Shown here one piece after another: positions 1 through 64,000 of a DNA stretch of 64,000 nt. The translations under genes were made by a program, and so were the position numbers. The DNA is taken from NCBI RefSeq assembly GCF_000304355.2, contig NC_018227.2, positions 744,001 to 808,000 on the forward strand, read 5' to 3'. The notes below the pieces were generated by a model that saw nothing but the letters and a program-made list of their open reading frames with translations, did no database searches and was not told where the DNA came from. Numbering within the stretch: position 1 is the first letter of the stretch; each line of letters starts with the position of its first letter. Source of the stretch: Methanoculleus bourgensis MS2. Its GTDB lineage: Archaea > Halobacteriota > Methanomicrobia > Methanomicrobiales > Methanoculleaceae.

Positions 1-1536
<1,536 letters not shown>

Positions 1537-1935
1537 GCGATAGCAAAGAGATTTTCCCTCCATTTTTAAAGCACGCTCAAAGAGGCGAACTTCAATAAAC
1601 GGCAGGCTCTCTTTTCCTTCTGGGATCCTCCGTGAATATGGGCACTCGTTTGCAGTTCTTATCTCGTGGGGTGCAGCCAGTTGCGGTGTTTCCGGGACCG
1701 CCCGTTCACTGCGAGTGGGGACTCCCGGGTATCGGAGAGTGTATGTGGATGGATGTGGTATTCAGGAGTAACGATGCATCCCCTGGCCCAGATCCGGTAG
1801 CACCTGCTTATTATCCGGGAACGCCATGGAGTTGCCTGTATCAATGGGGTATATCGATCGGGAGACTCTGGTACGGGGCTGATGGCATTTGTAGGTTGAC
1901 CTCGTGGTTGTCTCTGCTCTTCATCGCCTGGATTC
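1537..1935. other. Intergenic stretch without a convincing gene
   Basis: About 400 bases between the glycosidase and the convergent vapC. A plus-strand frame of about 105 codons (1632-1949) exists, but its composition is irregular and it resembles no known protein, so I do not call it. A short AT-richer patch at 1560-1620 follows the glycosidase stop and may hold its transcription end. I see no clear repeat here. Confidence 0.4.
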
Positions 1936-2328
1936 TTAATACGTCCTGACTCTCAGCCCGGGGACCCGGGTGAAGTGGCGGTCTCTGGTGACGATCTCGC
2001 CGTCGCCCGCGAGCGTGATTGCGGCGATCACCTCGTCGAAGTCTCCGATAGGTCTACCGTTTCCCCGAAGTTCGGCAGCGAGCGCGCCGAAGATCCGGTA
2101 GGTCTCATCCGTGACCGGAAGTTCGATCAGCGCCTGAATGATGGCTTCGACTTCCCGGATATTCTCCTGCGCCGATGCCGAGAGGAACGCTCCGCGGTAG
2201 AGTTCGAGGATGTTGATCGATGTGGTTGCAAGGGGCAGCCCTTCCTGCTCCATCGCCTCAAGTGTTCTCATCGCCTCCGGGTCGTGCCTGATCAGGTCGA
2301 CAAGCAGGGACGTATCAAGCGTCGGCAT
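1936..2328 (-). CDS. vapC: VapC-type PIN-domain ribonuclease toxin
   Basis: 130 residues, the normal length for a single PIN domain. The acidic residues expected for the Mg2+ centre are visible: Asp5 in [12 protein letters not shown], Glu42 in [10 protein letters not shown], Asp96/Asp98 in [10 protein letters not shown] and Asp116 in VTRDRHF. VapC proteins are sequence-specific endoribonucleases, often acting on tRNA or rRNA, and are kept inactive by the cognate VapB. The start overlaps the end of the upstream antitoxin frame by 14 bases, the usual translationally coupled VapBC order. The active site looks intact. The RNA target cannot be predicted. Confidence 0.88.
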
Positions 2329-2554
2329 CGAAGTCGACCTCTCGCATTGACGCCTTCCTCATCTCGCGTGAGGCTTCCTCGACCGAGTCGGCCAGCGCGG
2401 GGTTCGGCCCGAACTCCTTGAGGATCTCTGAGAGTTTCTTCTTCGGCGGTGTATACTTCAGGATCACTTCGGAAAAGCTCATGTTTGAGGGACCTTTCAA
2501 CCGCGAAAGCCTCTCGTATGCATCGTCGCTGATGCTGATCGTCCTGGTTCCCAT
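2315..2554 (-). CDS. vapB: VapB-type antitoxin (UPF0330/DUF217-like)
   Basis: 79 residues from the ATG at 2554. A longer frame to 2659 exists, but the extra 35 residues are low complexity and unlike the family. The N-terminal part [19 protein letters not shown] is a typical ribbon-helix-helix DNA-binding segment. The middle (SFSEVILKY) and the charged C-terminus ([14 protein letters not shown]) would wrap the toxin. Such antitoxins neutralise VapC and repress their own promoter. The overlap with vapC supports a working pair. Confidence 0.85.
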
Positions 2555-2725
2555 GTCTGTGTATGTGTATGTGCATGTATTTAGGTTCTCCCGCAGCGGG
2601 ATCCCATCCTGGCCAGACGGGGGATGCGGGCGGGGTTGTTGGGACCGGGGTGTATTCATGCTGTTTGTTATTGCAATCGGCTTGTCTCGTATGGGGGGTG
2701 TCTCAAGTCTTATTACACTACCTGA

Positions 2726-2935
2726 TTCCGGGAGGGGAACCTCCGGTACGGTGCTGCCGGCCGGATCGCGAGTCTCATCGACGACCTTCTGGCAACACTG
2801 GAGGGCGGGAGCGCGAAGAGGTTGGCTGCCGTTGGCATCGCTTCAGCTGAGGTTCCCTGGCTGAAAGGTGGCGTTCACGACACCGGTCTGTATGAGGACA
2901 CGAAAACGTCTGGCGGTGGATTACGACATGAAAAC
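2726..2935 (+). pseudogene. Possible remnant of a protein-coding gene
   Basis: One plus frame here has coding-like composition and reads as a plausible helical protein ([20 protein letters not shown], then [19 protein letters not shown]). It has no start codon, follows a stop at 2723-2725 and runs into the tRNA-Glu gene. I do not recognise the family; HEAT-like helical character is only an impression. It may be the decayed end of a gene disrupted at a tRNA-adjacent site, or chance. Confidence 0.3.
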
Positions 2936-2940
2936 AGAAT

Positions 2941-3012
2941 GCTGCTATGGGGATTCGAACCCCAGTCGTCGGCGTGAAAGGCCGACATGATTGGCCTCTA
3001 CACTATAGCAGC
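2941..3012 (-). tRNA. tRNA-Glu (anticodon TTC)
   Basis: The reverse strand folds into a 72-nt cloverleaf. The acceptor stem GCTGCTA pairs with TAGCAGC, the anticodon arm GTCGGC-CTTTCAC-GCCGAC gives anticodon TTC, and the T arm is CTGGG-TTCGAAT-CCCAT-like. No intron and no encoded CCA. Much of it is identical to the second Glu tRNA at 39.3 kb except around the anticodon stem and D-arm. Confidence 0.95.
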
Positions 3013-3102
3013 CTATGCAATGTGCCATACAACTTCGACATCACGGGATAAAAAAGTTGTGTCGGTGGGAATCCCGGTCGGTCGCCCGGAGACCCGGACT
3101 CC

Positions 3103-3972
3103 TCACTCGTAGACCGGAGATCCTTCTTTCTGGGTGACGGTCTTGAACGCCGCCATCAGCTGCCGGGTGATGGGGCCGGGCTTGCCGTTCCCGATGACCC
3201 GCCCGTCGATCTCGCGGATGGGCGCGACCTCCGCCGCGGTCCCCGTCACGAAGACCTCGTCTGCCGAGTAGAGGTCGTAGTAGCCGAGGTTCCGCTCGAG
3301 CAGGGTGATCCCCATCGACTGCGCGATCTCAAGCACGACCTGGCGGGTGATCCCGCGGAGGTTGTTTAAGGTCGGCGGGGTGATGATGGCCCCGTTCTTC
3401 ACAATGAAGATGTTGTCCCCCGACCCCTCGGAGATGTAGCCGTGGGTGTCGAAGAAGATCGCCTCGTCCACGCCCATGTGGTTCGCCTCAATCTTTGCAA
3501 GGATGTTGTTTAGGTAGTTGAGGCTCTTGACGTTCGGCGGCATCGACTCAGCCGGGGTGCGCCTGACCGAGACGCAGATCGCCCGGAGGCCCTTCTCGTA
3601 GAGGTCGCCGTACATGGCTCCCCAGGTGACGGCGACGACGATGACCGTCGGCACCTTGCACCGCCGGGGGTCAAGACCGAGGTCGCCCTTGCCCCGGGTG
3701 ACGATCGGGCGGATGTAGGCATCTTTTAAGTTATTCCGCCGCAGCGTCTCCTTGATGGCCTCGGCCATCTCCTCTTTCGTGATCGGGACGGCAAGGTCGA
3801 TCGTCTTTGCCGAGTCGTAGAGCCGTGCGAGATGCTCGTCAAGACGGAAGACCTTTCCGTTGTAGGCGCGTATCCCCTCGAAAACACCGTCGCCGTAGAG
3901 GAGCCCGTGGTCGAAGACCGAGATCTTCGCCTCCTCTTCGGGGACGTATCTGCCGTCAAGGTAAATGATCAT
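3103..3972 (-). CDS. ilvE: Branched-chain amino acid aminotransferase
   Basis: 289 residues, a normal size for the fold-type IV PLP enzymes. It catalyses the last step of valine, leucine and isoleucine synthesis, transamination of the 2-oxo acids with glutamate. Visible features are the N-terminal [20 protein letters not shown], the PLP lysine Lys149 in [12 protein letters not shown], and the phosphate-binding GITR and GTAAEV loops near the C-terminus. D-amino acid aminotransferase or aminodeoxychorismate lyase share the fold, but length and motif context fit IlvE. It is monocistronic here. Its ATG lies a short distance after an AT-richer patch around 4000 that could hold a TATA element. Confidence 0.9.
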
Positions 3973-4148
3973 GGAAATAGTGTGGTAGCGGTTCGTTAGT
4001 ATGCTTTGTGTTTCATACCGCCAGGCGCCCTGCGGTGGTGCCGGAAAAGCGGCGGTGCCCCTTCAGGGGTGACTTCCTCCACTCTCCAGGCGCGGCGTTA
4101 TGGTCCCTTCTTCGCGGAGGGGTTGGGATAAACCGGGTTACCGACGGC

Positions 4149-4423
4149 TACTGCACCATTTCATCTAATATTTCATGTGGCCTCCCATCACCTCTCGCGC
4201 TCTCGCGCGAAGCCTTGACGCCCGTGGGACTGTTACGCCATCCTTCGCGATCTTCGCGGCTTCGCGTGAGTCTTCAGTACCGGGAGGGGATAATGTCTCA
4301 CGCGAAGAGCACGAAGACGCGAAGTCCGTGTATCTCCTCCTAACCGGAACCTTTCGCGAGCTCCCGCGCGAGACTGGCAATCGTTCCCACGCCCCCTCAA
4401 GTTAAGATGAAATGGTCCACTAT
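4149..4423. repeat. MITE-like repeat, family A, copy 1
   Basis: About 275 bases bounded by imperfect inverted repeats: left TACTGCACCATTTCATCTA, right (reverse complement) ATAGTGGACCATTTCATCTT. The interior is packed with CGCGAAG/CTTCGCG words and shares long blocks, for example CCTCCTAACCGGAACC and AGTACCGGGAGGGGATAATG, with copies at 11.88-12.19 kb and 41.88-42.19 kb. No open frame in it is conserved between copies, so it is probably a non-autonomous mobile repeat or structured spacer. It occupies most of the gap between ilvE and cfbB (3973-4464). Confidence 0.75.
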
Positions 4424-4464
4424 ATGTCTTCGCGAAAATACGCGAAGGGGGGTGCAGGAATCAC

Positions 4465-5835
4465 TCAGGCCCGGCAGCAGTCCACGAAGTGCGCAAGCAT
4501 CCCCCGGCTCGTCACCGGGTGGAGGTGCGTGTAACTCCCGATCGTCCGATCGCGGAGAGCCCCGTCGAGCCCGTCCCGGATCCCGCTCCCCCGGGTCAGC
4601 CGGTAGGCGTAGCGCGTCCCGGGCAGGAGCCGGACGTCGCTGTAGTGGAACTCGTGACCCCGGAACGCCGCCTCGCCCATGGGGCTCATCGCAGCGCTCG
4701 TCCCCACAACGTAGCCGAGCATCCGCCGCGCCGGCATCCGCGCCTCGCCGGCAAAGACCCCGGCGAGGTCGTAGGCCCGCCCCTCGTCCACGCCCGCAAA
4801 TCCGGGGGCAAGCACCATGCGGTCGGTGAGATAGATGAGTCCCCCGCACTCGGCGTAGACCGGGGTGCCGTTCCGCGAGACCTCCCTGAGCCCCTCCCGC
4901 ATCGCGACATTCGCCTCAAGTTCAGCGCCGTAGAGTTCAGGGTAGCCGCCCCCCAGGATGTAGCCGTCAGCCTCAGGCAGCCGGTCACGGAGCGGGGAGA
5001 ACGGGACCACCTCGGCCCCGAGCGATGCGAGCACGTCAAAGAGGTCGGCGTAGTAGAAGTTGAACGCCTGGTCCATCGCGACCCCGACCCTGACGTCAGG
5101 CGCCTCCGGCACCGCGTAGAGGGGGCTCTCCTCCGCCGGCAACACAAACTCACCGGCGATCCCGAGCAGGGCGTCCAGGTCGACGTGCTCCCCGATCATC
5201 CGCTTGATGATATCGATGCGCTCTAAAAATCCCTCGCCTTCTGCCCCCTCCCGGTAGGGCACAAGACCGAGATGCCGCGCCGCAAGCTCCATCTCCTCCA
5301 TCCGGGGGATGGCGCCGATGACCGGGACCCCGCAGTAGTGCTCGACCGCCCGGATCGTCTTCTCCCGGTGACGCGACCCCGAGATCTTGTTGAGGATAAC
5401 CCCCCTGATCGCGACATCGGGGTCGAACGCCTGAAAACCCTTCACGATCGCGGCCGCGCTCCTGGTGATGCTCCGGGCGTCGATCACGAGGACCACGGGG
5501 AGGTCGAGTCGTTTGGCTATCGCGGCCGTGCTCCCGAGGTCGGTGAGCGCCTCCGCGCCCTCAAAGAGCCCCCGAACCCCCTCCACGATGGCGATATCAG
5601 CCCCCCGGCACCCGTGCGAGAAGATGGCCCTGACCTCGTCCGGGCTCATCACGTAGTCGTCCAGGTTCCGGCAGGGCCGGCCCGTCACCCCTGTCAGGTA
5701 GGAGGGGTCGATGTAGTCCATTCCCACCTTGAAGGTCTGGACGGCCCGCGTGGTCGCGAGGAGAGCAGAGAGCGCAAGCGTGATACTCGTCTTCCCGCTC
5801 CCGGACCGGTCGCCGGCGATCAGCAGCCCCTTCAT
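4465..5835 (-). CDS. cfbB: Ni-sirohydrochlorin a,c-diamide synthase
   Basis: 456 residues, CobB/CbiA family. It amidates the a and c acetate side chains of Ni-sirohydrochlorin using ATP and glutamine, the second committed step of coenzyme F430 synthesis. The N-terminal P-loop is GDRSGSGKT (residues 8-16). The C-terminal class I glutamine amidotransferase domain carries the nucleophile Cys in YAECGGLIYL and a late His in the FHYSDV region. The sequence alone would also fit cobyrinate a,c-diamide synthase of cobamide synthesis. Overlap of its ATG with the cfbD stop (ATGA at 5832-5835) and the cfbA/cfbE neighbours decide for cfbB. Confidence 0.9.
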   Translation of the reverse strand: MKGLLIAGDRSGSGKTSITLALSALLATTRAVQTFKVGMDYIDPSYLTGVTGRPCRNLDDYVMSPDEVRAIFSHGCRGADIAIVEGVRGLFEGAEALTDLGSTAAIAKRLDLPVVLVIDARSITRSAAAIVKGFQAFDPDVAIRGVILNKISGSRHREKTIRAVEHYCGVPVIGAIPRMEEMELAARHLGLVPYREGAEGEGFLERIDIIKRMIGEHVDLDALLGIAGEFVLPAEESPLYAVPEAPDVRVGVAMDQAFNFYYADLFDVLASLGAEVVPFSPLRDRLPEADGYILGGGYPELYGAELEANVAMREGLREVSRNGTPVYAECGGLIYLTDRMVLAPGFAGVDEGRAYDLAGVFAGEARMPARRMLGYVVGTSAAMSPMGEAAFRGHEFHYSDVRLLPGTRYAYRLTRGSGIRDGLDGALRDRTIGSYTHLHPVTSRGMLAHFVDCCRA

Positions 5836-6911
5836 CGCATGCTCCGCAGGACCGCCCCGAACTCGCTCTCGACGATCTCACGGACGCCCAGGGTCTTTGG
5901 GTGCAGGTCGATCTCGACCATGACGTGGCGGTGCCCCATCTCCCGGAGGGGTTCCACCTGCCGGGGGCCGTTTGTGACCGAGAAGCACTCGATTCCTTTC
6001 ATGTACTCAGGCGGGACGGCGTGCGGCACCCCGACGATGAGGGCAAAGTCGGGCGCAAGTTCCCGGATCCGCTCCCCGACCGCGGTGCCGTTGGCGCCGT
6101 ACTCGTCCAGCGCCCCGATGAGTTCTGGGTCGACCCCGCGCTCCCGCATCCCGGCAAGGATCCGGGCGGCATCCTCCCGAACCTTCGGGAGACCGCGGTC
6201 TTCCAGGTTTGCGAGATACGTGATCGCAGCGTCCGGGCAGGCATCATGGAGGCCGATGAGTTCGTCGGCGAACATATAGGCGGTCTCCTTCTTCGCGTTC
6301 ATGACCGCAACCCCCCTCGCGCCCTCATCGGCAAGTTCCACGAGACGTTTTGCGGCGATGTGCTTGAGGTCGCCGCGCGATGGCTCGATGTAACTCCGGG
6401 AGGCCGCTCCCCGGAGCCGCTCCACCTCGTTTGCCTTCCCGAGGTGGTAGCGCTGGCGTTCCAGTTCATCGTCGCTGATCCAGCCGGCAGCGGCTGCCGG
6501 TTCAAGCGTCGCAAGCACGCCGTCGATGTTCTCCCGGAACCCGGCGTGGATATCCACTGCGATCGTCGGCGTGGTGACCCCGGCATCGTGGATGGCGGAC
6601 TCGAGGTCTTCGCCGATGATCATCGCAACACAGGTCCCGACGACCGCTATCCGGTGGGGCGAAAACTCCTCCTCAGCGTGGCGGAGCACCCGCACAAGCG
6701 GATCATGCCCGCCGAAGATGAACTCGTTGTCGGCAAGCGACGTTGTCAGCACCCGCATCCCGTCCTCTTCGAGGAGACGGGCGTGCTTGAACGAACAGCC
6801 CGACGGCCCGTGGAGGATCGCCACGTCCACGCCCAGGTCACGGGCGGTGTAGAGCGCCGCTACAATTGAACTCGGTCTTGGTTGAATGTACTGCATTAAT
6901 CTTATCTCCAT
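5832..6911 (-). CDS. cfbD: Ni-sirohydrochlorin a,c-diamide reductive cyclase, catalytic subunit
   Basis: 359 residues, NifD-like. With the reductase CfbC it performs the six-electron reduction and gamma-lactam ring closure that gives seco-F430. Candidate cluster or substrate-site cysteines are Cys39 (HGPSGCSFKH) and Cys94 (VVGTCVAMIIG). It is much shorter than nitrogenase NifD, as expected for the F430 enzyme. It overlaps cfbE by 10 bases and cfbB by 4. The partner cfbC is not in this window, although these proteins must act together. Confidence 0.92.
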   Translation of the reverse strand: MEIRLMQYIQPRPSSIVAALYTARDLGVDVAILHGPSGCSFKHARLLEEDGMRVLTTSLADNEFIFGGHDPLVRVLRHAEEEFSPHRIAVVGTCVAMIIGEDLESAIHDAGVTTPTIAVDIHAGFRENIDGVLATLEPAAAAGWISDDELERQRYHLGKANEVERLRGAASRSYIEPSRGDLKHIAAKRLVELADEGARGVAVMNAKKETAYMFADELIGLHDACPDAAITYLANLEDRGLPKVREDAARILAGMRERGVDPELIGALDEYGANGTAVGERIRELAPDFALIVGVPHAVPPEYMKGIECFSVTNGPRQVEPLREMGHRHVMVEIDLHPKTLGVREIVESEFGAVLRSMR

Positions 6912-8062
6912 GTCTTGACCGCGAGGACGATCGCGCCCGAGGGGGTGATGTTCCGTGCCTGAGTCAGCCCCTCATCAAGCGTGGCCGCCTCATGCCCCTC
7001 CCCAACATAGACGGTCGCTGTCGGGCCGACGGCCGATACCGCCCGCGCGATATCCTCCGGGGAGAACCCCTCACAGATCGCCCGGGCCTCCTCACCGATG
7101 ACGAGCGTCAGGGCGCCGTTTCCCGCGAGAGCCCGCGCGTAGCGGGCGGCCTCCACGGTGGTCTCTACGTTTGTCCCGCTGTTTGCGTTGTCCACGATCA
7201 GCAGGTTCCCCTCCCGCCTGCTCGCCATCCGGCCGGGCAGGGCGGCGAACCCCGCAAGCGGCGCAGGATCGATCCCGAGCACGCAGGCGGTCGCTGCCGC
7301 AAGCGCAAGTGGTGTGCGGTAGCCCTCAAGGGTGCAGAGTGGGTTTTCAAACGTGCCGGTGATCCTGCCCCATGCGTACCGGCAGACAGCGCCGTCGAAG
7401 GATACGATATCGCCGGCGGCCACCGTCCGCCCGGCAAGATCGATGCCGGGTGGGAGGACCACGATCCGCGCCCTGGCAAGCTGCCGGCACTTCTCTGTGA
7501 TCGCATGTTTCCGGCCCGCCGCGACCGGGTAGTCCTCCGGCGACGTCAGTACCGCCACGTCCCCGGCGCCCGTGACCCCGAGCGACTCTTCGGCGATAAG
7601 CCAGCCCCCGATGCGCCGGGCCTCATGCGCTGCCGGGATCAGGGAGGCGGGCGTGATGCTCCGCTTCCAGAGGCGCTCCCGTTCAGGGTAGCGGTAGGTC
7701 CCGGTCGATGTATGCAGGATGCCCGGGCCCGGCAGCAATGAGGCGAGAGCGTGGGCGGTGGTGGTCTTCCCCCGCGCTCCGGTGATCTCGATGAAGGGGT
7801 GCGGGGTGCGGCGGCCCCTGATGACCCACCCCACCATCTCATGATGCGAGACCGCGGGGCCGTGCCGCTGGAGGAGGGGGTGGGCCGGGTCGAGGTGAAC
7901 CGGCGCGGTGACCAGGTCGTAGGACCGCTCGAGCGCCTCCTCTACCGGGATGCCGGCCTTCCCGCGGTAGACGTCCACCTCGTCCACCTGGTGGCCGGAA
8001 CCACGGAGTGCCCGGGCGAGTTCAGCCCCGCCGTGGATGGTATCCAGCACCAGGATCTGCAT
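6902..8062 (-). CDS. cfbE: Coenzyme F430 synthetase
   Basis: 386 residues, Mur-ligase-like ATP-dependent enzyme. In the characterised pathway it activates the g-propionate of seco-F430 and closes the cyclohexanone ring, giving F430. The ATP loop is GARGKTT (residues 95-101), and the Mur-type Asn/Asp block NANSGTNVETTVEA follows late in the protein. The start lies 5 bases after the cfbA stop and the end overlaps cfbD by 10, so the set is one transcription unit. The operon context removes ambiguity with cell-wall Mur ligases. Confidence 0.92.
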   Translation of the reverse strand: MQILVLDTIHGGAELARALRGSGHQVDEVDVYRGKAGIPVEEALERSYDLVTAPVHLDPAHPLLQRHGPAVSHHEMVGWVIRGRRTPHPFIEITGARGKTTTAHALASLLPGPGILHTSTGTYRYPERERLWKRSITPASLIPAAHEARRIGGWLIAEESLGVTGAGDVAVLTSPEDYPVAAGRKHAITEKCRQLARARIVVLPPGIDLAGRTVAAGDIVSFDGAVCRYAWGRITGTFENPLCTLEGYRTPLALAAATACVLGIDPAPLAGFAALPGRMASRREGNLLIVDNANSGTNVETTVEAARYARALAGNGALTLVIGEEARAICEGFSPEDIARAVSAVGPTATVYVGEGHEAATLDEGLTQARNITPSGAIVLAVKTWR

Positions 8063-8067
8063 GGTCG

Positions 8068-8475
8068 TCAGGGATCCAGTTCGGCGATCGCGTCGGACGC
8101 GTTCTTCAGCATCAGTTCGGCAAGGAGCGGGTCGCTGCCGATGGGGTTTGCATAGACAAGCGGTACCGTCTTCCCGTTCATCCGGAACGTGCCTTTCCGC
8201 CCCCCTTCGGGGAGACCGAGGATCCCGGGGATGTCCTGGTCGATGTGGACACCCCTCGCGAGGAAGAGCGGGACGACGACCAGCATATTGATATCCTCCG
8301 TCCGGAACGCGTCGAGTTGTTCCTCGACTGTTGGTGCGTTGATGCTCATGAAACCGGGTTTGACGATATATTCATCGGTCTTTTCTGCGATGAACTCTGC
8401 GGTGGTCTCGATCAGTTCTTTATTATAAGGGAGCTTGCTGCCATGTCCTACCAGTAACATTCCGATTTTACCCAT
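8068..8475 (-). CDS. cfbA: Sirohydrochlorin nickelochelatase (CbiX-small type)
   Basis: 135 residues, the half-length archaeal CbiX form that works as a homodimer. It inserts Ni2+ (or Co2+ for cobamide) into sirohydrochlorin, the first step of F430 synthesis. Metal-binding histidines are His11 in LLVGHGSKLP and His77 in ARGVHIDQD. It is the first gene of the cfb operon. A TATA-like TTTTAATATAG (8497-8507, minus strand) lies about 27 bases before the ATG, which suggests a leaderless mRNA. Confidence 0.92.
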   Translation of the reverse strand: MGKIGMLLVGHGSKLPYNKELIETTAEFIAEKTDEYIVKPGFMSINAPTVEEQLDAFRTEDINMLVVVPLFLARGVHIDQDIPGILGLPEGGRKGTFRMNGKTVPLVYANPIGSDPLLAELMLKNASDAIAELDP

Positions 8476-8496
8476 ATGTTACAAGGTACTACGATA

Positions 8497-8507
8497 CTAT
8501 ATTAAAA
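8497..8507 (-). promoter_or_regulatory. TATA-box candidate for cfbA-cfbE-cfbD-cfbB
   Basis: Minus-strand TTTTAATATAG is centred about 27 bases upstream of the cfbA ATG, the distance between an archaeal TATA box and its transcription start. No Shine-Dalgarno sequence lies between, in keeping with a leaderless transcript. A second T/A-rich run at about 8520-8530 is an alternative. Confidence 0.55.
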
Positions 8508-8757
8508 TAATTACCGATTGTTTTTAAAGGCCCGGTTCCAGATCTATGTGATAGCAGGATTCGAACAGGAGACCACCTCCTGCATCCACTGGCTTTCGGC
8601 CAGCCGGTTGATCCGGGGGTTCGCCTGCCGGCACAGGCAGAGAGTCTGATGCGCGGTATCCCGGCTGGCGATCTCCGGCTCTGCTGTGCGCCTGCCCGCT
8701 CCGGCGGCGGGCCGATACAAATCAATATCCACTCACACCACCAACAGATATGGAAGC

Positions 8758-9897
8758 ATGATGGAAGCACATGATCGTTTTGAACTCCTCATAAACGATC
8801 GGATCGTAAAAACACCGGTGGCAATCGCATCCATGGCCGGTGTCGTGGATGCAGCCTATGTTCTTGAGCGGGCGGCTCATATCGGGGCCGCATTCATCGG
8901 CGGCTATTCTATCGACGGTCCTACCATCGATGCAAGCCGACGGATGGCGCAGGAGGGCCGCAAAGAGTTTTTGTATGACGACCCCCTGGAAGAACTGGGA
9001 CGGCAGATTGATGCCCTGAAACCGAGCGACGTGGTGACCGGTATCAACCTCCGCGGGAGCACCCCTGCTGCCTACGCCGATATCGCCAGCGCGTTCGAGA
9101 ACCAGGTGGTCTACGAGATCGACGCCCACTGCCGACAACCGGCGATGATTGAGGCCGGATGCGGCGAGTTCCTCCTGCAGTACCCGGCAAGGCTTGTCGA
9201 GATCATCCGCGCCCTGAAATCAGAGGGCGTGACCGTCTCGGTGAAGATCCGGGCCGGTGTCGCCGCTGACGATGCCAGTCTTGCCCGCGCTATCTGGAAG
9301 GCAGGGGCGGACGTCCTCCACGTGGACCTGATGGACTACGGGCATAGCAAGATCCGCCAGATCAGGAACGCCTCCCCCCTGACACTGATCGCGAACAACT
9401 CCATCACCACGTTCGACCGTGCGATGGATGCCTTCTCCCATGGCGCAGACCTCGTCTCGCTTGCCCGGAAATCCGACCCCTGGACGCTTGCCGGCCTGGA
9501 TGCGGCCATCACCCGGGCCGCCGATGAAGGCGGCTGGTATAACGCCCCAAAACAGCTCTGCCGCGGCGGCGACATCAGGGCGCTCGCTTTCTGCTGTATG
9601 CCGGTGAAGCCCTGCCCGCTCCTCCCGGCCCTCGAGAAGGTCGGGCTCTCCCGGAACGACTACCTGAAACTTAAGCAGGATGCGGTGAAGGGCACTCCGC
9701 TCGAGGGGGGGAAGAGCACCTGTTTTGGGAGCCTTGCCTGGTGCTGCAAGGTCAGTTCACCCTGCATGTTCCGGAACATGACGCTTGAGCAGATTGGCCT
9801 CTCTGCGCGGGAGTACATGCGGTGCAAGCACCACCTGGCCGGGGAGATCATGCACAGGTTATTCGATGAAGGAGAGAACGCTAGCGAATCGCGCTGA
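8758..9897 (+). CDS. Methanogenesis marker protein 9 (Dus-like barrel plus Cys-rich domain)
   Basis: About 379 residues from the ATG at 8758; an adjacent in-frame ATG at 8761 is equally possible. Upstream frame extension to 8686 is GC-rich and not conserved-looking. Residues 1-260 resemble the flavin-binding TIM barrel of tRNA-dihydrouridine synthases (SMAGVVDAAYV, EIDAHCRQP, SVKIRAGV, GADLVSLAR). The C-terminal part is rich in Cys (LCRGGD, FCCMPVKPCPLL, CFGSLAWCCKVSSPCMF), the pattern defining putative methanogenesis marker 9, found almost only in methanogens. Function is not established: it could modify RNA, or use FMN with an Fe-S or metal centre. It overlaps the CitG-like gene by 32 bases. 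Confidence 0.85.
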   Translation: MMEAHDRFELLINDRIVKTPVAIASMAGVVDAAYVLERAAHIGAAFIGGYSIDGPTIDASRRMAQEGRKEFLYDDPLEELGRQIDALKPSDVVTGINLRGSTPAAYADIASAFENQVVYEIDAHCRQPAMIEAGCGEFLLQYPARLVEIIRALKSEGVTVSVKIRAGVAADDASLARAIWKAGADVLHVDLMDYGHSKIRQIRNASPLTLIANNSITTFDRAMDAFSHGADLVSLARKSDPWTLAGLDAAITRAADEGGWYNAPKQLCRGGDIRALAFCCMPVKPCPLLPALEKVGLSRNDYLKLKQDAVKGTPLEGGKSTCFGSLAWCCKVSSPCMFRNMTLEQIGLSAREYMRCKHHLAGEIMHRLFDEGENASESR

Positions 9898-10690
9898 ACA
9901 GGCGCAGATGGCGATGATGCTTGAGGTCTGCGCCTACCCGAAACCCGGGAACGTGGACCGGTGTCATGACTATTCCGATACCCGCCTCGAGCACTTCCTT
10001 GCCTCGACCATCCTCGTGCGACCGGTCTTTGAGACGGCTGAGCGGACCGGCGGTCGCGTCGGGAGCCTGATCCGGGAGGCGGTTATGCTCACCAACAGTC
10101 ACGCCGGAGGGAACACCCACTTCGGGGCGTTCATCCTGCTCATCCCCCTCATCCTCGGGGGAGACATCGAGGGGGCGCGCCGGGTCGTGGCCGGGACCGA
10201 CGTCCAGGACGCGATCGATTTTTACGCGGCATTCGGGCTCACCCAGGTCAGGGTGGCGAAGAGCGACGACCTGGACGTGAACGACCCGGAGTCAATCGCC
10301 GCGATCAGGGAGCGGGGCATGACGCTTGCCGATATCATGGCCTACTCGGCGCCCCGGGATATGGTCGCCCGGGAGTGGACGAACGGGTTCGCCCTGACCC
10401 GCCAGTGCGCAGACCTGCTTCATGCGCACGGGCACGGCCGTGAGGCGATCGTGCGGACGTTTCTCGACCTCCTCGCATCGGTGCCGGACACCTTCATCGC
10501 GAAGAAGCACGGGGCGGAGGCGGCGGAGAGGACGATGCGGTGTGCGGGCGAAGTGCTCCGCGGGGGGCGCGATCTCCGTGCCTTCGATGCCGAGTGCATC
10601 AATGGCGGGATCAACCCGGGCTCGATCGCTGACATCACCATCGCCGGGATATACGTGGCGCTCGGGGAGGGGTGGCAGTGGGACTGCTAG
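9866..10690 (+). CDS. CitG-like (triphosphoribosyl-dephospho-CoA synthase family) protein
   Basis: 274 residues from the ATG at 9866, which overlaps the marker 9 gene. Family features are the CAYPKPGNVDRCHDY block near the N-terminus and the GGNTHFGAFILL core. Bacterial CitG makes the citrate lyase prosthetic group precursor from dephospho-CoA and ATP. No citrate lyase genes lie nearby, so the archaeal homologue probably does a different ribosyl transfer. It is followed by DUF447 with a 19-base overlap, so marker 9, CitG-like and DUF447 are likely co-translated. Function in methanogens is unknown to me. Confidence 0.8.
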   Translation: MKERTLANRAEQAQMAMMLEVCAYPKPGNVDRCHDYSDTRLEHFLASTILVRPVFETAERTGGRVGSLIREAVMLTNSHAGGNTHFGAFILLIPLILGGDIEGARRVVAGTDVQDAIDFYAAFGLTQVRVAKSDDLDVNDPESIAAIRERGMTLADIMAYSAPRDMVAREWTNGFALTRQCADLLHAHGHGREAIVRTFLDLLASVPDTFIAKKHGAEAAERTMRCAGEVLRGGRDLRAFDAECINGGINPGSIADITIAGIYVALGEGWQWDC

Positions 10691-11247
10691 CCGAGGGGAT
10701 CAACGAGGTGATCGCGACCACCGACTGCAACGCCGCCCCCATGGGGATCATCAACCGCAGCGGTTCCCTGCACATGGTCCTCTTCCGGGGGAGTCATACC
10801 GCCCGGAACATCGCCCGGGACCGCTGGGTGGTGGCGAACTTCGTCTTCGACCCGGTGCTCTACGTCAGGACCGCGTTTGACGACCTGCCCCGGGAAGCGT
10901 TTGTCAGGGAGGAGGTCGACGGGCTGGTCGTCTCCCGCCTCCGTGACGTGGAGGCCTGGACCGCGTTTGCCGCCGACGTGGAACGGTCAAGCGACGAGGC
11001 GATCATCGTCCGGCTCATCCCCGTAAAAGAGGAGGTGCTCGGGCTTCGGCTGCACCCGGTGAACCGCGGTTTTTACAGCATCGTGGACGCGACGGTTCAT
11101 GCCACCCGCTATGTCAGGAACCGCGACCCCTGGCTTGGGCAATTGATCGAGCACCACGCCGGCCTCGCCCGGAAGTGCGGCGGCCCCCGGGAGTGGGAGG
11201 CGCTCGACCTCCTCGAGCAGTATATGAGCGCCCGGGCTGCAGAATAA
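10672..11247 (+). CDS. DUF447 family protein (flavin-reductase-like fold)
   Basis: 191 residues from a GTG at 10672 (an in-frame GTG at 10678 is an alternative). The sequence is typical of the archaeal DUF447 family, whose split-barrel resembles FMN-binding flavoproteins: EVIATTDCNAAPMGI near the start, then FRGSHTARNI and RWVVANFVFDP. It is the third gene of the overlapping marker 9 / CitG-like / DUF447 unit. The role is unproven; an FMN-dependent step downstream of the ribosyl transfer is conceivable. The gap after it (11248-11372) holds the next promoter. Confidence 0.82.
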   Translation: MAVGLLAEGINEVIATTDCNAAPMGIINRSGSLHMVLFRGSHTARNIARDRWVVANFVFDPVLYVRTAFDDLPREAFVREEVDGLVVSRLRDVEAWTAFAADVERSSDEAIIVRLIPVKEEVLGLRLHPVNRGFYSIVDATVHATRYVRNRDPWLGQLIEHHAGLARKCGGPREWEALDLLEQYMSARAAE

Positions 11248-11321
11248 GATATCTGTGCGGATTCCGGCAGAAAAGGATGTATCTTCTCGACATTCATCTA
11301 TAATTTTCCTATTATACCAAT

Positions 11322-11332
11322 CAATATATACA
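11322..11332 (+). promoter_or_regulatory. TATA-box and Shine-Dalgarno for first fasciclin gene
   Basis: CAATATATACA lies about 45 bases before the ATG at 11373, and a strong GGGAGGT at 11359-11365 sits 7 bases before it. The array therefore starts with its own promoter and a short leader. Confidence 0.6.
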
Positions 11333-11372
11333 ATAACATGCCACGAGGGGCTCCCATAGGGAGGTACCTGGT

Positions 11373-11819
11373 ATGGCGAAGATCTTTGATGCATTAAAGA
11401 ACGACGGCAGGTTTGGCCGACTCATCGATATCATTCAGACCCTCGGTGAGGAGAAGACGTTGCAGGCCGAAGGGCCGATGACGTTCTTTGCCCCGGTCGA
11501 CTCGGCATGGGATGCGATCCCCGAACCGAACCGGGCGATGATCTTGAACGACAAGCAGATGCTCTCGCACCTCATCGACTTCTTCACGATCGACAGGCAC
11601 CGCTGCACGCTTGACGCGCTGCTCGCGCGGAATGTCGTCAAGACCGTCGAGGGGAACCTCATCGCGGTCAGGCAGACCGAGCGGGGCACACAGGTGGATG
11701 AGGCCGTCGTGATCGAGGGGAACATGGAGGCAGACAACGGCATCATCCACGTCCTGGACAGTGTCCCCTTCGCGACGCTCTCACAGGCCTTTGAGGCCTA
11801 CATGGCGGCCGGTGAGTAG
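11373..11819 (+). CDS. Single-domain fasciclin (FAS1) protein 1
   Basis: 148 residues forming one FAS1 domain with no signal peptide or membrane anchor. The H1-like motif is TFFAPVDSAWD and the H2-like region SHLIDFFTIDRH. The N-terminus MAKIFDALKNDGRF matches the start of the three following paralogues. FAS1 domains usually mediate adhesion or protein-protein contact outside the cell, so a cytoplasmic form is unusual. It is the most divergent of the four. It has a strong Shine-Dalgarno sequence and its own TATA element. Confidence 0.88.
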   Translation: MAKIFDALKNDGRFGRLIDIIQTLGEEKTLQAEGPMTFFAPVDSAWDAIPEPNRAMILNDKQMLSHLIDFFTIDRHRCTLDALLARNVVKTVEGNLIAVRQTERGTQVDEAVVIEGNMEADNGIIHVLDSVPFATLSQAFEAYMAAGE

Positions 11820-11875
11820 CCGGCCCGGGAACCCTTTCTTCAGCGTTCCACTGAATTGGGGGTGAGCAAACCCGG

Positions 11876-12192
11876 CACTGCTGGACCAAGTCACCTTAAT
11901 CTGGGGGTGCGTGGGAGTGATCGCCGGTCTCTCGCGGGAGGCATTATCCCCTCCCGGTACTGATACCTCACGCGAAGGCGCGAAGGACGCGAAGGGTTCC
12001 GGTTAGGAGGAGCGACACGGACTTCGCGTCTTCGCGCGAGAGACTGTAGCACCTCTCTACCGAAACCTCGCGCGGAAAGCCACGCGGGGGAGCGCGAAGG
12101 AGGAGCAGCAATCACGCGGGCGTCAGGGCAACGCGGCCTTCCGCGTGAGGCGGTATTGCATGGACACTATGAGATGAAATGCTCAACCATCA
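11876..12192. repeat. MITE-like repeat, family A, copy 2 (inverted)
   Basis: About 315 bases between fasciclin genes 1 and 2. The interior is nearly the reverse complement of copy 3 at 41.88-42.19 kb; shared blocks include GGTTCCGGTTAGGAGGAG and TCTCTACCGAAACCTCGCG. Ends: left TGCTGGACCAAGTCACCTTA, right (reverse complement) ATGGTTGAGCATTTCATCTC. It carries no conserved frame. It sits upstream of the TATA box of fasciclin 2, so it could also influence that promoter or the preceding transcript end. Confidence 0.75.
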
Positions 12193-12252
12193 TTCGGTCA
12201 ATACCGCTCCGCCCCCGGGAGCCACACATCAGTTCAGACCCCATAACCGCAA

Positions 12253-12262
12253 TTTTATATAT
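12253..12262 (+). promoter_or_regulatory. TATA-box of fasciclin gene 2
   Basis: TTTTATATAT lies about 45-50 bases before the ATG at 12305, followed by GGAGG at 12293-12297 as ribosome-binding site. It shows gene 2 can be transcribed independently of gene 1. Confidence 0.6.
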
Positions 12263-12304
12263 CATGCGAAATGATCTCGCCGGTGCTCATCTGGAGGATA
12301 ACCT

Positions 12305-12739
12305 ATGAAGAATATATTTGAGACAGCCCGGGAGGACGACCGGTTGAGCACCTCTGTCAGGATGGCAGATGCAGGAGGCGTGACAGAGTTCCTCCAGAAA
12401 AGAGGGCCTTATACGGTCTTTATCCCGACGGATGAAGCGTATACGAGGATCCCGGAGGAGAAGCTTGAGGCTATCGTGAGCGACCGGGAGAGACTTGCGG
12501 GCATGGTCATGTACCATGTGGTCCAGGGCAAACTCACCACACACGAACTGGCGCAGATGGAGGCGATCAGGACCCTGCAGGGGGACCACCTGGATATTGC
12601 AGCGTCACCTGAAGGGATGCGGTTGAACGATGCGGTCATCATCCAGCCGGACATTGAGTGCACAAACGGCATGTATCACGTCATCGATCGCGTGCTCATA
12701 CCCCGGGCGGTCGAGGCACGGGTGGAGAGGTCGTTCTGA
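12305..12739 (+). CDS. Single-domain fasciclin (FAS1) protein 2
   Basis: 144 residues, one FAS1 domain, no export signal. The N-terminus MKNIFETAREDDRLS, H1 motif VFIPTDEAYTR and H2 region MYHVVQGKL are clear; the C-terminal part has the usual INGVHVID equivalent as NGMYHVIDRVL. It is closer to proteins 3 and 4 than to 1. The array suggests recent tandem duplication. Function is unknown; a cytosolic binding protein is the simplest inference. Confidence 0.88.
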   Translation: MKNIFETAREDDRLSTSVRMADAGGVTEFLQKRGPYTVFIPTDEAYTRIPEEKLEAIVSDRERLAGMVMYHVVQGKLTTHELAQMEAIRTLQGDHLDIAASPEGMRLNDAVIIQPDIECTNGMYHVIDRVLIPRAVEARVERSF

Positions 12740-12800
12740 TCCTGGGGGGCCGGGACGCCGTATCGGGTTTTCTCTCGGTTACGGGGAGACGGGTTCAATC

Positions 12801-13226
12801 ATGAAGAGTATCTTTGCAACACTGCGGGAATCGGGATCGTTCACCACGTTCCTGGATCTTATACGGGCAGCGGGCATGGAGGAGCGGTTGAGGACCGAAG
12901 GGCCCTACACGCTCTTCGTCCCGGACGACGACGCCTTCCGGGCGGTACCGCGGTCGGAACTCGACTCGATCCTTGATGATATCGACCGGCTCACCGATAT
13001 CCTGAACTACCATATCGTCCCGGGGGTGCACTCCGCAATAGACCTGCTTGGGATACGGACCCTGCGGTCGCTCCAGGGGGAAGACCTGACCGTGGATATT
13101 GCGCCGGAGGGTGTGCTGGTCAACAACGTGCCGGTAATAGAGACCGATGCCTGGTGCACCAACGGGATCTGCCACGCGGTCTATATGCTGCTCCTGCCTC
13201 CCGGGGTCAGGGCGGCTGCTGTGTAG
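12801..13226 (+). CDS. Single-domain fasciclin (FAS1) protein 3
   Basis: 141 residues from the ATG at 12801. The frame is open back to 12630, but that part overlaps gene 2 and lacks FAS1 character. The motifs are MKSIFATLRESGSF, LFVPDDDAFRA, NYHIVPGVHS and NGICHAVYMLLLPP. No TATA element is evident in the 61-base gap after gene 2, so the two may share a transcript. No signal peptide. Confidence 0.87.
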   Translation: MKSIFATLRESGSFTTFLDLIRAAGMEERLRTEGPYTLFVPDDDAFRAVPRSELDSILDDIDRLTDILNYHIVPGVHSAIDLLGIRTLRSLQGEDLTVDIAPEGVLVNNVPVIETDAWCTNGICHAVYMLLLPPGVRAAAV

Positions 13227-13236
13227 GGTTCAGGGG

Positions 13237-13248
13237 AATATATAAATA
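13237..13248 (+). promoter_or_regulatory. TATA-box of fasciclin gene 4
   Basis: GAATATATAAAT, about 40 bases before the ATG at 13283, with GGGGAGAGAGG just before the start as ribosome-binding site. Confidence 0.6.
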
Positions 13249-13282
13249 ATCCGGCGCATGAGTGGTGCGCGGGGAGAGAGGT

Positions 13283-13708
13283 ATGAAGAACATCATTGAA
13301 ACCCTCCAGGACTCAGGGAGTTTCACTGCGTTTCTTGACCTGATCCGGATAGCAGGCATGGAGCCGATGCTCCGCGAGCGAGGGCCGTTCACGGTCTTTG
13401 TCCCGACGGATGAGGCTTTTTCCCGGGTTCCAAAGGAGCGGATGGACGAGATCCGGGGGGACCCGGATAAGGCTGTTCTCATTATGAGTTACCACGTCGT
13501 GCCGGGGAGCCTGACTTCTGAGGAACTCCGGAGCATGACGACCATCAGGTCGAACCTCGGGACCGATCTCGTCATCCGGTCATCCGATAAGGGCATCACC
13601 GTCAACGGTGTTGCAATCGTCGAGGCCGACGCCTTCTGCACCAACGGGGTCTGCCACGCCATCGGTGCGGCGCTTGTTCCTCCGTCAATCGACGTCGTTG
13701 TGCCCTGA
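13283..13708 (+). CDS. Single-domain fasciclin (FAS1) protein 4
   Basis: 141 residues from the ATG at 13283, chosen for its Shine-Dalgarno sequence and because the homologous MKNIIETLQDSGSF starts there. One FAS1 domain: VFVPTDEAFSRVP, SYHVVPGSL, NGVCHAIGAALVPP. It is highly similar to protein 3. The 3' end overlaps the convergent uvsE gene by 24 bases. No signal peptide, so it is predicted cytoplasmic. Confidence 0.88.
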   Translation: MKNIIETLQDSGSFTAFLDLIRIAGMEPMLRERGPFTVFVPTDEAFSRVPKERMDEIRGDPDKAVLIMSYHVVPGSLTSEELRSMTTIRSNLGTDLVIRSSDKGITVNGVAIVEADAFCTNGVCHAIGAALVPPSIDVVVP

Positions 13709-14611
13709 CTGGGCGGGCCGGAACCATCGCCCATCCCGGCAGGCGCTCCCGACGGCCCGGAGAGCGCTCTTCTCTTTATCCTTGATCTCGAGCATGATGT
13801 CCATATCCGCCGGTGCGGTTTCGGCGAGGAACTCTTCAAAGAGCGCAGGATCCAGGCTCTCTGCATGCCGCCCCTTCCGCCCGCCGGGCATCTGGGTGCT
13901 GTAATCGGTCATCAGGATGCCGTCTTTTGGCCGCCAGGTCGCGGTGCAGAGGTCAACCGCCTCCGCCACCGCTTCACCTGAAGGATTAACCTGGTGGTGG
14001 AACACATCGAAGAGCACCGGAACGCCGGTCTCCTCGTGGATGCGGAGACAGTCGGCCAGGGTGTAGCGCGAGTCGTCGTTCTCGATGACCAGCCGGCGGA
14101 CGACATTCTCGTCGAGGTGGGCGTATTTGCTTGCGAACCGATTCATACTCGCCTCCCGGTCTCCGTACACGCCGCCGACGTGGACCTGGATCTTTGCGGT
14201 CCCATCGAGGTGCATGGCATCGAGGACCGTGGCATGATAGCGGAGTTCCGCGACGCTCCGCTCGACGATACCCGGGTCTTTCGCGTTGATGATGACGAAC
14301 TGGTCCGGGTGCATGGAGATCCGCATCCCGTGCTCTCTGATGAACCTGCCGATCTCCTGGAATGTCTCAGCGAAGGTCTCCTGCCAGGGGACGGTGCAGA
14401 CCGGGTGCGATGCGAACGGGACGAGGTCTGAGGTGATCCGGAAGAAGAGTATGGAACCCTTGAGGTTCTCGCGGAGGATCGCGTGGAGGCAGCGGAGGTT
14501 CCCCCGGACGGTCTCCTCCAGCCGCTCGTCGGAGTAGGAGGCGAGCCTGAACGTGCGGCCTGAGGTGCAGCCGATGCTCCGGTTGATGCACGGGTAGCCG
14601 ATCTTCATCAC
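13685..14611 (-). CDS. uvsE: UV damage endonuclease (UvsE/UVDE)
   Basis: 308 residues, the full length of the family. The enzyme is a TIM-barrel metalloendonuclease that nicks DNA 5' of UV photoproducts and other distortions. Visible motifs are KIGYPCINRSIGC at the start, RISMHPDQFVI, the metal-binding segments KIQVHVGGVYGD and RLVIENDD, and LFDVFHHQVNP and MLEIKDKEKSA near the end. The start ATG ATG is close to the end of the MutY-like gene (gap about 48 bases), so the two may be co-transcribed. It is a repair route independent of photolyase or UvrABC. Confidence 0.93.
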   Translation of the reverse strand: MMKIGYPCINRSIGCTSGRTFRLASYSDERLEETVRGNLRCLHAILRENLKGSILFFRITSDLVPFASHPVCTVPWQETFAETFQEIGRFIREHGMRISMHPDQFVIINAKDPGIVERSVAELRYHATVLDAMHLDGTAKIQVHVGGVYGDREASMNRFASKYAHLDENVVRRLVIENDDSRYTLADCLRIHEETGVPVLFDVFHHQVNPSGEAVAEAVDLCTATWRPKDGILMTDYSTQMPGGRKGRHAESLDPALFEEFLAETAPADMDIMLEIKDKEKSALRAVGSACRDGRWFRPAQSGHNDVD

Positions 14612-14659
14612 TTGTTAGAGTGGCTGCGGTCGGGCATCAACCTGCCTGATCTACCCGCT

Positions 14660-15544
14660 TCACCGGCAGGAGTACGTCCCCTCGCTCTCCGCGATGAACC
14701 CCTCCTTCTCCAGGTCCCCGAGGATCCGCTTCACCCGTTCGGCATCTTCGGAAACCCGGGCCGCCACCTCTTCTTCGGTAACGGTCCCTTCCTCGAGAAC
14801 CAGCGCGAGGATCTTCCCCCGGACCTGCCGATCTGAGCCCTCAAACCGGCTCTGCCTGGTATAGGAAGCGCTCCGCCGGTTCGGGTTTACCGTCCGCTTC
14901 TTCAACACCGTGCCGTAATCCATCAACGCGCTGTACCACTCCCGCGGGTTCTCCAGGTAGAGCGTCTGCTCGACGAGCGGGAGTATCTCGTCGTCCCGGA
15001 CGCCTTTTTGGTCCTGGAAGAAGAAGTGGATGAAGGTCCGCCTGATGTTCGTCTCGATATAGACGACCGGCATGTTGAACGCGTAGGCGCAGATGGCCGC
15101 CGCGGTCGCCTGCCCTATGCCGGGGAAGGTTGCGAGTGTCTCGACGTCGGCCGGGAGGTTGCCGCCGTATTCATCTACCACCAGCCGGGCGGTCTTCTGA
15201 AGCGAGATTGCCCGGCGGTTGTAACCCATGCCCTGCCAGGCAAGCAGCACCTCGCTCTGTGGTGCACGGGCAAGGCTCTCGAAGTCAGGGAACCGCTCAA
15301 GAAACTCATGGTACCGCACGACGACCCGCTCGACCTGGGTCTGTTGGAGCATGATCTCGGAGACGAGGATATGGTAGGGGTCGGTGGTCCGCCGCCAGGG
15401 GAGGTCGCGGCCGTAGGCCCGGTAGTGGGAGAGGATAAGGTCCTGGAAGAGGCGGGCGGCCTTTGGGGTGTTCCCCTGCTCCCGGATCTCTTCGAGGAGC
15501 TGACGTTCACGCTCGTTCTGGCGGGGATCGAGGGTGCCAATCAC
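14660..15544 (-). CDS. MutY-like HhH-GPD DNA glycosylase without Fe-S cluster, with winged-helix tail
   Basis: 294 residues from a GTG at 15544. An ATG at 15706 would add 54 residues of poor quality, and a TATA-like CTATTTCA on the minus strand near 15570 fits a leaderless start at 15544. Motifs are LPWRRTTDPYHILVSEIMLQ near the start and the helix-hairpin-helix FPGIGQATAAAICAYAF. The catalytic Asp seen in MutY and Nth aligns with Glu in YIETNIRR. The four C-terminal Cys of the Fe-S loop are absent; instead NPNRRSASYT and a winged-helix-like tail (residues about 230-294) follow. Likely substrates are A:G, 8-oxoG or other mispairs. Confidence 0.8.
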   Translation of the reverse strand: MIGTLDPRQNERERQLLEEIREQGNTPKAARLFQDLILSHYRAYGRDLPWRRTTDPYHILVSEIMLQQTQVERVVVRYHEFLERFPDFESLARAPQSEVLLAWQGMGYNRRAISLQKTARLVVDEYGGNLPADVETLATFPGIGQATAAAICAYAFNMPVVYIETNIRRTFIHFFFQDQKGVRDDEILPLVEQTLYLENPREWYSALMDYGTVLKKRTVNPNRRSASYTRQSRFEGSDRQVRGKILALVLEEGTVTEEEVAARVSEDAERVKRILGDLEKEGFIAESEGTYSCR

Positions 15545-15723
15545 ACCGATTATTCGGTCTGACGGGTGAAATAGGTTGGGCCGGGCCCCGGCCACCGAGG
15601 GGTCCACATGCCCGCAACCCCGCGATAACCGGCAGTGACGCGCCCGTACCCGGGCGGGAACGGGGGCGGTCAGCCCGGCCCCAACATTTTTGTGCCATCC
15701 CACCATGGCGTAGCCTGATCGCC

Positions 15724-16620
15724 ATGCCCGGTGCAGACTACATCTACCCCAATGTCACTGAAGTCACCCGGAGGGGCGGGCTCCTTGAACGCTGGGGCCT
15801 CGCCGAACCGCTCGGGTGCACGTATGTCGAGATCCCTGCCGACTTCATCAAGAACAGGACCGAGGTGGAGCGGACCGGACAGGATATCGGCTCCATGCTT
15901 ACCCGGTCGTCCGTCGAGCAGCTCTACCGGCAGGATGCAGGCCTGCCCCACTCTCTTGGGTATCTCCTGCACACCGACCCGGGCATACCCCGGAGAGACC
16001 ATCACGGCCGGCAGGTGAAGGCGGAGTTGCGGTGGCGGGACCCCGAGTGGGTGATTGCTCTTGGGGATATGCTCCTTGAGATCGGGGATTTTCTTGGTGT
16101 CCCCCCGGATATCATCGAGATCCATCCCGGCGACCGGAAGAACACCCATGCCGATATCGCCACGGGAATGCATACCCTGATCACAGCCCACCAGAACGCC
16201 TTCGGGGTGGAACCCCTGGTGCTGCTCGAGAACCACAAAGATCAGAGTATATCTACAGGGAGCCAGATGCGGGCGTTCTGGGCGACGCTCACGGAACTCG
16301 AGCCCGGGATCGCCGACCTGGCCGGGATAGCGCTCGACCCCTGGCACCTCCACGCCGCCACGAGGGAGGATTTTGCGCGATCGCTCCGACAGATCCCGCC
16401 TGAAGCCCTGAAGGCCTTCCACATCCACACTGACCTCAGGCCGCCGTCGGTGACCGACAATGTGCCCTGGTCAGAGGTCTTTTCGGTGATCAGGGGTCTT
16501 CCCGGGAGACCATACATCAAGCCTGCGGTCTACCAGAAGAGCAGGGTTACTGAGGCAGTCGCCTTCTGCGAGAAGATGCTCGCCGCGCCACAGGTGGGAT
16601 ATGCAGGACCGCAGGCGTGA
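15724..16620 (+). CDS. AP-endonuclease/xylose-isomerase-like TIM-barrel protein
   Basis: 298 residues from the ATG at 15724; upstream frame is GC-rich and overlaps the divergent repair gene. Likely metal ligands of the AP2EC-type barrel are visible: Glu in VEIPADF, His in IIEIHPGD, Glu in VLLENHKDQ, Asp/His in ALDPWHLHA and His in FHIHTDLR. It could be an endonuclease IV-like nuclease, a sugar isomerase or a hydrolase. Divergent arrangement with the MutY-like gene and nearby uvsE tilts towards DNA repair, but that is inference. I do not recognise a named family. Confidence 0.7.
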   Translation: MPGADYIYPNVTEVTRRGGLLERWGLAEPLGCTYVEIPADFIKNRTEVERTGQDIGSMLTRSSVEQLYRQDAGLPHSLGYLLHTDPGIPRRDHHGRQVKAELRWRDPEWVIALGDMLLEIGDFLGVPPDIIEIHPGDRKNTHADIATGMHTLITAHQNAFGVEPLVLLENHKDQSISTGSQMRAFWATLTELEPGIADLAGIALDPWHLHAATREDFARSLRQIPPEALKAFHIHTDLRPPSVTDNVPWSEVFSVIRGLPGRPYIKPAVYQKSRVTEAVAFCEKMLAAPQVGYAGPQA

Positions 16621-16697
16621 GGGGCCGGTGGTGCCGGAGGATACCCCCGTCCGGATCGGGCCAACATTCATAATCCCGGGATGCCAGAGGGTGCCGC

Positions 16698-18149
16698 ATG
16701 AACCTGACGGCTGCCCCCGATCTTCCTGCCGGCCTCGAGTGGCTCAACACCGATCACCCGCTCTCCATCAGTGAACTGGCAGGCAGGATCGTGCTGCTCT
16801 GCTTTGGGACGTTCGCCTGTTCAAACTGCATGCGGATGGTGCCTGAACTCCGGCGCCTCGAGGAGGATCACCCGGAACTGGTGGTCATCGAGGTCCATAC
16901 ACCGGGGTTCGAGTCCCCCGCAGTCACCGGGAATCTCCAGGAGGCGATTCGCTGCGCCGGGATCGATTACCCGGTCGTCATCGACCATGACCATCTGCTC
17001 TGGCAGGCCTTCGGGATCCGGAACTGGCCGACGTTCGTCCTCATCGACCCGGAAGGGCACGTTCTCGGGAAGACGGCCGGGGAAGGGCTCTACGGGCGGC
17101 TCAACCCAAGGATCGACCGGATCGCAAGGGATTTCGAGCAGCGCGGCATGCTCGTGAAGAAACGGCTGCAGTTCGCGGCCGCTCCTGCGACGGTTCTGTA
17201 TCATCCCGACAAGATCACGGCGGACCATGCAGGGATGCGCCTGTTCATAAGCGATTCCGGTCACCACCGGATCATCGTCGCCAGCCGGGACGGAGCGATC
17301 CTCGGGGTCATCGGCACCGGGGCCCCGGGGAACGCCGACGGGTCCTCCTCAGAGGCTGCATTCTACCTGCCCGAGGGCCTCGCTTTTGATGAAGAGGCCG
17401 GGGTCCTTTACGTTGCAGATGCCGGGAACCATACCATACGGCAGGTCTCCTGGCCGGACCTGAGGGTTGAGACGGTTGCCGGGACCGGGCTTGAGGCGCC
17501 GTCACCCGGCGAAGGCGGACCCGGAACCGGCGTGGCGTTGAACGCACCGCGGGATCTCGCGCTGATGGGCGACTACCTCTACATCGCTATGGCCGGGGCA
17601 AACCAGGTCTGGCGGATGGACCTCGCTACCCATACTCTGGAGCCCTACGCCGGTTCCGGCCTGGAGGGACTGACGGATGGCCCGCTCCGTGAGGCCGCCT
17701 TTGCCGGCCCCTCCGGGATCGTCACCGACGGGGAGGCGCTCTACATTGCCGACAGCGGGGCTTCAGCGATCCGCCACATACAGCGGGGGGTGGTCGAGAC
17801 CCTCATCGGCCACTCCCTGGAAGACTTCGGCGACCTCGACACCATCGCAAGGATGGCGCGTATCCACCATCCGATGGGTATAGCCAGCCATCAGGGGTTG
17901 CTCTACATCGCTGATACCTACAACCACAAGATCAAGGAGCTTGACCCGGGCACCGGCTGGGTCCTCACCAGGGTCGGGAGCGGGGATCGCGGTTACCAGA
18001 ACGGGGTATCAGGGGATGCAAGACTGAGCGAACCGGGCGGTCTGGTCAACCTCGGGGGGCTCTGGTACATCGCCGATACCGGCAACCATGCTGTCAGGGT
18101 CTATGACCCGGTCAGCCACGTGGTCTCGACCCTGACACTTCGGAGGTAG
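16698..18149 (+). CDS. Thioredoxin-like/NHL-repeat beta-propeller protein (NHLRC2-like)
   Basis: 483 residues. Residues about 10-145 are a thioredoxin fold with a CSNC active-site pair in GTFACSNCMRMVPEL and the cis-Pro region NWPTFVLIDPEG. The rest is a six-bladed NHL propeller with repeats ending ADAGNHTIRQ, IADSGASAIRH, IADTYNHKIKE and IADTGNHAVRV. This domain order is that of NHLRC2-type proteins. There is no signal peptide, so it is predicted cytoplasmic. The Trx part may reduce or bind partners held by the propeller; substrate unknown. A TATA-like patch around 16666-16675 would give a nearly leaderless mRNA. Confidence 0.82.
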   Translation: MNLTAAPDLPAGLEWLNTDHPLSISELAGRIVLLCFGTFACSNCMRMVPELRRLEEDHPELVVIEVHTPGFESPAVTGNLQEAIRCAGIDYPVVIDHDHLLWQAFGIRNWPTFVLIDPEGHVLGKTAGEGLYGRLNPRIDRIARDFEQRGMLVKKRLQFAAAPATVLYHPDKITADHAGMRLFISDSGHHRIIVASRDGAILGVIGTGAPGNADGSSSEAAFYLPEGLAFDEEAGVLYVADAGNHTIRQVSWPDLRVETVAGTGLEAPSPGEGGPGTGVALNAPRDLALMGDYLYIAMAGANQVWRMDLATHTLEPYAGSGLEGLTDGPLREAAFAGPSGIVTDGEALYIADSGASAIRHIQRGVVETLIGHSLEDFGDLDTIARMARIHHPMGIASHQGLLYIADTYNHKIKELDPGTGWVLTRVGSGDRGYQNGVSGDARLSEPGGLVNLGGLWYIADTGNHAVRVYDPVSHVVSTLTLRR

Positions 18150-18184
18150 GAGAGGGGGCCGGAACCGGGGTCTCGGGGACCAAG

Positions 18185-18194
18185 GGTATATATA
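18185..18194 (+). promoter_or_regulatory. TATA-box of fasciclin lipoprotein gene
   Basis: GTATATATAG is followed about 60 bases later by the ATG at 18248. The leader contains GGAGG and a GC-rich inverted segment GGAGGTGCACTCCCTCC (18219-18235) that can form a hairpin next to the ribosome-binding site. Confidence 0.55.
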
Positions 18195-18247
18195 GGCCCG
18201 GGGAGGAAATCGGGAGCGGAGGTGCACTCCCTCCTGGGGGGGAAATT

Positions 18248-18850
18248 ATGCGGACGACCTGTACACTACTCATGGTTGCCCTGGTTCTCGGGGCAGCGGT
18301 TCTTGTTTGTGGCTGCACCAGCCTCCGGGAGGATAACGTTCAGAACCAGACGCCTGCCGGGACGCCGGGCGAGAATCTGACAATCGACGAGGTTTTAGCC
18401 AGGGACGGAAACTTCTCAACGTTCGTCCGGGCGCTTGACGCCTCCAGGCTTGAGGGGCTGCTCACCGGGTCTGGGCCCTACACGGTCTTTGCGCCCACCG
18501 ACGAGGCTTTCAGCCGGCTTCCACCGGGGACGCTGGACGAGCTCTTCGGGGACCCGAAGGGCAATCTGGCCGAGATCCTGCTCTACCACGTGGCTCCCGG
18601 TGAATACCCGGCATCTGAGGATGCCACTATCGCGACCGTCCAGGGCAGCCCAATCGCTCTCGACGCCACCGGTGAGAGCATGACGGTGAACGGTGCGAAG
18701 GTAGTCCGGACCGGTATCCCGGCGGCGAACGGCGTCATCCACGCCATCGATGCGGTCCTCCTCCCGCCTGAGATCACCCTGCCGGTGATCAATGCGACAG
18801 CCACTGATACGCCGACAGGGACCGGCAACACGACGAACACCACTGACTGA
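18248..18850 (+). CDS. Fasciclin-domain lipoprotein
   Basis: 200 residues. The N-terminus is a lipoprotein signal peptide: MRTTCTLL, a hydrophobic stretch, and lipobox-like VLVCGC with the acceptor Cys near residue 25. One FAS1 domain follows (residues about 45-178: VFAPTDEAFSRLP, LYHVAPGEY, NGVIHAIDAVLLPP), then a Thr/Asn-rich tail of about 20 residues that could be glycosylated. In contrast to the four proteins at 11.4-13.7 kb it is exported and membrane-anchored. A role in cell-surface adhesion is usual for the domain. Confidence 0.9.
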   Translation: MRTTCTLLMVALVLGAAVLVCGCTSLREDNVQNQTPAGTPGENLTIDEVLARDGNFSTFVRALDASRLEGLLTGSGPYTVFAPTDEAFSRLPPGTLDELFGDPKGNLAEILLYHVAPGEYPASEDATIATVQGSPIALDATGESMTVNGAKVVRTGIPAANGVIHAIDAVLLPPEITLPVINATATDTPTGTGNTTNTTD

Positions 18851-18884
18851 GGGGGCGGTCCCCGGCCGGCGCACCAGGCGTATA

Positions 18885-18896
18885 CTTTATTTATAC
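18885..18896 (+). promoter_or_regulatory. TATA-box of HTH-MNT/HEPN operon
   Basis: The AT-rich run at 18881-18910 contains CTTTATTTATAC, about 25-30 bases before the ATG at 18918. This predicts a leaderless transcript. The inverted half-sites GTATAC and TATAC around it could be an operator for the HTH protein. Confidence 0.5.
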
Positions 18897-18917
18897 AATA
18901 GTATACAATATGTACTC

Positions 18918-19478
18918 ATGCTCGAACGGATCATCCCCTCAAAGACGCGGGTCAAGCTCCTCACACTCTTCCTTCTGAACCCGGGTCGCGAGATCTACCT
19001 GCGGGAAGCCCAGAGGATGACCGGCGAGAACCTCAACGCGGTCAGGCGGGAACTTGCAAACCTCGAGGAGATTGGGCTCCTCAAGAGCACCCGGCGGGGC
19101 AACGCCCGCTACTATGCCGTGAATCGGGCTTTCCCCATCTATGAAGAGTTGACCGCTATCGTCCTCAAGACCGAAGGAGCGGCAAAGGTCATCAGGGAGC
19201 GCCTCGATAACCTCGGGGAGATTGAGTCCATGTTCATCTACGGCTCCTTCGCCCGCGGGGAAGCCGGTTCCGGGAGTGATATCGACCTCTTCATTGTCGG
19301 CGAGGTGGATGAAGACCGCCTGATAACTGCTCTCCAGGAAACGGAAGATGCACTGGGAAGGGAGATTAATTATGTTCTCTTCAGAAAAGAGGAGATGGAG
19401 CGGAGGGTCGCGGGGGGAGACCCGTTCGTCACGAATGTCCTTCGTGAACCAAAGGTGATGCTTATTGGCAACGATTGA
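18918..19478 (+). CDS. Helix-turn-helix/minimal nucleotidyltransferase (MNT) fusion, antitoxin-like
   Basis: 186 residues from the ATG at 18918. Residues 1-80 are a winged-helix DNA-binding domain (YLREAQRMTGENLNAVRREL, then ARYYAVNR). Residues 90-186 are an MNT domain with the GSFARGEAGSGSDIDLFIVG motif holding the two catalytic Asp. MNT proteins of MNT/HEPN pairs can inactivate the HEPN toxin by adding nucleotides (AMPylation) to it. The fused HTH would add autoregulation. It overlaps the HEPN frame by 14 bases. Confidence 0.87.
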   Translation: MLERIIPSKTRVKLLTLFLLNPGREIYLREAQRMTGENLNAVRRELANLEEIGLLKSTRRGNARYYAVNRAFPIYEELTAIVLKTEGAAKVIRERLDNLGEIESMFIYGSFARGEAGSGSDIDLFIVGEVDEDRLITALQETEDALGREINYVLFRKEEMERRVAGGDPFVTNVLREPKVMLIGND

Positions 19479-19881
19479 TGACCTGGAGCAGCGGGGGTTG
19501 ATCAGGAGGATCCCGGCTGATCCAAAGGCGGTAGAGAGCGCCCTCAGTCTGGCACGGAGGGATGTATCGGTCGCAAGAACCATCCTTGGCAGCAACAGTG
19601 ACTGGGCATACACGATCGCCTACAACGCCATGCTTCAGGCAGCAAGGGCGCTTATGTTCGCAAAGGGTTACCGTCCTTCGGGGAACAGCCAGCATATCGC
19701 TGTGGTCAGGTTTGCGGAATTGTTCCTGGATGATGAAACTCTTGTCGCTTTTGACAGGATGCGGAGGAAGCGACACGCAACGGTCTACGATATGGCCGGC
19801 ACCATCTCAGAACTGGAGGCTGAAGGCGCCATCACCCGTGCAGATGCGTTTCTCGATACCGTAGAGGCGCTCCTCCGCTGA
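19465..19881 (+). CDS. HEPN-domain protein (toxin partner of MNT)
   Basis: 138 residues from a TTG at 19465 that overlaps the MNT gene end. The helical HEPN fold is evident: RRDVSVARTILGSNSDWAY, NAMLQAARALMFAKGYRP, and the R-x(4-6)-H ribonuclease motif in RMRRKRHATVYD. HEPN toxins cleave RNA. The coupled order HTH-MNT then HEPN fits a type VII-like toxin-antitoxin pair. An alternative start cannot be excluded because no clear Shine-Dalgarno sequence precedes the TTG. Confidence 0.85.
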   Translation: MATIDDLEQRGLIRRIPADPKAVESALSLARRDVSVARTILGSNSDWAYTIAYNAMLQAARALMFAKGYRPSGNSQHIAVVRFAELFLDDETLVAFDRMRRKRHATVYDMAGTISELEAEGAITRADAFLDTVEALLR

Positions 19882-19983
19882 AGGATGCCCCATCTCCCCC
19901 TGACCCCAAAAGACCCCAAATAACAACTGTTTTCCCCCAACCGCACAAACAGTGAGTCACAACCAGGACCCTCACGATCGCCC

Positions 19984-22900
19984 ATGCCCCGCTTCAACCT
20001 CAGTCCATCGCTCATCGGCTGGTTCTTCTACCACGACTGCGAGCGCTACCTCCGCTACCACGCGACCCCGGAGCAGGACCGTGAGAGATCCGGTATCCCG
20101 GTTGTCGCGATGGACCAGAGCCCGACGACACGCGCTCTCCTGGATGCGGGCATCAGGTGGGAGGAGGAGGTGGTCCGCACAAAACTGGCGGGAAGGGTGC
20201 GGCTTCCGGACGGGATTGGCCCCCTCTCAGACCGGTCGTTCTCCATCGAGGAGAGTTTTGAGGTCCTCCCGCGGCTCTCCCCCGGGGAGGCGATCTACCA
20301 GTCAACCATACCGGTCTCGGTCCACTTCCTGCGCAACTACGGCCTTGACCCGGAGGTACACCGGTTCTCCCCCTGCCGCCCAGACCTGGTCATGCTCGGT
20401 GAGGGGAGCGGCAGGGAGGCGCAGCTCTCGGTCATCGACATCAAGGCGAGCGAGGACCTCAGCGTCAGCCACCGTATCCAGGCAACCCTCTATGCCATGA
20501 TCCTCGATCACGCCCTGGATCTGATCGGGATCGACCGCCCGGTCGACATGGACCGGGCCGGGATCTGGCTCTACGGGGAGGACGAACCTGAACCCTTCGA
20601 CCTGCACTTAAACATACGGGTGCTTGAGGACTTCTTCCGGCACCGTCTCCGGGGCATCCTTGCCTGCCCGCTTGAGGATGTGCCCTGGCACATCACGTCG
20701 CGGTGCGAGTCCTGTGAGTTCTACCCTCACTGCCGCGAGGAAGCGGAAACCTCCGCCTCGGTCTCACAGATCCCGGGCCTCTCTCCCGCCGGGCGGCGTT
20801 ACCTCAGGGAGGCGCCCTGGAACCCGGGACACTCCATCAACACCCTCCCCGACCTTGCGAGGTTCCTCGAGATCCCGGAGAGCGACGATCACCTGAACAA
20901 CTGCGGGTCGCTTGCCGGCCAGAGCGACCGCCTGCGGGCGACCGTCAGGGCGCTGCAGACCGGAGAGGTCATCCGCAACGCCGGAAGATCGCTTGCTCTC
21001 CCCGTCTACGAAGATATCGGGATCGTTCTCACGCTCCAGAAAGACCCGGTCTCTGACCGGATATACGCACTGGGGCTGCGCCGGTTCAAGGGCGAAGCAG
21101 TCTATGGGACGCCTTCGCGTGAAGCCGTCTTCGTCGCCGAGAATCCCGACGACTGCGCCCGGGTGCGACGTGAGTTTGTCAGGGCGCTCACCGCCGAACT
21201 TGCGGCCGTCCACGACTACAACCAGGGGCGGGATTGGGCGAGCCAGAAATCGGTCCAGACCTACGTCTACGATACCTACGAAGAGGACCTCTTCATCCGG
21301 CTGCTCGAGGAGGCGCTTGAAGACCCCGCGACTGCGGAGGACGCCTTACGGCTGCGGTTCTACTACCAGGACCCCGGCGTCGCCCAGGGGTCCAGCCACC
21401 CGGCAACGCCGGTCCCGTTCCCGCTCATCGTTCTTACCCGGGAGATACGCCGACTGCTGGCACTCCCCGTCCCCTTTGCCCTCCGCCTGCCCGAGGTCCT
21501 GGCGGCCATCCCCTCTTCCCGGTTTGCGTACCACCTTGACCCGGGCGACCTCTTCTGGTACGAGCAGAGCAACGCGCTCAGGAGCGATGCCATCATCATG
21601 GCATGGAGCGGGAAGCGGCCGGAGGCTGCAGACTGGGTCAGGCAGGAGATATCACGGCGGCTGCTTGCGGCAGGGAGCGTCCTTGACGGCCTCCGGGAAC
21701 GGGTGAAGGCCAGTCTCGTGCGGTGGCCTGAGAACTTCCGGTTCCCGCGCCCGTGGGACGCCGCTATGCCGGAGATATCGCGTCTCCTCTTCATCACGGA
21801 GTACGAGTCGACGATAGGTGCCCGGCGGGTGCAGGAACTCCGGGGCAGGCCGTGGGCATTACGGGTCCGGGACAGCATCAGTATCCCCATCCGGAAGAGC
21901 GAGGGGAACTTCTGGAAGGTGCTCGCCCCCCTTGACCTCTCACTCTTCGAGCAGTCGAAGGCGTTTGGTTACCTCCTCGTCCCTGACGGCGATGCGGGGG
22001 AGGAGGCCCAGCTGGCGTTTGACGACCTCCGCTACCGGGACAGCCCGAACCCCGGGAAGAGCGGGGTCTGCTTTGCAAGGGTCCATGATGAGATCGTCGA
22101 CCGGAGCGCCGGGCAGGTCAGGGGTCTTGTCCTTGAGGTGGCCTATGGCCGGGGATTCCCGCCCTTCGCCGAGGGTGATCTTGCGGTGCTGCACCCCCGG
22201 TTCACTGATTTTACCGCGCCGCGCTATGTCGACCGCCTCCTCACCCTGGACGGGCAGCCCGGGAACGCGTTCATCAGGCTCCTCCGGGATCCGGGGGGGT
22301 TCGCCGCCCCGATTCCCGAGCCGGAGAAGGTCGTTCAGGATGCGGAAGACCTCGCCCTCGGCACCGGCGGGTTCACCCCGAGCCAGGCCCGGGCGTTCCG
22401 CCAGGTGCTGACGAACCGCTTAACCCTGGTCTGGGGGCCGCCGGGCACCGGGAAGACGCACTTCCTTGCAACAGCCCTCCTCTCCCTTGTCAACGCCAGG
22501 AGGGCGCACGGGGAGCGGATCAGGGTAGGCGTTGCGGCGTTCACCCATGCTGCCATCGAGAACCTGCTCATCAAGGTGCAGGACTCGGTCGACGAGTTCG
22601 GCCTCACGGCAGCCCTCCCGATCTATAAACTGAGGAGTCTCCGGACACCCGGCGGCAAACGAAGTCTTGAAGTCCTGCCCCATGACCGGGCCGATACCGT
22701 CGTCGGCTACCCATCCCTCCTCCTCGGCGGGACGGTGCATAGTTTCGGCAGGCTCGAGAAAGTCCTCCCGTCCCTCGATGTACTGGTCATCGACGAAGCA
22801 TCGCAGATGAGGCCGGCCGAACTGGCGATGGTGATCCCGGTGCTCGCCGACGGAGGGCGGCTCATCCTTGCGGGAGACGACCTGCAGCTCCCTCCGGTCA

Positions 22901-23802
22901 TCCAGGGTGACTACCCGGTGCCGGACGACGGCCTCCCTGGTCTTGAGGACTCCATCTTTGCCTACCTCCGGCACCGTGACGATCCCGATCACCCCATCTA
23001 CACCTGCCAGCTCCGGGAGAACTGGCGGATGAACCGCACCCTCTCCCGGTTCGCGGCAGAGACGCTGTACGGCACCGGTTACGCTCCCGCGACCGACTCG
23101 ATCGGGAGGCAGCGGGTCGTCCTTGCCCCGCCCGCCTCCCGTGGGTTGCCGGGAGAGGAGGAGTGTGTCGGGTGGATCCTCGACCCGGCATACCCGCTCG
23201 TGCTCTGCGTGCTCGAGAACGTCCGGACGACGGTCGAAAACCCCGTCGAGGCGGCGCTGGTCGCCCGGCTTACCCGGGCACTCCGGGAGAGGCTCACCGA
23301 CCCCGGTTCGGGGGAGCCGTACCCGGCGACAGAGGAGGGAGACTATCTCTTCTGGCGGCACGGCCTCTTCATCGTCAGCCCGCACCATGCCCAGATCGGC
23401 GCCATCCGGACCCACCTGGCCGGGGTGCGGGCCTGGGAGTACCCGCCGTTTGTGGATACGGTCGACAAGATGCAGGGGCAGGAGGCGGAGGCGGTCATCG
23501 TCAGTTACGGTGTGAGCGACGTCGAGACTGCGCTTGGAGAGGCTGAGTTCATCTACAGCAGGAACCGCCTGAACGTATCGCTGACCCGGAGCCGGGCGAA
23601 ATGCATGGTCTTTCTGCCCCGGCCGCTGCTGGAGCCGCCGCTCGACCTCGTGCAGAACGAGAAGGCGGCGGCAGGGCTTCGTCATATGCTCGACCTCCAG
23701 GAGTTCTGCCGGGTCCACGGGGAAGAGAGGACGTTTGACCTTGGCTGGATGGAGGGGGCGGCAGGGGTCCGGCTCACCGTGCTCCGGGCCCGGGAGATGT
23801 AG
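19984..23802 (+). CDS. RecB-like nuclease fused to UPF1/Dna2-type SF1 helicase
   Basis: 1272 residues. The N-terminal PD-(D/E)XK nuclease (about 1-270) shows VIDIKASEDL and QATLYAM, then a Cys cluster (SRCESCEFYPHC) typical of Fe-S-bearing Dna2/AddB-like nucleases. A long middle region follows. The SF1 helicase begins with Walker A GPPGTGKTH near residue 820, then DEASQM, LAGDDLQLPPV, LRENWRMNRT, DKMQGQEAEAV and NVSLTRSR. Archaeal relatives are annotated as TM0106-type RecB nuclease or AAA family ATPase. It may process flaps or breaks; its place beside an MNT/HEPN pair also allows a defence role. The ATG at 19984 starts the conserved MPRFNLSPSLIG. Confidence 0.88.
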   Translation: MPRFNLSPSLIGWFFYHDCERYLRYHATPEQDRERSGIPVVAMDQSPTTRALLDAGIRWEEEVVRTKLAGRVRLPDGIGPLSDRSFSIEESFEVLPRLSPGEAIYQSTIPVSVHFLRNYGLDPEVHRFSPCRPDLVMLGEGSGREAQLSVIDIKASEDLSVSHRIQATLYAMILDHALDLIGIDRPVDMDRAGIWLYGEDEPEPFDLHLNIRVLEDFFRHRLRGILACPLEDVPWHITSRCESCEFYPHCREEAETSASVSQIPGLSPAGRRYLREAPWNPGHSINTLPDLARFLEIPESDDHLNNCGSLAGQSDRLRATVRALQTGEVIRNAGRSLALPVYEDIGIVLTLQKDPVSDRIYALGLRRFKGEAVYGTPSREAVFVAENPDDCARVRREFVRALTAELAAVHDYNQGRDWASQKSVQTYVYDTYEEDLFIRLLEEALEDPATAEDALRLRFYYQDPGVAQGSSHPATPVPFPLIVLTREIRRLLALPVPFALRLPEVLAAIPSSRFAYHLDPGDLFWYEQSNALRSDAIIMAWSGKRPEAADWVRQEISRRLLAAGSVLDGLRERVKASLVRWPENFRFPRPWDAAMPEISRLLFITEYESTIGARRVQELRGRPWALRVRDSISIPIRKSEGNFWKVLAPLDLSLFEQSKAFGYLLVPDGDAGEEAQLAFDDLRYRDSPNPGKSGVCFARVHDEIVDRSAGQVRGLVLEVAYGRGFPPFAEGDLAVLHPRFTDFTAPRYVDRLLTLDGQPGNAFIRLLRDPGGFAAPIPEPEKVVQDAEDLALGTGGFTPSQARAFRQVLTNRLTLVWGPPGTGKTHFLATALLSLVNARRAHGERIRVGVAAFTHAAIENLLIKVQDSVDEFGLTAALPIYKLRSLRTPGGKRSLEVLPHDRADTVVGYPSLLLGGTVHSFGRLEKVLPSLDVLVIDEASQMRPAELAMVIPVLADGGRLILAGDDLQLPPVIQGDYPVPDDGLPGLEDSIFAYLRHRDDPDHPIYTCQLRENWRMNRTLSRFAAETLYGTGYAPATDSIGRQRVVLAPPASRGLPGEEECVGWILDPAYPLVLCVLENVRTTVENPVEAALVARLTRALRERLTDPGSGEPYPATEEGDYLFWRHGLFIVSPHHAQIGAIRTHLAGVRAWEYPPFVDTVDKMQGQEAEAVIVSYGVSDVETALGEAEFIYSRNRLNVSLTRSRAKCMVFLPRPLLEPPLDLVQNEKAAAGLRHMLDLQEFCRVHGEERTFDLGWMEGAAGVRLTVLRAREM

Positions 23803-23858
23803 TCTCTCACTCGACCTCAGCGCACTTATAGCCGGGCGTATGATATCTGTAATAGATT

Positions 23859-25115
23859 ATGTCGTCCAGACCTCTTAGATACCTGATCTTCTGCCTGGCA
23901 CTCACTGCCTGCATTATAGCCGCGGGCTGTTCTGCCCCCGGCGGGCAGCCGGAGATCATCTCCGGTCTTCCCGGTGCAGACCTTGTCGTCCACTTCATCG
24001 ACGTCGGACAGGGCGACTCAATCCTGATAGAGTTCCGCGATACGACCATGCTCGTCGACGCCGGTGAGCGCGAGATGGGAGAGCGCGTTGTCGCGTATCT
24101 CCAGGCACAGGGGATCGAACGCCTTGACGTGGTGGTGGCAACCCATGCGCACTCTGATCACATCGGCGGCCTCCGCGACGTCATCTCGGCCTTCCCGGTC
24201 GGTCGGTTCGTCGATGCCGGGCAACCCCACCCCACGGCGACCTACGAGAAACTGCTCGCCCAGGTCGAGGAACTGGGGATACCGTACACGGTGGCGGAGC
24301 GAGGGCAGGCGATCGCCCTTGACCCGGACCTTGAAGTCCTGGTCGAAAACCCGGGCCCGCAGCCGCTTGGTGACATAAACGAGGACTCTGTCATCCTGAA
24401 GGTGACCTACGGGGGCGTCTCCTACCTCCTGATGGGCGATGCCGGGAAGCCGGCGGAGGAGAGTATGGCAAAGGCCGGGCTCGACCTCGACGCCGACGTC
24501 CTGAAGGTCGGCCACCACGCGAGCCGGCACGCATCATCGGCCGAGTTCCTGGCCGCGGTCAGCCCTGCAATCAGCGTCATCACTGTCGGCGAAGGGAACG
24601 ACTACGGTCACCCCCACGAGGAAGCGCTCGAACGCCTCGAGGCGACCGGCTCGCGCATCTACCGGACCGATCGCGACGGGACCGTTGTTGTCGCCACCGA
24701 CGGGAGAGTGCTTGCCGTCACAACCGGCAGCGAGCCGTCCGTCACCCTGACGCCCCGGGCAGCGACCCCGACAGCGACTCCGGTGATAACTCCAACAGCG
24801 ACCGCCGCCCCTTCCTCAGGCGTGTACATCGCCGACCTGGACCTCCAGGATGAAGAGGTGACCATCGCGAGCGCCGAAGCGACGGCGGTCAACCTCACTG
24901 GCTGGACAATCACCGACGAGGGGATGCGGAACACCTACACCTTCCCGGTCTTCACCCTCGTACCAGGGACCAATGTGACCCTCCACTCCGGCGCGGGCAC
25001 CGATACGGCGACCGACCTCTACTGGGGCCGGAGGACCCCCGTCTGGAACAACGATGGCGACATCGCCACGCTCACCGACCCTGACGGCAGGGTCGCAAGC
25101 ACCCTGGAGCGGTGA
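23859..25115 (+). CDS. Exported metallo-beta-lactamase (ComEC-type) protein with lamin-tail domain
   Basis: 418 residues. The N-terminus has a signal peptide with lipobox-like AAGCSAPG (Cys near residue 24). The MBL domain (about 45-280) resembles the ComEC C-terminal nuclease: HFIDVGQGDSILIE, the metal site THAHSDHIGG, LMGDAGKPAEE and VGHHASRHASS. A Thr/Pro/Ala-rich linker follows. The last 100 residues form a lamin-tail (LTD) beta-sandwich (DEEVTIASAEATAVNLTGW, TFTL-like strands, WNNDGDIATL). It is likely a surface-anchored nuclease or phosphodiesterase. It shares a 4-base overlap with the DUF3006 gene. Confidence 0.9.
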   Translation: MSSRPLRYLIFCLALTACIIAAGCSAPGGQPEIISGLPGADLVVHFIDVGQGDSILIEFRDTTMLVDAGEREMGERVVAYLQAQGIERLDVVVATHAHSDHIGGLRDVISAFPVGRFVDAGQPHPTATYEKLLAQVEELGIPYTVAERGQAIALDPDLEVLVENPGPQPLGDINEDSVILKVTYGGVSYLLMGDAGKPAEESMAKAGLDLDADVLKVGHHASRHASSAEFLAAVSPAISVITVGEGNDYGHPHEEALERLEATGSRIYRTDRDGTVVVATDGRVLAVTTGSEPSVTLTPRAATPTATPVITPTATAAPSSGVYIADLDLQDEEVTIASAEATAVNLTGWTITDEGMRNTYTFPVFTLVPGTNVTLHSGAGTDTATDLYWGRRTPVWNNDGDIATLTDPDGRVASTLER

Positions 25116-25357
25116 GGATGCAGGATGAGTCGGCTTTTCGGGCCAGCCTCGACCGGGTTGAGGAGGGACTGGCCGTTCTCCTCCTCCGCGAGGACGAGTC
25201 GGTCCGCTTCACCCTCCCCCGCGCTCTCCTCCCCCAGGGCGCCCGTGAGGGCGACATCCTTGAGGTCGTGATCCGCCGGGATGTCGCGGCGACGGAGGAG
25301 GCACGACGGCGGGTGGCGGAGCGCATCGAGCGGATGCGGGGGAAGGGCCGGGAGTAG
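25112..25357 (+). CDS. DUF3006 family small protein
   Basis: 81 residues from a GTG at 25112 (GTGA overlap with the upstream stop); the ATG at 25118 is an alternative. The sequence pattern SLDRVEEGLAVLLLREDES and DILEVVIRRD is typical of DUF3006, a small beta-barrel-like domain very often encoded next to ComEC/MBL-LTD proteins. That fixed neighbourhood suggests a partner or regulator, but the role is unknown. Charged C-terminus. Confidence 0.8.
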   Translation: MRMQDESAFRASLDRVEEGLAVLLLREDESVRFTLPRALLPQGAREGDILEVVIRRDVAATEEARRRVAERIERMRGKGRE

Positions 25358-25512
25358 CGGATCATTTCACGTTATCTTCTGGGTTCTGGTGCGTGGGAGT
25401 GATCGCCACCTCTCACGAAGCCGCGAAGAGCGCGAAGGGGGGCGCGACGCGGTCTTCGCAAACTTCCGCGTGAGACAACAAGTGTGGGTGGAGTATTGGA
25501 TACAAAACTCTA
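25356..25512. repeat. Short family A MITE-like repeat
   Basis: About 155 bases directly after the DUF3006 stop. The left end GGATCATTTCACGTTATC resembles the family terminal repeat, and the interior has GCGTGGGAGTGATCGCC and GAAGAGCGCGAAGGGG blocks shared with copies 2 and 3. The right third (GACAACAAGTGTGGGTGGAG) matches the repeat at 60.6 kb. It abuts the family B element at 25509. Confidence 0.65.
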
Positions 25513-25809
25513 GCGTTTCACCTTAATCTTCCACGAAGACATCCCCGGATTGACGACAGGGAGGCTCTCCTGCTCTTTTCCATTATGCCCAGGTCCGGCT
25601 TGTGCGGGGAGGGGGAGACCCCCTCCCCGGTCCCCACCCCCCGAGGCGATTCCCACCACGGTCCACTGCCCGAGGCGAGCTTGGGGAATCGGTCGCTTTC
25701 CTGCGTACAGCCTCCCGCTCTGCCCATGGATTCTCCCACGCGGCTTTCCGCGAGAGGCTGGTGTTCCATACCAGAACCCGCAAAATAAGATGCAATGCTC
25801 CATTAGTAG
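25509..25809. repeat. MITE-like repeat, family B, copy 1
   Basis: About 300 bases with terminal inverted repeats: left GCGTTTCACCTTAATCTT; right (reverse complement) CTAATGGAGCATTGCATCTT. Almost the whole interior is repeated at 61475-61780, including a GC-rich hairpin (GGGGAGGGGGAGACCCCCTC), a CACCACGGTCCACTGCCCG block and GCGGCTTTCCGCGAGAGGCT. Family A-like ends with a different interior suggest a common mobilising enzyme. No coding capacity. Confidence 0.8.
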
Positions 25810-26033
25810 CCTTCCGGCAGCGCCGCCGCGCGCTACATGGCAGAGGAGGGGGCTGGCATGCTAGATTCCTGGCTTCGTTATCCTGCTTGAGCGGGCGATA
25901 GGCATGCCCGGGAGCCCTGGTATCAGGAATATCATTCTCTTTGGGGGACGCCTGAGGTAAGTCCCGCGGTGTGGACCGGAAGCATTATTATCCCCGGGTT
26001 CGTCCGGTGCCACGTCACCGGGAGGTGAGTGAA
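25810..26033. other. Intergenic remainder before the ATP-cone gene
   Basis: GC-rich sequence with no recognisable gene or TATA box until the Shine-Dalgarno GGAGGTGA at 26021-26028. Confidence 0.4.
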
Positions 26034-26315
26034 TTGGTCGATGTTGTCAAACTCGATGGCAGAAGAGAACCGTTTGTGCGGGAGAAGGTCACCGTGAGTG
26101 CGATGAAAGCAGGTGCGCCGCCGGAGGAGGCCCGGAAGATCGGGGAGGCAATCGAGCGGGTCGCCTACGACGGTATGCCCTCCGGCGAGATCCGGGACCG
26201 GGTGCTCGAGCATCTCCGCGACCGGAACCCGGAATGGGAGCAGAACTGGCTCATGTACGACCGTGCCGTGAAGAAGCGCGGTGCGGCGGCGGTCGCGGGT
26301 CTGCCCGCCCGCTGA
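26034..26315 (+). CDS. Stand-alone ATP-cone domain protein
   Basis: 93 residues from a TTG at 26034. I choose it because GGAGGTGA (26021-26028) sits 5 bases upstream and because ATP-cones begin with this pattern (VDVVKLDGRREPF). The upstream ATG at 25971 and the GTG at 26025 would place or overlap the ribosome-binding site inside the gene. ATP-cones bind ATP/dATP as allosteric switches in class I/III ribonucleotide reductases and NrdR. Here only the cone is present (KVTVSAMKAGAPPEEARKIG), with no zinc ribbon or reductase beside it. The likely role is a nucleotide sensor acting in trans. Confidence 0.8.
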   Translation: MVDVVKLDGRREPFVREKVTVSAMKAGAPPEEARKIGEAIERVAYDGMPSGEIRDRVLEHLRDRNPEWEQNWLMYDRAVKKRGAAAVAGLPAR

Positions 26316-26379
26316 GATTAACCATCTTTTGCGTGACATCGCCCCGGTCCGGGTGATTGGAGGCTCCTGGTGTCTGGTT

Positions 26380-26465
26380 GCTGCTGCTAAGGGGGAGGGA
26401 TTCTCCCCCACCCCAGTGGTGGTAGTCACCACGGTCCACTGCGTGGGATGAGGCGGGGAAAATGC
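26380..26465. repeat. Degenerate family B repeat fragment
   Basis: Contains GGGGGAGGGATTCTCCCCCA, a hairpin, followed by a CACCACGGTCCACTGCGTGG block matching the centre of the family B copies at 25.5 and 61.5 kb. The rest of the 26316-26783 gap shows no gene. Confidence 0.55.
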
Positions 26466-26783
26466 CTACTTCATCCATGCAGTCTCTCACCGCGCTTCAC
26501 GGAGTTTCACCAGGTACCCGGGGCACTCCCCCCGGGATCCCCACCCTGCCGAAAGAAAACTATAACTACCAATCCGCGCCCACAGCTGTGTTGTATAGTC
26601 ATATGCCGCCCGGAAACGGCAGAACGGGGACGGTTATAACCTGGCCGCTTTCATTTTGATCACCGATACCGGGCACATCTGGCAATCAGCATTCACAGAA
26701 AGGCACGATGTCCTACCCGCCCAGTAAAACGGTCCCGATTTTACCCGGGACCCGCGGCGTGGGCGCGCCAGCAGGCGATATGT

Positions 26784-28202
26784 ATGCCAACAAGTGACTC
26801 AGAAGACGATATACCCTCTAATAACCAGAAAGATACAGAAGGAACACAGATACTCCTCGCCGATCCGAAAGCCGCGATCCTCAGGCTATCCCTGCCGATG
26901 ATGGTCGCGATGACCCTCATGACCCTCTACAACGTCGTCGACGCGTTCTGGGTCTCGGGCCTCGGTGCCGATGCTCTTGCTGCTGTCGGGTTCTCATTCC
27001 CGCTCTTCATCATCACCATCGGGCTAGCCAGCGGCCTCGGCACCGGCGGTGAAGCAGCCCTCGCACGGATGATCGGCGCTCGTGATAGAATTGGCGCGAG
27101 CAGCGTCGCCATGCACACGATCCTCCTGATGACCATCCTCGCCGTCGCCGTCACCATCCCGCTCTCCCTCTTCGCAGAGGATATCTTCGTCCTCATGGGG
27201 GCGGGCAGTGCCGCCGGTCTTGCCACCGAGTACGCCAGAGTCCTCTTCCTCGGGACATTCGCCCTCCTCTTCGGCGAGGTCGCCTACGCGATCCTGCATG
27301 GGGAGGGTGATGCAAAACGGACCATGTATGCGATGGCGGCCGGCGCTGTGGCAAACATCGTCCTTGACCCGCTCCTGATCTACACCCTCCACATGGGGAT
27401 CGCAGGTGCGGCCTGGGCAACCATCCTTGCAGAGGTCATCTCCGCCGTCCCGATGGCCTACTGGCTCTTTGTGAAGAGGGACACCTACGTCTCCCTCTAC
27501 CTCAGGGAGTTCGCCCCCGACCCCGTGATTACACGCGAGATTCTGCAGGTCGGCTTCCCTGCCGCCGCCGAGCAGGTGGTGCTCGCCCTGATGACGCTGT
27601 TCTTAAACGGCATCGTCGTCCTCATATCGAGCACCGACGGCGTCGCCATCTACTCAGTCGGGTGGCGGGTCGTGAGTATCGGCTTAACCCCGATCCTCGC
27701 CATCTCGACGGCGGTGGTCGCGGTCACCGGTGCCGCCTACGGGGCGCGGGCATACGCCAAGATGGAGTCAGCCCTCCTCTTTGCCGTCAGGCTCGGGCTC
27801 GGCATCGGCGTGGGACTTGCCGTAGCCACGTTCGCCTTCGCTCCCCAGATAGCTGCAATCTTTGCGGGATCGGGCGACGCCTCAGCGATCGTCCCGGGAC
27901 TGACAGCCTTCCTCAGGGTCATGAGCCTCGTCTACCCGATGGTCGGGTTTGGGCTCATCTCAGCATCGTTCTTCCAGGGGACCGGCCTCGGCGCACGTTC
28001 CCTTACGATCACGGTCCTGCAGAGCGTCGTGCTCTCGACCCTCTTCGTCTGGGTCTTTGCGATCGAACTCGGGTTCGGCCTTTCCGGCGTCTGGTGGGGT
28101 GTTGCCGCAGGCAACGCTGTCGGTGCGATGCTCGGGTACGCCTGGGCACGCCGGTATACAGCAGGGCTCAGGGTCGGGCAGGCAACGGCCGTGCCGGCAT
28201 AA
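26784..28202 (+). CDS. MATE family multidrug/metabolite efflux transporter
   Basis: 472 residues with 12 predicted membrane helices in the NorM/DinF arrangement. The first core helices read ILRLSLPMMVAMTLMTLYNV, then AFWVSGLGADALAAVGFSFP, and the second half starts similarly around residue 250 (EILQVGFPAAAEQVVLALMT). MATE pumps export cationic drugs or metabolites with H+ or Na+ antiport. A polar N-terminal tail of about 30 residues (SDSEDDIPSNNQKD) precedes the first helix. Single gene; the substrate cannot be predicted. Confidence 0.92.
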   Translation: MPTSDSEDDIPSNNQKDTEGTQILLADPKAAILRLSLPMMVAMTLMTLYNVVDAFWVSGLGADALAAVGFSFPLFIITIGLASGLGTGGEAALARMIGARDRIGASSVAMHTILLMTILAVAVTIPLSLFAEDIFVLMGAGSAAGLATEYARVLFLGTFALLFGEVAYAILHGEGDAKRTMYAMAAGAVANIVLDPLLIYTLHMGIAGAAWATILAEVISAVPMAYWLFVKRDTYVSLYLREFAPDPVITREILQVGFPAAAEQVVLALMTLFLNGIVVLISSTDGVAIYSVGWRVVSIGLTPILAISTAVVAVTGAAYGARAYAKMESALLFAVRLGLGIGVGLAVATFAFAPQIAAIFAGSGDASAIVPGLTAFLRVMSLVYPMVGFGLISASFFQGTGLGARSLTITVLQSVVLSTLFVWVFAIELGFGLSGVWWGVAAGNAVGAMLGYAWARRYTAGLRVGQATAVPA

Positions 28203-28278
28203 ACACCGGGGCGCCCCGGCCCCCTCATCCCGAACCCCTCACAGTGACGTACGGGCAGTCAAAGGAGTCAACGGGGCG

Positions 28279-30669
28279 TCACTCCTCATACTCGTCATAC
28301 TCGTCAGTTCCCGTGTGCACCACTTCCCGCAGCGTGAACCGGAACGCCGCCCCCAGGTCCGGCCTCCCGGGAACCCGGTCTTCAACCCAGATCCGGCCGC
28401 CGTAACGCGTAACAAGCGTCCCGACGATGTAGAGACCAAGCCCTTCCCCGTATCCCTGGCTCCTGCCCTGCTGGAACCGGCGGAAGATCGTCTCTTTCAT
28501 CCCGTCAGGAATACCGGGGCCGGTATCCTCCACGGTCACCACCATCGTGTGATCGTCATCGGGACAATCCTCCACCCGGATCATGACCCGGGCGTCCGGT
28601 CCGCCGAACTTGATGGCGTTATCGATGAGGTTCGTAAAGATCTCGGGCAGAAGGTCATCTGCCTGGACCTCTGCCGTGGAATCCTCGAACGAGACGTCCG
28701 CTTCCGGGATACGGTCGAGTTCAGCCCTGATCACGTGGCTGAGATGGACCGGTTTAAGGTCGGGCGGCTCCAGGTGGATGCGCCGGATGGTCGCGACGTT
28801 CTGGAGGATGCCGGTGCTCTTCCTGACGCTCTCCCTGAGTTTCTTCGCATACTCTGCAGCGTCTTCCTCCAGCATATCGATCAGGAGGTCGCAGTAGAGG
28901 CTCGCGACGTTCCCTGCGTTCTTGATGTCGTGGGTCATGATGTCCAGGTAGAGGTTTGTCTCGCGGTGGGCCGCCTCCAGCCGTTTGTGAAGCATGCTCC
29001 GGAGGACACCCGAGCCGATCTCTCTCCCGATCGCTTCAAGAAGGTGGCGCTCCTCATCCTCGAGCCCCTGCCTTCCCTTGCTTCCCACAAACAGCGCACC
29101 GACAACGACCGACTCCGCAAGGATCGGGATGCAGGCAAGGGCAGACACCCCGAGTGACGAGAGGATCTCCTCCTCGACCGTGCCGGGCTTACTGCGCAGT
29201 TCGATGTAGCGCGGCTGTCCGGCGATAAAGACAAAGTTCCAGGGCCAATGATGGACCTTTATTGCCCTGTTGCGGGAGAGATATCTCTTCGGGACGGCGT
29301 GGTGGCAGCGTGTGAGTGCCAGTGTCCGCTCCGGGTTGAGGAGGTAGGTCAGCCCCACATCGAAGTCGAGCAGGTCCAGGGTCTTTGAGAGTGAAGTCTC
29401 AAGCAGTTCATCAAGCGAGAGGGACGATGCAGATACCCCCATAATCTGGTTGAGGACCTGAAGCTGCCTGTTTGCGGAGAGCAGCCCTTCGTTCGTCTGT
29501 TTCCGGCTCGTAACGTCCTGGATGGTCCCCTGGATGAGAACGGGCGTGCCGTCCTCGTTGCAGATGTTCTGGACAAATTCCCGGACCCACCTGGTTGTGC
29601 CGTCCTTTCGGACGACCCGGTAGACCTGGTCGGTGGAGAAGCCCGTAACCGCCTGCAGGCGGGCGGCGCTCTCCTGGAGGCGGGGGCGGTCGTCCGGGTG
29701 CACGATCGCATCCCAGCGTACGGCCCCGGTGAGGAACTCACCCCCGGTATACCCGGTGATCGCCTCCACAGCACCATGGAAGAAGACGGGTTCAGAATCT
29801 ACCCTCGTCTGGTAGGCTATACCCTGGAAGTTCTGGACGAACGAACGATACCGCTCCTCACTCTCGTGGGTCTGGCTCTCCTCGTTCCTCCTCCTGATAG
29901 CCCTGCCGAGCATATCCGCCGCAACCTGCAGGAGGTACTGCTCCCCGGTGTTGAAGACGTCCTCCGGGCGCGGCGAGGGTTCTGACAGGTAGGCGATTTC
30001 TATACTTCCCACTCTTCGCCTGTTCTCCCGGATATCCGCGGTAATCTTTCCGGGCGTCTCCCGGTAGCGATGGGTGTATACCGCATCGTCGTGCGTGATA
30101 CGGACACCTATCCGTTTGGGGTGGGAGAACCCGGATTGGAGGACCCGTGCGACCTCGCGGAAGAGTTCCGCGGGAGGGGTACCGGCGGTATCGATCAGCC
30201 GGGAGATCCTGTGCAGCGCCCGGACCCCTCGTAGATCTTCGCAGCCCCCCGGGAGCGGCGACGCATTGCCCGCCTTCCGGCCGGTGGCGTCTCGCATCCG
30301 GAGCACCCACATCCCCATGAAGGGTTCCTGCTCCATCTTCTGGCTGGAATAGACAAACCGCTGTTCCTCCCCCCGTGCGTTCTGCACCGGGAGTTCAAGA
30401 CCCGGCACCTCAATCCCATCACGCACTGTGGCGAGGAGTCCCCGGGCGCTCTCGCGCTCCCGCAGGAGTGGCACCAGGTGCGTATCGAGAACCCGGGGAG
30501 CATCACACCCCAGGATCTCTTCCTCAGAGGTCGATAAGATGTCCGTAACATAGGCGTTTACCCAGGCCACCTGCATATCCCGGTCGAGCACGAGAACTCC
30601 CACACCGGGCTCGTCGAGGATCTGAAATATCCGATACGGGTGGGCGGATACTGGATCCGTTATGCTCAT
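28279..30669 (-). CDS. PAS/GAF sensor histidine kinase
   Basis: 796 residues, no membrane segment, so probably cytoplasmic. In order: PAS (about 10-120, EPGVGVLVLDRDMQVAWVNA), a linker with a divergent sensor segment, a second PAS with PAC (about 270-395, ending IQGTIQDVTSRK), GAF (about 405-570), a HisKA-like dimerisation helix with the phosphoacceptor His in MTHDIKNAGNVASLY, and HATPase_c with NLIDNAIKFGG, DTGPGIPDGM and GEGLGLYIV. No response regulator gene lies near, so it is an orphan kinase whose partner is elsewhere. The upstream divergent spacer (30670-30965) holds the promoter. Confidence 0.92.
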   Translation of the reverse strand: MSITDPVSAHPYRIFQILDEPGVGVLVLDRDMQVAWVNAYVTDILSTSEEEILGCDAPRVLDTHLVPLLRERESARGLLATVRDGIEVPGLELPVQNARGEEQRFVYSSQKMEQEPFMGMWVLRMRDATGRKAGNASPLPGGCEDLRGVRALHRISRLIDTAGTPPAELFREVARVLQSGFSHPKRIGVRITHDDAVYTHRYRETPGKITADIRENRRRVGSIEIAYLSEPSPRPEDVFNTGEQYLLQVAADMLGRAIRRRNEESQTHESEERYRSFVQNFQGIAYQTRVDSEPVFFHGAVEAITGYTGGEFLTGAVRWDAIVHPDDRPRLQESAARLQAVTGFSTDQVYRVVRKDGTTRWVREFVQNICNEDGTPVLIQGTIQDVTSRKQTNEGLLSANRQLQVLNQIMGVSASSLSLDELLETSLSKTLDLLDFDVGLTYLLNPERTLALTRCHHAVPKRYLSRNRAIKVHHWPWNFVFIAGQPRYIELRSKPGTVEEEILSSLGVSALACIPILAESVVVGALFVGSKGRQGLEDEERHLLEAIGREIGSGVLRSMLHKRLEAAHRETNLYLDIMTHDIKNAGNVASLYCDLLIDMLEEDAAEYAKKLRESVRKSTGILQNVATIRRIHLEPPDLKPVHLSHVIRAELDRIPEADVSFEDSTAEVQADDLLPEIFTNLIDNAIKFGGPDARVMIRVEDCPDDDHTMVVTVEDTGPGIPDGMKETIFRRFQQGRSQGYGEGLGLYIVGTLVTRYGGRIWVEDRVPGRPDLGAAFRFTLREVVHTGTDEYDEYEE

Positions 30670-30965
30670 ATGAGAATTCTGCCCCCTTGAAGTTATTATC
30701 GCGTGAAAATTATATTCATAAAATCATCTCCCGGGTGATAAGAGATTTGCGGTTACCGCCCGCCTGAACACTGATAATCAGCAGTTTCACGGGCACTGCA
30801 AACGCTATTATGATCCTCCCCGGGGCCTGATTCTGCCTTCCGCAGCCCCCTCACCACCCTGCTCCTCCGGCGGGCCAGCTCAACTCCCCTAACCCCTATG
30901 CTCCCGCGGGCATCATCGGCCCGGCAGCAATTCTTAAGAACTACCGTGTAACCAGAGCCCCTGCC

Positions 30966-31529
30966 ATGAAGACTATGCTGCCTGTTGTCGCCCTGCTCCT
31001 GCTTGTGAGCCTCACCGCGGGCTGTACCGAGGATGCGGGAGACCGGACACCCCCGCTTACAACGATGCCGGCGCTGGAGGTGCGGTCCGGTGCCTTCGCG
31101 AACGGCACGTCGATACCTGTCCGGTATACATGCGACGGGGAGGACATATCACCGCCGCTCTCCTGGAGCGGTGTGCCCGACAGTGCGGAGAGCCTCGCCC
31201 TGATCATGGATGACCCTGATGCACCGGGAGGAACTTTCACCCACTGGATTGTCTTCAACATCTCCCCGGAAGAGAGCGGGCTTGCGGAGGGACTGCCCCG
31301 CGAGCAGCAACTCACCGGGGGTCCGCGCCAGGGAAACAGCAGTTTCAGTACCGCTGGCTACGGCGGGCCGTGCCCTCCCCACGGGGCGGCGCACCACTAT
31401 ATTTTCCACCTCTACGCGCTCAATGTGAGCCCGGATATCCCCAAAACCGCCGACCGTGCGGCCCTTGAGGCGGAGATGCAGGGGCACATCGTCGCCGAAG
31501 GGGTGCTCGTAGGAACGTATCGCCGGTGA
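30966..31529 (+). CDS. YbhB/YbcL-type PEBP (Raf kinase inhibitor-like) lipoprotein
   Basis: 187 residues. The N-terminus is a lipoprotein signal (MKTMLPVVALLLLVSL then TAGCTED; Cys near 20). The PEBP fold shows YTCDGEDISPPLSW, MDDPDAPGGTFTHWIVFNI and GGPCPPHGAAHHYIFHLYAL, with the ligand-pocket DPDAP and H-x-Y residues. Bacterial and archaeal members bind small anionic ligands; a physiological role is not known. Ends 176 bases before the convergent superoxide dismutase. Confidence 0.9.
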   Translation: MKTMLPVVALLLLVSLTAGCTEDAGDRTPPLTTMPALEVRSGAFANGTSIPVRYTCDGEDISPPLSWSGVPDSAESLALIMDDPDAPGGTFTHWIVFNISPEESGLAEGLPREQQLTGGPRQGNSSFSTAGYGGPCPPHGAAHHYIFHLYALNVSPDIPKTADRAALEAEMQGHIVAEGVLVGTYRR

Positions 31530-31704
31530 GGAGAACGTTGCCGGCCGGTGTGCGCGGCAGAGATGGGGCGGGGCGTCGCGGCCCCTTCCCCGGGCGGCGA
31601 AGAGCCACCGCGTTTCACAGCCCGGGGAAAGGCCTGCACCATCCGGGGTAGCCGCAGATAGCATCTCATGACCGTTTCGGGCTACTCCGGACAAAAAAAG
31701 GGTA

Positions 31705-32346
31705 TCAGATCTTTTCTAACCGGCGGTTCACCTCATCCCAGTTTGCGACGTTCCAGAACGCGTCGACGAACTGGCCCCGGTTGTTCTTGTAATCGACGTA
31801 GTAGGCGTGCTCCCATACGTCGAGCACCATCAGGATCTGGAACGTCGGGTAGACATTGTTGTTGTGCTTTTCGATCTGCATGATCATCGGGCGGTCTGTC
31901 ATGGTGCAGTACGCCAGCGCCGCCCAGCCCGAGCCCTCGACGCTCGCGGCTGCCTTCGAAAACTCCGCCTTGAACCGGTCAAACGATCCCCACTCCCGGT
32001 CGATCAGGTCCGCGAGGGCGCCTCCCGGGGTTCCGCCGCCGCCCTTACCGGCCGGCGCCATGCCCGGCCAGAAGAGGGTGTGCAGGATGTGGCCGCCGAT
32101 GTTGAACGAGAGTTCCTTCAGGAGCGCTTTCATATCGACGTCGGTTCCTTCCTGTCGCGCCTTCTCCAGTCTCTCAAGGTTCGCATTCGCCCCGGTCACG
32201 TAAGCCTGGTGGTGCTTATCGTGGTGCAGGGAGAGTTGCTCCTTTGAGATATGCGGCTCAAGGGCATCTGGCGCGTAGGGCAGGGGTGGCAGTTCATACT
32301 TCTTCAGCGATTCAGTGACCATCTTCTGTGCAGTCATAGCTATCAT
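31705..32346 (-). CDS. sod: Superoxide dismutase (Fe/Mn family)
   Basis: 213 residues; the ATG at 32337 (MTAQKMV) is an alternative start. It dismutates superoxide to O2 and H2O2 and protects oxygen-labile methanogenesis enzymes. Metal ligands are visible: His near residue 41 ([17 protein letters not shown]), His in [12 protein letters not shown], and Asp/His in [14 protein letters not shown]. Fe versus Mn preference cannot be settled by eye. It is convergent with the PEBP gene and divergent from the GT2 gene across a 368-base gap. Confidence 0.93.
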
Positions 32347-32714
32347 TTCAAAAGATGAGGAGGATCTATTTCATGGTGCCGGTCCAGGCTCGGCCCCGCA
32401 CAGGATCCTTCCTTCCTGTCTCCGGGTGCCGGAGAATGGTCGGGAACGCTATCGTGGTATACAGGTCTCCTGGAAATCTCCCCGGGCGGCTGCTCTCCTT
32501 CAAAAACCCGTTTCGTCCTTCCAGATTCCTGGAACGCTGGTGCAACCCTGACCGTAAGGGTTAAGTGCGCTGGTACGGTGGATGGTATCGACTGCCTCGC
32601 GTGCACTGTTGCACAGAAAAGCCGGCCTTGATCTCCCCGGTCCCGGGCCTGACGGTGACCGGACCTGCCGGGAGGCATCCCGCATATCTCACTACCCGAT
32701 AACGGTGAACCCCT
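32347..32714. other. Divergent intergenic region between sod and GT2 gene
   Basis: Both genes are expected to have promoters here. I see no gene, repeat or clear TATA box beyond AT-richer patches near 32340 and around 32690-32700. Confidence 0.35.
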
Positions 32715-34265
32715 ATGAGGACGGCAGCACGTATCTCGCTCTTTACCGCCACGCTCATGGTGCTGATCATACTCGTTCTCTTTCGGGATCTTCACCTCAT
32801 ACTCATCGAGGCCGGGTGGGGTTTCTTCACGCGGGTGCTCTCTCTTCTCCTGGTCGCTGTCGCCCTCTTTGGTGTGATCCAGTTCGTGAGCTACGCCGAC
32901 CACCTCCTGCGGTCATTCTATGCCTACCCCGGACGCCCCATGCTGCCGCCGCGAGAGGGGGGACCTGCCTCCCGCATCGCCGTATTCATCCCGGTCTACA
33001 ACGAGGATCCGGGCGTGGTCGAGTCCTGTGTCCGGGCATGTACAGGCATCGCCTACCCGGAGGTCTGCATCTACCTCCTCGACGACTCCACCGATCCACA
33101 GAAACGCATGGCGATGCAGGAGATCGGCCGTAAATACTGCCTTCACTACATTCACCGCGGCCACCGGCAGGGCTTCAAGGCAGGGGCAATCAACCACGCC
33201 CTCGCTCTCCTCAACGGCGACACTCCGTATCTCCTGGTGATCGACGCCGACCAGAAAGTAAAACCGACGATCCTTGCCGAACTCGTCCCGCTCCTTGAGG
33301 CCGACCCGGGCGTATCCTTCATCCAGACCCCCCAGTTCTTCCGGTCGGAGCCGCATGACCCGATAAGCGTCACGTTCTCGTACCAGCAGCATATCTACAA
33401 CAAGCATGTCTGCCGGGGACTCTCCGTCAACCATACCGCCATGCTGACCGGTTCAAACTGCATCTTCCGGGTGAGCCACCTCATCGCTATCGGGGGGATG
33501 GATGAGACGTGTATCGCCGAGGATATCGCCACCGCCTTTGCGTTCCATCTCCGGGGATACCGCGGGATCTTTCTCGATACCGTATATGCGGAAGGCATCG
33601 CGCCGCCGAACCTTGCGGCCTACTTCACGCAACAGTTCCGCTGGGCATACGGCAACACCCGGCTCCTCGGGACGATTCTCCGGCAGATCATACAACACCC
33701 GCGATGCATGGCCCCGTTGCAGTGGCTTGAGTTTGTCGTGATCGTCTCGATCTACCTCTTTGGCGGGATGAACGTTGCGCTCTTCCTCCTCCCCGTCGCC
33801 ACGCTGCTCTTCGGCATCCCGATCCTGCCGGTCTGGCTCCCTCTCGTCTTTGCCGTGGTGCTGATCGTGGTGATCGCGATCCAGGTCATCATCAGCATCC
33901 GTGAGCGGCACTACTCCCTGCGCGACCTGGCACTCTCGCAGGCGATCTTCAACAGCCTTGCATTTGTCTACAGCCGGGCGATCTGGTACGCAGTCTCGGG
34001 GAAGCAGGTGCCGTTTGTCGTGACGCCCAAACTGGCATCACAGTCCACCGGCCGGTCCCGTGTCAGGATAACGCCGGTCCTCCTCGTGATTGCGGCCGTC
34101 CTGGTCTCGATGCTTGCCGGCACCGCGAGGCTCATCTCCGGCGGATTGGACGCCGGTATGGCAATCCCACTCTTCTGGGCCTGCTACACGCTGGTCGTCC
34201 TCTCATCGTTCCTGGTGGTCTGGAGGAGGGATGGGAAGAAAGCGTCCGGGAGCGGTATGGGCTGA
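32715..34265 (+). CDS. Membrane glycosyltransferase family 2 (cellulose synthase-like)
   Basis: 516 residues. Two N-terminal membrane helices (FTATLMVLIILVLF and a second at about 40-60) are followed by the catalytic GT2 domain. It shows FIPVYNEDPG, LLDDSTD, the metal-binding DAD in VIDADQKVK, FIQTPQFF, TGSNCIFR, the base Asp in EDIATAFAFH and the QQFRWAYG motif (Q-x-x-RW) of processive synthases. Four or more C-terminal helices would form a channel. It likely makes a beta-glycan or membrane-linked polysaccharide; no PilZ domain or partner genes are seen. Confidence 0.9.
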   Translation: MRTAARISLFTATLMVLIILVLFRDLHLILIEAGWGFFTRVLSLLLVAVALFGVIQFVSYADHLLRSFYAYPGRPMLPPREGGPASRIAVFIPVYNEDPGVVESCVRACTGIAYPEVCIYLLDDSTDPQKRMAMQEIGRKYCLHYIHRGHRQGFKAGAINHALALLNGDTPYLLVIDADQKVKPTILAELVPLLEADPGVSFIQTPQFFRSEPHDPISVTFSYQQHIYNKHVCRGLSVNHTAMLTGSNCIFRVSHLIAIGGMDETCIAEDIATAFAFHLRGYRGIFLDTVYAEGIAPPNLAAYFTQQFRWAYGNTRLLGTILRQIIQHPRCMAPLQWLEFVVIVSIYLFGGMNVALFLLPVATLLFGIPILPVWLPLVFAVVLIVVIAIQVIISIRERHYSLRDLALSQAIFNSLAFVYSRAIWYAVSGKQVPFVVTPKLASQSTGRSRVRITPVLLVIAAVLVSMLAGTARLISGGLDAGMAIPLFWACYTLVVLSSFLVVWRRDGKKASGSGMG

Positions 34266-34525
34266 CCCGACGGTAATGGTTCAATGGGATCTAAAATTTC
34301 ACATGGAAATCCCCTCAAAATCGAAGACGGAGTTCAGTTTGTTGCGCTCCCAACCGCGACATACCTGCGGTGAATCGTCCTACAGGATTTTTCATCGGTT
34401 GAGTCTGTGGCCGAACGCGGCCTCATCGGCGTTTTCCATAATAACCTCCCCGGTTTGGGCAACGGGGTCCCGGCTCTGTTCCATCACGCCTGGGCACGGC
34501 TTTTGTGGGGAGGGGGCTCGCCCAT
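34266..34525. other. Intergenic sequence without recognised gene
   Basis: Downstream of the GT2 stop. It is AT-richer near 34290-34330 (ATCTAAAATTTCACATGG, faintly like the repeat ends) and otherwise featureless. It holds no convincing coding frame. Confidence 0.35.
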
Positions 34526-34625
34526 CCGCGCTAACGTTCGGTATGGAGACTCGTGAGGATACCGTCCAATTCAGGAGGCGGAAGTCGTTTTAGGGCACTA
34601 TTGGTGGTCTGCGGGCAATAGTCCA
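34526..34625. repeat. Dispersed repeat C, copy 1
   Basis: CGCGCTAACGTTCGGTATGG, then TCGTGAGGATACCG and, after a variable stretch, ACTATTGGTGGTCTGCGG recur at 61394-61483 and 61774-61795 in the same order. The shared ACTATTGG is also where the family B copy at 61475 begins, so this may be a target or hitch-hiking flank of the mobile repeats. Confidence 0.6.
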
Positions 34626-34714
34626 GTTCTCTTGATCATTGTCGGGGGGCAATCGGCGAGAGCCCGACCGGTTCGCTCTGGGAGGTTATCAGGCCCGGGC
34701 AGGGTGGGGGTTTC

Positions 34715-34815
34715 GCGGTACCGCCGCCTTGCGGGGAGGGGGCGAGCCCCCTCCCCTGCCCCCACCCCCAGGGTGATGCCCACCACGGTCCACTACCCGG
34801 GTGAGACGGAGGATA
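34715..34815. repeat. Partial family B repeat
   Basis: A hairpin-forming GC-rich block (GCGGGGAGGGGGCGAGCCCC) is followed by CCCACCCCCAGGGTGATGCC and CACCACGGTCCACTACCCG, nearly identical to the core of the copies at 25.5 and 61.5 kb. No family-type ends are evident, so this copy is truncated. Confidence 0.65.
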
Positions 34816-34859
34816 CTCCGCGTTCAGCAGAACTGGTACGGGGGTTCAACCGAGCTTGA

Positions 34860-35110
34860 ACCTCGCCGATAGCCAACCAGGAACGCATTGCGCCCATGGT
34901 TGCGTTCGCGCCAATGGGGCGAGAGCCCGGGGAGCAGGCTGTTCTCATCCGTGCAGCATGGGGCGAAGCCTCATGAGCGTTTCACACAACGTTGCTTCAC
35001 GCAGAAGTGCGCGAAGTCTGTAGGGATTCTAGCCCTGCCCTCCCCCTTCGCGTGAGGTGGTGATCCGCCTCACACCTGCACATGAAGATGTCCTGGTGCA
35101 GTAAGAGCAG
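34860..35110. repeat. Degenerate family A-like fragments
   Basis: Contains CACGCAGAAGTGCGCGAAG, CCCTTCGCGTGAGG and GTTTCACACAACG-type words of family A, spread without intact ends. The rest of the 34266-35178 gap shows no gene. Confidence 0.45.
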
Positions 35111-35178
35111 GAGGAACCCGTATGAGTCCCTCATCACCAAATTCGGGCAGAAAAAAGTATTTTTGGGGAACGAGTGTC

Positions 35179-37221
35179 TCAGCGGAACCTCTGCCAGAGG
35201 ATCCTCCCCATCACCCGGAAGGTGAAGTCAAGTTCCTCGAAACTCGGGATGCCTCGCTCCCTGAGGATCTTGCGGCCCCGTTCCATAGAGTCTCCGCCGA
35301 GCAGCGTCCCGACGATCACGTTCTCGGTCTTCTCCGAGAACCGGACGATCTGGTTTGCCAGCTGGTCGGACCCTATGACGAGGTTTGGGAACCCGACCAC
35401 GAAGGCCATATCCCAGCAGTCCTGGTGCCTGGCGAGAACCTCGAAGACCTGCTCAAACCGCTTCTCACTGGCATCACCGAGAAGGTCGATCGGGTTGTTC
35501 TTGTTCCAGAAATCAGGCAGGATATCGTTGAGCTCCTTGAGGACCTTCGACGGCAGGTTGATCAGGTCGACGTTGTAACGCTCGGCGTAGTCGGACGAGA
35601 GAACGGCAAACCCGCCGGCGTTCGTGATCACGATCGCCCGCTTGCCCCTGGGGTAGCCCTTGGGGAGCGCCAGCATCTCCGCGACCTGGAATGCGCCGGT
35701 CAGGGTATGGACGGGGATAACGCCCGATTCACGGAACGCTTCCATGTAGACGTCGTATGACCCGGAGAGCGAACCCGTGTGGGACGAAGCCGCTTCCTGC
35801 CCTTTCTGGGATGATCCAGACTTGATCGCCACGACGGGTTTGGTCTTTGAGACCTCGCTGACCACCTTCATGAAGGTCTTACCGTCCTGGAGCTCCTCGA
35901 CGTAGAGGATGATGCCCTTGGTCTTTGGATCACGCTCCACGAACCTGAGGTAATCGATGAAGTTAAGGTCAGCCTGGTTGCCCACTGAGACAACGGCGGA
36001 GAATCCGATGTCCTGTGTGATGCTCCAGTCGACCACCGTGTTGATGATGGCGCCGCTCTGGGAGATGAAGGCGATGTTGCCTGGTTTGGGTGACTGGTGG
36101 ACGTACGTGGTATCGATGCCCCGCGGGGGTACGATCAGCCCGAGGCAGTTCGGGCCTATGATCCGCGTGCCGTAGCCCTTTGCTATCTCGAGGACACGAT
36201 CCTCCAGCGCCTTTCCTCCCTCTCCCATCTCCCTGAATCCGGCGGTGATGATGACGGCCATGTTCACTCCCTTCTGCCCGCACTCCTCGATCACACCGGG
36301 CACATGTTTTGCCGGGACCGTGATGACCGCCATATCAACAGGGTTCGGGATATCCAGGATGGTAGGATACGCCTTGAGCCCCTGAACCTCCGGACGCTTG
36401 TTGTTCACCGGGTAGAGTTGACCGGGAAAGTGGAGGAGGTTGGGCATGACGGCGTAGCCCATCTTCTTCGGTTCTGACGACGCCCCGATGACTGCTATAG
36501 ACCGGGGCGTGAAGTACTCGATCGGCACGAACGGCCGCTCCTTTACCGTTGTCTCCACTGCTGTATCGTCAACAAAGACCCGGGCGTCGACGATGCAGGC
36601 ACCCGACTCGTAGAGCCTGACCGGGTTGATGTCGAACTCGACGACGTTCTTGTTCTCAGCGAAGAACCGGCTGATAGCCCAGATCACCGATACGAGCGCT
36701 TCCTCGTCCCGGGGTTTCGTCCCGCGGTAGCCCTTGATCATGGGATAGCCGTGAATCTCGCTGACCATCTCCCGGATGGATTCTTCGGAGACGGGCAGGA
36801 TCCGCAGCGTTACGTCCTTCATCAGTTCAACGAGCGTGCCCCCCATACCGAAGGTGAGCACCTTGCCAAACGCCGGGTCGGTCTTCCCACCGACGATCAG
36901 CTCAAGCCCCGGGGCCGCCTGCTGTACGACAAGGACGCCTTTGATCTCGGCTTCGGGGTTGAACGCCTTTACGTTCTTGACGATTTTATCAAACGCCTCT
37001 CCTGCTGCCTGTTTCGACCCGATACCGACGATCACACCGCCCGCATCACTCTTGTGAATGATCTGGGGCGAGTAGATCTTCATGACGACCGGAAAGCCGA
37101 TCTTCTCTGCCGCCTTGGCCGCCTCGGCAGCCGTCTGGACGATTGCATGCTCAGGCACCGGCACTCCGTACTGTTTTAGGAGATCGTATGATTCGAACTC
37201 GCTCAGCATTCTCTTGGCCAT
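35179..37221 (-). CDS. ADP-forming acyl-CoA synthetase (acetate-CoA ligase, beta-alpha fusion)
   Basis: 680 residues. The ATP-grasp (beta) part is N-terminal (about 1-225: FPVVMKIYSPQIIHKSDAGG, GMGGTLVELMKDVTLRI, EFDINPVRL). The CoA-binding/ligase (alpha) part follows (SIAVIGASSEPKKMGY, FISQSGAI, and catalytic His in AASSHTGSLSG). It interconverts acyl-CoA plus ADP/Pi with acid plus ATP and CoA. In a CO2-reducing methanogen it may activate acetate or salvage ATP from acyl-CoA; the acyl specificity is not clear. Domain order is the reverse of the more common alpha-beta fusion. Its ATG lies about 160 bases after an AT-rich zone that may be the promoter. Confidence 0.9.
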   Translation of the reverse strand: MAKRMLSEFESYDLLKQYGVPVPEHAIVQTAAEAAKAAEKIGFPVVMKIYSPQIIHKSDAGGVIVGIGSKQAAGEAFDKIVKNVKAFNPEAEIKGVLVVQQAAPGLELIVGGKTDPAFGKVLTFGMGGTLVELMKDVTLRILPVSEESIREMVSEIHGYPMIKGYRGTKPRDEEALVSVIWAISRFFAENKNVVEFDINPVRLYESGACIVDARVFVDDTAVETTVKERPFVPIEYFTPRSIAVIGASSEPKKMGYAVMPNLLHFPGQLYPVNNKRPEVQGLKAYPTILDIPNPVDMAVITVPAKHVPGVIEECGQKGVNMAVIITAGFREMGEGGKALEDRVLEIAKGYGTRIIGPNCLGLIVPPRGIDTTYVHQSPKPGNIAFISQSGAIINTVVDWSITQDIGFSAVVSVGNQADLNFIDYLRFVERDPKTKGIILYVEELQDGKTFMKVVSEVSKTKPVVAIKSGSSQKGQEAASSHTGSLSGSYDVYMEAFRESGVIPVHTLTGAFQVAEMLALPKGYPRGKRAIVITNAGGFAVLSSDYAERYNVDLINLPSKVLKELNDILPDFWNKNNPIDLLGDASEKRFEQVFEVLARHQDCWDMAFVVGFPNLVIGSDQLANQIVRFSEKTENVIVGTLLGGDSMERGRKILRERGIPSFEELDFTFRVMGRILWQRFR

Positions 37222-37866
37222 GGTTGTTTCCTCAAATATTCGAGCATCTCTGTGGTTCTGCAGTTCATGTTCCCGGGCAGATGAGCCGCCTCCTGGAAAG
37301 CCAAACCGGCAGGTCAGTATGAACTGTACAGGGTGGTCTCATATTCGTTTTATAGGTTTTGTAATGATTCTACATGACAAATTCGTTCGGGGATGCCTGC
37401 GGCATTCCTGAATTTCGCCATTCTGTCTCTGGAATGTGGATACCACAGAGTAAATGTTCCATTTTTTGGCTTCTCGTGGAAGGCATCTCCTGTGGGTGCC
37501 TGATCCCCGGACCGGGGCCTTCGCCGAAACCCGCCGTCCTGCGCCGGGTGGGAAGAGACCGTGTCGCGCTCGTGACGAGGCCTCCTGGGAGCGTTGTCGG
37601 GCAGGTTGTTCTCTGAAACCTCTCTGTCGGGGGTGGAACACCCGCTCCTGTCCACCACATTCGGTACAGCGAGGGGTAAAAGGGCGTGTGTCAACAACCC
37701 TGTGGCCCAGGCTCATTCAGCAGCTCGTTCCCGTTGGCCGGAACTCTGGGTCGTTGGTAGCCTTTGTGAACCGGTGATAATCAGAATACTTTCAGAGGCT
37801 TAACCGCTGATCGCAATCTTTTATTCGCGGCATTTATAAATTAGATGAAAATCAGAGATAAAAATC
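37222..37866. other. Long intergenic region between acyl-CoA synthetase and MFS gene
   Basis: About 645 bases. Several overlapping frames of about 100 codons exist on both strands, but none looks like a conserved protein. AT-rich patches at 37345-37380 and 37800-37860 (TTTTATTCGCGGCATTTATA) probably contain the divergent promoters; the latter would serve the MFS gene. Confidence 0.45.
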
Positions 37867-39084
37867 ATGATGGGGCAGCACCCTGCAGCGGATCGCCGGA
37901 CGGTATACACTCTCTTCATAATCGGTTTTTTTGCAATCTTCTCGACTACCATCTCAAAGAATCCGGTGCTGCCTCTGTTCTCGCAGGCCCTGGGCGCCGG
38001 CGATGCTGTCATCGGTCTGGTTGCGGCGATCTCTCCGCTCGCCGGGATCCTGTTCTCGTTCCCGGTGGGGGTTCTCTCGGACCACCTTGGCAAGAGGAGA
38101 CTGCTCGTTGTATCCGGAGCGATATTCCTTTCGGCACCTCTGCTCTACCTCTTCATCTCCGATCCGCTCTGGCTGATCCCGGTCCGGTTCTTTCATGGGT
38201 TGGCGACTGCAATCCTCGGGCCGGTGATCGCTGCGATGATTGCGGTGCGGTTTCCGGAGAAGAAGGGAGAGGTGCTCGGGCAGTATTCTTCCGCAACCCT
38301 GATCGGGAGAACTCTTGCCCCGCTTGTCGGCGGGGCCATCATCTCGTTCTTTGTCTTTTACCCCGGGCTCGTTCCTTACCGGATGGTGTACCTTGCTGCA
38401 GCAATCGCCGCAGTGCCGGTGGCGGTCCTGATCCTCCTCTACCGGGAGGAGACCCCGACCCCGGCTCCTCTCACAGTCCTCCCGTTCTCGGCCTTCCGCA
38501 GGAGTTTCGTAACGTTCTTCACGGACCGTAAACTGCGGGCAACGGCACTCGTGGACATGGCGACCTACTTCGCCTTCGGAGCGTTTGAGACGTTTCTGCC
38601 GCTCGTATTGCTCTCCCGGGGAATGGGTGCGTACCAGACCGGGATCCTGTTTGCCGTCCAGACGCTGATCATCGCGGCGACAAAACCGTCCTTCGGCAGG
38701 ATCTCCGACCGGATCGACAAACGTATCCAGATTGTCACAGGTCTCTTCGTTCTGGGGTGCTCGGTTGCCGCTATTCCGTTTGCGTCAGGGTTTACAGCGT
38801 TCCTTCTCATAAGTTCCCTTCTTGCTCTGGGTATGTCGCTCTCCACAGTTGCGACCAGTGCGTACGTCGCAGATGTTGCGCAGAAAGAAGAGATGGGGGC
38901 CTCGATGGGGGCATTATCATCTATCATGGACATCGGGCATTCGGCAGGTCCCCTCGTCACCGGAATCATTGTTGCCAGTGGCGGCTTCGGCCCTGGATTC
39001 TTCGCCAGTTTCCTGATCGCTGTGACGGTCTGCGGGTTCTTTGTGCTGTCAGTTCGGGACCCGGCACCAGAAACGGGGAGTTGA
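37867..39084 (+). CDS. Major facilitator superfamily transporter
   Basis: 405 residues with 12 membrane helices. The motif-A-like loop between helices 2 and 3 reads GVLSDHLGKRRLL and the second-half equivalent is GRISDRIDKRIQ. The first helix is LFIIGFFAIFSTTISKNPVL. The protein resembles DHA1-type drug or sugar efflux carriers. The ATG at 37867 lies about 35 bases after a TATA-like run. A tRNA-Glu gene on the opposite strand follows. Confidence 0.9.
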   Translation: MMGQHPAADRRTVYTLFIIGFFAIFSTTISKNPVLPLFSQALGAGDAVIGLVAAISPLAGILFSFPVGVLSDHLGKRRLLVVSGAIFLSAPLLYLFISDPLWLIPVRFFHGLATAILGPVIAAMIAVRFPEKKGEVLGQYSSATLIGRTLAPLVGGAIISFFVFYPGLVPYRMVYLAAAIAAVPVAVLILLYREETPTPAPLTVLPFSAFRRSFVTFFTDRKLRATALVDMATYFAFGAFETFLPLVLLSRGMGAYQTGILFAVQTLIIAATKPSFGRISDRIDKRIQIVTGLFVLGCSVAAIPFASGFTAFLLISSLLALGMSLSTVATSAYVADVAQKEEMGASMGALSSIMDIGHSAGPLVTGIIVASGGFGPGFFASFLIAVTVCGFFVLSVRDPAPETGS

Positions 39085-39253
39085 TATGGTTTAGACAGAA
39101 TTTGGGTTTCTTTCGGTTATCGGCATGAAGGTATTTAACCTGTTTAAACCGTCAGAATTGCAATCAGAGTGCCTAAAATAGATGACATGGGACAAAACAA
39201 GGTTATAGCATCATCAAATCATCAGAAAAAAACTAAAACCGCAATCAGAAAAT

Positions 39254-39327
39254 GCTGCTATGGGGATTCGAACCCCAGTCGTAGGAGTGAGAGTCCTACA
39301 TGATTGGCCGGTCTACACTATAGCAGC
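39254..39327 (-). tRNA. tRNA-Glu (anticodon CTC)
   Basis: The reverse strand gives a 74-nt cloverleaf with acceptor stem GCTGCTA/TAGCAGC, anticodon arm GTAGGA-CTCTCAC-TCCTAC (anticodon CTC) and a T arm identical to that of the TTC isoacceptor at 2.9 kb. No intron, no encoded CCA. An AT-rich stretch follows its 3' end (39200-39250). Confidence 0.95.
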
Positions 39328-39514
39328 GCATGCACCACTGTGCTCTACATAATTGGAGTTCTTGGTACTTATACCTATCCTTCGCCTTCCGGTCCCCGGT
39401 TCTGCTGCCATCCGGATAATCTGAGCCTGATTCTAGCGTCGTTCTCCTCTCTGCTCCGTGATTTTCCGGATAGACATCAATAAGTATCTTCCCGGCATAT
39501 CTGTATCGGCAGCT

Positions 39515-40630
39515 ATGAGCAGTGTCGAAGAGCAGATTCGGGAACTTGAGGACGAGCTCAAGAACACCCCGTACAACAAGGCGACCTCCAAGCATATCGG
39601 TCGCCTCAAGGCGAAACTCGCGAAGATTCGCGACGAAGCGGTAACCCAGGCCATGGCCTCGTCCGGCGGGGGCGAGGGCTACTCCGTGAAGAAGTCGGGG
39701 GACGCCACTGTCGTCCTGGTCGGTTTCCCGTCCGTGGGAAAGAGTACGCTGCTCAACAGGCTCACCGGCACCAACCTGAGCGAGACGGCGGCCTACGCCT
39801 TCACGACCCTCTCCGTCATCCCGGGCGCGATGGAGCACCGGGGCGCAAAGATCCAGGTCCTGGATATCCCCGGCCTCATCGCCGGCGCCGCCATGGGCAA
39901 AGGGCGCGGGAAAGAGGTCATCGCCGTGGTGCGGAGCGCCGACCTGATCCTCATCCTGGTCGATGTCTTCAACGAGCAGCATACGGACGTCCTCCTCCGC
40001 GAGCTCCACGATGCCGGGATCAGGATCAACCGCCACAAACCTGACATCACCATAAAAAAGACCGGCAGCGGCGGTATCAGGCTCAACACCGTCGGCAACG
40101 TCGATCTCGATGTCGAGGAGATCCGCTCAATCCTCGCGGAGAACAAGATCGTCAATGCTGATGTCCTGATCAGGGGCGAGGTCACTCAGGATGACTTCAT
40201 CGACGCGATGATCGGTAACAGGGTCTACGTCCCCGCGTTCATCGCGGTCAACAAGGTCGACCTGGTGGACGAGAAGACACGGGCAGAGATAGAGAAGAAA
40301 TTGACCCGGCGGTTCGGCGAGCCGCCTGTCATGGTATCGGCACACAGCGGCTACCGCATCGAAGACCTCAAGGACACCATATTCGATAGCCTGGAGTTCA
40401 TGCGTGTCTATCTCAAGCCAGTCGGCGGCCCCGCGGATATGGAGGAGCCGCTGATCATCCGGATCCCGGCAACGGTCGAGGACGTCTGCAACCGCCTCCA
40501 CCGAGACTTCGCGGACAAGTTCCGGTATGCGAGGGTCTGGGGCGAATCGGCAAAACACGACGCACAGCGTGTCGGGATCGCTCACCAGCTGGCGGACGGG
40601 GACATCCTCTCCATCGTCACCCGCCGCTGA
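39515..40630 (+). CDS. DRG-family (Obg-like) GTP-binding protein with TGS domain
   Basis: 371 residues from the ATG at 39515; the frame is open to 39458, but family members start with the helical domain (SSVEEQIRELEDELKNTPYN). The G domain shows G1 GFPSVGKST (70-78), G3 DIPGLIAGAA, G4 NKVD and G5 SAHSGY. A ubiquitin-like TGS domain is C-terminal (about 295-371, ending HQLADGDILSIVTR). Eukaryotic and archaeal DRG proteins act on ribosomes in translation or stress response. The 3' end overlaps convergent trm1 by 14 bases. Confidence 0.93.
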   Translation: MSSVEEQIRELEDELKNTPYNKATSKHIGRLKAKLAKIRDEAVTQAMASSGGGEGYSVKKSGDATVVLVGFPSVGKSTLLNRLTGTNLSETAAYAFTTLSVIPGAMEHRGAKIQVLDIPGLIAGAAMGKGRGKEVIAVVRSADLILILVDVFNEQHTDVLLRELHDAGIRINRHKPDITIKKTGSGGIRLNTVGNVDLDVEEIRSILAENKIVNADVLIRGEVTQDDFIDAMIGNRVYVPAFIAVNKVDLVDEKTRAEIEKKLTRRFGEPPVMVSAHSGYRIEDLKDTIFDSLEFMRVYLKPVGGPADMEEPLIIRIPATVEDVCNRLHRDFADKFRYARVWGESAKHDAQRVGIAHQLADGDILSIVTRR

Positions 40631-41732
40631 TCACTCTTTTGAGGGTTGGAAGAGGCGCATCGGTCTTTATGGCCGTTCCTGAGTAGTGTGCGCGGCTTGC
40701 CCGGTATCCGAGCGCCTCTAACTGTTCGATGACGGTCGCGATTGCGCCGGGCGAGACCCGCTCTGCTTTCGCGATGACGTGGTAGTCGTAATGGCTCGAG
40801 GTCTCCAGCTCCTGGCGGCAGGTATCGAGCAGCCGCGCGATCCTCGGGCCGGTGCCGACCGCCACGCCGGGCAGCGCCTCCTGCATCCGACAAAGCGTCC
40901 GGTCGTCGTTGATGCTCCCTATCCAGAGAGGGCCGACCGGCACGAGGTTTGCGCTGCAGAGCGCGCATTCCTCTGGTTCGGGGAGCATCCCAGTCTGCTC
41001 CGAGCGGTAGAGGCAGTGCGGACACTGCATCACGTAGCCGATCCGCGCAAGCGTCCGGTCGGCCGCCGCTGCCCCGTCCCTGAGCGCCAGATGCAGGCGG
41101 TGGAAGTGCTCGTGCGCGTAGCAGAAGAGCGGTTCAACCCCCCGGTCGTACTTGATCACCTCGCGCACCACAAACCCGAGCAGCGTCCGGAGGCCGACCT
41201 CGGCGTGGTACTCGGTGTTCCGTGGGCGGGAGAAGTAGCGGCGCATACCTGCTTTTAAGTGTGCCCCGCAGAGGGGTGCGGTATCGGTGGCGGTGACGAA
41301 GAGGTAGTTCACGGCGCTCCGTGCCGCGGAATCGACGAAGGGTGCCGGCGTCCCGAAGGGGTCGAGATCGACGGCATCAAACCTCCTGCTGCTCATCAGC
41401 GCGTTTGCATCCTCCCTGGTGACCTCGGCGTTGAGGCCCAGCGTCCCGACGTTTCCCCTGATCAGGTCGATGGCCTTCGGGTTATGGTCGTTGATCGTCA
41501 CTGGAATCCCGACCTCGCGTGCCACCCGGAGCCCCCGGACGCCGGACGCCCCCATGGCGTCAAGGTAACTCTCTGGCCGCAGGGTGGAGAGCAGGAGGAC
41601 GGTGGAATCCCGGTTCAGCTCCATGCGGGGATTGTAAAAGACCGGACCGCCTCCAGGCGGGAACTGAAGGTGAGGATCCTGTTTTGGCACGAAAAACCGG
41701 GTTTTCCCTTCAGTAACCTCAACAATATCCAT
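40617..41732 (-). CDS. trm1: tRNA (guanine26-N2)-dimethyltransferase
   Basis: 371 residues. Trm1 uses S-adenosylmethionine to make N2,N2-dimethylguanosine at position 26 of tRNA. The Rossmann motif is in LDAMGASGVRGLRVA and the NPPF-equivalent catalytic motif in DLDPFGTPAPFVDSA. A zinc-finger-like Cys set lies at CPHCLYRSEQTG and ECALCSANL. A tRNA-Arg gene lies just upstream on the opposite strand, about 68 bases away. Confidence 0.92.
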   Translation of the reverse strand: MDIVEVTEGKTRFFVPKQDPHLQFPPGGGPVFYNPRMELNRDSTVLLLSTLRPESYLDAMGASGVRGLRVAREVGIPVTINDHNPKAIDLIRGNVGTLGLNAEVTREDANALMSSRRFDAVDLDPFGTPAPFVDSAARSAVNYLFVTATDTAPLCGAHLKAGMRRYFSRPRNTEYHAEVGLRTLLGFVVREVIKYDRGVEPLFCYAHEHFHRLHLALRDGAAAADRTLARIGYVMQCPHCLYRSEQTGMLPEPEECALCSANLVPVGPLWIGSINDDRTLCRMQEALPGVAVGTGPRIARLLDTCRQELETSSHYDYHVIAKAERVSPGAIATVIEQLEALGYRASRAHYSGTAIKTDAPLPTLKRVISGG

Positions 41733-41800
41733 GCTTCCGAAAAAGTGGATGCTCGATACCCTTATACCTTCTTATGAGTAATACTATTGCTCCGATATGT

Positions 41801-41875
41801 GGGCTTGTGGCCTAGCCAGGATATGGCGTCAGCCTCCTAAGCTGAATATCGGGGGTTCGAATCCCCCCAAGCCCG
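41801..41875 (+). tRNA. tRNA-Arg (anticodon CCT)
   Basis: 75-nt cloverleaf: acceptor GGGCTTG pairs with CAAGCCC, anticodon arm TCAGC-CTCCTAA-GCTGA gives CCT, and the T arm GGGGG-TTCGAAT-CCCCC. Discriminator G. A TATA-like TTATACCTT lies about 35-40 bases upstream. The gene is immediately followed by the repeat complex at 41.88-42.35 kb. Confidence 0.95.
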
Positions 41876-41879
41876 TTGT

Positions 41880-42189
41880 TTTTCATGCGAAATTTCATGC
41901 GCAGCGTTGCGTCACGCAGAAGAGCGCGTTGCCTTGACGCCCGCGTGATTGCTGCCCTCCCTCAGCGCTCCCCCGCGTGGCTTTCCGCGTGAGGTTTCGG
42001 TAGAGAGGTGCTACAGTCTCTCGCGCGAAGACGCGAAGACGCGAAGTCCGTGTCGCTCCTCCTAACCGGAACCCTTCGCGTCCTTCGCGCCTTCGCGTGA
42101 GGTTTCAGTACCGGGAGGGGATAATGCCTCCCGCGAGAGACCGGCGATCACTCCCACGCACCGTCACGTTAAGGTGAAACAGCCCACTA
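41880..42189. repeat. MITE-like repeat, family A, copy 3
   Basis: About 310 bases next to tRNA-Arg. It is nearly the reverse complement of the copy at 11.88-12.19 kb over more than 200 bases (blocks CCTCCTAACCGGAACCC, GGTAGAGAGGTGCTACAGTC). The right end, in reverse complement, is GTAGTGGGCTGTTTCACCTT; the left end is degenerate (TTTTTCATGCGAAATTTCATG) near the tRNA. No conserved coding frame. Confidence 0.78.
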
Positions 42190-42352
42190 CTGGAGCATTT
42201 CACCTTATCGTGCGGGTCCTGGTGCGGATCGCCGGCCGCACGCGGGAGGACGCGAAGTTCGGTTGCCGGGCGATATCGTCCCCTTCGCGCTCTTCGCGTC
42301 TTCGCGTGACGCAATCATCGCATGGAAGTATTAGATGCAATGATCCACTACC
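42186..42352. repeat. Short family A repeat abutting copy 3
   Basis: About 165 bases with good terminal inverted repeats: left TACTGGAGCATTTCACCTTA, right (reverse complement) GGTAGTGGATCATTGCATCT. The interior has CGCGAAG words and resembles the central part of copy 1. It shares the CACTAC junction with copy 3, so the two look like tandem insertions. It ends 50 bases before the DGGGP synthase TATA box. Confidence 0.72.
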
Positions 42353-42404
42353 ATAAGGCACGGCCTCATGGACGATTCCGAGAATCCCGGCCGGCAGACA
42401 CCGG

Positions 42405-42413
42405 GTTATTTAT
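42405..42413 (+). promoter_or_regulatory. TATA-box of the DGGGP synthase gene
   Basis: GTTATTTAT lies about 30 bases before the ATG at 42439. There is no Shine-Dalgarno sequence between, so a leaderless transcript is likely. Confidence 0.6.
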
Positions 42414-42438
42414 CGTTCGCGCTTCAAACTCTTCGAGA

Positions 42439-43278
42439 ATGAGTGTCTCCGCTCTCGTCAGGATTACCCGCCCGCACAATGCCGTCGTTGCCGGCCTCAC
42501 CGCACTCCTCGGGTACCTCATCGCCACAGGGACGCTCACGTCGCCGTCGCTCCTGCTCGCTGTGGTCGTCGTGCTCGTCACTGCCGCCGGGAATGTCATA
42601 AACGACGTCTACGACATCGAGATCGACCGGATCAACCGGCCCGAACGGCCCATACCCTCGGGAGAGATCAGCCTCCGGGGGGCGAAGGTGTACACGGTGG
42701 CGCTCTTTGCCGGTGGGATTGCGCTCGCCGCCCTGACGACGCCGCTCTGCCTCCTGATCGCTCTCATCAACTCGGTGATCCTGGTCGCCTACGCCGTCTG
42801 GCTGAAACGGACCCCGGTCTTTGGCAACATCGCCGTCGCCTACCTGACAGCGAGCATATTCCTCTTCGGCGGTGCGTTTGCCGGCATCGAGGGGCTTATC
42901 AGGAATATATCGCTCGCGACGATCACGTTCCTCGCCACCGTTGCACGAGAGGTCCTAAAAGACGCAGAGGACGTGGACGGTGATGCGGCCGGGGGCGCAC
43001 GCACCCTCCCGATGATCATTGGTATCCAGGGGACCGGGGTGGTGGCGTTCGCCTGCGCTTGCGGCGCCGTGGCGGCAAGCATCCTCCCCATCGGCGACTG
43101 GTGGGGCCTCTTCTACCTCATCGCCATCGGGTTTGTGGACGCCGTCATCCTCTTCGGGGCCTCGCGGGGTCTCCGGTGCACCACACCCGATTGCGTCCGG
43201 GAATCCGGGGCAACCTCGATCCTGCGGGCCGGGATGTTTGCCGCGCTCGCGGTCTTTGCGATTGCCGCGGTGATGTGA
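42439..43278 (+). CDS. Digeranylgeranylglyceryl phosphate synthase (UbiA family)
   Basis: 279 residues from the ATG at 42439, with 8-9 membrane helices. The enzyme attaches the second geranylgeranyl chain to geranylgeranylglyceryl phosphate in archaeal membrane lipid synthesis. The two Asp-rich motifs of UbiA prenyltransferases are visible: NDVYDIEIDRINRPERPIPS near residue 55 and LKDAEDVDGDAAGG near residue 175. Other UbiA enzymes (for example for quinones) are not expected in a methanogen. An upstream ATG at 42322 falls in repeat sequence and is rejected. Confidence 0.9.
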   Translation: MSVSALVRITRPHNAVVAGLTALLGYLIATGTLTSPSLLLAVVVVLVTAAGNVINDVYDIEIDRINRPERPIPSGEISLRGAKVYTVALFAGGIALAALTTPLCLLIALINSVILVAYAVWLKRTPVFGNIAVAYLTASIFLFGGAFAGIEGLIRNISLATITFLATVAREVLKDAEDVDGDAAGGARTLPMIIGIQGTGVVAFACACGAVAASILPIGDWWGLFYLIAIGFVDAVILFGASRGLRCTTPDCVRESGATSILRAGMFAALAVFAIAAVM

Positions 43279-43319
43279 GCCGGGATGACACATGCTCTCA
43301 AGGATACCGTGATCTTCTC

Positions 43320-43440
43320 AAGACCTCCCCTCTCCCTCTTCCCCCGCGGCGAAGAGCCACCACGGTCCACTATCCCGGGGCGATCCCCGAGGGAAGGTTG
43401 CTTTCATGCATGTAGCCTCTCGCTGCCTCATGCGGGTTTT
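43320..43440. repeat. Degenerate family B fragment
   Basis: Contains CTTCCCCCGCGGCGAAGAGC, CACCACGGTCCACTATCCCG and a later TTGCTTTCATGCATGTAGCC, matching the order of blocks in family B copies. No family-type ends are visible. Confidence 0.5.
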
Positions 43441-43490
43441 ACTGATAATTTTATCTGGTTGTGGGCCGAGCTGTTATCTGAGAGATCTTC

Positions 43491-43901
43491 ATGAAAATCT
43501 ATCGGCACGGGGACACATACATAGCACCGAGAGGTTCCTTTTTTGACGGAAACGTGAAGATAGAAGGAAATTTTATCACCCCTCCGGATACGCACATCTG
43601 GGGCAATATAATCGTTGCCGGCTGCCTCGAACTCGGGCCGTACTCAACGGTCGGCGGTTATGTTCAGGCAGGGAGGGTCGTCATCGGCCATGATGCCAGG
43701 ATAAAAGGGCCGATCACTGTCCTGGAGACCGCCACCGTCTGTGATAACGCACATCTTCACTCTATCCAGGCAGGAGGGAACATCACCCTCAGGCCGGGTG
43801 TCAGGGTCGGCGATGTCAACAGCGCAGAGACGATCTTCGTCTACGGCAAGGTCGCGAGCGACCGGTTATTCGGCAGGGCCGTGAAAGTCTACGGGACCTG
43901 A
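43491..43901 (+). CDS. Bactofilin/polymer-forming-like beta-helix protein
   Basis: 136 residues made almost wholly of short beta-strand repeats (DGNVKIEGNFITPPDTHIWG, NIIVAGCLEL, GGYVQAGRVVIGHDARI, ITLRPGVRVGDV), the pattern of bactofilin right-handed beta-helices. Bactofilins polymerise into cytoskeletal scaffolds in bacteria; archaeal homologues are little studied. No membrane segment. The 3' end overlaps the convergent DUF116 gene by 36 bases. AT-rich sequence before the ATG (43440-43460) may hold the promoter. Confidence 0.78.
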   Translation: MKIYRHGDTYIAPRGSFFDGNVKIEGNFITPPDTHIWGNIIVAGCLELGPYSTVGGYVQAGRVVIGHDARIKGPITVLETATVCDNAHLHSIQAGGNITLRPGVRVGDVNSAETIFVYGKVASDRLFGRAVKVYGT

Positions 43902-44570
43902 CGGGTGATCGATGCCGAGCAGGGCGGCATCCCTCACTCCGGTCCAGTCTGCAACCGTCTCCACGCACCCGTCCTTGAAGTTCACCACACCGATGGCGAT
44001 GATCCCTATCCGGTCGGCCATATCGATCCCCTCTTTTACCTCCATGAGACAGCCGACGCCGATGATCGCCCGCGGGTGATACTTCTTGACCATCCGTTTG
44101 ATAAACGTCGAGCCCGGGACAATAAAGACACGATACCCGATCCCCTCGAGCCACGCCTTGTTCTCCCCGACCGCACAGCGGCCGCAGCGCCGGCATTCCA
44201 GACCTTCCGGCGTCAGGTGTGCCGGGCACTCGGCCGACCGCAGGCACTGGGGCAGGAAGACTGCCCGCCGCTCCACCGGGGTCTCTGAGAAGGCCTTTGT
44301 GTTCATGGTATTCCGAAGCGTTATGAAGAATGTGATGAGATCCTTATCGTCCAGCCCGAGGAGTTTGCAGAACGCCTTCACGAGCCCCTCCAGGAGGACC
44401 ATGCCCGGTATCAGGATCCGGGGAAGGTAGAACTTTCCTCTGGTTATCGAGGCGGTGGCGATGATTGCGAGGGCTATCGCCGCAAGCACCATCCCGAGGA
44501 TGAAGAAGAACGTAACCTCCCCGATAAGGGTCATCAGCCCGACCCAGATCCCGGTCTCAAAGAACGCCAT
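43866..44570 (-). CDS. DUF116 membrane protein with Cys-rich domain
   Basis: 234 residues. Two N-terminal hydrophobic helices (about 8-45, then LPRILIPGMVLLEGL) are followed by a cytosolic DUF116 domain with a Cys set (FLPQCLRSAECPAH, LECRRCGRCAVG) and a conserved IGVGCLMEVKEG block. The cysteines suggest an Fe-S cluster. Function is unknown. The start lies 2 bases after the MtnA stop, so it is the last gene of a coupled operon with a gamma-carbonic anhydrase, an HdrA-like protein and MtnA. Confidence 0.85.
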   Translation of the reverse strand: MAFFETGIWVGLMTLIGEVTFFFILGMVLAAIALAIIATASITRGKFYLPRILIPGMVLLEGLVKAFCKLLGLDDKDLITFFITLRNTMNTKAFSETPVERRAVFLPQCLRSAECPAHLTPEGLECRRCGRCAVGENKAWLEGIGYRVFIVPGSTFIKRMVKKYHPRAIIGVGCLMEVKEGIDMADRIGIIAIGVVNFKDGCVETVADWTGVRDAALLGIDHPSGPVDFHGPAE

Positions 44571-44572
44571 CG

Positions 44573-45631
44573 TCAGATCCCCTCCTCTTTCCCGACCAGC
44601 CTGAACGAGTCTGCGTATGGCGGCCGGAGCACCCCGATCTCGGTGATGATCGCATCGACAAGGTCGAGGGGGGTGGCATCGAAGGCGTAGTTGAGCACGG
44701 CCACCCCGTCGGGTGCGAGCTGGCGGTCGCCGCAGTACGCAAGTTCGGTCCGGTCCCGCTCCTCGACGGTGATCTCCTTCTCGGTCCGGGCGAGGTCGAA
44801 CGTGGAGACCGGCGCCGCGACGTAGAACGGTATCCCGTGATGGCGGGCGGCGACGGCGTGCATGTAGGTCCCGATCTTGTTGAAGACCGCATCCTTCGTG
44901 ATACGGTCCGCACCGACGATGACGAGGTCGATCGCTCCCTTCCGCATCAGGTATGCTGCCGATGAGTCAGGGATGAGGGTCACGTCGATCCCGTCCCGAG
45001 CGAGTTCCCAGCAGGTGAGCCGGGACCCCTGGTTCAGCGGCCTGGTCTCGCAGGCGATCACCCGCACGTCCTTTCCGGCAGCAACCGCCGACCTGATCAC
45101 CCCGAGCGCCGTTCCCCAGCACCGGCAGGCGAGCGCTCCCGCATTGCAGTGGGTGAGCACGGTGCACCTGGCAGGGAAGAGTTCTTCGCCGAACGTACCG
45201 AGCCTCCGGCAGGTCAGTTCGTCCTCCTCGGCGACGGCATTTGCTTCTGCGATCGCGAGTGCCTTCGCTTCCGCAACCGATGCAGCCATCGCCACCTTTC
45301 TTACCACACGGTCGATCCCCCATGCGAGGTTCACCGCGGTCGGGCGGGTGCCCCTGAGCAGGTCTGCGGCCTGCCCGACCCCCTCTCGGAACCGGTCCAG
45401 ATCCGGTTCAGCGCTCCGGACGGCCGCGAGCGCCACACCCATCGCGCCTGCGATGCCGAGCGCAGGCGCCCCCCTGACCTCGAGCCTCCGGATCGCTCGG
45501 GCAAGGTCCTCGACGGTGGTGCACCGCACCACTCTGTACTGGCCGGGGAGGAGGGTCTGGTCGATGTAGACGATGCTTCCGGTCTCTTCCTCCCACGCGA
45601 TGGTGTAGGGCTCCCTCTCTGGCATGCTCAT
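44573..45631 (-). CDS. mtnA: S-methyl-5-thioribose-1-phosphate isomerase
   Basis: 352 residues, full length. MtnA isomerises 5-methylthioribose-1-phosphate to the ribulose form in salvage of methylthioadenosine. Features are RGAPALGIAGAMGVALA, the catalytic Cys in THCNAGALACRCWG, Asp in IVGADRITKDAVFNKIG and VAAPVSTFDL. The eIF2B-alpha/R15P isomerase relatives share the fold, but the motifs fit MtnA. Its start overlaps the HdrA-like stop by 4 bases. In methanogens such enzymes can also feed 5-deoxyribose phosphate routes; which applies here is open. Confidence 0.9.
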   Translation of the reverse strand: MSMPEREPYTIAWEEETGSIVYIDQTLLPGQYRVVRCTTVEDLARAIRRLEVRGAPALGIAGAMGVALAAVRSAEPDLDRFREGVGQAADLLRGTRPTAVNLAWGIDRVVRKVAMAASVAEAKALAIAEANAVAEEDELTCRRLGTFGEELFPARCTVLTHCNAGALACRCWGTALGVIRSAVAAGKDVRVIACETRPLNQGSRLTCWELARDGIDVTLIPDSSAAYLMRKGAIDLVIVGADRITKDAVFNKIGTYMHAVAARHHGIPFYVAAPVSTFDLARTEKEITVEERDRTELAYCGDRQLAPDGVAVLNYAFDATPLDLVDAIITEIGVLRPPYADSFRLVGKEEGI

Positions 45632-46902
45632 CCCGCCCTGAGCGTGTCCAGGTACGCCCGCATCGCCGCCGCCCCGCCCATGGCGACCGAGTCAGGTATA
45701 TCCCTCGGCGCGGTGGCCGTCCCTGCAACGTAGACCCCGGGCTTCACCGTGAGCACAGGGCCGACTTTCTGGTCGGCAACACCGAAGAACCCGGTCTCTT
45801 CCTGCGGGATACCAAGCATCCTGCCGATATCCCCCGCTCCATGGGCAGGCTCAAGCCCGACCGAGAGCACCACAAGGTCAGGGTGGACCGTCTCCACCTC
45901 GCAGGTCTCGGTGTTCTCAGCAACCATCGTCAGGTGGTCGTTCTCCTCGAGCACCTCCCCCGGGAACCCACGGACGAACCGGATCCCGAGGCTCTTCGCC
46001 CGCTCGTAGTACTCCTCGTAGCCCTTGCCGTATGCCCGGATGTCGTTGTAGAAGACGGTGACCTCGATCTCGGGGTTCTTCTCCCGGATGAGCATGGCGT
46101 TCTTCATCGCGTACATGCAGCAGACCCCGGAGCAGTAGGGGTGGCCGGCGGCGATATCCCGGGAGCCGACACACTGGACGAAGGCTATGCTCCGGGGCGG
46201 TTTGCCGTTGGAAAGCCGCCTCAGTTCGCCTCCTGTCGGCCCGCTCGCATTGATCATCCGTTCAAACTCGAGGCTCGTGATCACGTCCGGGATGGTGAGG
46301 TAGCGGAGTTGTGCCTTACCCCTGGCATCAAACGTCCCGTAACCGGTTGCGACGATGATGCTTGCCGCCTGGATATCGATGACCCGCTCCTCGTCCTCAC
46401 GGAGGATCGCCTCCCTGCCGCAGACGTCATAGCAGAGACCGCACTCGATGCAGTGCTCCTGGTCCTTGACGACGATGTCGGGGACGGCCTGCGCGTGGGG
46501 CTTGTAGATGGCTTTCCGAACACCGATGCCGGCGTCAAACCGGTTGTAGACCTCCACCGGGCAGATCTGGGTGCAGTCCCCGCACCCGTTGCACTCGTCC
46601 TCGATGATGTAGCGGGGGTGCTTCCTGACCCTGACATGGAAGTTCCCCGCCTCGCCCTCGACCGACTCGACCTCGGAGCATGTGTGGATGGTGACGTTCG
46701 GGTTCCGGCCCACTTCCACCATCTTCGGAGAGAGGATACACATGGAGCAGTCGTTGGTCGGGAACGTCTTGTCGAGCTGCGCCATATGTCCGCCGATGGA
46801 GGGTTCGCGCTCGATGAGATGCACGTGGATGTTGTGGCCGGCGAGGTCGAGCGCCGCCTGGATGCCAGCGACCCCGGCCCCGATGATGACGACGTCAGCC
46901 AT
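45628..46902 (-). CDS. Short HdrA-like FAD/iron-sulfur protein
   Basis: 424 residues from the ATG at 46902, preceded by GGAGGTACC; an upstream ATG at 46941 lacks a ribosome-binding site. The FAD motif is VIIGAGVAGIQAALDLA, and the HdrA signature NDCSMCILSPKM follows. Two 4Fe-4S segments read CNGCGDCTQICPVEV and CIECGLCYDVCGREAI, then SGVCCMYAMKNAMLIRE. It is about two thirds the length of methanogen HdrA and lacks its C-terminal ferredoxin domain. HdrA bifurcates electrons in heterodisulfide reduction; this paralogue, with no hdrBC or mvhD nearby, probably serves another redox partner. Confidence 0.87.
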   Translation of the reverse strand: MADVVIIGAGVAGIQAALDLAGHNIHVHLIEREPSIGGHMAQLDKTFPTNDCSMCILSPKMVEVGRNPNVTIHTCSEVESVEGEAGNFHVRVRKHPRYIIEDECNGCGDCTQICPVEVYNRFDAGIGVRKAIYKPHAQAVPDIVVKDQEHCIECGLCYDVCGREAILREDEERVIDIQAASIIVATGYGTFDARGKAQLRYLTIPDVITSLEFERMINASGPTGGELRRLSNGKPPRSIAFVQCVGSRDIAAGHPYCSGVCCMYAMKNAMLIREKNPEIEVTVFYNDIRAYGKGYEEYYERAKSLGIRFVRGFPGEVLEENDHLTMVAENTETCEVETVHPDLVVLSVGLEPAHGAGDIGRMLGIPQEETGFFGVADQKVGPVLTVKPGVYVAGTATAPRDIPDSVAMGGAAAMRAYLDTLRAG

Positions 46903-47386
46903 GGCGGTACCTCCCTGCAAGTTTGACGTATTCCCGTGCATTGTGGACGATGCTCTCCTGTTGTTCGGGCGTCGTCTCCCTGACCACTTTCCCGGGCACG
47001 CCGAGGACCAGCGAGTGCGGCGGGATCTCTTTTCCTTCGGTCACCACGGCACCGGCGCCGATGATGGACCCTTCCCCCACCACCGCGCCGTTCAGGACGA
47101 TGGCGCCCATTCCGACGAGTACCCGGTCGCGAACGGTGCAGCCGTGCAGGATGGCGCCGTGACCGACAGAGACCTCAGCCCCGATGCTGACCGGGAACCC
47201 GACCGTGGTGTGGACGACGGCGTTGTCCTGGACGTTTGAGCCCGCCCCTACCGTGATCATGTCCTTATCGGCCCTGACCACGGCGCCGAACCAGATGCTC
47301 ACGTCGTCGGCGAGCGTCACGTCTCCGATGACTGTTGCGTTCTCCGCAATAAAGACGCGGTCCCCCACAACTGATCCACTCTCCAT
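46895..47386 (-). CDS. Gamma-class carbonic anhydrase family protein
   Basis: 163 residues with left-handed beta-helix hexapeptide repeats (IGDVTLADDVSIWFGAVVRA, GAIVLNGAVVGEG). The three zinc-binding His of the Cam family are present: DNAVVHTT and VSVGHGAILHG. It hydrates CO2 to bicarbonate or acts as a related acyltransferase-fold protein. It is the first gene of the operon with the HdrA-like, MtnA and DUF116 genes, overlapping the next gene by 8 bases. Its promoter must lie in the spacer 47387-47716. Confidence 0.87.
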   Translation of the reverse strand: MESGSVVGDRVFIAENATVIGDVTLADDVSIWFGAVVRADKDMITVGAGSNVQDNAVVHTTVGFPVSIGAEVSVGHGAILHGCTVRDRVLVGMGAIVLNGAVVGEGSIIGAGAVVTEGKEIPPHSLVLGVPGKVVRETTPEQQESIVHNAREYVKLAGRYRHG

Positions 47387-47716
47387 AGTACGTCTACTAT
47401 TGGTTGCAACGATACAAAATCCTCTCCCTCACCGGTGAGGAAAGGCCGCACGCGCCCGGTGAGGGGAGACGCAAATCCACGCGGACTGCGACGGGCGGCG
47501 TGGCGGGAGCCCGGCTCTGGTTAACGATGAGCCGCACGCAGAAGTTCGCGGAGTCGGTGTGGGTGTCGGTAGTCCAGTTCGCGCTCTTTGTGCACTTCAG
47601 CGTGAAGCGACAGAGTTTGGGTGACGGAATGTTCCCCGCGAAGGCACGAGAGTGAGGTAGCTCCACTCCCGGCACTGATCACTACCCATAAACCCCCCCA
47701 CGGCAAACGCCTTCTG
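47387..47716. other. Divergent spacer with palindrome and repeat-like end
   Basis: Between the gamma-carbonic anhydrase and coaD. It contains CTACTATTGGTTGCAACG (47394-47411), resembling the family B end CTACTATTGGTTAGTCTG, and a perfect 14-base palindrome CCTCACCGGTGAGG (47427-47440). Degenerate CGCGAAG/GAAGTTCGCGG words follow (47540-47650). No convincing gene. Confidence 0.4.
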
Positions 47717-48175
47717 ATGAAAGTGATGGTCGGGGGGACGTTCGATCCCCTGCATGCCGGGCACAAGAAACTCCTCTCCCGTTCCTTTGAACTGGCAGGG
47801 CCTGATGGTGAGGTGATCATAGGGTTGACGACCGACGAGTTTGCCGGCGCGAAGGTGCACCCTGTCCACCCCTACCAGGAACGGCTGGCAAACATTACGA
47901 CTTTTATCAGGAAACGCGGCTACACGGCAGAGTGGAAGGTCGAACCGCTCTCCGACCGCTACGGCAGCGCCCTCGATGCGGACTTTGACATACTCGTCGT
48001 CTCAGAGGAGACCTTCCCGGTTGCCGTGGAGATAAACGAACTCCGACGGCAGCGGGGAAGGAGAAAAGTGGACCTCCACGAGATCTCGTGCGTCCTCGCT
48101 GAAGACGGCCGGCGGATCTCGAGCACCCGGGTCTACCGGGGGGAGATCGACCGGTACGGGCGCCTGATCAGATAA
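47717..48175 (+). CDS. coaD: Phosphopantetheine adenylyltransferase, archaeal type
   Basis: 152 residues from the ATG at 47717; longer frame to 47621 lies in repeat-like sequence. Nucleotidyltransferase signatures are GGTFDPLHAGHKKLL (the HxGH motif) and ISSTRVYRGEID (the ISSTxxR motif). It transfers AMP from ATP to 4'-phosphopantetheine, giving dephospho-CoA. The stop overlaps the convergent pyrI end by 8 bases. Confidence 0.9.
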   Translation: MKVMVGGTFDPLHAGHKKLLSRSFELAGPDGEVIIGLTTDEFAGAKVHPVHPYQERLANITTFIRKRGYTAEWKVEPLSDRYGSALDADFDILVVSEETFPVAVEINELRRQRGRRKVDLHEISCVLAEDGRRISSTRVYRGEIDRYGRLIR

Positions 48176-48635
48176 TGTAGTTTGTGATATCGTCCTTGAT
48201 CAACCAGTCACAGTAGAGGCAGTGCAGCCCTTTCTCAAGCACCTCGAACGTGCTCTCCACCGGCTCGTTTGTGTTTGTGATGCAACCGGGATTCGGGCAC
48301 CTGACCACGCCTTTGAGGACCTTCGGGATCTTCACGCCCTTCTTCTCCACCACCTGGTACTCCCGGATGATGTTGATCTTTGCATGCGGTGCGATCAGGG
48401 CGATCCGGTCTACCTCCTCTTTCCGGAGTTCCCGCCTCTCTATCTTGACGATATCCTTCTTCCCGAGCCGCTTGCTCCCGACGTTCGTTGCGATGCTCAG
48501 GCATTCCCGGGTCGACCCTGTGATGCCGAGGATCTTTAAGACGTTCAACGCCTCGCCTGCCGTGATATGGTCGATCACGGTGCCGTTCCTGATAGGGCTG
48601 ACGAGCAGCCCCCGTGACGGATCGGTCCTGCTCAT
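48168..48635 (-). CDS. pyrI: Aspartate carbamoyltransferase regulatory subunit
   Basis: 155 residues. PyrI dimers bind CTP/ATP and hold the PyrB trimers together for feedback control of pyrimidine synthesis. The allosteric domain is N-terminal (NGTVIDHITAGEALNVLKIL). The C-terminal zinc domain has four Cys in VRCPNPGCITN and HCLYCDW. The start overlaps the pyrB stop by 4 bases (ATGA). Confidence 0.95.
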   Translation of the reverse strand: MSRTDPSRGLLVSPIRNGTVIDHITAGEALNVLKILGITGSTRECLSIATNVGSKRLGKKDIVKIERRELRKEEVDRIALIAPHAKINIIREYQVVEKKGVKIPKVLKGVVRCPNPGCITNTNEPVESTFEVLEKGLHCLYCDWLIKDDITNYII

Positions 48636-49528
48636 CCCATCACCTCACTGAGGAGCGCCATCCTGACAGGCACCCCGTTCCTTGCCTGCTCAAAGTAGCG
48701 CGCATACGGCGTGCGGTCCACCGCCGGGTCGATCTCCCCGGCGCGCGGGAGCGGATGGAGGATCATCAGGTGCTCCTTGACGCCGGCAAGAAGGTCGGGC
48801 GTGATCCGGTAACTGGACGCGACGTTGTAGTACGACGCCGAGTCAGGGAACCGCTCGCGCTGGATCCTCGTGACATAGAGGACGTCGAGATCCCGGACAA
48901 CCTCCTGCACGTCCTCATGCTCGACCACCTCCATGCCGCGCTCCCTGAGTTCGAGGGTGATGTTCGCCGGCATCTCGAGCCCCCCCGGCGCGATCGTGTG
49001 CAACGTGACGCCATAGAGCGAGAGGGCGAGTGCCAGCGAGTGCGCGGTCCTCCCGTAGCGCAGGTCCCCGAGCAGCCCGACATTGATCCCATCAACCGGC
49101 ATCGACTGCCTGATCGTGTAGAGGTCGAGCAGCGTCTGGCTCGGGTGCTGCCCCGCGCCGTCGCCAGCGTTGATGACCGGCACCGTGGCGAACTCACTTG
49201 CCAGCCGTGCCGCCCCTTCCTTTGGGTGGCGGAGCACGATGGCGTCCGCGTAGCCGCTCAGCACCCTGATGGTGTCGGCCAGTGTCTCTCCCTTGACGAT
49301 AGAACTTGCCTCGACCGAATCGACGCTGATCCACCTTCCGCCGAGCCGCGCCATGGCCGTCGCAAACGACATCCGTGTGCGGGTGCTGGGCTCAAAGAAG
49401 AGAAGAGCCGCAAGTTTATCCTCAAGCATCCGGGGCTGGTAGCTCCCGGTATCAAACTCCTGCGCCCGATCGAGCAGGTAATCAAGATCGCTGCGCTCAA
49501 AATCACGGATAGAAATAATGTGGTACAT
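48632..49528 (-). CDS. pyrB: Aspartate carbamoyltransferase catalytic subunit
   Basis: 298 residues from the ATG at 49528 (YHIISIRDFERSDLDYLLDR start). An ATG at 49606 would add 26 unconserved residues. It makes carbamoyl-aspartate from carbamoyl phosphate and aspartate. Motifs: carbamoyl phosphate loop FFEPSTRTRMSF, HPSQTLLDLYTI, and LHPLPRAGEIDPAVD. pyrB and pyrI form a coupled operon. A T-rich/A-rich tract around 49655-49670 may carry divergent TATA elements for this operon and the small gene at 49729. Confidence 0.95.
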   Translation of the reverse strand: MYHIISIRDFERSDLDYLLDRAQEFDTGSYQPRMLEDKLAALLFFEPSTRTRMSFATAMARLGGRWISVDSVEASSIVKGETLADTIRVLSGYADAIVLRHPKEGAARLASEFATVPVINAGDGAGQHPSQTLLDLYTIRQSMPVDGINVGLLGDLRYGRTAHSLALALSLYGVTLHTIAPGGLEMPANITLELRERGMEVVEHEDVQEVVRDLDVLYVTRIQRERFPDSASYYNVASSYRITPDLLAGVKEHLMILHPLPRAGEIDPAVDRTPYARYFEQARNGVPVRMALLSEVMG

Positions 49529-49728
49529 TGTGTGGCTACCTTCCGGAGATCCGGCCCTGGTCAGGCGTGCGGGCGCCCGAATCTCCCCGCCTCCCCGCCG
49601 TGACACGGACAGACCCCCTCTTCTCTCCTGAATACTGGTTCATCCCGCATCCACTAATACTTTTTTTCTGATCCATACAGCAACCTTTGTCAGGTCTGCC
49701 TCCTCATACTATCCGGGAGGAGATCTTC

Positions 49729-49914
49729 GTGTCAGAAGAGAAGGAAGGGTATGCCCCTGAGGTCTGCCATCACTGCGGGGGGCTTGGGTGCCTGTATTGC
49801 AACAAATTGGGGACTGTGATGGTGCTGCAGCCGTCGCAGAAATGCAAGCACTGCAACGGTGACTGTTGCATCTACTGCGGCTACACCGGGTGGGAGCACC
49901 CGTTGCGGGAGTAA
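49729..49914 (+). CDS. Small protein with two Cys4 zinc-finger-like motifs
   Basis: 61 residues from a GTG at 49729, with Shine-Dalgarno CGGGAGGAG ending 7 bases upstream. A TTG at 49687 would put that site inside the gene. The protein has two copies of a C-x2-C-x3-C-x2-C-type motif: CHHCGGLGCLYC (about 12-23) and CKHCNGDCCIYC (about 40-51), spaced like DnaJ-type zinc ribbons. It could bind zinc or an Fe-S cluster. Function is unknown to me. It is divergent from pyrB. Confidence 0.8.
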   Translation: MSEEKEGYAPEVCHHCGGLGCLYCNKLGTVMVLQPSQKCKHCNGDCCIYCGYTGWEHPLRE

Positions 49915-50058
49915 ATCCCTTTATCTTTCGGAGCCCGTTGGCGGCATGACCGGGAAGACCTCCCCTGCGCACGCTGGGGGATGGGAGCGACGTCCCTCGT
50001 CGGGATCACTTCCACCCCGCGCACGGCCTCCCTTCATGCCGGCGGAGGTCTACCGCGA

Positions 50059-50081
50059 TAGTATCGCAGCGTGCGATACTA
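50059..50081. repeat. Perfect inverted repeat (10-bp stem, 3-base loop)
   Basis: The arms TAGTATCGCA and TGCGATACTA flank GCG. It lies mid-spacer, about 145 bases after the small Cys-rich gene, so it could be a transcription stop, an RNA stability element or a protein-binding palindrome. Confidence 0.6.
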
Positions 50082-50328
50082 CCGGCTGTACCCAACCGTG
50101 GATCAGACGCCTGATCGCCAGGCATATCGGGTGTTGCTGTTTTGTCTATTGGGGGACTTGACCTCAAGAATCGGGCGTACCGGGACGAGGGTACGACCTC
50201 ATCAACAAACTCCCTTCTCTGAAAGAGGAGTCTCCCTGGTTGCGGGAGGGCGAGCGTTCCAGCCGCTCGTGCGTTCACGAACCACTTCAGGGGTCTTGCC
50301 GAAGAACGAACCTCATTGTGTGCAATGG

Positions 50329-50338
50329 TATTATAAAG
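50329..50338 (+). promoter_or_regulatory. TATA-box of the small protein gene at 50370
   Basis: TATTATAAAG is about 30-40 bases before the ATG at 50370, leaving a very short leader with GCGGTGAG near the start. Confidence 0.55.
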
Positions 50339-50369
50339 GATGATATTGCTCTGGGCTGCGGTGAGAACC

Positions 50370-50663
50370 ATGATGTTTTTGGTCACCCTCGTACATCCGC
50401 CGGAACTTTGTCTTGCAAGGAAGGAATTTACTCCTGAAACCAAACTCTGGATTGATGGAATGGATGATTCAGCGAAGAAACTCGGTATAAAGGTTCATGG
50501 AGCATATTCCTGTCCAACTGAGCATGCCCTCTATTTTGTACTCGAATCAGACGATTACCGGTCTATTACCGCATTCTTCTCAGGCATAATGCTTACCAAT
50601 AATAATGGGCGAATATCCCCCGTAAATCCCCTCAAAGTATCCGCTGAAATTCTTATCAAGTGA
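50370..50663 (+). CDS. Small alpha/beta protein, DUF3303-like
   Basis: 97 residues from the ATG at 50370 (a second ATG at 50373 is equal). It reads MFLVTLVHPPELC, then KKLGIKVHGAYSCPTEHALY, FVLESDDYRSITAFFSG and VSAEILIK, which fits a compact ferredoxin-like fold resembling DUF3303-type proteins. It is less GC-rich than its neighbours, so recent transfer is possible. Function unknown. Confidence 0.6.
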   Translation: MMFLVTLVHPPELCLARKEFTPETKLWIDGMDDSAKKLGIKVHGAYSCPTEHALYFVLESDDYRSITAFFSGIMLTNNNGRISPVNPLKVSAEILIK

Positions 50664-50746
50664 AGCCGGTTCTCCAGGTTGGAGAAAGAACAAATTTTAT
50701 TTTTCCTGCTTTCACCCTGTCCGCGCCATGTCCTAATCGCATCGTG

Positions 50747-50766
50747 CCCCCGACTTCAGTCGGGGG
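50747..50766. repeat. Hairpin CCCCCGACT/AGTCGGGGG at the trmI stop
   Basis: CCCCCGACTTCAGTCGGGGG is a perfect 9-bp stem with a 2-base loop that includes the trmI stop codon (50756-50758). The motif, followed here by TAGTTGAC, is like the hairpin near ends of many IS200/IS605-family elements. No tnpA or tnpB is nearby, so it could be a solitary relic, or simply act as a terminator for trmI. Confidence 0.55.
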
Positions 50767-51496
50767 TAGTTGACTTTCGTGCAATCGTGATGTAGCCGCT
50801 GTGGGCGACCCGGGTCGATGGACGGGTCCCCCTGCTTGAGCGCGTCAGTTCCCGTTCCATGCACTCGTAGCAGTGGACGTCGCGGAAGAGCGGTCCCGCG
50901 GTATCGAGCGTGACGAACGTGTGCTCGAGGAACGGGGTGTAGCATGCCAGGTAGCCGCCGGGCCGGAGGAGCGAGTAGGCGTGCTCCACGTGTGCCGGTG
51001 TTATTGTCAGGTCCAGGTGAACGACGTCGAACTCACCGGTCGCCTCCAGCATATCAGCCGCGATCACCTCGACGTTATCGAGGCGGGCGTCCCTGATGTT
51101 CCGGGCAGCGAGCCGGGCAAACTCCGGGCGCACCTCGTAGGTCTTCACCTCGCGGGCGATGTTCCCGAAGTAGATCGCGGCAACACCGCTCCCGGTCCCG
51201 GCATCGAGGACAACGTCGCTACGGTTCATTCCCGTGTAGGCGATCACGATCCCGATATCCTTTGGGAGCATCGGGGCTCCGCTCCGCTTCGCGTGAACAA
51301 AGAAGTCGGTCGGCCGGGGACGGAGCACGACGAACGGGACGTCGAGATGGGTCCTGATCTCGTCTCCCGGGCTCATACCTGCAAGTGCGCCGAGGTCGAT
51401 CATCCCCCGGTCGGTAGAGAACTGGCCTTCGCCCGCCTTCACGAAGTACTCGCGTTTCTTACCGACGAGCAGGACTTCTTCGCCGTCCTCGATCAT
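50756..51496 (-). CDS. trmI: tRNA (adenine-N1)-methyltransferase, TrmI family
   Basis: 246 residues. Archaeal TrmI makes N1-methyladenosine at tRNA positions 57 and 58. The N-terminal beta-barrel is followed by the SAM-binding VLDAGTGSGVAAIYFG motif and HLDLTITPAHVEHAY. The start overlaps the NAC stop by 4 bases. The protein ends inside the hairpin at 50747-50766, so its last residues (STTPD) may have been changed by an insertion remnant. Confidence 0.9.
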   Translation of the reverse strand: MIEDGEEVLLVGKKREYFVKAGEGQFSTDRGMIDLGALAGMSPGDEIRTHLDVPFVVLRPRPTDFFVHAKRSGAPMLPKDIGIVIAYTGMNRSDVVLDAGTGSGVAAIYFGNIAREVKTYEVRPEFARLAARNIRDARLDNVEVIAADMLEATGEFDVVHLDLTITPAHVEHAYSLLRPGGYLACYTPFLEHTFVTLDTAGPLFRDVHCYECMERELTRSSRGTRPSTRVAHSGYITIARKSTTPD

Positions 51497-51834
51497 TGCT
51501 CTGCGAGCTTCAGGATCGCTTCGGCGATATCGCCACGGGTCTCGATGAGCGTCTGCCGCGCGACCTCTTCGGTCGCGCCGGTCTGGGACGAGACAAGGGC
51601 GACGTCCTCGTCCGGGATCTCCGGGACCGCCTCTTCAAACCGCCCCTCTCCGGTGATCTGGTAGGAGGTGACTCCCTGCATGGTTGTCGCGACGACCTGG
51701 GCCTCGTCGAAGATGTAATTGCCGGCTGAGGTGTAGATCACCACCTTCTCCACGCCCTCGATCTCCTCCATCTCCATGCCCATCTGTTTCATCATCTGTT
51801 TCATCTTTCTTGGGTTTATCTTTCCTGGAAACAT
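51493..51834 (-). CDS. nac: Nascent polypeptide-associated complex protein
   Basis: 113 residues, homodimeric archaeal alpha-NAC. It has the NAC domain (KVVIYTSAGNYIFDEAQVVA, QITGEGRFEE) and a C-terminal UBA domain (VALVSSQTGATEEVARQTLI). NAC binds nascent chains at the ribosome exit. Met-rich N-terminus (KMKQMMKQMGMEME). It overlaps the PUA gene by 19 bases and trmI by 4. Confidence 0.95.
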   Translation of the reverse strand: MFPGKINPRKMKQMMKQMGMEMEEIEGVEKVVIYTSAGNYIFDEAQVVATTMQGVTSYQITGEGRFEEAVPEIPDEDVALVSSQTGATEEVARQTLIETRGDIAEAILKLAEQ

Positions 51835-52313
51835 TCCGTTCCCCTCCCTTGTCGTACTTTTACCGCTACACCGTAATTAAATGCCAGCATCTCCGGGCCT
51901 GAGAGCAGGGCTGCACCTGTGGCGAGGAGCAGGTCGTCGCCGGTCACCACCAGCACTTCGTCTCCTGCGCGGATGCCGGCATCGGCGGCGATGACGTGCT
52001 TTGCCATAGCGTTCTTCCCGTCCGCGATGAACGGGGCCACATCCTCCTGCACCGCCACCCGGTACGCCGGGGGAGCGAGCCTGGTCGAGAGACGCGCCGC
52101 CCCGGTGATCCCGAGGGTCAGGCGGCCGTCCTGTGCCCTGACGGTGGCAAGCCTCTCCTTTCCGAGCCGCACCTGGCGGATGCGCCCCGTTGAGGAGAGC
52201 TGGAAGGTACATTCGTCGGGAAAGAGAGCCTCTCCCGACCCGGCGCCGAACTGGAAGTCAGCTATCGTCCTGACCCGCCGGAGCAGACTGTCTTTTGAGT
52301 ATCCGGTTGACAC
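51816..52313 (-). CDS. PUA-domain RNA-binding protein
   Basis: 165 residues from a GTG at 52313 with GAGGAG about 10 bases upstream; the ATG at 52385 would overlap recJ by 128 bases. The C-terminal PUA domain (about 85-160) shows YRVAVQEDVAPFIADGKNAM, DAGIRAGDEVLVVTGDDLLL and ATGAALLSGPEMLAF. The first 80 residues are pre-PUA-like (DECTFQLSSTGRIRQVRL). It is probably an RNA modification or ribosome-related factor, fitting its place between recJ and nac. Specific target unknown. Confidence 0.85.
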   Translation of the reverse strand: MSTGYSKDSLLRRVRTIADFQFGAGSGEALFPDECTFQLSSTGRIRQVRLGKERLATVRAQDGRLTLGITGAARLSTRLAPPAYRVAVQEDVAPFIADGKNAMAKHVIAADAGIRAGDEVLVVTGDDLLLATGAALLSGPEMLAFNYGVAVKVRQGRGTECFQER

Positions 52314-53661
52314 TATCAACAAACTCCTCTTCTGTATTCCGGGGGATAAACGCCCCGGCCGCGATCCGGTGCCCGCCGCCTGCACCGCCCACCCCTGCCG
52401 ACGCCTCGACGAGCGCCTCCTGGAGGTCGACGCCCCGCGCGAGCGCCCACTGGTTGGTCCGCATCGAGACCTTGGTGACCTCCGGTTCGTCCACCATCGC
52501 GGCGAGCACCATGATCGGTTTCCTCCAGTCCAGTTTGGAGAGCGCCATACCGGCGCCGATCCCGACGATGGTATCCGGGAACCGGTCGCCGGTGTGGATG
52601 TACTGCAGGTGGGAGAGTTCGGTCACCCCGGTATCGAGAATGTACTGGAGCAGGTCGCGGATGACCGAGCGGTGGTGGGCGAGCATGTACTCGGCCTCGC
52701 GGTAAGCGTCCCCGCGCTCCCCGCGGCAGATGCTGCCTCCGACCTTTGGCTTTGCCCATCGGCCGCAGGCGTTGAGCAGGGTGGCGTATTCGGAGGCGTT
52801 CCTGAGCGGTGTGCGTTCCGTCTCGTCGGGGAAGATGTAGGTCTCGCCGAGGAGGCGGTCGATCTCCCTCCCGTGAGCAATGAGCTGCTGGGCAAGGGCG
52901 CTGACGATCTTGCGCCGGTCATCGAACGTGAGTTCCTCCCAGACGAGCCAGCCGCCCTGCGGGTTCTTTAACTCAACACCGAGCCTCTCAAGAAACTGGA
53001 GCGCCGCGTTTGTGCTGTTTGAGATCCCGTCGATGTAGGGGTCGTCACAGTAGCCGAGGCAGACGTGGACAGGGCGGGTGGATATCCCGTAGCAGTTTAA
53101 GTCCCGTTCCCGGACGATGATGTTGCCGTACTCCACGCCGTCCTGGACGATCTCCCGCGCCGGGCCGACCAGCCCGCAGTTCTCCCGGGCCATCATATCG
53201 CCGACGTTTCCGACCACTGCGAGTTTGGCGAGGTCGGTGCTGGTGGGATCGATCGTCTTTGCGACCAGGTATGCAACGCCGGCCGCACTCATCCGGGTAA
53301 CGCCGTAGTCCAGGCAGTTGACCTGAGGGTAGGCCGTGCCGCAGGGCTGGCTGACGTGGTGGTCGAGTATCAGGACCTCGTCAGCGGAGAGACCGTGCTC
53401 CTCGAGGAGATTCTGCTGGCCTGCCCCAAGGTCGGTGAAGAGTTTTAAGGAGTCGTCCTTCGGGATGTGGCGCATCGCCATCGGCTCGAGCTGGCGGACA
53501 AAGACTGAACTGACCGGTATGCCCTCACGGCTGAGCGCCTGCGCAAGAATCGACTCGGTGCTGATTCCGTCGGCGTCGATGTGGGAGACGATCGTCACCC
53601 GGTCCGCTTCGCAGATCGTATCAGCCGCTCTCCGCAGATCGCGCTTTAGGCCCATCTCCAT
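52258..53661 (-). CDS. Archaeal RecJ-like DHH exonuclease
   Basis: 467 residues. DHH phosphoesterase motifs are HIDADGIST (motif I), LFTDLGAGQQ, LDHHVSQP (motif III), NVGDMM, and the DHHA1 GGAGGGHRIAAGAF near the C-terminus. Archaeal RecJ proteins degrade single-stranded DNA or RNA, and one type (GAN) associates with GINS/CMG. Which subtype this is cannot be decided by eye. It is the first gene of a unit with PUA, NAC and TrmI; its stop lies inside the PUA gene start. Confidence 0.88.
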   Translation of the reverse strand: MEMGLKRDLRRAADTICEADRVTIVSHIDADGISTESILAQALSREGIPVSSVFVRQLEPMAMRHIPKDDSLKLFTDLGAGQQNLLEEHGLSADEVLILDHHVSQPCGTAYPQVNCLDYGVTRMSAAGVAYLVAKTIDPTSTDLAKLAVVGNVGDMMARENCGLVGPAREIVQDGVEYGNIIVRERDLNCYGISTRPVHVCLGYCDDPYIDGISNSTNAALQFLERLGVELKNPQGGWLVWEELTFDDRRKIVSALAQQLIAHGREIDRLLGETYIFPDETERTPLRNASEYATLLNACGRWAKPKVGGSICRGERGDAYREAEYMLAHHRSVIRDLLQYILDTGVTELSHLQYIHTGDRFPDTIVGIGAGMALSKLDWRKPIMVLAAMVDEPEVTKVSMRTNQWALARGVDLQEALVEASAGVGGAGGGHRIAAGAFIPRNTEEEFVDSVNRILKRQSAPAGQDDS

Positions 53662-53832
53662 AGTAGTGCGTCGCGGGTGTCAATAAATCATTGCGGAGGG
53701 GAAGGACGCGCGTTGTGGGGTGAGGCATACGGGTAGGCCTGCCCCGACATACCGGACCGCGCCATTCAAAAGATATCTATGAAGAGAGCGCATAGCACCA
53801 ATCAGACAATGTTCCGGAAGGGCGGTATACCG

Positions 53833-55230
53833 ATGGAAGGGATGCGGGAGTTCCTTGAGACCGGCGTGATCAGCGCCGGCCGAATGCGGGCAGTCGAAGA
53901 GAACGCTGCTCTGCTGGGGCTCTCGTCGCTCCGGATGATGGAGAGCGCCGGGCGGGCGCTCGTGGATACTATCCTCACCTACAACCCCTCCCGCGTCCTC
54001 ATCCTCTGTGGGAAGGGAAACAACGGCGGCGATGGAATGGTGGCAGCCCGCTACCTCCAGCACCTCGACGCGGTCGACGTCGTCTACCCTGACTCTGGTC
54101 AGATGACCCCGGAGGCTGCCGTCCAGGCATCGCTTCTTGGGCACTGCCCGGTCGCCCTCCACCCGGTCAGGTGCGCCGCAGACGTCGAACCCCTCCTCCG
54201 CGTCTTCGATGAGGCCGATCTCATCGTTGACGCGATGCTCGGGACCGGGGCCTCGGGCGCGGTGCGGGAGCCGCTTGCAACCCTCGTCGCCCTGGCGAAC
54301 AAAAGCCCCGTGCCGGTCGTCGCTGTCGACATACCTACCCCCGGTATCAGGGCCGCGCGTATCGTATCGTTCCACCGACCCAAGGTGGAGGGCGCGGACG
54401 TCGTGGATATCGGCATCCCGCTCGAGGCTGAGGTCTGCACCGGTCCCGGCGATCTTGCGCTCCTCCCGGCAAGGGCGCCCGGGGCCCACAAGGGCGCCGG
54501 CGGCGAGGTCCTGGTGGTCGGGGGAGGGCCCTACCAGGGGGCGCCCTACATCGCGGCCATGGGAGCGCTCCGCGCCGGTGCCGATATCGTGCGGATCGCC
54601 TCCCCCGCGTACATCCCCATGCCTGACCTGATCTACGAGCGCCTGGAGGGAGACGTGATCACAAACGACCACCTGGAGACGATCCTCGGGCTCGTCGGGC
54701 GGGCTGACGTCGTTGTCTGTGGCATGGGGCTTGGGAGAGCGAGCCACGATGTCGTGCTTGCCGTCGCTGAGGCGGCAGAAAAAGCGGTCTTTGACGCCGA
54801 CGCGCTCGCCCGTCCCCTGCCGGCGGCAAAGGAGACGATCTACACCCCGCACGCGGGCGAGTTCGCCCGGATGACCGGGGCGGAACCGCCGGTGGACCTT
54901 GTCCCGCGCGCCAGGAGCGTCAAGGCCGCCGCAACGGCGGGGACCATCCTCCTCAAAGGCCCGGTCGACGTCGTCTCCGACGGGAAGCGGGTCAGGTTCA
55001 ACCGGACCGGAACCCCCGCCATGACCACCGGGGGGACAGGCGATCTCCTCGCCGGTATGGCCGGGGCGCTCTTCTGCCACCTGCCGGCATTCGAGGCCGC
55101 CTGTATCGCCGCATACGCAAACGGCAGGGCCGGTATGCGGGCCGCGGAGGAGCGGGGGTGCGGTATGCTCGCTACAGATATGCTGGACTTCATCCCACGC
55201 GAACTCTTCGGCCGTGGAACACCCGGGTAG
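53833..55230 (+). CDS. nnr: Bifunctional NAD(P)H-hydrate epimerase/dehydratase
   Basis: 465 residues from the ATG at 53833. The frame is open to the ATG at 53779, but a TATA-like TTCAAAAGATA at about 53767-53777 would put transcription start after it. It repairs hydrated NAD(P)H. The N-terminal YjeF epimerase shows ISAGRMRAVEENA, GKGNNGGDGMVAARYL and DAMLGTGASGAV. The C-terminal YjeF ADP-dependent dehydratase shows APGAHKGAGGEVLVVGG, TPHAGEFARMTG and TGGTGDLLAGM. Monocistronic, moaC following with a small gap. Confidence 0.93.
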   Translation: MEGMREFLETGVISAGRMRAVEENAALLGLSSLRMMESAGRALVDTILTYNPSRVLILCGKGNNGGDGMVAARYLQHLDAVDVVYPDSGQMTPEAAVQASLLGHCPVALHPVRCAADVEPLLRVFDEADLIVDAMLGTGASGAVREPLATLVALANKSPVPVVAVDIPTPGIRAARIVSFHRPKVEGADVVDIGIPLEAEVCTGPGDLALLPARAPGAHKGAGGEVLVVGGGPYQGAPYIAAMGALRAGADIVRIASPAYIPMPDLIYERLEGDVITNDHLETILGLVGRADVVVCGMGLGRASHDVVLAVAEAAEKAVFDADALARPLPAAKETIYTPHAGEFARMTGAEPPVDLVPRARSVKAAATAGTILLKGPVDVVSDGKRVRFNRTGTPAMTTGGTGDLLAGMAGALFCHLPAFEAACIAAYANGRAGMRAAEERGCGMLATDMLDFIPRELFGRGTPG

Positions 55231-55248
55231 TCGGCCCGAATACGTCCT

Positions 55249-55256
55249 CTTTTATC
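55249..55256 (+). promoter_or_regulatory. TATA-box of moaC
   Basis: CTTTTATC lies about 33-40 bases before the ATG at 55289. A short leader or nearly leaderless mRNA is implied. Confidence 0.5.
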
Positions 55257-55288
55257 CCCCAAGAGACAGAAGATCTCCTGCGATATAC

Positions 55289-55783
55289 ATGAACGAGTCC
55301 GGCAAACAGGGCGAGGGCCCGGTCTTCACCCACATCGAGAACGACCGCGCGCAGATGGTGGACATCTCAGCCAAGACCGAGGTCCCCCGGGAAGCGGTTG
55401 CGAGCGGCAGAATCTACCTCCGGGGCGAGACGCTCCGGGCCATCAGGGAAGGAACCACGGTCAAAGGCAACGTGCTCGCGACCGCACGGGTGGCGGCCAC
55501 CCTCGCGGTGAAAGACACGCCGCGCATCATCCCCATGTGCCACCCCATACCGCTTGGAGGCATCACCATCGATTTCGAGGAAGGGGACGGCTACATCGAG
55601 GCGACCGCCCGTGTAAAGTCATACGGGAGGACGGGTGTCGAGATGGAAGCGCTCACCGGCGTCTCTGTCGCTCTCCTCACCGTCTGGGATATGGTCAAGT
55701 CGGCGGAGAAGGACGAGAACGGTCAGTACCCGGTCACCAGGATCGATGCCGTCCACGTCGTGGAGAAGCGGAAAGGGGTCTAG
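55289..55783 (+). CDS. moaC: Cyclic pyranopterin monophosphate synthase
   Basis: 164 residues from the ATG at 55289; the in-frame ATG at 55214 overlaps nnr and would precede the TATA box. MoaC forms cyclic pyranopterin monophosphate for molybdopterin (here needed for formylmethanofuran dehydrogenase). Motifs: FTHIENDRAQMVDISAKTE, IPMCHPIPLGGITID and GVEMEALTGVSVALLTVWDM. The stop TAG at 55781-55783 lies inside the terminal repeat of the element that follows. Confidence 0.94.
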   Translation: MNESGKQGEGPVFTHIENDRAQMVDISAKTEVPREAVASGRIYLRGETLRAIREGTTVKGNVLATARVAATLAVKDTPRIIPMCHPIPLGGITIDFEEGDGYIEATARVKSYGRTGVEMEALTGVSVALLTVWDMVKSAEKDENGQYPVTRIDAVHVVEKRKGV

Positions 55784-56077
55784 TGCCAAGTCAACGACGA
55801 ATTGTCGCAATAGTGCATCGTGTCACGTTATTTTGAAGATTTCGATGCGTGAAATGCAACGACGATGACCTCACGCGAAGTCGCGAAGAGCGCGAAGTTC
55901 GGTTGCTGGACGGTAGTAGTCCCCTTCGCGGTCTTCGCGGCTTCGCGTGAGACTCGATCACCCCCTGTGCTGAACACTCACGCGGGAGGTCGCGGAGGCG
56001 GCATTGGATTTTTGGTTTTGGATGGCAAAGAGCAGTGGCACGCCTCTATCCGACGTTTGATTGTTGACTCGGCACTA
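55780..56077. repeat. MITE-like element with 22-bp terminal inverted repeats next to moaC
   Basis: Ends: CTAGTGCCAAGTCAACGACG at the left, and in reverse complement CTAGTGCCGAGTCAACAATC at the right; 18 of the outer 22 bases agree. The interior includes a family A-like segment (ATAGTGCATCGTGTCACGTT, then CGCGAAG blocks to 55990). The element starts on the moaC stop codon, so moaC may have acquired its stop from it. No coding frame. Confidence 0.75.
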
Positions 56078-56203
56078 GCCCCTCCTGCAGGCAGACTGAC
56101 TGGAAGGAATCCTTTATTTGTTCTCTCGTCAACCTGTTAAGAATCACGGGATACGTCCCTGAAAGGAATGTGGCGGAAACGCTGAACCTGAGGTGATTTA
56201 AGA

Positions 56204-56794
56204 ATGGCAAAATCGATGTATGCCTACGTTCGTGAGGCATGGAAACGGCCCGACCAGTCCGAGGTGAAAGGTCTCCTCTGGGAGCGCCTCCAGGTGTGGC
56301 GGCGCGAGGGAAGTGTCGTGCGCATTGAGCGCCCCACCCGGATTGACCGGGCCCGGTCGCTCGGATACAAGGCCAAACAGGGAATCGTTGTTGCACGTGT
56401 CAGGGTCCGTCGCGGCGGCCGGAGGAAGCCCAGGTACTTCCGCGGGCGCAGGACCGCACGCATGGGCATGCGCCGGACGACCCCGGCAAAGAGCCTGCAG
56501 CGCATTGCCGAAGAGCGGGCGTCCCGCAAGTTCCCGAACATGGAGGCCCTGAACTCCTACTGGGTCGGTGAAGACGGACGCTATAGGTGGTTTGAGGTTA
56601 TCCTGGTCGACGGTCATCACCCCTCGATCCGGAGCGACCGCAACCTCGCGTGGCTGGCCGACTCCGCCCACCGGGGCCGGGCAGAGCGCGGCAAGACCTC
56701 TGCCGGCATGAAGGGGCGCGGCATGCGGACGCGCGGACGCGGAACCGAGAAGACCCGCCCGAGCATCCGTTCCCATGCAAACCGCGGCAAATAA
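56204..56794 (+). CDS. rpl15e: Large ribosomal subunit protein eL15
   Basis: 196 residues, highly basic. The start [20 protein letters not shown] and the block [20 protein letters not shown] are typical of archaeal/eukaryotic L15e, which binds 23S rRNA. GAGGTGATTT precedes the ATG as ribosome-binding site. It begins the run of translation and RNA-processing genes; RNase P genes follow after 31 bases. Confidence 0.97.
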
Positions 56795-56825
56795 ACACCC
56801 CTTTTTTTACACACGGTCTATCACG

Positions 56826-57470
56826 ATGAAGATCACCGACGCCAGTGTATGCCCCTATCCCGCCGGCGACTCGACGCTGGCACGGATGGCGCTCGAGGCG
56901 GTAGAACTCGGATTCGATAGTCTTGTCGCCCTCGGAGAGGAGGATTCGCAATCCCGCGGGCTTGAGGTTCTCCGGGGCGTCGTGATCAGTGCCGCGTCCC
57001 AGAAGGAGGTCATCAGGCAGGTGCGCAAGCCCACGGTCCGGGCTGCCGATGTGGTCTTCGTCAACGCTGGCGACATCTCCTTCAACCGGGCCGTCGTCTC
57101 GGTGAAGGAGGTGCACGTCGTCAGGAACATCCATGCCACCCGGAGGAACGCCTTTGATCATGTCGCTGCACGGTCGGCAGCGGACCACGGTACGGCAGTG
57201 GACATCTCGCTTGCCCCCATCATCCAGTACCGCGGGAGAAGGCGCCAGAGAGCGCTACAGCGGTACGCGGATATCCTGACACTGCAGCGGCGTTACGGTT
57301 TCCCGTTGACGATATCGTCGGGCGCACGCTCGATCCTTGAACAGCGATCGGTTCGTGAGACCCGGGGCCTCTGCGCGCTCTTCGGCATGACGGGGGCAGA
57401 AGTGAGTGAGGCCCTCTCGTCCATAGGGCGGCTCGTCGAACCTGCCCGACCGGTGAGGGTGGTCGGATGA
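56826..57470 (+). CDS. rnp3: RNase P protein component Rpp30
   Basis: 214 residues from the ATG at 56826. A PHP-related TIM barrel of the p30 family (KITDASVCPYPAGDSTLARM, then LTISSGARSILEQRS). It is one of the archaeal RNase P proteins that pair with Pop5 on the catalytic RNA to trim tRNA 5' ends. Its stop overlaps the rnp2 start by 4 bases (ATGA at 57467-57470). Confidence 0.93.
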   Translation: MKITDASVCPYPAGDSTLARMALEAVELGFDSLVALGEEDSQSRGLEVLRGVVISAASQKEVIRQVRKPTVRAADVVFVNAGDISFNRAVVSVKEVHVVRNIHATRRNAFDHVAARSAADHGTAVDISLAPIIQYRGRRRQRALQRYADILTLQRRYGFPLTISSGARSILEQRSVRETRGLCALFGMTGAEVSEALSSIGRLVEPARPVRVVG

Positions 57471-57949
57471 AACCAAGACCGCCGGCGATGCGGGAGAAGC
57501 GGCGCTACATCCTGGTGCGGATCCTCCCCTATGGGGTGACTCCCGACCAGAAAGATGTGTACCTCTCGGTCATCGAGGCCGCGACTTCCCTCTGGGGCGA
57601 TGTAGCCGTCGGTCTTGCGCAACCCGCCGTGGTCTTCTGCGGCGAGGGGTATGCCGTGGTCAGGTGCCGGCGGGGGACGGAGAAGGATATCGCCACCGCC
57701 CTTGCAACGGTCACCGCGATAGCGGGTGAGCGGGTCGCACTCAGGACGGTTGCCACATCCGGGACCATCCGTGCACTGCGGCGCCGGATACGACCGATCC
57801 GGCCTCTCCCGGAGACCGGGGAAGTGACGATCGGGGGAGACTATTTTGTGGTGTACCGCTATCCCCGTCAAAAGGTTGATTTGGTTGAAAAAGGTATTAT
57901 GCATCAGAAGTCATTGTTTTTCACTGAAACCGATTTGGAGGAACGATAA
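57467..57949 (+). CDS. rnp2: RNase P protein component Pop5/Rpp14 type
   Basis: 160 residues. Features are the N-terminal REKRRYILVRI and LSVIEAATSLWGDVAVGLAQ, with GEGYAVVRCRRGTEKDIATA. The Pop5-Rpp30 pair activates the RNase P catalytic domain, so the coupled gene order fits. The C-terminal 40 residues beyond the fold are more variable. The psmA start overlaps its last base. Confidence 0.92.
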   Translation: MKPRPPAMREKRRYILVRILPYGVTPDQKDVYLSVIEAATSLWGDVAVGLAQPAVVFCGEGYAVVRCRRGTEKDIATALATVTAIAGERVALRTVATSGTIRALRRRIRPIRPLPETGEVTIGGDYFVVYRYPRQKVDLVEKGIMHQKSLFFTETDLEER

Positions 57950-58671
57950 TGCAACCACAATATCAGATGGGTTATGACCGGGCGATCACCGTATTCAGCC
58001 CGGACGGTAGACTTTACCAGGTTGAGTATGCCAGAGAAGCGGTAAAACGAGGCACAACGGCCGTCGGCCTCAAGTGCAGCGAAGGCGTCGTGCTGATTGT
58101 CGATAAGCGCGTGACATCCCGGCTCCTCGAACCGGTATCAATCGAGAAGATCTTCAAGATCGATACGCATATCGGCGTGGCATCCTCCGGCCTCGTCGGG
58201 GATGCGCGGGCTCTCGTGGACAGGGCGCGGGTCGAGTCGCAGATCAACCGGGTCTCCTACAACGAACCGATCAACGTCGAGATCCTGGCCAAGAAACTCT
58301 GTGATCATATGCAGACCTACACCCAGTTCGGCGGTGCACGCCCGTACGGGACGGCTCTCCTGATCGCAGGGGTCAGCGACGGGGAGGCCCGTCTGTTTGA
58401 GACCGATCCGAGCGGGACGCTGCTTGAGTACAAGGCGACCGGGATCGGCACAGGCCGGCCTGCCGTCATGAAGGTCTTCGAGGAAGAGTACCAGGAGGAG
58501 GCAGACTTCACCGGCGCCATCAAACTCGGTATCAAGGCCCTCCACGCCGCCACGGAAGGCAAGCTGGACGTGAGCGCCATTGAGATCGGTGTTGTTTCCA
58601 TCAAGGACGGAGAGTTTCGGAAACTGGAGAAGGACGAAGTGAAGGCCTACATTGACCAGTACGAAGAGTGA
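57949..58671 (+). CDS. psmA: Proteasome alpha subunit
   Basis: 240 residues. The alpha-subunit signature YDRAITVFSPDGRLYQVEYA is at the N-terminus, followed by AVKRGTTAVGLKCSEGVVL and TYTQFGGARPYGTALLIAGV. Seven copies form the outer ring of the 20S core, which gates substrate entry; the beta subunit gene is elsewhere. No catalytic Thr is expected. GGAGGAACGATA precedes the ATG. Confidence 0.97.
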   Translation: MQPQYQMGYDRAITVFSPDGRLYQVEYAREAVKRGTTAVGLKCSEGVVLIVDKRVTSRLLEPVSIEKIFKIDTHIGVASSGLVGDARALVDRARVESQINRVSYNEPINVEILAKKLCDHMQTYTQFGGARPYGTALLIAGVSDGEARLFETDPSGTLLEYKATGIGTGRPAVMKVFEEEYQEEADFTGAIKLGIKALHAATEGKLDVSAIEIGVVSIKDGEFRKLEKDEVKAYIDQYEE

Positions 58672-58683
58672 GTGTTATCAGTC

Positions 58684-59388
58684 ATGATACCACTGGATCA
58701 GGCAGTTGTAGCGCGGCTTGAGAGTCACGGAGAACGGTTCGAAGTGCTTGTCGACCCTGACCTGGCTGTGCGGATCCGGCAGGGGGAGGAGATCGACCTG
58801 GAAGAGGTAGTTGCAGCCGATTTCGTCTTCTCAAACGCCGCACATGGTGAGCGGGCCCCTGACGAGGCCCTCATGAAGGTCTTCAAGACGACCGAGTTTG
58901 AACCGGCCGCGCTCCGGATCATCAAACGAGGCGAGATCCAACTCACCGCCGACCAGCGTCGTCAGCGTATTGCAGAGAGACGGAACCAGGTCATCACGTT
59001 CATATCAAGGAACGCTATCAACCCCCAGTCCGGTTTCCCTCACCCCCCGCAGCGGATCGAGCTTGCCATGGAAGAGGCGAGGGTGAATATCGATCCCTTC
59101 AAGTCTGTTGAGGAGCAGGTCAAAGAGACAGTCAAGGCACTGCGCCCTCTTCTTCCTATCCGTTTCGAGGAGATCCGCATCGCCGTGAGGATCCCGGCCG
59201 ACTACGCTCCCCGGGCATACGGGGAGCTCCAGGCGGCGGTGACGATCGAGCAGAACGAGTGGCAGAAGGATGGTTCCTGGATTGCCGTCGTCAGGATTCC
59301 GGCAGGCATCCAGGAAGAGTTCTATGACCTGGTGAACAAGATATCCCGGGGAAACGCGGAGACCAGGATTCTCGAACGCAAGTCGTGA
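58684..59388 (+). CDS. Ribosome maturation factor SBDS/Sdo1
   Basis: 234 residues from the ATG at 58684, 12 bases after the psmA stop. The N-terminal FYSH-type domain contains [20 protein letters not shown], followed by the helical domain ([20 protein letters not shown]) and the ferredoxin-like third domain. SBDS helps remove aIF6 from the 50S subunit. In many archaea exosome genes rrp4, rrp41 and rrp42 follow; here eL43 follows directly. Confidence 0.95.
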
Positions 59389-59390
59389 GT

Positions 59391-59401
59391 AACTATAATA
59401 A
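59391..59401 (+). promoter_or_regulatory. TATA-box before rpl37ae
   Basis: AACTATAATAA in the 55-base gap after SBDS, about 45-50 bases before the ATG at 59444. It allows rpl37ae and the downstream genes to be transcribed separately from psmA-SBDS. Confidence 0.5.
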
Positions 59402-59443
59402 GCGATAGCACAAAAATTAGAGGACAGACAAGAGGTACGCGAA

Positions 59444-59734
59444 ATGGCAAGTCGCAAACAGAGTGCCAAGGGCAGGGTAGTTGGAAGTGCCGGGCGTTTC
59501 GGCCCGAGATATGGCCGGTTTATCCGGAAGAGGGTGAACCAGATCGAGAAGATTTCCCGTGCGCGTCATGCCTGCCCCCGCTGTGATCAGGCATCGGTCC
59601 GGCGTGAGGGGACCGGAATCTGGGTGTGTCGCAAGTGCGGGTTTAAGTTTGCGGGAGGTACCTACGTCCCGGAGACCCCGGCGATGCGCATTGCTTCAAG
59701 GAGCATCGAGCGCTCGCTGCAGAAGGAGGGCTAA
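59444..59734 (+). CDS. rpl37ae: Large ribosomal subunit protein eL43 (L37Ae)
   Basis: 96 residues. Basic N-terminus (GSAGRFGPRYGRFIRKRVNQ) and a zinc ribbon with Cys pairs CPRCDQ and CRKCG. Part of the conserved archaeal group with rpoP, Brix and pcc1. It is preceded by a TATA-like element at 59391. Confidence 0.96.
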   Translation: MASRKQSAKGRVVGSAGRFGPRYGRFIRKRVNQIEKISRARHACPRCDQASVRREGTGIWVCRKCGFKFAGGTYVPETPAMRIASRSIERSLQKEG

Positions 59735-59740
59735 CCGGTC

Positions 59741-59872
59741 GTGGCTGCCTACAAGTGTGCCCGTTGTAAACAGAAAGTGGAGATCGATATCAACATACGC
59801 TGTCCCTACTGTGGACACCGTATCCTCTTCAAGGAACGTGGAGCCGGAATAAAAGATCTGAAAGCTCGATGA
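59741..59872 (+). CDS. rpoP: DNA-directed RNA polymerase subunit P
   Basis: 43 residues from a GTG at 59741, 6 bases after the eL43 stop, with GGAGGG upstream. The zinc ribbon is clear: [14 protein letters not shown] and [16 protein letters not shown]-x2-C pairs at 6/9 and 21/24, then a basic tail ending DLKAR. RpoP (Rpb12-like) is a small zinc-binding subunit of archaeal RNA polymerase. The stop overlaps the next gene's ATG (ATGA). Confidence 0.96.
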
Positions 59873-60273
59873 CGGTCGTCACGACGTCGCGTAAACCGCT
59901 CCCGGAGGTGCGGTCCCTGGCGCGGTCCCTGGCGTTCGCGATCGGCGGGGGGTATGTCACCCGTGGTAAGGCAGGCATGGGTGAACTCCTCTCCCTTGAC
60001 CGGTCGGTTGTGATCGTCTCCAGGTCAGGTTCCTATTTTTGCATTCAGGTCTTTTCTGGTGATGAACCTCCGGTGGACATCACCGTCAGGTCGTTCGTCG
60101 TCGAAGAGCGGGCGGGAGCGATCACCCGTGGGCTTTTCACGTCGGACAGTTCGGTCTACGAGGCTCTCAAAGGCCGTATCGATGCCGTGTTTGCCGGTGA
60201 AGACCTCCCCGGACACCGGATTGTCTTTGACGGGACGCAACGGAAGCGCTACACCCTGGAGGTGGCCCCCTGA
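59869..60273 (+). CDS. Archaeal Brix/Imp4-domain protein
   Basis: 134 residues from the ATG overlapping the rpoP stop. It resembles the small archaeal Brix proteins ([20 protein letters not shown] at the start, [20 protein letters not shown]). In eukaryotes Brix-domain proteins act in ribosome assembly, and a role in rRNA processing is likely. It ends with TGA overlapping the pcc1 start. Confidence 0.85.
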
Positions 60274-60530
60274 CCCATACCGCGACGTTCCGGTTCATCG
60301 CCGACGACGCCCGACCCCTCTACCTCTCCATCTGCCAGGAGACGGACGATATCGGAGAGAGGTCGTCGGTCCGCGTAAGGCTTGCGGGCGACGATACGCT
60401 CGTCCTCGAGGTGACTGCTACCGATATACCGGCTCTCCGGGCGGCCCTCAACACCTGGCTCCGGCTGATCAACATAGCGGTTGAGGTGCGGGAGATAGCC
60501 GCACCTCCAGTGCTCCAAAACAGCGAATAA
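60270..60530 (+). CDS. pcc1: KEOPS complex subunit Pcc1 with apparent CTG start
   Basis: 86 codons. KEOPS makes the t6A modification at tRNA position 37; Pcc1 is the small dimerisation subunit. The protein shows DDARPLYLSICQETDDIG and the characteristic ALNTWLRLINIAVEVREI. No ATG, GTG or TTG exists in frame between the stop at 60228 and the conserved N-terminal strand. A strong GGAGGTGG (60258-60265) lies 4 bases before CTG at 60270, and that CTG overlaps the Brix TGA as CTGA. I therefore infer a CTG start. Confidence 0.82.
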   Translation: MTHTATFRFIADDARPLYLSICQETDDIGERSSVRVRLAGDDTLVLEVTATDIPALRAALNTWLRLINIAVEVREIAAPPVLQNSE

Positions 60531-60539
60531 TACCGCGCA

Positions 60540-60650
60540 CTCACGCGAGAAGTGCGCGAAGGGTGGTGGATGGACATTGCAGTTTTCGTCGCGCTCTTCC
60601 GCATGAGGCAACAGGTGTGGGTGAACTATCAGATGCACTTGGTCCACCGC
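60540..60650. repeat. Family A-like repeat fragment
   Basis: Contains CACGCGAGAAGTGCGCGAAG and GGCAACAGGTGTGGGTGAAC, the latter matching the right part of the repeat at 25.36-25.51 kb. The right end, in reverse complement, is GGTGGACCAAGTGCATCTGA, which resembles the left end of copy 2 (TGCTGGACCAAGTCACCTTA). Lies between pcc1 and the prefoldin gene. Confidence 0.6.
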
Positions 60651-60801
60651 GCTGTTCCCTGATAGATCGGGTCCGGGCGTGACCGGGCTCTTTATGAGTT
60701 TGCCGCCCCAACCATGTAGAGAAAGGGTTGGGAGCCTTCGCGTCTCCCGGTCCGCCACCCAAAATATTGTTACAGGGGCCAGTCCCATTTCAGGAGGGTT
60801 G

Positions 60802-61173
60802 ATGAATATGGAAAATATCCCACCAAGAGTACAGAACCAGCTGGCGATGCTCCAGCAGATGCAGCAGCAGCTGCAGACCGTGGTCTCACAGAAAGCACAG
60901 TACGAGCTCTCGATCCGCGAAGCCAGGCGGGCTGTCGAGGACCTGGGCGACGTCGCTGAGGATGCAGCGGTCTTCATGAACGTCGGCAGCGTCATGATGC
61001 AGAAGAGCAAAGAGCAGGTGCTTACATCCTTGAACGAACGTATCGAGACGCTCGAACTCCGGGTTAAGTCGCTCGAGAAACAGGAGAAGGCCCTGCAGGG
61101 CAGGTTCGAGCAGTTGTCCACCCAGATCAGGGGTGCACTGGAAGGAAAGCAGCAGCCTCCCGGCACCACCTGA
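60802..61173 (+). CDS. pfdB: Prefoldin beta subunit
   Basis: 123 residues from the ATG at 60802 (GGAGGG 4 bases upstream; the ATG at 60808 is an alternative). The protein is two long coiled-coil helices joined by a short beta hairpin: IPPRVQNQLAMLQQMQQQLQ and later LTSLNERIETLELRVKSLEK. Four beta and two alpha subunits form the archaeal prefoldin that passes unfolded proteins to the thermosome. The alpha subunit gene is elsewhere. Confidence 0.95.
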   Translation: MNMENIPPRVQNQLAMLQQMQQQLQTVVSQKAQYELSIREARRAVEDLGDVAEDAAVFMNVGSVMMQKSKEQVLTSLNERIETLELRVKSLEKQEKALQGRFEQLSTQIRGALEGKQQPPGTT

Positions 61174-61393
61174 ACCGAACAAACTCCTTTCTCTGGGTTT
61201 GAGGATATGGGGGAGCGGAGCGGCCGGTAGTGCCCATGGATACCCTTGATGATCTGTTTTAGGGAGCCTGATCAAATTTTATCGCGCAATAAAAACCCCC
61301 AAAACCCGCATACGGCATAGCGAGAGGCCACATCAAAACAACCTTTCTCCCGGATCGCCGAAGTAGCGGTGGAGATAATCGCCACGGGGAAGA

Positions 61394-61483
61394 GAGTCCC
61401 ATACGCGCTAACGTTCGGTATGGAATTCGTGAGGATACCGCTTAATCCAGTCAAAGAGGGGAGGCGAGTCGGGGTACTATTGG
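61394..61483. repeat. Dispersed repeat C, copy 2
   Basis: Matches the block at 34526-34600 (CGCGCTAACGTTCGGTATGG, then TCGTGAGGATACCG) and leads into TACTATTGG, the left end of the family B element. The AT-rich part before it (61265-61320) holds no gene. Confidence 0.6.
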
Positions 61484-61780
61484 AGCATTTCACCTTAATT
61501 TTTCATGCAGACATCCCCAGTTTGGCGACAAGGAGGCTCCCCTGCTCTGGTGCATCGTGCCCCGGGTCCGGGTTGTGCGGGGAGGGGGCTTGCCCCCTCC
61601 CCTGCCCCCACCCCCAGGGCGATTCCCACCACGGTCCCCTGCCCGGGGAACCTGGGGAATAGGTTGCTTTCCTGCGTACAGCCCCGTGCTCTGCCCCACG
61701 AATGCTCCCGCGCGGCTTTCCGCGAGAGGCTGGTGTTCCGCACCAGAACCCGTAAAATAAGATGAAACGGCCTACTATTG
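61475..61780. repeat. MITE-like repeat, family B, copy 2
   Basis: About 305 bases with inverted ends: left TACTATTGGAGCATTTCACC, right (reverse complement) CAATAGTAGGCCGTTTCATC. The interior is strongly similar to 25509-25809, including GACATCCCC..GGAGGCTC, the GC-rich hairpin CCTCCCCTGCCCCCAC and GCGGCTTTCCGCGAGAGGCT. It has no conserved frame. A flank with GGTTAGTCTGCGGTCAATTG continues to about 61800 and recurs at 34.6 kb. Confidence 0.82.
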
Positions 61781-62000
61781 GTTAGTCTGCGGTCAATTGC
61801 CCTCCTCCACTGTCAGGGCGCACGTCCCGGGGCTACGCCTGGGCAGGGTTTTCCCCCGCCCCGGGGCGGGGTGGGGGCTATGAGGCGGGTTCTGCGAGTT
61901 CCGTTGCCTGCGGAGAGGGGGTGAGCCCCCTCCCCGCACAGGGCCATATCCGGCCCCTGGCCGGCGATCGTCGACGGGATGACCTCTCACGTTTCGGCGG
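61781..62000. other. GC-rich spacer with further family B-like hairpin
   Basis: GAGAGGGGGTGAGCCCCCTC (61913-61932) forms a hairpin like the one inside family B copies. The region also carries GC-rich runs (CCCCGGGGCGGGGTGGGG). It may hold the transcription end of the LeuA-type gene, which is read towards it. No gene. Confidence 0.45.
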
Positions 62001-63560
62001 TCACTCATCCGGTTCCCGGTCATTCTTCCGCGTCCGGCAGACGAGGTTGATCGCGTTGATCACGGCCTCGACCGACGCGAGGATGATGTCGTCGCTTGAG
62101 GCGCTGGCATCAAAGACCCGGCCCCGTCCATCCTCGACGGCGATGGTGACATGTCCCAGGGCATCGGTGCCCCCCGAGATCGCCTCGATGCTGAATTCCT
62201 TGAGGTGGATGGGGGCCGGGATGATCCCGAGGATCGCCTTTACGGCCGCATCCACCGGCCCGTTGCCGACGCTCGAGAAGATATGCTCCTCCCCGTCGAC
62301 GGTCGCCCTGACGCTGGCCGTCGGGATAACGTGGTTGCCGGTCATGACGGCGATACCCTGGAGTTCCAGGGTCTTTCCGTTGGGGGCGAGCTGCATGACG
62401 CTTTCAGCGATCTCGTAGAGGTCCGCGTCAGTCACCCGCTTGCCTCTGCCTGCAATCCCTTTCACCCGCTGGACGATCTCGTCGAGCTGGGCGTCGGTGG
62501 GGGCTATGTGCGCCTCGGCGAGCATCTGCCTGACCGCGTGTCTGCCTGCGTGTTTGCCGAGTTTCAGCCTCCGCCGGTGGCCGACCATCTCCGGCGTCAT
62601 AATCCCGGGCTCGAAGGTATCAGACCGCGTGATCACGCCGTGGGAGTGGATCCCGCTCTCGTGGGCGAAAGCGTTCTCGCCGACGACCGGTTGCGTGGGG
62701 GGCGTGGTCATCCCGGCGTAGCGCGAGACGAGTCTTGAGGTCTCCACGAGGCTTGTCGTCTTGATGCCGGTGTCGATCCCGTAGATGGATTCAAGGATCA
62801 TCACGGTCTGCGCGAGGTCAGCGTTTCCCGCCCGCTCGCCGATGCCGTTCACGGTCACCTGAACCTGGGAGGCCCCGCCCTCGACCGCTGCGATGGTGTT
62901 TGCCACCGCAAGCCCGAAGTCGTTGTGGCAGTGGACGTCGATCGGACAGCCCACCTCCCGGTCTATTCGGGCGATGAGTTGTTTCATGGCTGTCGGGGTG
63001 ATCACGCCGACGGTGTCGGGTACATTGATGATCGTGGCCCCGGCATCCACCGCGACACGGTATACCTCTATCAGGTAATCCGGGTCTGTCCTCGTGGCAT
63101 CCATGGCCGAGAACATACACCGGTCGAGGTGGTCGCGGGCATATGCGATGATCTCGCCGGTGGCTGCGAGGACCTGCTCCCGGGTCTTTTTGATAGTGTA
63201 CTCGCGCTGGACGTCTGATGTCGGGATGAAGACGTGGACCATATCGACATCGCAGTCGATGCATGCATCCACATCGGCTTTGAGCGACCGCGCGAGGCCG
63301 CAGATCTCAGCGTTCAGCCCGAGACCCCTGATGGCCGTGACGATATCACGCTCGGAATCGGAGGACGCGGGAAAGCCGGCTTCGATGGTATGCACTCCAA
63401 TGTCGGAGAGATGCTCTGCAATACCGAGTTTCTCTTCACGTGTGAATGAGATACCCGGTGTTTGTTCACCGTCGCGCAGTGTGGTGTCGAAAACAGTGAC
63501 GTTACTTTTCGCACGGCTATCGGTGAAGAAGACAGTACGCTTCAGCGTTCCTGAACGCAT
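62001..63560 (-). CDS. leuA: 2-isopropylmalate/citramalate/homocitrate synthase family enzyme
   Basis: 519 residues with a DRE-TIM barrel: TLRDGEQTPGISF, the metal ligand segments HCHNDFGLAVAN and VNGIGERAGNADL, then HESGIHSHG. The C-terminal LeuA regulatory domain (about 395-510) begins after ADLYEIAESVMQL. It condenses acetyl-CoA with a 2-oxo acid. A methanogen may encode LeuA, citramalate synthase CimA and homocitrate synthase AksA, all alike; the full length with regulatory domain makes LeuA or CimA likelier than AksA. TATA-like CTTTATATAC (minus, 63601-63610) lies upstream. Confidence 0.85.
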   Translation of the reverse strand: MRSGTLKRTVFFTDSRAKSNVTVFDTTLRDGEQTPGISFTREEKLGIAEHLSDIGVHTIEAGFPASSDSERDIVTAIRGLGLNAEICGLARSLKADVDACIDCDVDMVHVFIPTSDVQREYTIKKTREQVLAATGEIIAYARDHLDRCMFSAMDATRTDPDYLIEVYRVAVDAGATIINVPDTVGVITPTAMKQLIARIDREVGCPIDVHCHNDFGLAVANTIAAVEGGASQVQVTVNGIGERAGNADLAQTVMILESIYGIDTGIKTTSLVETSRLVSRYAGMTTPPTQPVVGENAFAHESGIHSHGVITRSDTFEPGIMTPEMVGHRRRLKLGKHAGRHAVRQMLAEAHIAPTDAQLDEIVQRVKGIAGRGKRVTDADLYEIAESVMQLAPNGKTLELQGIAVMTGNHVIPTASVRATVDGEEHIFSSVGNGPVDAAVKAILGIIPAPIHLKEFSIEAISGGTDALGHVTIAVEDGRGRVFDASASSDDIILASVEAVINAINLVCRTRKNDREPDE

Positions 63561-63600
63561 CGGCGTTTGTAGGTTTCATATCTACCCATTATACGAGGAG

Positions 63601-63610
63601 GTATATAAAG
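63601..63610 (-). promoter_or_regulatory. TATA-box of the LeuA-family gene
   Basis: Minus-strand CTTTATATAC lies about 45 bases before the ATG at 63560. A second AT-rich patch at 63585-63594 would give a leaderless transcript. The tRNA-Tyr gene is divergent from it. Confidence 0.5.
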
Positions 63611-63692
63611 AATGATGTCTGCTCCGGACGCTACCGGAGGGATTCAGCGATATATTTAATAACATCTCACTCTAACATTGTTAGAGCAGAGA

Positions 63693-63799
63693 CCCGCCTT
63701 AACTCAGACTGGTAGAGTGCGCGGCTGTAGTATAGTATTCGCTCTCGGGCGAACTGCGCGGCTACCGCGATGTCCCCGGTTCGAATCCGGGAGGCGGGA
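63693..63799 (+). tRNA. tRNA-Tyr (anticodon GTA) with intron
   Basis: Acceptor CCCGCCT pairs with AGGCGGG, and the T arm CCCGG-TTCGAAT-CCGGG is standard. The anticodon stem CGCGG/CCGCG flanks CTGTAG (GTA at 63727-63729), and about 33 bases (about 63731-63763) interrupt the loop after position 37. That insertion site is the usual one for archaeal introns removed by the splicing endonuclease. The mature tRNA would be 74 nt. TATA-like TATATTTAAT lies at 63650-63659. Confidence 0.9.
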
Positions 63800-63815
63800 T
63801 CCACCAAACAAGAGT

Positions 63816-63888
63816 GCCCAGGTAGTGTAGTGGCCTATCATGACGGCCTGTCACGCCGTCGACACGGATTCGAATTCCGTCCTGGGCG
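63816..63888 (+). tRNA. tRNA-Asp (anticodon GTC)
   Basis: 73-nt cloverleaf. Acceptor GCCCAGG pairs with CCTGGGC, the anticodon arm GACGGC-CTGTCAC-GCCGTC gives GTC, and the T arm is CGGA-TTCGAAT-TCCG. Only 16 bases separate it from tRNA-Tyr, so the two are probably transcribed together. No intron and no encoded CCA. Confidence 0.95.
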
Positions 63889-64000
63889 TCAATTTCTCCC
63901 ATTTTCATTCTGCGTTGAGCGTATGCGTTGTTGCCGTTGAAGGTAGCGCTTGATGCGCTCACTCCGGTTTTCCTTGGGTCCTCATTAGATCAAATAATTT
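63889..64000. other. Window end, no feature
   Basis: T-rich sequence directly follows tRNA-Asp (TTTCTCCCATTTTCATTC), possibly its terminator. I see no gene in the remaining bases. Confidence 0.35.

Follow-up and report, generated by a model that had tools for sequence, protein, structure and literature searches.

FAS1 (fasciclin) domains are treated as extracellular adhesion domains in all kingdoms. Their fold is found in a fasciclin-like protein of Rhodobacter sphaeroides (PDB 1w7d) and in TGFBIp and periostin, which in animals are secreted, multi-domain matrix proteins. The initial annotation of the locus described here stated that FAS1 domains are nearly always extracellular, which is fair as a rule, but the rule has exceptions, structurally characterised ones included, in cyanobacteria, red algae and methanogen families. 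CupS (Tll0220; PDB 2mxa, 6tjv_Q), a small, intracellular single-FAS1 protein, is a subunit of the cyanobacterial CO2-uptake complex NDH-1MS and its gene belongs to the ndhF3-ndhD3-cupA-cupS operon (PMC11456788). LRC6 and LR9 (PDB 6kgx, 5y6p, 7ezx) are intracellular (plastid) FAS1 proteins that form part of a large complex, the red-algal phycobilisome, to which they contribute as linkers. In a word search of a review of the domain (PMC6032426), neither CupS nor cytoplasm occurs.

Here we examine an array of four FAS1 genes, A to D, in a 64,000-nucleotide stretch (the window) of the genome of Methanoculleus bourgensis MS2, which consists of one contig of 2,789,774 bases. Like CupS, the encoded proteins are small, carry one FAS1 domain and are predicted to be intracellular, but the identity to CupS is about 28% and four paralogues stand against a single CupS. 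LRC6 and LR9 are longer proteins with other parts, whereas A–D are bare domains. Identity to the R. sphaeroides, TGFBIp and periostin domains is about 22–38%, and orthology with the animal proteins is not implied.

Gene content and conservation of the array

The four genes lie head to tail on the forward strand at window positions 11373–11819 (A, 148 amino acids, starting with MAKIFDAL), 12305–12739 (B, 144 amino acids, MKNIFET), 12801–13226 (C, 141 amino acids, MKSIFAT) and 13283–13708 (D, 141 amino acids, MKNIIET). Each encodes a single complete Pfam Fasciclin domain (PF02469; E-values of 2.8e-21, 1.7e-31, 1.7e-29 and 2.6e-29, respectively) and almost nothing besides. In the profile search, the scores of 76–109 bits compare with a curated cut-off of 22, and the alignments span positions 2–120 of the 123 profile positions in A and 2–123 in B–D. 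The domain begins at most about 12 residues after the start codon, and the profile matches and N-termini together confirm the original description of four single-domain fasciclin genes that lack signal peptides. An H1-type box and an NGxxH (H2) box are present in all four proteins, with the motifs CTNGICH in C and CTNGVCH in D. The YH motif is missing from A only, the most divergent of the paralogues, which has DFFTI in its place. No catalytic family was detected in A–D, NCBIfam holds no family that matches them or the neighbouring DUF447 protein, and an Rfam scan of positions 10500–14200 returned no RNA family. A longer version of C starting at an in-frame ATG at 12630 was rejected, as this N-terminal extension would overlap B out of frame and is unconserved. 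Outside the window, the genome contains three more FAS1 genes, at about 728.7, 1863 and 2562 kb.

We searched 35 Methanoculleus genomes for the FAS1 domain and found it in 34. The searched genomes supplied 31 array loci, which with the window make a sample of 32, and 25 of these, from different genomes and including the window, display the complete A-B-C-D order on one strand. The others are mostly contig fragments; in one of them (G024), B of an otherwise complete array is broken by an in-frame stop (L063 2903–3361). In the phylogeny of the FAS1 domains, a check that had been proposed for the five fasciclins of the window, A, C and D are each set apart by a single branch (SH-aLRT of 94, 99 and 96, respectively), and B falls into a single group (support of 100) that includes the lone FAS1 genes of two small genomes, with the lipoprotein orthologues described below forming a separate clade. 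Among the FAS1 proteins of a neighbouring genus, some group with A and D, one is a likely relative of B and others are further copies. Judged from these sequences, the four genes represent as many orthologous groups, ancient paralogues that are found throughout the genus. The "expansion" of the initial annotation is to be corrected accordingly: with the order kept in 25 of 32 loci and the old splits, the array is not a recent, local event. That the array might be a common conserved set with a known function had also been considered: it is common and conserved, but no known function was found for it.

All four genes are under purifying selection, with median dN/dS values of 0.215 (A), 0.29 (B), 0.23 (C) and 0.175 (D), and in A 95 of 148 positions are at least 90% conserved. 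The size of the array varies: there are five genes in G028 and G037, about eight in G036 and B alone in G010 and G030, and in one genome a fifth gene is located between A and B. The two small-genome species that retain B alone have it at the same site and next to the same upstream genes, so A, C and D are dispensable in some settings. In one of them (G010, a Methanoculleus genome that is 99% complete; L094 4451–5008), the B orthologue is the only FAS1 domain, which argues that B has a role that does not involve any exported FAS1 protein. The larger arrays of a related genus (about eight signal-less genes at L090 4270–8286 in G036 and five at L091 3971–8496 in G037) follow the same upstream genes, and within the latter array a gene was noted by eye whose product is long and PAS-like.

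Export signals and predicted location

None of about 110 orthologues of A–D has a signal-like hydrophobic N-terminus. The open frame upstream of A and D extends for only 7–12 codons that contain no hydrophobic stretch, and that of B for one codon. Furthermore, with the first helix starting as early as residue 4 in the AlphaFold models of both D and A, there is no room for a signal sequence. The signal peptide or lipobox that is the hallmark of classical exported FAS1 adhesion proteins is absent from A–D and their orthologues.

The fifth fasciclin noted at 18.2 kb (18248–18850, forward strand) is indeed a lipoprotein, its start, MRTTCTLLMVALVLGAAVLVCGC, containing the lipobox. Like other archaeal exported FAS1 lipoproteins and surface proteins, it shares the Pfam domain with A–D and lies in the same genome region, several kilobases away from the array, as it does in relatives. 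It differs from A–D in its signal peptide with lipobox, Thr/Asn-rich linker, abundance of N-glycosylation sequons and clade of its own. The mean number of sequons per domain is 0.48 in A, 0.10 in B, 0 in C and 0.26 in D, compared to 2.08 in the lipoprotein orthologues. This depletion supports, as an independent if indirect sign, the notion that A–D are not exposed to the glycosylation machinery of the surface. We infer from the N-termini and the sequons that A–D stay in the cytoplasm and very probably have a role inside the cell, in line with the location first proposed for them. The gene adjoining that of the lipoprotein (16698–18149) encodes a thioredoxin-like and NHL-repeat protein, and this adjacency is kept in relatives.

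Signal-less FAS1 proteins of about 140 amino acids, often encoded by single genes, are not confined to this family: two further families of the order Methanomicrobiales have them, as does a family elsewhere in the phylum that reads as Methanosarcinaceae-like. On a more inclusive tree, 2 label changes separate signal-less from exported FAS1 proteins, compared to 15.8 with shuffled labels, for a sample that was selected by resemblance to the signal-less proteins and so favours that form, and with labels assigned per locus. One tandem copy labelled exported, at L118, has no clear signal; this locus (1675–2671, G215), which belongs to another family of the phylum, carries tandem FAS1 genes, only one of which encodes a clear signal peptide.

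With four predicted-cytoplasmic paralogues throughout a genus and a species whose sole FAS1 protein is predicted to be cytoplasmic, the reading of "fasciclin" as "adhesion" in annotations and expression data of biogas methanogens can be wrong. A–D provide a defined gene set for testing an intracellular role of FAS1.

Promoters of the four genes

Three of the genes were originally credited with separate TATA boxes, which is correct for the window; in most relatives all four genes have one. Across orthologues, each of the four groups of leaders contains a conserved TATA box at a distance that is specific to the group. The box of A (11325–11330, forward strand) is TATATA, 48 nucleotides upstream of the start, and is matched within one mismatch by 97% of A leaders. 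As a shuffled AT-rich A leader also matches in 52%, the argument for this box rests on its fixed position and on the nearly invariant TATATA columns of orthologous leaders. The box of B (12253–12262, forward strand) is TTTTATATAT, the exact 8-mer of which is present in 90% of 31 B leaders but at 0.6% of random places, and that of D (13241–13248, forward strand) is TATAAATA, located within the conserved TATAAATAATCCGG and found exactly in 82% of 27 D leaders but at 0.9% of random places. In C leaders, 23 of 28 have the box within one mismatch and 64% have the exact 8-mer; across the B, C and D boxes, exact 8-mers occur at 0.4–0.9% of random places.

In the window, the B–C spacer (12740–12800, forward strand) has no TATA box. 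Relative to its orthologues, C of M. bourgensis MS2 has lost it and, with no box and a distance of 61 nucleotides to B, is probably co-transcribed with B in this strain. Conserved boxes across the genus support one promoter per gene, bearing out the individual promoters of the initial annotation. The differential regulation suggested there would be plausible; a literature search produced no expression data tied to A–D. Hairpins over the Shine-Dalgarno sequences of A and C, which look conserved by eye, were rejected as candidate elements, the consensus folds having energies of −2.1 and −0.1 kcal/mol, respectively, and no useful covariation.

The A–B spacer is 485 nucleotides long in the window and mostly 100–220 nucleotides in relatives. 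Inside it lies a dispersed repeat of roughly 250–300 bp (11900–12200) with 94 partial matches genome-wide, the best other copy of which, at 93% identity, is located beside a tRNA-Arg gene at about 41909–42162 of the window.

Possible roles inside the cell

Both of the AlphaFold models (pLDDT of 94.3 for D and 84 for A, AF2) display the FAS1 fold. In Foldseek searches with these models, the strong matches are FAS1 structures, with ASFV p15 at the weak end only. CupS (6tjv_Q) is matched with a TM-score of 0.79–0.81 and, in the case of A, in a full-domain alignment (TM-score of 0.81, rmsd of 1.7), a similarity that is no higher than that to extracellular TGFBIp domains. Those of the matched FAS1 structures that are known to be intracellular are subunits of complexes: CupS, the phycobilisome linkers and a Toxoplasma mitoribosome protein.

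Given (i) the precedent of intracellular FAS1 proteins in assemblies and (ii) the bare binding domains of A–D, with no catalytic family recognised in them, work as subunits or adaptors inside the cell appears most likely. We propose the following model. A–D would be an ancient set of four cytoplasmic single-FAS1-domain proteins, each ancestrally expressed from its own archaeal TATA promoter, with C of M. bourgensis MS2, its box lost, probably riding on the B transcript. The proteins would act as small protein-binding modules in larger intracellular assemblies, as CupS does in NDH-1MS and LRC6 and LR9 in phycobilisomes, and separate promoters would let the cell shift the proportions of the four modules. 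That the set is conserved, signal-less and separately promoted can be held with high confidence; for the complete model, in which it also supplies subunits or adaptors inside the cell, we would give an even chance. A broader version, a dedicated intracellular FAS1 system of methanogens of the phylum that provides exchangeable subunits to an energy-conserving or other large complex, and that Methanoculleus would have multiplied to four individually promoted modules so as to tune that complex, is a tentative extension that we consider unlikely.

Gene context was dropped as a clue to partners of A–D, since only family-level neighbours are constant. Upstream of the array there are conserved CitG-like, DUF447 and related genes, and downstream genes of the UvsE/MutY type; the neighbours profiled between 6.9 and 18.2 kb comprise cofactor-type, DNA-repair and NHL/thioredoxin genes. 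Neither a cupA/NDH-1 membrane-arm operon nor a complex-I-type gene was identified among them. As these neighbours are common to the family only, they look like vertical synteny. They bear on a second reading, in which A–D would carry or store a small ligand, either hydrophobic or a tetrapyrrole, for instance for the cofactor biosynthesis next door. FAS1 carotenoid binders exist (8c18, 22iy), and CbiX, CitG-like, DUF447 and Dus-like genes lie next to the array in this family, but in the other families examined signal-less FAS1 genes lack that neighbourhood: as read by eye from translations, they lie beside uvrB/uvrC and phosphatase/anti-sigma/STAS-type genes (in one family, L096–L101, with a single signal-less FAS1 gene) or beside aminotransferase and aldehyde dehydrogenase genes. 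We regard such a carrier role as unlikely.

Alternatively, A–D might reach the surface along a pathway that needs no signal and serve in adhesion or flocculation, FAS1 being in general an adhesion domain (PMC6032426). In 'Ca. Methanoculleus ammoniitolerans', an unannotated and otherwise unspecified gene with a fasciclin domain is upregulated by motion and discussed along with surface genes (PMC12008871), and the EPS of granules contained a fasciclin protein of Methanosaeta, in extracts that also contained cytoplasmic enzymes (PMC6367495). The signal-less N-termini of about 110 orthologues, the depletion of sequons relative to the lipoprotein, the separate lineages of signal-less and exported FAS1 proteins and the presence in the same genomes of exported FAS1 proteins with normal signals make this route unlikely.

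The cysteines of C and D raise the prospect of thiol- or metal-dependent redox modules built, in these proteins and their f4-family relatives, on the motif CTNGxCH. This CX4CH motif at the H2 box is present in 28/28 C and 26/26 D classified orthologues, the f4-family relatives carry CSNGVCH, and free thiols would suit a reducing cytoplasm. At the motif site, however, A has neither cysteine, B has the first only and Methanosarcinaceae-type relatives have one, and we judge a redox role of this kind unlikely. Finally, a neutral, recently duplicated array that lacks a selected function, to which the varying gene number might point, is hardly credible in view of the low dN/dS, the old paralogue splits and the conserved order and promoters of the array as a whole.
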